A stretch of 32,284 nucleotides of DNA from contig JAEEKZ010000013.1 of the NCBI GenBank assembly GCA_016288635.1, forward strand, positions 1-32,284, read 5' to 3'. The stretch is from Caryophanales bacterium. Its GTDB lineage: Bacteria; Bacillota_I; Bacilli_A; RF39; UBA660. Shown one piece after another: positions 1 through 32,284 of this stretch. Within the stretch, counting starts at the first letter, position 1, and each line of letters opens with the position of its first letter. The position numbers and the translations under genes are program-made. The notes below the pieces were generated by a model. It made no database searches and was not told the origin of the DNA. It saw only the letters and a list, made by a program, of their open reading frames with translations.

Positions 1-1860
1 TTGCGAGTAGTCACATGATAAGAAACAATCATTTTGGGGTAAGAAAGCTTTTCTTATTAATTTACCAAATTCATCTCTAGTTGGAATATTTTGTAAGTTT
101 GGCTCTGTACATGATAATCTTCCTGTTCTAGTTAAAGTTTGTTTAAATATTGGATGAATTACTCCATCTTGGCCAATATAATCTTTTAATCCTAGTAGAT
201 AAGTACTATATAACTTACTCATATTACGATATTCCATGATATATTCAATAACAGGATGTTTACCGACTAGTTTTTCTAAAGTGCTGGAATCAGTTTTATA
301 ACCAATCTTGTTTTTCTTACCACCTGGTAATCCTAATTTTTCAAATAGAATTACACCTAATTGTGCAGGACTAGCTATATTAAATTCTTCACCAACTAAG
401 TTGTATATTTCTTTAGATATATCATCTATTTTAGAATATACTATTGTAGCCATTTCATCTAAGATATTGCTATCACATCTCATACCATTGTTTTCAATAT
501 CCAATAATACATTAACTAATGGCAGTTCAATATCATAGTATAATTTTTCTAAATCGGTACCAGTAAGCTTATTTAATTGCATTTTATAATTATCGAACAA
601 ATATTTGCTTTTTAATGCTATTGTAGCATCAATATCATTCTTGCCTTTTCTTAATTCTTCATCACTTACTGCATAAATATTATCAAGTGACATAACATCT
701 GATATATCATCTAATTTACGATAATTTAATAAATATAGAATCAAGCTAAAGTCTATTTTACTTTCAACATTAAACTTACTTAATACTTTTTTATAATCAT
801 ATACTATTATGTTTTTGTTTTTTAGAACATCTTCTAGACCATCAAATGAATCTAGAATATAAGTTCCGTTTTTATCTGTTAGAGCAACTCTAACAACATC
901 AGAATAATGATAGTTTTCAGAATCTAAATAAACATACATTGATACATCTTCATCTAGATTTAAATCACTAACACTACATTTCTTATATTCTGATGCAAGT
1001 GGAGCATCCATCTTCTTTAGGAATGAACTAAATTCCAAATCCATGAATAGATCATTTAAAGTATCTTGATTACCCAGATATTTTAAATCTTCAAAACTTT
1101 CTGTTAGAGGAACTTCTTTATAAATAGTTGCAATCTTTTTACTCATGAATGCACTTTCTTTATCTTCGACAAGTTTATTGTGAGTTGCCCCCTTAATTTT
1201 ATCAAGATTATCATATACGCCCTCTAAAGATCCATATTCTTGTAATAATTTAAGAGCGGTTTTTTCACCAATTCCTTTTACACCAGGAATATTATCTGAT
1301 GGGTCTCCCATTAGACCTTTAAGGTCAGTTATTTTTATTGGGTCTATTCCCCATTCCTCTTTAAATGATTTCTCATTATATCTTACAAAGCCTTCTTTTT
1401 TAAGAAGTTTGATATCTGTCTCAAAATTAATTAATTGTAATAAATCTTTATCGCTAGAAATAATTATTGCATCAAATTCACTATCAGATGCGGCTCTTTC
1501 TACAAGAGTACCAATTATATCATCTGCTTCATAAGGCTCTAGTTCTAAATACTTAATACCCATTGATGTAAGTATTTGCCTTGCAACAGGCATTTGTTGT
1601 TTTAATTCTTCGGGAGTTGCGTTTCTTCCTTCCTTATAAAATGAATACTCTTCTTTACGAAAGTTCTTTGGCATATCAAAAGCAACAGCAATATATTCTG
1701 GCTTTTCTTCTTGAATTATTTTATTCATCATTGATACAAAACCGTATAAAGCATTTGTTGGAAATCCTTTACTGTTTCTTAATATTGGTCCTGAGTATGC
1801 AGTAGCATAATAACTTCTAAACATTAAGTTATTACCATCAACTAGAACAAGTCTTTTCAT
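1..1860 (-). CDS. polA: DNA polymerase I, C-terminally truncated by window edge (5'-3' exonuclease, degenerate-looking 3'-5' exonuclease region, start of polymerase domain)
   Basis: Own minus-strand translation from ATG at 1860: MKRLVLVDGNNLMFRSYYAT...LKGLMGDPSDNIPGVKGIGEKTA...TRTGRLSCTEPNLQNIPTRDEFGKLIRKAFLPQNDCFLSCDYSQ; 620 codons with no stop; RBS GGAGG just upstream. Missing from the ORF track because it is open at the edge. Confidence 0.96.
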   Translation of the reverse strand, partial: MKRLVLVDGNNLMFRSYYATAYSGPILRNSKGFPTNALYGFVSMMNKIIQEEKPEYIAVAFDMPKNFRKEEYSFYKEGRNATPEELKQQMPVARQILTSMGIKYLELEPYEADDIIGTLVERAASDSEFDAIIISSDKDLLQLINFETDIKLLKKEGFVRYNEKSFKEEWGIDPIKITDLKGLMGDPSDNIPGVKGIGEKTALKLLQEYGSLEGVYDNLDKIKGATHNKLVEDKESAFMSKKIATIYKEVPLTESFEDLKYLGNQDTLNDLFMDLEFSSFLKKMDAPLASEYKKCSVSDLNLDEDVSMYVYLDSENYHYSDVVRVALTDKNGTYILDSFDGLEDVLKNKNIIVYDYKKVLSKFNVESKIDFSLILYLLNYRKLDDISDVMSLDNIYAVSDEELRKGKNDIDATIALKSKYLFDNYKMQLNKLTGTDLEKLYYDIELPLVNVLLDIENNGMRCDSNILDEMATIVYSKIDDISKEIYNLVGEEFNIASPAQLGVILFEKLGLPGGKKNKIGYKTDSSTLEKLVGKHPVIEYIMEYRNMSKLYSTYLLGLKDYIGQDGVIHPIFKQTLTRTGRLSCTEPNLQNIPTRDEFGKLIRKAFLPQNDCFLSCDYSQ

Positions 1861-1880
1861 ATATACCTCCCTATTTTGTT

Positions 1881-3269
1881 TTATATTTTTTCAACAATAT
1901 CTCTTGCAGCAACTATTCCTGTTGCAGCAGCAGTAACAATGTTACCAGCTTTACCTGATCCATCACCAATAAAGTAGATATTTTCGTTTTCTAATTTAAA
2001 TTTCTTATCAGTTTTTATTTCGTTACTGAAGAACTTTATTTCTGGGCCATAAAGTAATGTTTCATCGTTAGCAACACCCGGAATTATTTTATCTAATTTA
2101 ATTAAGCCTTCGATTACATCTGTAATAATTCTGTGTGGTAATGCTAATGCTAAGTCTCCAGCACAACAATCTTTTAGAGTAGGCTCAATAAAGCCTTTTT
2201 CAATTCTATGCCAATCACTACGTCTACCTGTTCTTAAATCCTTAAATGTTTGAACTATTGGTTTACCTGCTCCAAGTACTAATGCTATATGGGCAATTGA
2301 TTCACCATAGTCTCTTGTATTAGTAGTTGGATGTGTAAGGTTTATCTTTGTAATGAATGCAAAGTTGCTATTGTTTGATTTAGTATCTTTTAAAGCGTGA
2401 CCATTTACACAAATGAATCCTTCATAGTTTTCCTTTGCTACAAAGCCTCCTGGATTAGTACAGAATGTTCTAATTTCATCTCCATATGTATCGGTTTTAA
2501 TAAATATCGTTGGATCATAAATAATATTTGTCATATCTTCAAGTATTTCTTTACGACATTCTACTCTAACACCAATTTCAATACTTTGAGATGTATATTC
2601 AATATTATTTCCATCAGCATATTCTTGAACCCATTTTGCTCCGGTTCTACCTGGAGATGCAATTACATATTTTGCATCAATTGATCCTTCTTTACCGTTA
2701 TTTATAAATTTAACTGAATAGTGTTTACCATTCTTAACAATATCAGTTACATCATGTCTTTCTAGTATATCTATTCCTTCATTTTTTAAATAGTTAGTCA
2801 TATCACTAATATATTGTGGTAACATGTCTGAACCCAAGTGTTTTTGTTTGATAATTAATAGTTCAGCACCCAATTTAGCAATATTCTTTTTAATACTTTC
2901 TGCTTCTTCCATATTAGTTGGGTATGTTTTAGCATCCATATTAAACTTATTAAATATTTCTTCAGTATCATCAATAAGCTTGTAAGCTGCTGTTTTACTC
3001 ATATATTTGAAAAGGTCAGATTTACCTAACTTAGGAATAAAATTAAGTTTACCATCTGAGAATGTTCCAGCGCCACCAAAGCCTGAAAGTATCGCACATG
3101 GCTTACAGTTCATGCATTCACATCCTGTTTTTACCATTGGGCATACTCTTTTTTCTGCAGTAAACCCTTTATCTAATAAAGCAATTTTTAGCTTTTTATT
3201 CTTTTCTTTTAATTCATAAGCAGCGAAAAGTCCACCTGGACCAGCGCCAATTATTACTACATCATACAT
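1881..3269 (-). CDS. FAD-dependent dehydrogenase/oxidoreductase (COG2509-like)
   Basis: N-terminal Rossmann motif VVIIGAGPGGLFAAYEL; Cys-rich CPMVKTGCECMNCKPCAILSGFGGAGTFSDGKLN; C-terminal IYFIGDGSGKAGNIVTAAATGI. Confidence 0.85.
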   Translation of the reverse strand: MYDVVIIGAGPGGLFAAYELKEKNKKLKIALLDKGFTAEKRVCPMVKTGCECMNCKPCAILSGFGGAGTFSDGKLNFIPKLGKSDLFKYMSKTAAYKLIDDTEEIFNKFNMDAKTYPTNMEEAESIKKNIAKLGAELLIIKQKHLGSDMLPQYISDMTNYLKNEGIDILERHDVTDIVKNGKHYSVKFINNGKEGSIDAKYVIASPGRTGAKWVQEYADGNNIEYTSQSIEIGVRVECRKEILEDMTNIIYDPTIFIKTDTYGDEIRTFCTNPGGFVAKENYEGFICVNGHALKDTKSNNSNFAFITKINLTHPTTNTRDYGESIAHIALVLGAGKPIVQTFKDLRTGRRSDWHRIEKGFIEPTLKDCCAGDLALALPHRIITDVIEGLIKLDKIIPGVANDETLLYGPEIKFFSNEIKTDKKFKLENENIYFIGDGSGKAGNIVTAAATGIVAARDIVEKI

Positions 3270-3328
3270 ATTCTTTCACCATATTAAATTATACCTTATT
3301 ACCAGTATTATTACAAATAAAATACAAC

Positions 3329-3352
3329 AAAAAAAGATGAATAAATCATCTA
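3329..3352 (-). terminator. Intrinsic terminator abutting stop codon
   Basis: Minus strand TAGATGATTTATTCATCTTTTTTT: GATGA/TCATC stem then T7. Confidence 0.6.
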
Positions 3353-3781
3353 TTTTTTTCTCATTCTTTGCCTTACTGCAGGCCTATTGCGGGTGAACAT
3401 TTCATATTCGCCATAGTCTCTTTCGCTTGTACGATAATTATCATAAGATTCAGTTCTAGTTAATTCATTTTTTCTTGTTATTTTTTCTCTTGAGATTTCT
3501 TCTTTTGGCTTTGCACTTTCTAGGTTGTATGCTTTATTTTCAAAGTGATTTTTAAACTCACTACTTGCAAATTCACCAATTACGGATGCCAATATAACAG
3601 CACTACTAGCTACTATTCCGGTTGTAGCAAGTCCAGTTAATGGTAGTCCTGGAGCAAATCTTAGAAGTATACTTCCCATTAGAACTATACCAGCTACTTT
3701 AAATGTTTTATCAAAAAATCTTTCAAATTTCTTTGATATTTTTTCTTTCTTTTTATATTTCTTAATTAAATTATCGTTCAT
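3350..3781 (-). CDS. Small membrane protein of unknown function, two predicted hydrophobic segments and a charged C-terminal tail
   Basis: 143 aa ORF in operon order; hydrophobic VAGIVLMGSILLRFAPGLPLTGLATTGIVASSAVILASVIG; Arg/Lys/Glu-rich C-terminus. Confidence 0.75.
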   Translation of the reverse strand: MNDNLIKKYKKKEKISKKFERFFDKTFKVAGIVLMGSILLRFAPGLPLTGLATTGIVASSAVILASVIGEFASSEFKNHFENKAYNLESAKPKEEISREKITRKNELTRTESYDNYRTSERDYGEYEMFTRNRPAVRQRMRKK

Positions 3782-3793
3782 TTTAAAACCCTC

Positions 3794-4816
3794 TTACTTA
3801 ATAAACATTGCATCTCCAAATGAGAAGAAACGATATTTACTATCTACTGCATGCTTATATGCATTCATAATATTATCTCTACTTGAAAATGCACTAACTA
3901 ACATTAATAAGGTGCTCTTTGGTAGATGGAAATTTGTTATTTGACCATCTATTGCTTTAAATTCAAATCCAGGATAAATAAAGATATTTGTATCTCCTGA
4001 ACATTCTTTAAATTCACCATATTTATGCATTACTGTTTCTAGCGTTCTCGTTGATGTTGTACCTACCGCAATGATTCTTCTTCCTTCTTTTTTAGCAAGA
4101 TTTAATCTTTCTGCAGCATGTTTATCCATCATATAAAATTCAGTATGCATAACATGTTTTGTTACATCGTCTTCTTCAACTGGTCTAAATGTACCTAGGC
4201 CAACGTGAAGTGTAATATTTATTATTTCTATACCTTTATTTTTTATTTCTTCAAGTAACTCATTTGTGAAATGAAGACCTGCTGTCGGTGCTGCTGCTGA
4301 ACCATTTATCTTGGCATATACTGTTTGATAACGTTCTTTATCATTAAGTTTTTCATGAATATATGGAGGAAGTGGCATAGTACCTAACTTATCCAATACT
4401 TCCATGAATATACCATCATAGATAAATTCAACTTCTGTTACACCAGCATCTCTTATTTCAAGAACTTTTGCTTTTAATATTCCTCCAAAATCAATAATTG
4501 TTCCTTCTTTTAGTCTCTTTTGAGGCTTAGCTAAACATTCCCAATTATCGCCTTCTGTATTCTTTAAAAGTAATAATTCAATACTGGCATTAGTTACTTC
4601 TTTAGTACCAATTAATCTAGCTGGAATTACTCTTGTATTATTTAATACTAAGCAGTCTCCTTTATTTAAATAATTGATTATGTTACGAAATACTTCATCT
4701 TTTAATTCACCAGTTTTACGATCCATGACTAATAGTCTAGAATCACTTCTTACTTTTAAAGGAGTTTGAGCAATTAGTTCTTGAGGTAATTCATAATCAA
4801 AATCATTTATATTCAT
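3794..4816 (-). CDS. queA: S-adenosylmethionine:tRNA ribosyltransferase-isomerase
   Basis: [30 protein letters not shown]...[14 protein letters not shown]...[16 protein letters not shown]. Confidence 0.96.
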
Positions 4817-5499
4817 TATTTTCTCACCAAACTACGAACTTTTCCGTACAGTTCATTGTTTATTTCCGGAATAGGTCTAATTATTCCATCTTGAACACAA
4901 CGGATTACATCAAAACCATATATTTCAGCAAGTTCTAAATATGCTCTTTCAGCATTCTTTAAATGCTCTGGATCAGCTTCATGTTGATCAGGAGATTCCT
5001 CTCGATGTTTTTTCAATTCTAGAGCTTGCTCATAAGGCATATATAGTAAATATACCTGATCTGGTCTAGGCATTTGCATATATTCAAAATCTAGCCAATC
5101 TAAAGCTTTATACATCTGCTTTCTTGCTTGTTCATCAGTTATTTTACCACCTTGATGAGCCATGTTTGATTCAGCATATCTATCTAAAACTACAACATCA
5201 TTTTCTAGTAGTCTATTATTTAATTCTGGTAAGTTATATCTTCTATCTGCTGCATAATATGCGCTAGCTACTAGTGGATCAACATTTGGTGCTCCTTCTG
5301 GAAACCAACCTTCACATATATGTTTTTTTCCTAGATAACAGCCGCCAATTATTTTACCTGTTGGAGTATCATATGCTGGAAATTGCATCTTACCCACTTT
5401 TAATCCATCACTTGTTAATCTTTCGATTAATAAATCACTTTGGGTTTGCTTACCACTGCAATCAGTTCCTTCAATAACAATTAATTTACCCTTCTCCAT
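4816..5499 (-). CDS. tmk: dTMP kinase (thymidylate kinase-like); start trimmed from track start 5562
   Basis: [21 protein letters not shown]-loop, [15 protein letters not shown] motif; ATG at 5499 has RBS GAGGAAG, whereas track start 5562 lies deep inside folA; stop overlaps queA start as TAATG. Confidence 0.85.
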
Positions 5500-5980
5500 T
5501 TTGTTTCTTCCTCTCATACAACACGTGTCTATATTCAACACCATTTTCCTCAACTGGCTCATCTAGTTCTTCCCTATTAAATTCTTCTTTGTTAAATGTT
5601 GGAAAATATACATCTGCTTCTTTAGAGTCATTGATTTCTGTTAAATATATCTTTGATGCGTATGGTAAGAAGTAATTGTATAATGATTCTCCCCCGATAA
5701 TATATACGTCTTCTTCAGTTTTTTCAAATCTATCTAGTATATCTTCAAAATTATCTGTAACTTCAACACCCATTGTATTATCTAATTCTTTACTAATAAC
5801 AATGTTATATCTGTTTGGTAAGGCTTTACCCATAGATTCAAATGTTTTTCTTCCCATCACTATTACATGGTTAATAGTTAGTTTTTTGAAAAATTTTAAA
5901 TCTCCTGGTAAATTCCAGATTAGTTTTCCATCCTTACCTAATTCATTATTTTTTCCTACTGAAGCAATTATACTTATCAT
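5486..5980 (-). CDS. folA: Dihydrofolate reductase
   Basis: MISIIASVGKNNELGKDGKLIWNLPGDLKFFKKLT...VIVMGRKTFESMGKALPNRYNIVIS...VYIIGGESLYNYFLPYASKIYLTEI; strong RBS GGAGGGG. Confidence 0.95.
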   Translation of the reverse strand: MISIIASVGKNNELGKDGKLIWNLPGDLKFFKKLTINHVIVMGRKTFESMGKALPNRYNIVISKELDNTMGVEVTDNFEDILDRFEKTEEDVYIIGGESLYNYFLPYASKIYLTEINDSKEADVYFPTFNKEEFNREELDEPVEENGVEYRHVLYERKKQNGEG

Positions 5981-5991
5981 TTTTACCCCTC

Positions 5992-7215
5992 CTAGTAATT
6001 AAGTGGAAATTTACGAGTTAACTCTAAAACTTCTTTACTCAATTCTTTTAATATCTTTTTATTATCATAATTCATTAAAGCTTTGCTAATGATATTACCA
6101 ACTTGAACGAATTCCTTTTCTTTAAATCCTCTTGTTGTCATTGCTGGGCTTCCTAATCTAATACCACTTGTTATAAATGGTTTTTCAGTATCATTTGGAA
6201 TAGTATTTTTATTAACTGTAATATGAATACTATCTAGAACTTGTTCTGCAAGTTTTCCAGTTATACCTGATGCAGATTTAACATCTACTAGTATTAAATG
6301 GTTATCCGTTCCGTTTGATACAATTCTAAATCCATTTTTAATTAGAGTATCTGATAAAGTTTGAGTATTTTTGATAACTTGTTTTTGATATTCTTTAAAC
6401 TCTGGTTGTAATGCTTCATAAAAGCATTGAGCTTTAGCTCCAATTACATGCATTAATGGGCCACCTTGAATACCTGGGAAAACGGTTTTATCAATTTTCT
6501 TAGCAAGTTCTTCATCATTAGTCATAATAATACCACCTCTAGGACCTCTTAGAGTCTTATGAGTAGTAGATGTTACAACATCAGCATATTCCATTGGATT
6601 TGGATGTAAGCCTGCTGCAACTAAACCTGCAATGTGGGCCATATCTACCATTAGATATGCACCAACTTTATCTGCAATCTCTCTAAATTTCTTAAAATCA
6701 ATTATTCTTGAATAAGCACTTGCTCCTGCGATTATCATTTTTGGTTTAATCTCTAGAGCCAGTTTTTCTAGTTCTTCATAATCAATTCTTTCAGTTTCTT
6801 TATCAACATCATATTGATATATTTCGTAATCTTGTCCAGAGAAACTCATTGGATGTCCATGCGTTAAGTGTCCTCCGTTTGATAAGTTCATTCCTAGAAC
6901 TTTATCTCCTTTTTCAAGTAAAGAACGATATACTGCCATATTTGCACTTGAACCAGAATGTGGTTGAACGTTAGCAAATTTACAACCAAATAGTTGTTTT
7001 AAATATTCTCTTGCTTGATTTTCAAAAATATCTACATATTCACATCCACCATAATATCTTTTTCCAGGATATCCTTCTGCATACTTATTGGTTAGGATAC
7101 TTCCTTGCAATTTTAAGACATCTTTTGAAGGATAGTTCTCACTTGCTATAAGTTCAATATTCTCTTGTTGACGTTTTTTCTCTTTTCTTAATGCACTTTG
7201 TAAAATTTTATCCAT
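5992..7215 (-). CDS. glyA: Serine hydroxymethyltransferase
   Basis: [42 protein letters not shown]...[17 protein letters not shown] (PLP lysine region). Confidence 0.97.
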
Positions 7216-8047
7216 TTATATTTCTCCTTTCATACATTTCATATAATTGTAATATTATTGATGCCACCGTTAATGGGCCTACACCACCTGGAACTGGGGT
7301 TATATAAGAGACTTTATCTTTAACATTATCAAAGTCTACATCTCCATATATTTTACCATCCACTCTAGTGATTCCCACATCAATAACAACTGCACCATCT
7401 TTAACATGATCAGCTGTAATTAATCCTTTTTTACCTACTGCACTTATTAGAACATCTGCAGTTTTGCATACATCTACTAAATTCTTAGTATGTGAATGTG
7501 CAACAGTAACTGTTGCATTCTTATTTAGCATAGCAAGCATTAATGGTTTACCAACAATATTACCACGTCCTACAATTACTACATTTGTACCATCTAAATT
7601 TATTTCATATTTATCTAGTAAAGTAATAATTCCTTTTACAGTACAAGGTAATATATCAGTATCATTAATATAATTTCCATATACAGAATCTCTTGTAAAA
7701 CCATCAATATCTTTAGATGCTAATATTTTATTACTACAGTAATCAAAATCTAAATCATGTCTAATTGGACTTTGCAATATAATTCCATATACTTCATCAT
7801 CTTTATTTAATTTATCTATTAAAGTAAGTAATTCTTCTTGAGAAACATTTTCATCTAATTTATAAAGATTGCCTTCAATACCTACATATTCACAAGCTTT
7901 TAACTTTTGACCCACATAGATATTACTTGCTTCGTTATTACCAACTTGGATAATGGCAAGTTTCATTTTAGCATTATTTTTCTCTATTTTAGATTTAACT
8001 TCATCAAGTATCTCTTGCTTTAATTTCTTTCCATCTAATATAGTCAT
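7208..8047 (-). CDS. folD: Bifunctional methylenetetrahydrofolate dehydrogenase/cyclohydrolase; start trimmed from 8068
   Basis: [17 protein letters not shown]...[13 protein letters not shown]...DGFTRDS...[18 protein letters not shown]...[27 protein letters not shown] upstream of ATG 8047. Confidence 0.95.
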
Positions 8048-8057
8048 GTAATCACCT

Positions 8058-9065
8058 CTACATATCAAATAAATTACCTACATATTCTGAACCAATATGT
8101 TTATAGGCTTTTTGAGTAGCTACACGTCCAGATCTAGTTCTTTTTATAAATCCTTCTTGAAGCAAGAAAGGCTCTATAACATCCTCGATTGTGGTTACTT
8201 CCTCCCCGATTGATGTTGCTATTGTTTCAACACCTACTGGGCCACCATTAAATTTATTTATTAGGCTACTTAAATATTCAATATCAATACTATCTAATCC
8301 AAAGGCATCAACATTCATTTTATCTAATGCTTTTTTAGCAATATCTAGAGTAATTCTTCCATCACCTAGTACTAATGCGAAATCTCTAACTCTTTTAAAT
8401 AATCTATTTGCTATTCTTGGAGTTTTTCTACTTCTTCTGGCAAGCTCAACTGCTGCATCATCATCTATTGGCATTTCAAGCACTCTAGAGGTTCTTTTTA
8501 CGATTTGGCCTAATTCCTCATCCGAATAATATTCAAGCTTATTAACTATTCCAAAACGATCTCTAAGTGGGCTTGAAAGATCACCCGCTCTTGTTGTTGC
8601 TCCTACTAAAGTGAATGGAGGTAAATCTATTTTAATACTTCTAGATTTTCCATCAGTTTGTAAGATAATATCTAATTCAAAATCTTCCATTGCAGGATAT
8701 AATATTTCTTCAATATAACTTGGCATACGATGTATTTCATCAATAAATAATACATCACCTGGCTCTAGTGTTGAAAGTATAGCAGCTAGGTCTCCAGATT
8801 TTTCGATTGAAGGACCTGATGCTGTTTTTAAATTAACACCCATTTCATTAGCTATAATATGTGCTAATGTTGTTTTACCTAGTCCTGGAGGACCATATAA
8901 TAGAACATGATCTAGTGGTTCATTACGCATTTTTGCAGCTTTCATAAATATGTCTAAGTTTTCTTTTATTTCTTTTTGACCAACGTATTCATCAAGTTCC
9001 TGAGGCCTTATGCTTTCTTCAAAACTATCTTCTTCTTGTTTTTTCTTATCTAATACTTTACTCAT
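8058..9065 (-). CDS. ruvB: Holliday junction branch migration ATPase RuvB
   Basis: [57 protein letters not shown]...LFIDEIHRM...[21 protein letters not shown]. Confidence 0.97.
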
Positions 9066-9558
9066 CCAACAAACCTCCCTCGATTAAATTCCTTACTTCA
9101 GTCCAACTATTTACTTCTTTTCCAAATTGAAGGCATTTAACAGAATTTGCAATACACTCACTAATTATGACATCATTATCATCTATCATTAGAGATATGT
9201 TTTCTTCTTTGCAAACTTTCCATTTGTCTCTTACTCCAAAAAATATTTTATCATAATTTATATTATTTATTTTCAAATAATTTAGGGTATTTTCTTCAAT
9301 ATTATGTCCATAATTGTCTTTTCTTAGGGTAACTAAATAGATTTTATATCCTTTACTATGTAAATAATTAATTGTCTCTCTTGAGCCATCTTTTATAGTC
9401 ATCTTTTTTTGTATTTCTAAAAGATACTTTTTACAAAAATCTTTGTATTCTTCGATGTTTAATTTTTCGAATTTACTACCATTATAACCATCTAGAAATT
9501 GACTTGCCATTTCGGAAGTATTTGTAATTGTGTCATCTATATCAATACCAATTATCAT
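9058..9558 (-). CDS. HAD-superfamily 5'(3')-deoxyribonucleotidase-like protein (YqfW/NT5C-like)
   Basis: [14 protein letters not shown] (DxDDT motif), [24 protein letters not shown]. Confidence 0.65.
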
Positions 9559-9575
9559 GATAGCATCACCAATTA

Positions 9576-9586
9576 AAATTATACCA
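9576..9586 (-). promoter_or_regulatory. Candidate extended -10 element (TGGTATAAT) upstream of HAD gene
   Basis: Minus strand TTTTGGTATAATTTTAATTGG; TG-N-TATAAT; weak -35. Position approximate to a few bases. Confidence 0.4.
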
Positions 9587-9623
9587 AAATTAGAACTTAA
9601 TTAAAAGAATATTTAACAATTAA

Positions 9624-9657
9624 AAATGGTTATCTACCATTTGTAGTATAACCATTT
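9624..9657 (-). terminator. Terminator-like hairpin spanning stop codon of 9630..10052
   Basis: Minus strand AAATGGTTAT-ACTACAAATGGTAG-ATAACCATTTTTAATT: 10-bp stem; TAA stop lies in the 3' part of the hairpin. Confidence 0.6.
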
Positions 9658-10052
9658 CTATAACTTGTTAAATAAATGTATCTATTTTGTAATTCTACTT
9701 CTAAATAATTTAACATACTAATTAATTCATCTATTTTTTTACCCTTTAGAAAAGGTGCATATTTAGACAAAATAATTTTTCTTTCTCTTTCCACTTCATC
9801 TAAAACTAAAGCGAAGTCTCCATCATCACTATCATCATTTTGCAACAATACCATAATGGCAGATACTAACTTTCCATATTTGTTCATGAATTTTTTAGAA
9901 ATACAAAATTCAGTTAGTTCTGGATCATATATTGTTATTTTTTGAACATCTATTGAATTAGCAAATTTAGGTTTGAATTCAAATCCTTTTTCTAATTCTA
10001 ATTCAACTTCTAGGTCTTGTAAACTTAAATCTTTTTGATATAAATATGTCAT
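9630..10052 (-). CDS. Conserved-looking hypothetical protein co-transcribed with trmD
   Basis: 140 aa ORF, 4-bp ATGA overlap with trmD, no recognised motif. Confidence 0.75.
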   Translation of the reverse strand: MTYLYQKDLSLQDLEVELELEKGFEFKPKFANSIDVQKITIYDPELTEFCISKKFMNKYGKLVSAIMVLLQNDDSDDGDFALVLDEVERERKIILSKYAPFLKGKKIDELISMLNYLEVELQNRYIYLTSYRNGYTTNGR

Positions 10053-10711
10053 TTTAGCAAATCAGGCCTTCTTTCTTCAGTTCTTTTTATTTGTTCAGCT
10101 TTTCTCCATTCATCTATTTTCTTATGATCCCCACTTATTAGAACATCTGGGACTTTTAATCCACGATATTCGGCAGGTTTAGTATAGACTGGATAATCTA
10201 ACAAATTATTATTGAAGGATTCATCTTTTAGACTCTCTTCATTAATTACACCAGGTATTAACCTAACAACTGAATCTACTACACAAAGGGCAGCGGCCTC
10301 TCCACCAGTCATTACAAAATCTCCAATAGAAAGTTCTAGATCTACTAAAGTTCTAATTCTTTCATCAAAGCCTTCATAATGACCACATATGATTATCAAG
10401 TGTTTCTTTAAGGCAAGTTCTCTTGCCATTGATTGGTTATATGTTTTACCATCTGGAGTTAATAATATAACTGTTGCATCACTAGTATCTAACGTGTCTA
10501 AACACTCAAATATTGGCTCACAACGAATTAACATTCCAGGACCCCCACCATAGATAGTATCATCTACTTGATTATTATTTAAAGGAGTATAATCACGGAA
10601 ATTAATTAGATTAATTTCGACATTGTTATTATCGATTGCTCTTTTAATTATTGACTCATTTAAATATTCTTTTATTAAATTGGGAAATAATGTTAAAATA
10701 TCGATTTTCAT
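10049..10711 (-). CDS. trmD: tRNA (guanine-N1-)-methyltransferase
   Basis: MKIDILTLFPNLIKEYLNESI...DDTIYGGGPGMLIRCEPI...IICGHYEGFDERI...ELSIGDFVMTGGEAAALCVVDSVVRLIPGV. Confidence 0.97.
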   Translation of the reverse strand: MKIDILTLFPNLIKEYLNESIIKRAIDNNNVEINLINFRDYTPLNNNQVDDTIYGGGPGMLIRCEPIFECLDTLDTSDATVILLTPDGKTYNQSMARELALKKHLIIICGHYEGFDERIRTLVDLELSIGDFVMTGGEAAALCVVDSVVRLIPGVINEESLKDESFNNNLLDYPVYTKPAEYRGLKVPDVLISGDHKKIDEWRKAEQIKRTEERRPDLLK

Positions 10712-11187
10712 GGCATTAACTCCTTCAAGTTTGTAGTATATATCTTTTTATTTATCTTATCAACCTTAAATATATAATACGAAACATAAGGGATCATTAT
10801 ATTACCTAAATCTAATATTATTTGAGCGTTATTAGCTAGTACAGATTTTACTGTGCCTACTACCTTTTCATCTTCATCTAATACTTCACAATTTTCTAAA
10901 TCTTCGATTAATATTTCATCATCTTTTAAATGTAAATCTTCTTTATTAATAAATACTTTTGTTCCACGATATTCATTAACTAAATTAATATCATATAGAT
11001 CATCAATTGTAATTAACGCTATCTCGTTATGGGGTCTATAACTAGTTATTGTATGTTCTTCCCCATTTATGTATATTTTAAAACCTTTAACTAAAACTTT
11101 ATCTTTGTATTCAAAGTCTGTTTTTAACTTAAGCTCACCTTTAATACCATGGCAACTTGTAATAGTACCAATATATATCTTATCCAT
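10708..11187 (-). CDS. rimM: 16S rRNA processing protein RimM
   Basis: MDKIYIGTITSCHGIKGELKLKTDFEYK...VKSVLANNAQIILDLG...MIPYVSYYIFKVD; immediately upstream of trmD. Confidence 0.93.
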   Translation of the reverse strand: MDKIYIGTITSCHGIKGELKLKTDFEYKDKVLVKGFKIYINGEEHTITSYRPHNEIALITIDDLYDINLVNEYRGTKVFINKEDLHLKDDEILIEDLENCEVLDEDEKVVGTVKSVLANNAQIILDLGNIMIPYVSYYIFKVDKINKKIYTTNLKELMP

Positions 11188-11890
11188 GATATACCTCGTA
11201 CATTAAAATACTTGCTGCAACTCCAGCATTAAGTGATTCACAATCTTTATTCATAGGAATGTGTACTAAACTATCACATAATGGTTTTAGTTTTTCATCC
11301 ATTCCTTGACCTTCATTACCAATTATTAAAGCAATTTTGCCTTTAGTTAAATTAGTTCCTGAATTAACATCAGTACCTACTACAGAATATCCTTCTTTCT
11401 TTAACTTAGGAATACTAGTAAATAAATCTTCTTTAACAATATTGATATTAAATAACATACCTTCACTTGCTCTAATAGTTTTTTCATTATAGATATCTAC
11501 TGTACCTGACCCTAGAATAATAGTTTTAAAATCAAATGCTATAGCACTTCTAATGATTGTTCCTAAGTTACCTGGATCTTGTAATCTATCTAACATGATT
11601 ACATTTCCTACATAATCACTTTTATAATCATATTTACATACTGCAGCAACTCTACTTATACTCACCTGATTAGAAATTTTCTTCATTATCTCTTCAGTAA
11701 CAATAAATTTATTTTCAAAATCATAATTATTATCTAGAGTAATTAAATCAAGTACTAAACCTTTTTCTAAAGCAATATCTACTAAATGATCACCTTCGAT
11801 AAGAAACTTTTTTTCTTCATCTCTAAATTTTTTTATCTTTAATTTAGACCAATACTTAACTCTTTCATTATTAACACTTGTTATATCCAT
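11180..11890 (-). CDS. TrmH/SpoU-family RNA 2'-O-methyltransferase
   Basis: LDRLQDPGNLGTIIRSAIAFDFKTIIL...IALIIGNEGQGMDE...IPMNKDCESLNAGVAASILMYEVYHG (SPOUT knot motifs). Confidence 0.93.
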   Translation of the reverse strand: MDITSVNNERVKYWSKLKIKKFRDEEKKFLIEGDHLVDIALEKGLVLDLITLDNNYDFENKFIVTEEIMKKISNQVSISRVAAVCKYDYKSDYVGNVIMLDRLQDPGNLGTIIRSAIAFDFKTIILGSGTVDIYNEKTIRASEGMLFNINIVKEDLFTSIPKLKKEGYSVVGTDVNSGTNLTKGKIALIIGNEGQGMDEKLKPLCDSLVHIPMNKDCESLNAGVAASILMYEVYHG

Positions 11891-11892
11891 GA

Positions 11893-12540
11893 TTACACCT
11901 TTAATGCTTTCTTAGCTTCTTTATATCTTGGACAAGCTTGTTCAACTAGAGCCCAGAAGTTCTTACCATGATTGCCTTCATAGAAGTGACACATTTCATG
12001 AATAATAACGTAATCAATTATCCATAGTTCATAATCTAGTAATTTACTATTTAGAGTTATTATCTTTCTTCTAGTATTACATACACCCCATCTAGTACGC
12101 ATTTTTCTTACTCTTAGAGCAAAGTCTGGTAAGTCATTAAAACACTTTCTACAAAGGTTTATTTCGCCTGTGAATACCTTTAGACATTCTCTATCAGTAA
12201 ACTTCTCTAAAGCTTCTAAATCCTTTGTATAAACACAATCATCTTTAAAGCCCACGATTTCTAGATCTGGTACACACACAATGTTATATTCTTTTCCTAA
12301 ATATAAAAATTTAGATGAGTCTTTTTTATGTTTTAATGCTCTTTTATACATCTTCTTTAAAGCTTCTTCATTCTTTTTTATTAATCTTTTTATATCAAAA
12401 TCAGTCATATACTTTGGGCAGGTAACGCACAAACTATAGTCATCATTGATACGAAAATAAACATTCTTATTTTGTTTTCTTATTACTTCTACATCTACTT
12501 CATAGTCGCCCAAGTCACATTTCATAATTTTACCTCTCAT
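11893..12540 (-). CDS. YgjP-like / M48-type zinc metallopeptidase
   Basis: WIIDYVIIHEMCHFYEGNHGKNFWALVEQACP (HExxH plus downstream His), preceded by TRWGVCNTRRKIITLNSKLL. Confidence 0.88.
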   Translation of the reverse strand: MRGKIMKCDLGDYEVDVEVIRKQNKNVYFRINDDYSLCVTCPKYMTDFDIKRLIKKNEEALKKMYKRALKHKKDSSKFLYLGKEYNIVCVPDLEIVGFKDDCVYTKDLEALEKFTDRECLKVFTGEINLCRKCFNDLPDFALRVRKMRTRWGVCNTRRKIITLNSKLLDYELWIIDYVIIHEMCHFYEGNHGKNFWALVEQACPRYKEAKKALKV

Positions 12541-12571
12541 TTATTATTTTATCATTTATTTCCAATAAAAA

Positions 12572-12600
12572 AAATGTTTAATCAACACGTTTAAACATTT
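12572..12600 (-). terminator. Terminator hairpin overlapping mutL stop codon
   Basis: Minus strand AAATGTTTAA-ACGTGTTGA-TTAAACATTTTTTTT; loop/3' arm encode the terminal RVD-stop. Confidence 0.7.
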
Positions 12601-14314
12601 TTTCTAAATCATAATTAGAATATTTCATGATTGTTGGTCTACCATGACAACATGTATATGGGTTATCACACTTAAATAATTCTTTAATTAAATATTGTAA
12701 AACTTCTTTTGATACTACTTCATTTGCCCTAATACTCATCTTACATGACATCATTTTAATAACACTTTCTTGGAATTTAACAAATGAAAAATCTTTCTTA
12801 TCATCTAGTAATAAGTCGATTACTAGATCTGGAAATTCATCTTTATAACCATCATTTAACCATGTTGGATGTTCTGTAATAGATATGGTATTAATACCAA
12901 ATTCTTCATATTTAAATCCTAGTTTAGTAAATGATTCTTCTCTTTCCTTAAATAGTTTATATTTACTTGGGGTCATTTCAATTACATATGGAACTAATAA
13001 TTTAGTCGAATATATTTCTTTATTTGCAAAGGCTTTCATATTCTTTTCATAATTAATTCTTTCATGTACCGCATGCTGGTCAAGTAAATACATTCCGTCT
13101 TTATCAGCAGCAACAATATAAGTTGCATGAATAACACCAATTAGTTCTAAGTCTAATTTCTTAATATCATCATTTTTAACAATCTCTTCGTTACCATCAA
13201 ATTGCATTTCAATTTGGGTTATAGTAGTTGCTTCTTTTTCATCATAAGTATTACCACTTTCTATTGTAGCAATATTACCTGAATATAGGTCTCTTCCTTT
13301 TTGATCTGCAACTTCCATCTTTGGTATTAAAGTTGTTGAATATAATGTATTTTTTATCGTGGTATAAATTAATTCATATAATTCATCCATTTTACTAATT
13401 CTTACATCTTGTTTTGTTGGATGAACATTAACATCTGTTAGAGTTGGATCAGCCTCAATATTAATTACCACAACTGGATATCTATCAACTGGTTTATATA
13501 AATAATAAGCATCATTTATAGCTCTATTAATATCGTTATTTCTAACTAATCTTTCATTTACAAAAGTAACACAATCATTACGGTTATTTCTTAAAACACT
13601 TGGCTTACAAATATATCCTTTAATATGAAAATCATCGTTTGATGCATTAATTTCTACCATGTTACTTGAGACATTAGTTCCATATATTTCATGAATAGCT
13701 TTAAGTAATGATCCTGAGCCACTAGTTTTAACTATTTCTTTTCCTTCGTTAGTAAGTAAGAATGATATATTTGGATAAGCAAAAACTAATTTTTCAATAA
13801 AATTAACTGAGTGAGATAATTCAGTATTTTCGGTTTTTAAATACTTTAATCTAGCTGGTGTATTATAGAATAAATTAGATACTGTAATAGATGTACCTAT
13901 TCTTGCTTGAGAATCCTCAATAGTTTCTATTTTTCCACCTTTAATATGAATGTATGTTCCTACATCTTTAGAACAAGTTCTTAGTTCAACTTCAGATACA
14001 CTTGCTATAGATGGTAATGCTTCACCACGAAATCCTAATGTACCAATAAAGAATAAATCATCATCATGATAAATCTTGCTTGTAGCATGTCTAAAGAAGG
14101 CTATTTTGGCATCTTCTCTATCCATACCTACACCATTATCAATAACTCTTATTTCTTTAATACCGCCCCTTAGAAGGTGTATTTCGATATTGGTTGATTT
14201 AGCATCAATTGAGTTTTCTACTAATTCTTTTACAACAGATGCACATCTTTCAATTACTTCCCCGGCTGCAATCTTATTTGCAAGATTTTCATCCATTACT
14301 TTAATCTTACCCAA
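12578..14314 (-). CDS. mutL: DNA mismatch repair protein MutL; probable TTG start at 14314 (track start 14329, also TTG)
   Basis: GKIKVMDENLANKIAAGEVIERCASVVKELVENSIDA...FRGEALPSIASV; C-terminal DQHAVHERINYE and CCHGRP; SD-like GGAAGTGA 5 nt before TTG 14314. Confidence 0.95.
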   Translation of the reverse strand: MGKIKVMDENLANKIAAGEVIERCASVVKELVENSIDAKSTNIEIHLLRGGIKEIRVIDNGVGMDREDAKIAFFRHATSKIYHDDDLFFIGTLGFRGEALPSIASVSEVELRTCSKDVGTYIHIKGGKIETIEDSQARIGTSITVSNLFYNTPARLKYLKTENTELSHSVNFIEKLVFAYPNISFLLTNEGKEIVKTSGSGSLLKAIHEIYGTNVSSNMVEINASNDDFHIKGYICKPSVLRNNRNDCVTFVNERLVRNNDINRAINDAYYLYKPVDRYPVVVINIEADPTLTDVNVHPTKQDVRISKMDELYELIYTTIKNTLYSTTLIPKMEVADQKGRDLYSGNIATIESGNTYDEKEATTITQIEMQFDGNEEIVKNDDIKKLDLELIGVIHATYIVAADKDGMYLLDQHAVHERINYEKNMKAFANKEIYSTKLLVPYVIEMTPSKYKLFKEREESFTKLGFKYEEFGINTISITEHPTWLNDGYKDEFPDLVIDLLLDDKKDFSFVKFQESVIKMMSCKMSIRANEVVSKEVLQYLIKELFKCDNPYTCCHGRPTIMKYSNYDLEKMFKRVD

Positions 14315-14360
14315 GTTAATCACTTCCAATTCAAAAACTATTATAACAAAATAGTTTTAT

Positions 14361-15158
14361 TTATTTAAACTTTTTTACTACTTTATATTTATTTAAAATT
14401 ACTATTGCTCTATTAGGATCATATACTTCACCAACATGATTAAATCTATCTACATCACTAGCAATAGTATCTTTATATTCTTTTAGAGTTTTAAAACCTA
14501 ATCCTTTATAATCAATATCATATTTATCTATTTCATCTAAAGATATCTCTTTAGGAATCTTTTCAACAATACCTAAGAATTTATTATTTATATCTCTAAC
14601 TAATAATTTAGTTTTCTTTAATTTCATTGATCTAAAGTAAGCTTGTGCATCATATTTAATCTTGCCGGATACAAGTTTTGCTGCATGTTCTGACTTACAA
14701 TAGTCGCAATCAATTATTTCTTTAATACGAGTATTACTTGGTCTTTTTTCTTCATTCTTCTTAGTGAAATCTCTAACATCTTTTAAACCTATAAATTGTA
14801 AATAAGCTTGGATTTCTCTTAAATATTTTAATTCTTGCTTACTATAATATTCTTCATCCTCAACGGGAATACTAAAGGATTCGGGATTAAAGTATAATTC
14901 TTGAACTACACCTTCAAAATCATGAGTATGGCAATGACCCACTAAAAGATTTCCTTTTTCATCACGAGTTAAGGCATTAAATGGATAATAAAATCCTGCA
15001 TATGTTAACTCCTCAAGTGCATTAGATAAATTTCTATATTTTAATTCTTCAAAGCGCTCTTCTTCATTAACATAATTTAGTCTTGTATTCATATAATAAT
15101 ATGCTTCGTCGGTTTCTTCATTATATCTCATGATTGGTAAATAAAACTTCTTTTCCAT
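14361..15158 (-). CDS. Hypothetical protein
   Basis: 265 aa ORF between ileS and mutL; HCHTHD and CDYC motifs; no confident family. Confidence 0.75.
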   Translation of the reverse strand: MEKKFYLPIMRYNEETDEAYYYMNTRLNYVNEEERFEELKYRNLSNALEELTYAGFYYPFNALTRDEKGNLLVGHCHTHDFEGVVQELYFNPESFSIPVEDEEYYSKQELKYLREIQAYLQFIGLKDVRDFTKKNEEKRPSNTRIKEIIDCDYCKSEHAAKLVSGKIKYDAQAYFRSMKLKKTKLLVRDINNKFLGIVEKIPKEISLDEIDKYDIDYKGLGFKTLKEYKDTIASDVDRFNHVGEVYDPNRAIVILNKYKVVKKFK

Positions 15159-15173
15159 AATATATCCCTCAAA

Positions 15174-15199
15174 AAAAGATTATCACATGATAATCTTTT
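15174..15199 (-). terminator. ileS intrinsic terminator overlapping stop codon
   Basis: Minus strand AAAAGATTATC-ATGT-GATAATCTTTTTTT; 11-bp stem. Confidence 0.8.
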
Positions 15200-18100
15200 A
15201 ATCAACTTTATTAACGCTAAGCATAATCTTTAGATCATCTAGCATTACTTCTTCAGAAGCATCATTAGACTCTACTAATTCTACACATAGTGTTTCATTT
15301 TTAACATAATCCATGAAGTTATTTAAAGCATTTACTACTTCCTCTGGTCCATTGTATTTAATAGTTATTCTATCTTCGATTTCATAACCATTATTCTTTC
15401 TAATATTTTGGACCTTTGAAACAAATTCTCTTGCAATACCTTCATCAATTAATTCTTGAGTAAGTGTTGTATTTAAGATAACAAAGTTGTTATTATCAAG
15501 TTCAACATTGAATCCTTCTTTTGCAGATATTCTAATATCTACCATATTCTTATCTACATCATATGATGTACCTGCAACTTCAACTTTGATAGTCTTATCA
15601 TTTTCTAATTCCATGATTTCCTCATTAGTTAAGTTTTCTAGTTTGCTTGCAAATTCTTTAATGTTTGCTCCAAACATCTTACCAGCTTCACGGTAATTTG
15701 GCTTAACTAAGAAGTTCATGTATTTAGATAAATCATCTACATATGTTAATTTCTTAACATTTAATTCTTCAAGAATTAATGTATCTAGATTATCAATTGT
15801 TTTCTTTAATCTACCATCTAGAAGCATTTCACATAATGGTTTTCTAACCTTTAAGTTATTTACTTCTCTGATATTTCTACCAATACTGATTAAGTTTCTT
15901 ACTAAATCCATCTTTTCTTCTAGTTTAGTATCTATTAACTTCTTATCATATTTAGGATAATCACTTAAATGAACTGATTCTTCACCAGTTAAGTTAGTGT
16001 AGATTTCTTCAGATAGGAATGGTACTATTGGAGCCATCATCTTAGTTAATCCTACTAATACTTCATAAGTAGTTCTATAAACACTCTTCTTTGAGTCATC
16101 ATTAATTGATGACCAGAATCTATTTCTATTACGTCTTATGTACCAGTTAGATAAGTCATTAGATACAAATTCTGTTAAAGCTTTAACAACTTTATTTAAA
16201 TCATACTCATCATATGATTCAGTTACATATTTAAGTAAGCTATTATATTTAGATAATAACCATTTATCTATTTCATCTCTGTCTTTAACAGGAATATTAC
16301 ATTCTTTAGCATCGATATTATCGATATTTGCATACATTGAGAAGAAGTTATATGTATTCTTTAATGGATTAAAGAATCTTGAATGTACTTCTTTTAATCC
16401 TTCTTCATCAAACTTTAATGGTGTCCATACAGGAGATGCTGATAACATGTAGAATCTTACAGGATCTGCACCATATTTTTCCATGATTTCTACTGGATCT
16501 ATGATGTTACCTGATGATTTACTCATTTTCTTTCCATGAGCATCTAGCATCATGTCGTTAACAACAACGTTTTTGAAACTTGATTCACCACTTATAATTG
16601 TAGAAATTACAAGTAATACATAGAACCATCCACGAGTTTGGTCAACACCTTCAGCGATGAAATCTGCTGGGAATTGTTTCTCAAATAACTCTTTATTTTC
16701 AAATGGATAATGATATTGAGCATAAGGCATAGAACCTGAGTCAAACCATACATCTAGTACATCCTCAACACGAGTTAGAGTATCACCTGTTACAGGGGAT
16801 TTAATATGAACATTATCAATATATGGTCTATGTAATTCAAGACTCATTATATCTACATCTTCAATAGCTAAATCTTGTAATTCTTGTCTAGAACCTACAC
16901 AATATAATTCTCCAGTTTCTTTATTAGTCCAAATTGGAAGAGGACATCCCCAGTATCTAGAACGAGATATACCCCAGTCAACCATATTGTCTAACCAGTT
17001 AGCAAATCTCTTTTCACCAACATACTCTGGATACCAATTAATCTTATTATTAGCTTCAATTATTTTATCTTTATATTTAGTTGTAGCTACATACCAAGCT
17101 GGCTTTGGATAACTAATTAAAGCACTCTTACATCTCCAGCAATGTGGATAGTCATGAGTTAATTTAATTTTCTTGAATAATTTATCATTTTCTTTTAAAT
17201 ATTTAATTATTTCTACTTCTAGTTCAGGATCAGTAACTAATCTACCCTTCCATGGGCCTTCAGTATAACATCCGTCTGGTCCAACTGGATTAACAAATGA
17301 TATACCAAAATCTTTAGCAACTCTATTATCATCTGCACCATATGCTGGAGCAATGTGAACGATACCTGTACCATCTGTATCAGTAACATAGTTATCAGCA
17401 AGTACTTCAAAAGCTTTTCCTTCAACGTTTACAAATGGTAAGAATTGTTCATACTTTTCACCAACTAAATCTTTACCTTTATAGGTTTCAAGTACTTTTA
17501 CTTCATCACCTAATACTTTACTTAATAAAGATTCACATAGGATAAATTTATATCCCATTGATTCAACTTTTACATATGTTAAATCTGGGTTAACACATAA
17601 TGCTACGTTAGCCATTAGAGTCCAAGGTGTAGTTGTCCATACTAGAAAATAAACATCTTCATCTTTTTTCTTAAATGGTAAGATAATTGAATTAACTGGA
17701 TCTTCTTGATAACCTTGAGCTACTTCAAATGAAGATAATTCTGTTCCACATCTAGGGCAATACCATAGAATCTTGTTTCCATAGTAGATTAAGTCTTTTT
17801 TAAACATTTCCTTAATAATCCACCATTCAGATTCGATGAATTCATTAGAACATGTAACATATGGGTTTTCACAATCTATAAATTGTCCCATCATTTTAGT
17901 TACTCTATTAACTTCATCAATATTTAAAGCAGTGTTCTTATTACATTCCTTACAGAAATTTTCGATACCGAATTTTTCAATATCACCTTTTCCATTGAAG
18001 CCAAGTTTCTTTTCTACATTAACTTCAATTGGCAAACCATGTGTATCAAGTCCGATTTTTCTTAATACTTTATAACCATTCATGCTCTTATATTTACAGA

Positions 18101-18293
18101 ATGCATCTTTAATAGTTTTAGCAAAAACATGGTGAATACCTGGTTTAGCATTGGCATAAATAGGTCCATCATAAAATACAAAGTAATCTTTACCTTGTTC
18201 AATAGACTTATTTAATAAATCCATACCTTCCCATTTTTCTAAGGTTTCTTTTTCTGTTTCATGTACTGATTTCTCACTTAATTTTTTATACAT
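15198..18293 (-). CDS. ileS: Isoleucyl-tRNA synthetase, type 2 (IleS2-like); start trimmed from 18320
   Basis: VFYDGPIYANAKPGIHHVFAKTIKDAFCKYKSMNGYKVLRKIGLDTHGLPIEVNVEKKLG; HGKKMSKSSGN; ATG 18293 preceded by GGAGGGAAGAAT. Confidence 0.96.
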   Translation of the reverse strand: MYKKLSEKSVHETEKETLEKWEGMDLLNKSIEQGKDYFVFYDGPIYANAKPGIHHVFAKTIKDAFCKYKSMNGYKVLRKIGLDTHGLPIEVNVEKKLGFNGKGDIEKFGIENFCKECNKNTALNIDEVNRVTKMMGQFIDCENPYVTCSNEFIESEWWIIKEMFKKDLIYYGNKILWYCPRCGTELSSFEVAQGYQEDPVNSIILPFKKKDEDVYFLVWTTTPWTLMANVALCVNPDLTYVKVESMGYKFILCESLLSKVLGDEVKVLETYKGKDLVGEKYEQFLPFVNVEGKAFEVLADNYVTDTDGTGIVHIAPAYGADDNRVAKDFGISFVNPVGPDGCYTEGPWKGRLVTDPELEVEIIKYLKENDKLFKKIKLTHDYPHCWRCKSALISYPKPAWYVATTKYKDKIIEANNKINWYPEYVGEKRFANWLDNMVDWGISRSRYWGCPLPIWTNKETGELYCVGSRQELQDLAIEDVDIMSLELHRPYIDNVHIKSPVTGDTLTRVEDVLDVWFDSGSMPYAQYHYPFENKELFEKQFPADFIAEGVDQTRGWFYVLLVISTIISGESSFKNVVVNDMMLDAHGKKMSKSSGNIIDPVEIMEKYGADPVRFYMLSASPVWTPLKFDEEGLKEVHSRFFNPLKNTYNFFSMYANIDNIDAKECNIPVKDRDEIDKWLLSKYNSLLKYVTESYDEYDLNKVVKALTEFVSNDLSNWYIRRNRNRFWSSINDDSKKSVYRTTYEVLVGLTKMMAPIVPFLSEEIYTNLTGEESVHLSDYPKYDKKLIDTKLEEKMDLVRNLISIGRNIREVNNLKVRKPLCEMLLDGRLKKTIDNLDTLILEELNVKKLTYVDDLSKYMNFLVKPNYREAGKMFGANIKEFASKLENLTNEEIMELENDKTIKVEVAGTSYDVDKNMVDIRISAKEGFNVELDNNNFVILNTTLTQELIDEGIAREFVSKVQNIRKNNGYEIEDRITIKYNGPEEVVNALNNFMDYVKNETLCVELVESNDASEEVMLDDLKIMLSVNKVD

Positions 18294-18299
18294 ATTCTT

Positions 18300-18526
18300 C
18301 CCTCCAAATAAAAAATTCATAACTTAAGGGCGATTATATCGCGGTACCACCTTAATTCATGAATTTATTCATCTCTTATGATTATAACGTTATCAACGCA
18401 TTTAAATGGGCTCCAAAGTGATATTTAATAATATGTTGAATATTCAATTCGCACCAAACATGAACTCTCTTTATTACGCTATTATTAAACGTGTCTTCTT
18501 CATCGCTTTCAATACAACTAATTTTA
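18300..18526 (-). promoter_or_regulatory. T-box leader (isoleucine) upstream of ileS
   Basis: Minus strand AATTAAGGTGGTACCGCGATATAATCGCCCTTAAGTT: antiterminator arms TTAAGG/CCTTAA with 7-nt TGGTACC bulge and GCGAT/ATCGC inner stem; upstream AAAGAGAG, TTTGGTGCGAA and ATATCACTTTGGAGC compatible with stem I and an AUC specifier. Confidence 0.92.
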
Positions 18527-18549
18527 GTATAAAGCCTAATTTTTGTCAA
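18521..18549 (-). promoter_or_regulatory. Promoter of the T-box/ileS unit
   Basis: Minus strand TTGACA-N17-TAAAAT (-35 at 18544..18549, -10 at 18521..18526). Confidence 0.8.
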
Positions 18550-18556
18550 TGTAGAA

Positions 18557-19123
18557 TTATTCTTTTCTTGGTTTTCTTCTTCTAACTCGATGTTCTCTTT
18601 CTTGTGCTATTAGGTTTCTATATGGGTTATCTAATTTTAGTTTTTCACCTACTCTTACAATATCACCCACTTGCAGGCCTTCATGATATTTTCCTCGTTC
18701 ATCAAAAAAACCGACTTCAACTAAATGTTGTTTTAATAAAATTAAGTCATATGAATCATTATCATCTAGGATAACAAAGTGTTCTACTTCGGGGTGATTC
18801 ATTAGATAATATATTATCTCAAAATCTTTCCATGAAGATATCTCTGAATATAAATTGGGCTTAACTGTTATTTGTGGTGTAAAACCTAATAATTCAATAT
18901 TATGTCTTTTAAGTAAGTCTTTTATTTTTAATATAAGAGGTGATTCTCCTTCTTCTTCGTCATCAACTGCAAAAGGCTTATGCGAAGAAGAAATAACTAC
19001 TTTTGCATTATATAAATCACACATTTTTTTAAGAATAGCTGCTTTTTCTTCCATGAATAATCTATCATTCTCGTAACGATTTGAACTTAAGGCACCATCT
19101 ATATCCACAAATATTACATTCAT
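18557..19123 (-). CDS. HAD-like protein resembling HAD domains of Swiss Army Knife RNA-repair proteins
   Basis: MNVIFVDIDGAL, AKVVISSSHK, HFVILDDND; basic tail REHRVRRRKPRKE. Confidence 0.65.
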   Translation of the reverse strand: MNVIFVDIDGALSSNRYENDRLFMEEKAAILKKMCDLYNAKVVISSSHKPFAVDDEEEGESPLILKIKDLLKRHNIELLGFTPQITVKPNLYSEISSWKDFEIIYYLMNHPEVEHFVILDDNDSYDLILLKQHLVEVGFFDERGKYHEGLQVGDIVRVGEKLKLDNPYRNLIAQEREHRVRRRKPRKE

Positions 19124-19161
19124 ATTTTCCCTCGCTTTGATATTATAACATAGGCAAAGAA

Positions 19162-19187
19162 AAAAACTAGATTAATATCTAGTTTTT
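19162..19187 (-). terminator. Terminator, AAAAACTAGAT/ATCTAGTTTTT stem
   Basis: Plus strand aaaaactagat-taat-atctagttttt, perfect 11-bp stem with T tract. Confidence 0.85.
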
Positions 19188-19192
19188 AATCT

Positions 19193-20743
19193 TTATGCTT
19201 TTTTAAAATACATTGGTGAATATTTTAAATAATCTCCAACTAGTTCAACTGTAAATGTTGTTTTATAACTTGCCCCATTATTAAACGTTGCATATAATTC
19301 AACTTTCCATTTATCGCCATCTTTGTAATAAGATTCTATCTTAAAATATACATTTTCAGTTTTTCTTCCGACTCCTCCTACAGGAACAACATAATAACCA
19401 TTATTTAGGTATGGGCTTAAATCATAATATATTTCTGAAGCTGGCACTTTTTTTATAAAGTCATCATATTTAGGCATATTATATTCAAAATACTTTTGGT
19501 AATCTTCGTATTGTGTTGAAGAGAATACAGCATGACCCAAATGACCATTTTGGTAAAAATCAAGTACCTCTTTAATTCTTTCACCGTGATAACAGCAGTA
19601 GAAACCTTTTGAAGCATATTCCCAAAAATCTTCACCAGTTTTAATATGTTTGTTGTTATTGCCACTACCCATCTCTGTTGTGCCTCCGCTAGAATATTCA
19701 CATATTGTGGGGTAATCATTTAAAAAATACTCTAAAACCATTAACTCTCTTCTGACTAAACCTTCTTCTCGATCAAGTTCTACTGTATATTCACGACTTC
19801 CTAGATCAAATGATTCTTTGTGGCTTATTTGCCATGTATACTCTAGTTGCAAATTATCTTCATATTCTTCTTTTGTTGTTTCTTCTAAATTTAAATATAC
19901 TTTGTTATTTTCTAACTTGATAGTTCCTTTTCGATAGTAATAATTTTGGGGGTCTACGGCCTGTTTGCAATTACTATAATAGAATACTGCTTGTCCATCA
20001 TAAAAAGGTATCTCTGCGTGAAGTGGCCAATAAATACTTTGCATAGTAAAGTCTATTATATGATTTTCTATATTTCTTATAGACATAAAACCTGGAATTG
20101 AAAGACCCTTTTCACCGCTCCAAACTTTATTAATCCAAACTTTATTAATATATTTACTATAGTCTTCATTTGTTTGTGGGTGCTTTTCTTCATAAATATA
20201 TTCACCTAGTTTATATTTTTCTAAATGTATAAAGTCCGCACTAATATCTAATGACTTGTTATTAGTAAACTCATGTTTCGCTACACTTTCTAACTTTATA
20301 TAGATTTTGTTATCTTTTAATTCTATTGTTCCTTTTCGATAATAGTGCTCTTCATTTGACCTTTCAACTCCGTCGTAGTCTTTGTCTACAAATCCCTCGT
20401 AATAAAAGACTGCCTTTCCATCTTTAAATGGAATAGTTTTGTTTTTTATTCCAGTTTTGTTTTTTATTCCTTTATTCATTCCATAATCAGTCCACGAAAA
20501 AGTAATTTGACCATTATCTATATTTTTTATTTCAACCCATTCAACATATTTGTCGTCAGCCCAATCCTTGTTTATGTATTTGCTATAATTTTCTAAAGAA
20601 TTATCATTTTTACTTCCTACCTGTTTCATATTGTTTGAAATACTATTCTTATAATATAAATACCCAATTACAATACCTGCAACAAATATTATTAATGCTA
20701 TGGCTATAGTTATTAATACATTATTATTTTTCTTTTCTTCCAT
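19193..20743 (-). CDS. Membrane-anchored extracellular protein, paralog A (two modules plus C-terminal domain); start trimmed from 20752
   Basis: MEEKKNNNVLITIAIALIIFVAGIVIGYLYY anchor; two YSKYIN...IPF.DG.AVFYY...YYRKGTI.L..NK.Y modules; C-terminal domain shared with 21931..23010. Confidence 0.85.
   Translation of the reverse strand: MEEKKNNNVLITIAIALIIFVAGIVIGYLYYKNSISNNMKQVGSKNDNSLENYSKYINKDWADDKYVEWVEIKNIDNGQITFSWTDYGMNKGIKNKTGIKNKTIPFKDGKAVFYYEGFVDKDYDGVERSNEEHYYRKGTIELKDNKIYIKLESVAKHEFTNNKSLDISADFIHLEKYKLGEYIYEEKHPQTNEDYSKYINKVWINKVWSGEKGLSIPGFMSIRNIENHIIDFTMQSIYWPLHAEIPFYDGQAVFYYSNCKQAVDPQNYYYRKGTIKLENNKVYLNLEETTKEEYEDNLQLEYTWQISHKESFDLGSREYTVELDREEGLVRRELMVLEYFLNDYPTICEYSSGGTTEMGSGNNNKHIKTGEDFWEYASKGFYCCYHGERIKEVLDFYQNGHLGHAVFSSTQYEDYQKYFEYNMPKYDDFIKKVPASEIYYDLSPYLNNGYYVVPVGGVGRKTENVYFKIESYYKDGDKWKVELYATFNNGASYKTTFTVELVGDYLKYSPMYFKKA
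20119..20148. repeat. 15-bp tandem duplication within paralog A
   Basis: tccaaactttattaa x2 (20119..20133, 20134..20148); encodes INKVWINKVW. Confidence 0.95.
20436..20471. repeat. 18-bp tandem duplication within paralog A
   Basis: gttttgttttttattcc(a/t) x2; encodes GIKNKTGIKNKT. Confidence 0.93.
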
Positions 20744-20821
20744 ATCACACATTCCTCTCTATGCTTTAATAGTACATCATTTATTATTTATTAATCAATA
20801 TAAATATATTACTTGACACAA

Positions 20822-20847
20822 AAAAACTAGATATAAATCTAGTTTTT
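20822..20847 (-). terminator. Terminator, same AAAAACTAGAT stem
   Basis: aaaaactagat-ataa-atctagttttt. Confidence 0.85.
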
Positions 20848-20848
20848 G

Positions 20849-21829
20849 TTATTCTGCATATTCTGGGAAATTTCTTTCTTCATAAATGTATTCAGTTTGA
20901 TCAAAGTAGACGCTTCCTCCGAAGTCATCAGTAACAATCAATGATTCATTACTGTTATATTCTTCTTCTAATACATCGGTTAAGTAAATATGTACTTTAT
21001 CATCTTTTAATTCTATAGTACCCTTTTTAAAATAGATTTCTCCTTCATCTTCTTCGCCGTTATAATTTTGATCATTCCATACTCTGTAGTAGAAATTTAC
21101 TTTACCGTTTTCAAATGGTAATTCTGCATCTAATCCACCTATTCTAAGTATATTCCAAGAAAACTCTATTCTACCCATGTCTAAACTTCTAATATTAAAC
21201 CATTCAGTGTTATATTCATCTGACCAGTTTCTTCCAACATATTTACTATAATTCTCATTACTTGTCTTATCGTATTTTTGATTATATATATATTTATTAT
21301 AATTTAGTTTATCAAAAAAATCTGCTTTATCACTTATGTCTAAACTTATATTATTTTCATATTCATCTTGTGCTACATTACTAATGTCAATAGATACAAA
21401 ATCATCTATCCTGTTATCAACATCTACTGCACCCTCGCTTAACATAATGATTCCTTTCCCATAACGTGGTTCTGTATAGTCGCAGTCATCACAGTCTTTA
21501 CCTGCTTTGTAATAAAATATACCAACATCATCTTTAAACGGAATTGTTGCTGGCTCACTAAAACTTCCTAGTCCTCTTAATTCCCATGTGAAAGTAAGCA
21601 TATCATTTTCAACTTTAATAATATTTACTGTACCTTTTCCATATTTATCTGACCATTCAGCATTGTATTTACTATATTTATTATTTTCTACAGGTTTATT
21701 TTCATTTGGCTTTTTAATATCTGATGGTCTACTTTTATAATATGAATAACCAAGTACAAAACCTAATATAAATATAAGTAATGCAACAATTATGCCCACT
21801 AAAACTTTATTATTTTTCTTTTCTTCCAT
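20849..21829 (-). CDS. Membrane-anchored extracellular protein, paralog B (two modules, no C-terminal domain)
   Basis: MEEKKNNKVLVGIIVALLIFILGFVLGYSYY anchor; modules YSKYNAEWSDKY... and YSKYVGRNWSDEYNTEWFNIRSL...; ends after module 2. Confidence 0.85.
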   Translation of the reverse strand: MEEKKNNKVLVGIIVALLIFILGFVLGYSYYKSRPSDIKKPNENKPVENNKYSKYNAEWSDKYGKGTVNIIKVENDMLTFTWELRGLGSFSEPATIPFKDDVGIFYYKAGKDCDDCDYTEPRYGKGIIMLSEGAVDVDNRIDDFVSIDISNVAQDEYENNISLDISDKADFFDKLNYNKYIYNQKYDKTSNENYSKYVGRNWSDEYNTEWFNIRSLDMGRIEFSWNILRIGGLDAELPFENGKVNFYYRVWNDQNYNGEEDEGEIYFKKGTIELKDDKVHIYLTDVLEEEYNSNESLIVTDDFGGSVYFDQTEYIYEERNFPEYAE

Positions 21830-21906
21830 ATCACACTCACCTTTACTCTTTAATTTTATCTTATTTATTGCTAAATATTCAACTAATAATATGTTACTTT
21901 ACGCAA

Positions 21907-21932
21907 AAAAACTAGATTATTATCTAGTTTTT
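21907..21932 (-). terminator. Terminator, same AAAAACTAGAT stem, overlapping stop codon
   Basis: aaaaactagat-tatt-atctagttttt. Confidence 0.85.
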
Positions 21933-23010
21933 AATTTATTTCTGTGAAATATAATGGTGAATATTTTAAGTAATCTCCAACTAATTCGGCTGTGAATGTT
22001 CCTTTAAATTCCCTGGTTGTTTCTGGCTTTATTTCGACAATTTCTCCATTAATAATATCTGATTGAGCTTCATCAGTTATTGTGATTTTTACTTCTACTT
22101 CATACTCGTTATCATTCTTTTTGATTGATAATATTTCAGACTTTGTTAGATCAGTACCATATCCATCACCGTGGGTTGCTGCGACATAATAGTCTTGGTT
22201 TAAATATGGTATTGTTTCTTTATAAAAAATATTATCACCATCTTTATAATAATCATCTTCTGCAATATCATCATCATATTTTTTTAGTGTATAATTAAAA
22301 TATTTTTGATAATCGCTATATTGAGATGGAGTCATTAATAGATGTCCACCCCATGCATAATCTAAAACATCCACATATTCAACATCATGATAGCAACTAT
22401 AAAAACGTGCTGAAATATATTCCATAAAATCTAATTCTGAATCTTGAACAGCGTCGTTAGGATAACTATACCTTAAGTCTTGTAATTGTATACTGCGCTC
22501 TGATGGTTCTGAATTTTTGCATATTTTGATATTCTCGTTTAGGAAACCTAGTAATACATTGATTTCTTTTTCACCGGGGTCTGTTATAGCATTCAAGTCT
22601 TTAAAATAAACATCTTTTGTTGATATATCATCCGCTTCTTCTGATATTGGTTTTGTTTTAACGAATATTTTATTATCTTTTAATTCAATTGTTGCTTCAG
22701 TATTTTCAAATGGATTAAACACAGCTTTACCATCATTAAAAGGAATGTTTTCGTATTCTCTTCCATGCCATGCTACAAAGCTTATTTTGTCATCTTTTAT
22801 ACTCTTTATTAAAAATGAATCGGAATTATTTTCATTAAATAATTCTTTATTTATATAGTTATCATAATTTTCTTTAACCGGTTTATTGCTTTCTTTTACA
22901 TCGCCATTCGAATATAATGTCCCTAGAAAATATCCCCCTATAAAACATATAATCACTAGAATTATTGGTATTATTAGGTTCTTCTTATTTTCAGTTTTAT
23001 TTTCTTCCAT
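21931..23010 (-). CDS. Membrane-anchored extracellular protein, paralog C (one shortened module plus C-terminal domain); start trimmed from 23019
   Basis: MEENKTENKKNLIIPIILVIICFIGGYFLGTLY anchor; FYSCYH, GGHLLMTPSQYSDYQKYFNYTLKKYDD, FTAELVGDYLKYSPLYF shared with paralog A. Confidence 0.85.
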   Translation of the reverse strand: MEENKTENKKNLIIPIILVIICFIGGYFLGTLYSNGDVKESNKPVKENYDNYINKELFNENNSDSFLIKSIKDDKISFVAWHGREYENIPFNDGKAVFNPFENTEATIELKDNKIFVKTKPISEEADDISTKDVYFKDLNAITDPGEKEINVLLGFLNENIKICKNSEPSERSIQLQDLRYSYPNDAVQDSELDFMEYISARFYSCYHDVEYVDVLDYAWGGHLLMTPSQYSDYQKYFNYTLKKYDDDIAEDDYYKDGDNIFYKETIPYLNQDYYVAATHGDGYGTDLTKSEILSIKKNDNEYEVEVKITITDEAQSDIINGEIVEIKPETTREFKGTFTAELVGDYLKYSPLYFTEIN

Positions 23011-23091
23011 ATCACACACACCTTTACTCTTTAATTCTATCTTATTTAACTATAATTAAGCAATAGTTATTTAAAGTGTTTTACAAAATAA

Positions 23092-23117
23092 AAAAACTAG
23101 ATTTATATCTAGTTTTT
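23092..23117 (-). terminator. Terminator of ABC transporter gene, same AAAAACTAGAT stem
   Basis: aaaaactagat-ttat-atctagttttt. Confidence 0.85.
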
Positions 23118-23119
23118 TA

Positions 23120-26100
23120 TTATTCAGTTCTTAGAGCTTCAACTGGGTCTTGTTTAGCTGCTCCCTTAGATGGGATAATACCACCAATTAGTGTTAAGAC
23201 TACACTTATTGTAACTAACACTAACATTTGAGAAACAGTTAGATATGCAGTTAATGTTGGTATATCAGTTATCTTTCTTAAAATGATATTTGCTGGAATA
23301 GTTATTAGTATAGAAATAACTACGCCAAGAATACCAGCGAATAAACCAATTATACCTGTCTCAGCTGTAAATATTTGAGATACATTTTTCTTTGATGCTC
23401 CCATAGCTCTTAAAATACCAATTTCTTTTCTTCTTTCTAATACGCTTATATAGGTAATAACACCAATCATAATTGATGATACAACAAGTGAAATACCTAC
23501 AAAGGCAATAAGTACATAACTAATAACATTAACTATTGTAGTTACTGATGCAAGCATTATACCTACAACGTCTGTATAAGTAATTTCTTTACCTGCTGAA
23601 CCATCTTTAGTTACTTTTTCATTATAACTATCTAGAACATTAATGATGCCTGACTTTGACTCAAAATCTTTAGCATAAATATCTATTTCATCAACATCAT
23701 AATCACCAGCATAACCAAATGTAGTTAAGTTATTTTCAAATGAACTTGTTCTATTACTTGCCATTGCAGCAAAGAAAGCTTTAATATCTTCTTCACTTAG
23801 GTTCATTACAAAAGCACTAGCAAATTTCTTAGTATCAATAGAAATAGCATTAGGCAAACTCTTTGCAGACGAAATAATTACTTCTTGCATCTTACTTGCT
23901 ACATCTTTTTTAATTTCATCCATGACTTTATTAACTGCAGATGATCCACCCGCCTTACTATAGTCAGATACTTGTTGTTTTATTTCATTAATATTTATCG
24001 CAGAATAAAGTCCTTCAGTTATTATTTTCTTGGCTTCATCGGTAGATAAATAGTTAAAGAATGATTCTTGCATTTTAGATGGATCTGGTTTGTTATGCTT
24101 TCTAGCATAATTTGCATATCCTTGTTCTAGTTCTTTAGCTAATGCTTCAGAATCTTCTCTAGAAAATTCTGTGTTTTCAATTACTTTAGTTAAAAGCTTA
24201 CCTACTTGTTCGTTAATTAAGTTTCTTGCTGCAGCTGTTTGAAGGTATTCAGATAGATATTCATTAAATCTAGCTGGATTATTATAACCGTGTTCTGATG
24301 CAAATTTCTGATATCCTGACATAATTGAGGTAATCATTTCATTAATTGTCTCGTTATCAACTAGGTTATCACTATTATTAACTATTAATTTATTTATATA
24401 ATTTCTAATAATAGTGGTTCCTTCTTCACTTCTTATGTATTCACTTACAGCATCAGGTAATTTCATATAATCAGTTGATGGATCTTTTGATGCATATTTT
24501 AAATATCCGTCAGTTAATTTTTCAATTAAGTCGTTCATCTTATTTTGATCTACTTTAACATCTAAATTATCAATAAATTCTTCATCAGTTTCTGACATTT
24601 TAAAATCTTTAAAGTATTTAGTAAAGTCCATGCTAGTAAGTGGTGTTGTGTCTATTTTTATTTTGTTTTGGTTAATATTAAAGGCACTCATCATTTTCTT
24701 TTCATTAATACTAAATAAATTTTTAAAATCTATTTTATTACTAGTTGTTTCGCCAAATGGACCATTTGTTAAAACGTTAATATTAGGATTCTTTCTTTGA
24801 TCCTTAACTACTGCACTATTTGCAGCCATATCTCTTAAAGATTCTACTAATTCATCGTTATACCAAATTCCCATTCGAAGTAGAGTCATATCTTCTTGTT
24901 CGCCAGGCTTAATGATACCAACAATTTCTAAGTCGATACCATTTTTCTTTAAAACTTTTTCAATATATTCATTATCAGTTGATTTATCAATATAAACATT
25001 ATTAGTATCATCATAACTATATAACATAGAGTTACTAGTTACTTTGAATTTTAAACCGACAATTTCATCATATTCCCAAACTTTATCTTCGCTTTCAAAA
25101 GAATTTGGTCTATTGTTTGCAAAGTTTTCTATCATTTCTGTTAATTCGTCTTGGTCTTTTAAACCTAAAGAGTAAAAGATGAAATCAGATAAATTACCAT
25201 TTAGATCCGTTACTAGAACACATTCATTCTTTCCCTTTGGCCATCTACCATATAATAGACTAAATTTTTCTTTATATAGACTTTCGTTGTTTGGCAATTT
25301 ATTAAATGCGTTAATAGAGTTATTAGCTAGTAATACACTTCCTGATGATATACCCATTGAACTAAATGATTCATTTGGATTAACTTTTACATATTTATTA
25401 TTTTGTTTAACAAAGATTATTGGATCAACTTTGTAACTATATTCAATTGCTTTAGTATAATCTCTTATATTACTTTCTTCTTCAAAATATTTTTTTAATG
25501 AACCTAAATCATTTTGGTTAACTACAGATAACATGTTTTCTAATGTTTTAAGTTCTGCGATACTATCTGATGATTCTCTTTGAGCGTCCTCTCTTAGGCC
25601 AGTCATTCCACTCATTATAGAGAAGCTACTCTTAGTTATTTGAATTGGATAAGATATCATGGTTTCTTCTTCAGTATCATGAATAAACTTATTTACACCA
25701 TTAGATAAAGCTAATATTAAAGCAATACCTATAATACCTATAGAACCCGCAAAAGCAACCATTATAGTTCTTTTAAACTTGGTTTTTAAGTTATTAAAAC
25801 TTAAAGATATACTTGTTAAGTATGACATAGATGCTTTACCAAAGTTTTTATGTACAGCTTCTTGCTTTTTTCTAATATTATATGGATTACTATCGGTTGT
25901 TATTTTTCCATCATATAATTCAACGATTCTAGTTGAATATTTATATGCTAAATCAGGGTTATGAGTAACCATGATTACTAATCTATCTTTTGCTACTTCT
26001 TTTAATAGTTCCATGACTTGAACACTAGTTTCAGAGTCTAATGCTCCAGTTGGTTCATCTGCAAGTAATATAGATGGGTTATTAACAAGTGCACGAGCTA

Positions 26101-26554
26101 TTGCTACTCTTTGCATTTGCCCACCAGATAATTGATTTGGTTTTTTATGTGCTTGTTCTTTTAAGCCAACTTTTTCTAAGGCATCTAAAGCTAGAGATTT
26201 TCTTTTGGATTTAGAGATACCAGAAATAGTTAAAGCAAGTTCAACGTTAGATAATATTGTTTGATGTGATATTAAGTTATAACTTTGAAATACAAAACCA
26301 ATTGTATGATTTCTATATGAATCCCAATCAGCATCTTTATATTTTTTAGTAGATACTCCATCAATTATTAATTCACCATTATCGTATTTATCTAATCCGC
26401 CAACGATATTTAAAAGAGTAGATTTACCAGATCCGCTTGGACCTAAAACAGAGACAAATTCATTGTCTCTAAAGTTAAGAGTTACACCATCAAGGGCTCT
26501 TTGAACTAGCGTTCCAGTCTGATATTTTTTACTAATATTAATTAGTTGTAACAT
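23120..26554 (-). CDS. ABC transporter, fused MacB/LolD-type ATPase and FtsX-like permease with large extracytoplasmic region
   Basis: GPSGSGKSTLLNIVGGLD Walker A; NQLSGGQMQRVAIARALVNNPSILLADEPTGALD signature/Walker B; C-terminal ERRKEIGILRAMGASKKNVSQIFTAE permease motif. Confidence 0.95.
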   Translation of the reverse strand: MLQLINISKKYQTGTLVQRALDGVTLNFRDNEFVSVLGPSGSGKSTLLNIVGGLDKYDNGELIIDGVSTKKYKDADWDSYRNHTIGFVFQSYNLISHQTILSNVELALTISGISKSKRKSLALDALEKVGLKEQAHKKPNQLSGGQMQRVAIARALVNNPSILLADEPTGALDSETSVQVMELLKEVAKDRLVIMVTHNPDLAYKYSTRIVELYDGKITTDSNPYNIRKKQEAVHKNFGKASMSYLTSISLSFNNLKTKFKRTIMVAFAGSIGIIGIALILALSNGVNKFIHDTEEETMISYPIQITKSSFSIMSGMTGLREDAQRESSDSIAELKTLENMLSVVNQNDLGSLKKYFEEESNIRDYTKAIEYSYKVDPIIFVKQNNKYVKVNPNESFSSMGISSGSVLLANNSINAFNKLPNNESLYKEKFSLLYGRWPKGKNECVLVTDLNGNLSDFIFYSLGLKDQDELTEMIENFANNRPNSFESEDKVWEYDEIVGLKFKVTSNSMLYSYDDTNNVYIDKSTDNEYIEKVLKKNGIDLEIVGIIKPGEQEDMTLLRMGIWYNDELVESLRDMAANSAVVKDQRKNPNINVLTNGPFGETTSNKIDFKNLFSINEKKMMSAFNINQNKIKIDTTPLTSMDFTKYFKDFKMSETDEEFIDNLDVKVDQNKMNDLIEKLTDGYLKYASKDPSTDYMKLPDAVSEYIRSEEGTTIIRNYINKLIVNNSDNLVDNETINEMITSIMSGYQKFASEHGYNNPARFNEYLSEYLQTAAARNLINEQVGKLLTKVIENTEFSREDSEALAKELEQGYANYARKHNKPDPSKMQESFFNYLSTDEAKKIITEGLYSAININEIKQQVSDYSKAGGSSAVNKVMDEIKKDVASKMQEVIISSAKSLPNAISIDTKKFASAFVMNLSEEDIKAFFAAMASNRTSSFENNLTTFGYAGDYDVDEIDIYAKDFESKSGIINVLDSYNEKVTKDGSAGKEITYTDVVGIMLASVTTIVNVISYVLIAFVGISLVVSSIMIGVITYISVLERRKEIGILRAMGASKKNVSQIFTAETGIIGLFAGILGVVISILITIPANIILRKITDIPTLTAYLTVSQMLVLVTISVVLTLIGGIIPSKGAAKQDPVEALRTE

Positions 26555-26582
26555 CTAAACACCCTCCTTCTTAAGTGTATCC

Positions 26583-26632
26583 TCAATTTTTGAGCTAGTG
26601 AAAGCATAACACTAGCAACAATTAATGTCAAT
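26583..26632 (-). promoter_or_regulatory. ABC transporter promoter with inverted repeat over the -10
   Basis: Minus strand TTGACA(26627..26632)-N17-TATGCT(26604..26609); GCTAGTG-N9-CACTAGC at 26595..26617; further CTCAA-N3-TTGAG at 26583..26595. Confidence 0.75.
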
Positions 26633-26645
26633 TATTTAAAAGAAA

Positions 26646-26669
26646 AAAAGAAGATATTTATCTTCTTTT
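26646..26669 (-). terminator. Intrinsic terminator overlapping stop codon
   Basis: AAAAGAAGAT/ATCTTCTTTT 10-bp stem, T tract. Confidence 0.8.
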
Positions 26670-27477
26670 ATCTTTCTTGTGGTTCTTCATCATAAAATCT
26701 TTTGTTAATTGTTTTTGCTACTGCGTTTAATTCTCCAACACTAAATGATGATCCTTTTAAATATTTTGTTATACGTTCTCTACTTATAATACCTTTATTT
26801 ACTTCTGCGATAGCAAATTCATCACTAGTCATTTGAGAAGACTCTTCATTATCATTTCTTCTTGCTATTATAGCCGCTATTCTATCTCTTAATTCTTGTA
26901 TTATGTTTAAATTATCATTTCTTCTTATAACACGTTTTCTATCGTGTGATACTAGTACTTCTCCACATTTAATTCCTTCTGGAGTTATAGTTATTAGTCT
27001 TGGTAAGAAAAAGCCATTTAATACTTTTTGTTTACCATTTGGGGATTCTAATAACAATTTTAATTCTCCTGGGGTATCAAAAGTACCATTTGTTTTATCT
27101 GAATATCCCTTTAATGAATTCTTATATATTAATTTATATCCTTTTGGTAATAAATAATCTATACCAAAATAAGTTACAGCATTCTCACTATATTCTATTT
27201 CCTTGTCATATCTTGTGTATTTTGTTTTTTCAATATTTATGTCTAATTGTCTTCCATCATCGCTTTGTATTCTTACAAATGAACGAGCATTATCTATAAT
27301 TACACATAAATAGTATTCTTTTCCATTATAAGTTATTTTTTCTTCAAAAGAACCTGGTTCAAGTAATAGAATAGATTTATCTACTAAACTACTAACAACA
27401 TAAATATTTAATAACTCACTTAAATCTTCTTCGGCGTTTTTATTAATATCTTCTTGTGTTATTTTTCCCATAACCAC
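26668..27477 (-). CDS. Unknown predicted cytoplasmic protein, family X paralog 1 (divergent)
   Basis: KITQEDINKNAEEDL; SDDGRQLDINIE; LPKGYKLIY; VLNGFFLPR; FSVGELNAVAKTI, aligning by eye with the two following ORFs. Confidence 0.8.
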   Translation of the reverse strand: MVMGKITQEDINKNAEEDLSELLNIYVVSSLVDKSILLLEPGSFEEKITYNGKEYYLCVIIDNARSFVRIQSDDGRQLDINIEKTKYTRYDKEIEYSENAVTYFGIDYLLPKGYKLIYKNSLKGYSDKTNGTFDTPGELKLLLESPNGKQKVLNGFFLPRLITITPEGIKCGEVLVSHDRKRVIRRNDNLNIIQELRDRIAAIIARRNDNEESSQMTSDEFAIAEVNKGIISRERITKYLKGSSFSVGELNAVAKTINKRFYDEEPQER

Positions 27478-27501
27478 ATACCCCCTTTTGGAATGCTGTT
27501 T

Positions 27502-27530
27502 ATTATATGGTATTACCCCTATTTAGTCAA
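27502..27530 (-). promoter_or_regulatory. Promoter of 26668..27477
   Basis: Minus strand TTGACT-N17-TATAAT. Confidence 0.8.
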
Positions 27531-27534
27531 TAAA

Positions 27535-27564
27535 AAACAAGATAAACAATGGTTTATCTTGTTT
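27535..27564 (-). terminator. Intrinsic terminator overlapping stop codon
   Basis: aaacaagataaac-aatg-gtttatcttgttt, 13-bp stem. Confidence 0.85.
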
Positions 27565-28426
27565 CTATTCCATCTCTAATATCTTTGCCATCTAAACAAT
27601 TAGCAAACATTCTTAGTTCTTCAGAAGTAAAAGTGCTTACATTAATTTTACTAATTAATGCTTCTTTATCTTTTAACATTTGTTGAATTGTTTCTAGCTT
27701 ATCTTCTACTGTTTCTCTTCTATCTTCAATACGTTTTTTTACTTCTTCATTTAATAATCTTGTTAATCTTGTAAGTATTTCATTTTGTGTTTTTGTTGCA
27801 TCATCTTGATTTGCGGTTTTAATTCTACTAAGATCAATCATTGATATACAAACAAGTGGTTCTTTTTTCTTATATCCATTTGATGTTGGCATTGGTTCAT
27901 CGATAATACGATCTGCTTCTTTACTTACTAATGAATCACCACTTAGTATTCCACTTGGAGTTACTGTTGTTCCTCTAGGTAGTAAGAATCCATTTAATAT
28001 TTTTTCTTCTCCTTTAGGACCAACTAGTTTAAATACATATCCATTTGGAGTATTTATTTCTGTTCCGTCATAAGCTACATGTATTAATTTTGATTGATCT
28101 GGTAAATTATAACAGTATTCATAATCAATACCAAGTTCTCCACTCATATCATCATCTATAGTGGAGTGTTTAATATAGTAACATTCTACATTTAAGTCTA
28201 ATGCTCTACCATCTGAACAACATACTCTAATTGTTGCTCCTTTGTAATCTCCTTTACCATAGATTGCATATTCTTTATCACCATATTCAAATGTTTTACC
28301 AATTACATTTCTTGAATTAGTTAATCTAATTGATTTTAATAAATTTTCAATTTCTTCAAGGCTTAAAAGATTATTCAATCCATCTTGAGCTTCTTGATTA
28401 ATTTTTTCTTGTGTTAATTTTTCCAT
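27554..28426 (-). CDS. Unknown predicted cytoplasmic protein, family X paralog 2
   Basis: KLTQEKINQEAQDGL; CSDGRALDLN; LPDQSKLIH; ILNGFLLPRG; C-terminal FTSEELRMFANCLDGKDIRDGIETR. Confidence 0.82.
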   Translation of the reverse strand: MEKLTQEKINQEAQDGLNNLLSLEEIENLLKSIRLTNSRNVIGKTFEYGDKEYAIYGKGDYKGATIRVCCSDGRALDLNVECYYIKHSTIDDDMSGELGIDYEYCYNLPDQSKLIHVAYDGTEINTPNGYVFKLVGPKGEEKILNGFLLPRGTTVTPSGILSGDSLVSKEADRIIDEPMPTSNGYKKKEPLVCISMIDLSRIKTANQDDATKTQNEILTRLTRLLNEEVKKRIEDRRETVEDKLETIQQMLKDKEALISKINVSTFTSEELRMFANCLDGKDIRDGIETR

Positions 28427-28449
28427 ATTTACTCCCCTGACAGTTGCTT

Positions 28450-28478
28450 ATTATATGGTATTGACTTTATTTAGTCAA
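28450..28478 (-). promoter_or_regulatory. Promoter of 27554..28426
   Basis: Minus strand TTGACT-N17-TATAAT; -35 is part of inverted repeat TTGACT-AAATAA-AGTCAA. Confidence 0.8.
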
Positions 28479-28481
28479 TAA

Positions 28482-28504
28482 AAAAGAAGATGTAATCTTC
28501 TTTT
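28482..28504 (-). terminator. Intrinsic terminator overlapping stop codon
   Basis: AAAAGAAGAT/ATCTTCTTTT stem. Confidence 0.8.
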
Positions 28505-29405
28505 ATCTTGCTGAAATTCCGTCTCTAATGTTTCTTCCGCAAAGAACATTATCAATCATTTTTATTTCTCCTTCTGTGAACATAGATTGCTTAATATATG
28601 TAACAAGTTTTTCTCTAGCAGTGTACATTTTATTAAAATCGCTCAATATTCCGGAAACATTTCCTATTCTATTTTTAACACGTCTATTAATTTCTTCTTC
28701 TACTCTTCTTTTTGCTTGCTCAATTAATTGAACTCTTATCTTTTCATTTTTCTTTTCATCAAGACTATCTATTTTATTTATATCACTTAAACGTACTGTA
28801 GCAATTGGATCTTCACTTCTTAACATATATTCTGGAAATGATTCTTGAACAATATGTTTTCTATCTTGAGACACTACAATGACGTGATTACCCATTTCAC
28901 GATTCACAATTCCTACAGTGCTTATCCATGCGCTTTTAGGTAATAAATAACCATTTAATTCTTCATGTGCTTTTTTAGGTATAAATCTTTTAAACTCCAC
29001 TAATGATGGTTTTGTAATACTAGTTAAGCTTTCGCCCCTAGAACTAGAATGTCTTATATTTGATTTATCTGGTAAGTAGCAACAAAATTCATTTGTAATG
29101 AATAGTTCTTCTCGCCAGCCACTCTCTGGATCAGCATATGGTTCCCATGAGTAATAACCATTTAAATCAAGTTTTCTTCCATCAGAGCATTTAACTGTTA
29201 GTTTTGCTTCTTTGTTACTCGCTCTTCCTGTAATGGTATATTGTTTTTCAGTTGCTTCATCTATGAATGACCAATATAAATTATTGCCATTTCCAACTGA
29301 GCATCTTATTGTTTCAAATAATTCTGCTAGAGCATCTGGGCTAAATAAAGCTCTAATTTCATCAATTGCTTTACAATCAATTTCTGCTTGCATTATTTTT
29401 TTCAT
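28503..29405 (-). CDS. Unknown predicted cytoplasmic protein, family X paralog 3
   Basis: KIMQAEIDCKAIDEI; CSDGRKLDLN; LPDKSNIRH; ELNGYLLPKS; C-terminal FTEGEIKMIDNVLCGRNIRDGISAR. Confidence 0.82.
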   Translation of the reverse strand: MKKIMQAEIDCKAIDEIRALFSPDALAELFETIRCSVGNGNNLYWSFIDEATEKQYTITGRASNKEAKLTVKCSDGRKLDLNGYYSWEPYADPESGWREELFITNEFCCYLPDKSNIRHSSSRGESLTSITKPSLVEFKRFIPKKAHEELNGYLLPKSAWISTVGIVNREMGNHVIVVSQDRKHIVQESFPEYMLRSEDPIATVRLSDINKIDSLDEKKNEKIRVQLIEQAKRRVEEEINRRVKNRIGNVSGILSDFNKMYTAREKLVTYIKQSMFTEGEIKMIDNVLCGRNIRDGISAR

Positions 29406-29430
29406 ATTATATTCCCCCTGATGAGTATTT

Positions 29431-29459
29431 ATTATATGTTATGTATAATTAAAAAACAA
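29431..29459 (-). promoter_or_regulatory. Candidate promoter of 28503..29405
   Basis: Minus strand TTGTTT-N17-TATAAT; -35 lies in the upstream terminator 3' arm. Confidence 0.5.
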
Positions 29460-29478
29460 GACGTTATTTTGTCTTGTT
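29455..29478 (-). terminator. Intrinsic terminator spanning stop codon of 29464..30255
   Basis: AACAAGAC/GTCTTGTT stem then T tract. Confidence 0.75.
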
Positions 29479-30255
29479 AATTAACTTTTTAATCCCTAAT
29501 GGAATTAGAAAAATGATATTAAATGCAATAAAATATAAAACTAACATCAGTATGGGATTTAAGAATTGTAAATGCGCTTCAGTTAGCTTAGATGCAATAC
29601 CTTCAAAGAATGGTACTCCACCTAATTCTCTATATAACATAAAATCAAATTTAAATATAAAATCTATTGGTATAACTACTAACGATACTATTACATGAAA
29701 TATATAGCCTTTTATTATTGTGGAATAATCCATATCCACATAATTGGTTACTATAAGTAGTAAACCAATAAATACCATTACAAAGTGCCATATCATTGAA
29801 TAAAAGGCTCCAAATGATAGAAATGGATAATACTTTAAACCATTTAAGAATAACATATTAGCTAAACCACCAATAATACATCCTGTTGCTAGCCAACTAT
29901 CTGCATATTTTTTTATTTTACCTTTACAAAATCCTGCGATTGGTCCTGCTAGCATTATAAAGGAACAAGTATCAAGTGGTAATAAACCCCAGTTAAATGA
30001 ACCTGAGTATTTAATATCATATATTGATTCCCAAGTAGTTTTAGTAATATAAAACACTATCATAAATATACCAGTTATTTTTATTATCTTTAGTATCTTT
30101 TCTTTAGGTTGTTTTCTTAATGCTATTAATAATACTACAAGTAATACTATTGATATTCCTAGATATAAATATTGAGGGAATCCACCAAAGTCTTGTCCAG
30201 AATATCCCGGAATATTATATTTATAGTCAAAAAAATTATAATTACCTCTAAACAT
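29464..30255 (-). CDS. YwaF/TMEM164-like (TIGR02206-type) integral membrane protein
   Basis: Multiple hydrophobic segments; WGLLPLDTCSFIMLAGPIAG and SMIWHFVMVFIGLLLI resemble that family; assigned from memory of motifs. Confidence 0.6.
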   Translation of the reverse strand: MFRGNYNFFDYKYNIPGYSGQDFGGFPQYLYLGISIVLLVVLLIALRKQPKEKILKIIKITGIFMIVFYITKTTWESIYDIKYSGSFNWGLLPLDTCSFIMLAGPIAGFCKGKIKKYADSWLATGCIIGGLANMLFLNGLKYYPFLSFGAFYSMIWHFVMVFIGLLLIVTNYVDMDYSTIIKGYIFHVIVSLVVIPIDFIFKFDFMLYRELGGVPFFEGIASKLTEAHLQFLNPILMLVLYFIAFNIIFLIPLGIKKLINKTK

Positions 30256-30268
30256 CTAAATCACTCTT

Positions 30269-30970
30269 TTATTGTTCTAAACTTTTCATAAAATTATCTA
30301 TTAGTATTTGTGTATATTGATCAGTCAAATACTCAGGATGCCATTGTACTCCTACGATGAATTTTTTTCCTGGATATTCAACCCCTTCAATTATCCCATC
30401 ATCTGCAATAGCATTTACTAATAATGTGTCCATTTCAAATTTAACTACATCATGATGACAACTATTAACATCTATTTCTTGTGCATTCATCAAACTTCCT
30501 AGTTTTGATTCTGATTTTAATATAACTTTATGTTTATATTCAGAATGATTACCAGAATGACTATCATTATCAAGTCTTTCAGTCATATCAAATCTAGCTC
30601 TATTTTTAGCAAACATACTACACATTATTTGAAAACCAAGGCATATTGCTAATAATGGTTTATCTTTATTTATTGCATACTTTATAACATACTCATCTAA
30701 TTTATAAGCATATGTTCCACCTGGTACGATAAATGCATCACATTTATCTAAAATACAATCTATCTTATTGGTATTTACTATATCTGTACCTGGTTCTATT
30801 TCATCAAAATAATTCTTGTTTTCAGTTGGTAATATAGTTATACATACAACATTTTCTTTCTCAGCCAAAAACTTTCTTACAGCTTCATGAGTTTGTATTA
30901 TGTCTTGACCATCTTTATTTTTGTATGCTCTTCCAACTATTCCTATAGTATACATTCTAGTATTATCCAT
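30269..30970 (-). CDS. Class I glutamine amidotransferase-like, gamma-glutamyl-GABA hydrolase (PuuD/peptidase C26) family
   Basis: CDAFIVPGGTYAYKLDEYVI; KPLLAICLGFQIMCSMF nucleophile elbow; IVGVQWHPEYL. Confidence 0.85.
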   Translation of the reverse strand: MDNTRMYTIGIVGRAYKNKDGQDIIQTHEAVRKFLAEKENVVCITILPTENKNYFDEIEPGTDIVNTNKIDCILDKCDAFIVPGGTYAYKLDEYVIKYAINKDKPLLAICLGFQIMCSMFAKNRARFDMTERLDNDSHSGNHSEYKHKVILKSESKLGSLMNAQEIDVNSCHHDVVKFEMDTLLVNAIADDGIIEGVEYPGKKFIVGVQWHPEYLTDQYTQILIDNFMKSLEQ

Positions 30971-31008
30971 TAATTATCACCTAAATTCTAAGTACATTAT
31001 ATCAAAGA

Positions 31009-31025
31009 TTCGACATTATTCGACA
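31009..31025. repeat. 17-bp direct repeat copy 1
   Basis: ttcgacattattcgaca, exact match to 31062..31078. Confidence 0.95.
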
Positions 31026-31027
31026 AA

Positions 31028-31056
31028 AAAAGATTAATGTTTTAAATTAATCTTTT
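31028..31056 (-). terminator. Intrinsic terminator between the 17-bp repeats
   Basis: AAAAGATTAA/TTAATCTTTT stem, T tract on minus strand. Confidence 0.75.
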
Positions 31057-31061
31057 ATTAG

Positions 31062-31078
31062 TTCGACATTATTCGACA
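31062..31078. repeat. 17-bp direct repeat copy 2
   Basis: ttcgacattattcgaca. Confidence 0.95.
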
Positions 31079-31080
31079 TT

Positions 31081-32283
31081 TTATTTAGGCCCTCGCATGA
31101 GGCTTTCTACACATTCTAAATCTAATGATTCAAAAGTTTCTCTAATACCTGCACACATACTATTATTAAAATCAGTTAATTGACTTAAATTACCAATTAC
31201 TTTACCATTGTAAGTAAATTTGTTATATACCATTTGAGGTTCACTTGTACACTCCCCTACAACGGTTCTTAAATCGCCTGTTTGCTCATCTTCATCAATT
31301 ATGATGCTTGTATAATACAGTATATAATCATCATAATCGAATATATATTTAACATCTGCAGATTTTGATGATGTTGCTTCGAATCTTATATTCCCAGATA
31401 AATGATTTCCCGTTGAACACTTTGTCACTAGTTCATTTTGTAATTGATTGGTTAATGTATTAGTATTTATTTCATATCCTCTATATCTAAGGGTATTATC
31501 TTTAAGTGATGTATTTATTAATTTATGAGAGCATTCAACGTCTGTATTTTCCAACATAGTTCTTAGTTTAGAACATAGAGAATTATATAATTCATTTAAT
31601 TTTGCATTACTTGTAAGTGGGCTTCTATTAAATGTAAAATCATCTTCAGATAAGTTTGAAGCGCAAATTCCTGTTAGCACCCTTTCATCGCCTGTTTCTG
31701 CATCAGTTTCGATTGATATAGATGTGTTAAATACGGCTCCTGAGTCTTTATCAAAGACGAGTGAAACAAGTGAAGAATTGTTTGATGTAGGTGTTAAATA
31801 TATTATTGAATTATCAGAATAGTCATTATTTACACATTTATTATTTATGCTTTCTTGTGCACTTTGAATCATTTGATCAACATTAACTTCTTTTCCTTTA
31901 TATCTTAGTACAAGATCTGGTTTTGAATCCTCTAATAATTTATTTGTACATGTAGGTGTAAGTGTTCCTAATACTGTTTTTACTTTTGAACACATTGTTC
32001 CAGTAAAATCTGATATTAAATGATTATCAGTTATTTCTTTTCCGTTGTATGAAAAATTATCGAGTTTCATATTTGGATTACCCATGCAATCGCCAAAAGC
32101 GACAGATAATTCCCCATTGGCATCTTTTATCACTGATACTGATGTAAAAATACTAATATCATCTTCTTTATTAAAAGTATAGGTTACATCTGCAGAATTT
32201 TCTGATACTGCTTCAAATATAATATTGGAGTCGTTATTATTACTTGTACATGCATTCTGTAATAAGACTTTTTCATTATTTAA
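31081..32283 (-). CDS. Cys-patterned tandem repeat protein, N-terminally truncated by window edge
   Basis: The open frame continues past track start 32133 (an internal GTG) to the window end, adding LNNEKVLLQNACTSNNNDSNIIFEAVSENSADVTYTFNKEDDISIFTSVS; repeated units with GxC...(M/L)CxxxxxxL...xC....KC. Confidence 0.85.
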   Translation of the reverse strand, partial: LNNEKVLLQNACTSNNNDSNIIFEAVSENSADVTYTFNKEDDISIFTSVSVIKDANGELSVAFGDCMGNPNMKLDNFSYNGKEITDNHLISDFTGTMCSKVKTVLGTLTPTCTNKLLEDSKPDLVLRYKGKEVNVDQMIQSAQESINNKCVNNDYSDNSIIYLTPTSNNSSLVSLVFDKDSGAVFNTSISIETDAETGDERVLTGICASNLSEDDFTFNRSPLTSNAKLNELYNSLCSKLRTMLENTDVECSHKLINTSLKDNTLRYRGYEINTNTLTNQLQNELVTKCSTGNHLSGNIRFEATSSKSADVKYIFDYDDYILYYTSIIIDEDEQTGDLRTVVGECTSEPQMVYNKFTYNGKVIGNLSQLTDFNNSMCAGIRETFESLDLECVESLMRGPK

Positions 32284-32284
32284 A

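Follow-up and report, generated by a model that had tools for sequence, protein, structure and literature searches.

PLUNC proteins are described from the mammalian mouth and airways, and the BSP30 genes among them have been described as ruminant-specific. The bovine salivary protein BSP30b (BPIFA2B; PDB 5wd6 and 6o1t) has a weak affinity for oleic acid, emulsifies oil and, among rumen bacteria, reportedly binds only certain ones (PMC6461236). Its structure contains a C72–C229 bond, called unique among PLUNCs, and the conserved PLUNC bond, printed as C172–C225 (PMC6461236). The BSP30b sequence in the PDB has a leucine at position 225 and a cysteine at position 215, so that "C172–C225" is probably a misprint for 215. 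In bacteria, several TULIP families exist, namely YceB, DUF4403, DUF2140, DUF2993, P47 and OrfX2 (PMC6791001). The open-access literature, searched for bacterial homologues and for horizontal transfer of BSP30/PLUNC, yielded no report of such a bacterial protein.

The window, i.e., the whole stretch of DNA analysed here (32,284 nt), is an entire contig (C13) of a 1.14 Mb genome, assembled in 63 contigs and 89.5% complete. The small size, low GC and gene content of this genome, general signs of such a lifestyle, make the source bacterium most likely a gut commensal. An open frame of 400 aa, confirmed as a genuine reading frame, runs on the minus strand from position 32,283 to 31,081 and ends at a TAA codon. 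Its 5′ end is lost because the contig stops there. The 62 remaining contigs were scanned at their ends for the missing part and no sequence overlap was found; a signal-peptide-like stub at the end of contig C8 is a mere candidate for the N-terminus. The features of the locus are as follows.

31081–32283, minus strand: tandem PLUNC/BSP30-like protein gene, of which 400 aa can be read and the 5′ part is cut off by the contig end.
31933–32283, minus strand: Domain A, residues 1–117, with some 20 residues missing at the N-terminus; Cys 12, 66, 98 and 112; Smith–Waterman z 7.3 against BSP30b.
31516–31932, minus strand: Domain B, residues 118–256, complete; Cys 150, 207, 237 and 251; AlphaFold2 pLDDT 83; Smith–Waterman z 11 against BSP30b.
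31084–31515, minus strand: Domain C, residues 257–400, complete and C-terminal; Cys 289, 345, 377 and 391; AlphaFold2 pLDDT 82.
31028–31056, minus strand: possible intrinsic terminator, a stem-loop followed by a T-run just 3′ of the stop codon (weak RNA fold, z −1.3 for the whole stretch).

The terminator-like hairpin is flanked by two copies of a perfect direct repeat, TTCGACATTATTCGACA (positions 31,009–31,025 and 31,062–31,078), of which no further copy was found elsewhere in the assembled genome. Other genes of the window were also noted. Three related genes lie side by side at 26,668–29,405 (269, 290 and 300 aa), and the two that were scanned gave at most a weak DUF7308 match. Three related membrane-anchored proteins without Pfam match (519, 326 and 362 aa) are encoded side by side at 19,193–23,019, adjoined by an ABC transporter/FtsX fusion of 1144 aa. 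A membrane protein at 29,464–30,255 matched TMEM164 (E 8.7e-10), whose family is known chiefly from eukaryotes.

An earlier note on this DNA had described about 2.5 tandem units of 145–150 aa with a regular cysteine pattern and of unknown function. The tandem, cysteine-patterned nature of the protein was borne out, as its 12 cysteines (positions 12, 66, 98, 112, 150, 207, 237, 251, 289, 345, 377 and 391) form three sets of exactly four. The best ungapped self-match was obtained at an offset of 139 residues, with a BLOSUM62 score of 152 compared to 33 ± 6 (maximum 49) in 30 shuffles. The period is therefore 138–140 aa, about 139, shorter than the length first proposed. With the C-terminus taken as the starting point of the phase, the count also had to be raised to nearly three: two complete domains are visible, and a third lacks only some 20 N-terminal residues. 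The units are 30–36% identical to each other and all four cysteines are invariant.

A profile of the three units detected a single relative among 386 genomes of the same bacterial family. This protein, P0002 (427 aa, L005:649-1932), belongs to a second genus and matched with an E-value of 5.2e-6 for one genome, or about 2e-3 over all genomes searched. The gene type was thus present in two of the 386 family genomes, and in one of the four genomes of the P0002 genus. Samples of the class and of the phylum (395 and 392 genomes, respectively) contained no further relative, and plain protein scans of genome contigs, viral contigs, phages and plasmids found none. Such a sparse distribution is as expected for a gained gene. 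Weak profile matches in G269, G331, G389 and G397, and a PF01273 match in G083, were discarded as chance: they had stops in frame, or lay inside or across unrelated genes, oligopeptidase-like and TyrRS-like ones included. The N-terminus of P0002 is signal-peptide-like, and an extracellular-type domain and two transmembrane stretches precede the PLUNC-like domain (start and transmembrane stretches read by eye); judging from sequence, the family is likely located outside the cell. The P0002 contig is bacterial, with genes for Hsp90 and a phosphoketolase beside that of P0002. On the 3′ side (L018 2816-13797; G231 contig 18), the phosphoketolase gene is followed by a type VII secretion-like cluster, whose products are an EssC-like FtsK/SpoIIIE protein of 1519 aa, a protein of 99 aa and two WXG100-like ones of 223 and 227 aa that have no Pfam match.

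By sequence and by fold, the unit is homologous to the mammalian PLUNC proteins and is closest to bovine BSP30b among the solved structures, the comparison set being the PDB sequences alone. The "unknown function" of the earlier note no longer stands by that note's own measure, since a match was found to a known domain, the PLUNC/BPI-fold. BSP30b was the sole family matched in a PDB sequence search with the window protein. The three-unit profile, run against all PDB sequences, matched BSP30b with an E-value of 2.6e-9 (i-Evalue 5.7e-8), and with 2e-14 once P0002 had joined it; the best match other than BSP30b was then latherin, also a PLUNC, with an E-value of 0.58. Single sequences behaved similarly: Domain C alone matched BSP30b (phmmer E 8e-5; i-Evalue 1.7e-4), and BSP30b was the only family matched by P0002 in the PDB (E 8e-6; i-Evalue 9.9e-5). 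In Smith–Waterman comparisons each of the four domains (A, B, C and P0002) reached z values of 7–17 against BSP30b, compared to weak or no similarity to SPLUNC1/BPIFA1/latherin (z −0.4 to 5.5). The identity to BSP30b was 37% for Domain C (over 101 positions), 35% for Domain B, 30% for P0002 and 28% for Domain A, whereas it was 12–25% to the other PLUNCs, and 12–20% to human SPLUNC1, which itself is 25% identical to BSP30b. At 37 positions BSP30b agrees with two or more of the bacterial domains; SPLUNC1 has 10 of these, with gaps at 8 more, some of which come from its partial sequence. The end of Domain C falls within a few residues of the end of the last matched helix of BSP30b. Pfam matches to BOF (a bacterial OB fold) and InlJ_IG were far below cut-off and were rejected.

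The suggestion that four regular cysteines per unit point to disulfides is well supported, as they map one to one on those of BSP30b. The cysteines of the KC, GxC, MC and ExC motifs (C1–C4) align with C72, C172, C215 and C229, respectively (residue numbers counted from the alignments), the C1–C72 match resting on the helix-then-Cys order and on a weak separate match of −0.9 bits. C3 and C4 lie 14 residues apart in each unit, just as they do in BSP30b. C2 and C3, the pair conserved in PLUNCs, occur in each of the three units and also in P0002. C1 and C4, corresponding to the second pair of the BSP30 type, are present in all three units and both absent from P0002, as expected if they are partners. 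The search of the genome, 89.5% complete, gave one thioredoxin and no Thioredoxin_4 (BdbD/DsbA-like) protein.

AlphaFold2 models of domains B and C were built from the three-unit alignment only. The pLDDT was 82 for Domain C (56–82 over five models) and 83 for Domain B (78–83). Both models show the same order of elements: a hairpin, a helix, four strands, a short strand, a long helix and a short helix, the last of which (H133–141 and H132–138) follows the long helix as the C-terminal helix does in BSP30. In Foldseek searches BSP30b was the top match of the Domain C model (prob 1.00). For Domain B, mouse BPIFA1 or human SPLUNC1 accounted for seven of the top eight matches (prob 0.89–0.99, identity 10–12%, E 0.008–0.05). 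The Domain B sequence has no similarity to these proteins (z below 1.5), and its fold match is therefore close to independent evidence. The TM-scores were below 0.5 (0.40–0.47 by query), with an rmsd of about 10 Å or more, and what corresponds to helix alpha4 of BSP30b and to parts of its strands is missing from the units; for these reasons the shortened unit may lack a closed lipid tube and may have lost the lipid pocket.

The protein would be exported and then displayed or released, each domain being held by two disulfides, C1–C4 and C2–C3. As PLUNCs do, each domain would bind a hydrophobic ligand or sit at lipid surfaces. This could serve the uptake of host or dietary fatty acids, or a mimicry of the host protein in competition with the salivary PLUNC coating of the cell; in our analysis lipid or surface binding appears likelier than a pure decoy. 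We tentatively put forward, as quite possible, that gut bacteria took a ruminant salivary PLUNC gene, shrank and repeated it, and display the product at the surface to scavenge lipids or to evade the host BSP30 coating.

Tandem repeats are common in stalks. It is possible, if less likely than not, that the domains derive from a PLUNC and now form a structural spacer or adhesin stalk devoid of lipid binding, which would be consistent with the missing alpha4 stretch and strand parts and with the low TM-scores. The units have nevertheless kept the order of the strands, the two putative disulfides and, at the C-terminus, the helix that in BSP30b is located at the ligand entrance. A spacer role competes with the functional half of our proposal and leaves the origin untouched.

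As to this origin, we propose that the three or more shortened PLUNC domains of the BPIFA2/BSP30 type, encoded in tandem by the gene, were probably acquired from a mammal by horizontal transfer and have a putative lipid or surface role. A mammalian BPIFA2/BSP30 coding sequence would have entered a bacterium of this family, probably via a processed, intron-free copy. It would then have lost some 45–55 residues in the region of its N-terminal helix and strands, multiplied into tandem copies and come to use codons as bacteria do. That the donor was a ruminant is a guess. In the tree, the bacterial domains and BSP30b split from SPLUNC1/BPIFA1/latherin with a support of 99/100, BSP30b lying on a near-zero branch; this tree is unrooted and short, has no outgroup and contains long branches (3.28 for latherin, 2.03 for P0002). 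The pairwise score was 91 between SPLUNC1 and latherin and 62 between BSP30b and latherin. BSP30b is thus farther from latherin than SPLUNC1 is, and is not simply a slow lineage, which argues against the bacterial domains being a mere outgroup. The gene, with a GC content of 29.3% and a GC3 of 15.7%, does not fall outside its contig neighbours in GC or codon usage.

This full adaptation of the codon usage would suit an old bacterial TULIP branch, never taken from an animal, that kept features also kept by BSP30. Bacterial TULIP families exist, as listed above, and a C1–C4-like disulfide is also present in insect Takeout and JHBP (PMC6461236), so that this bond could be ancestral. We consider such a descent unlikely: no bacterial TULIP family with a Pfam model was matched at E-values up to 10, the distribution is very sparse, and the similarity is specific to BSP30b, the other PLUNCs being less similar to the bacterial domains.

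A weak similarity, due to chance or composition and multiplied by three copies, is very improbable. It could account for the Pfam LBP_BPI_CETP (PF01273) match of the whole protein, 31.8 bits for a cut-off of 28.8, a hint on which our case does not rest because it sums three weak, correlated copies (single units gave an E-value of 0.05 at best, or nothing). However, the matches of single domains to BSP30b given above are significant alone, and chance is largely refuted by 5000 shuffled BSP30b sequences, which scored at most 11.8 bits compared to 58 for the real one, and by the Domain B fold search, which agrees without usable sequence similarity. Mammalian DNA contaminating the assembly or joined to the bacterial contig as a chimera, an idea prompted by the position of the gene at a contig end, is just as hard to credit in view of the intron-free 1.2 kb frame, its GC, GC3 and codon usage, the divergence of the tandem copies and the second gene, between bacterial neighbours in another genus.

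The transfer of an abundant salivary defence/surfactant protein from a mammal to a gut bacterium would, if true, be a rare and testable case. Since BSP30b reportedly attaches to certain rumen bacteria and not to others (PMC6461236), its bacterial counterparts offer a direct route to the question of the PLUNC ligand.

Among known systems, the bacterial TULIP families are possible kin at the superfamily level, with no detectable match where a Pfam model exists. Horse latherin (3zpm), the next best profile match, shares the G-x-C and LCP...LD motifs with the units, but at the E-value given above and without C4. SPLUNC1/BPIFA1 (human 4kgh, mouse 6baq) share the fold matched by Domain B and the conserved C2–C3 pair; they differ by their low identity (12–25%) and by the absence of the C1–C4 pair. 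P0002 shares a BSP30b-like domain with C2 and an ELCP helix (C3), the spacing from C2 to the next cysteine being 43; unlike the units, this domain is in single copy, carries an insertion of about 60 residues ahead of that helix and lacks C1 and C4. BSP30b shares with the units the order of strands and helices, all four cysteines, the C-terminal end and the motifs EATSENSA-V, VVGEC-x-NP and C-x8-ESLD-x-EC. The bacterial units are in tandem and shorter, about 139–144 aa compared to some 200 ordered residues in BSP30b, with a C1–C2 gap of 54–57 instead of 100 and a C2–C3 gap of 30–32 instead of 43.
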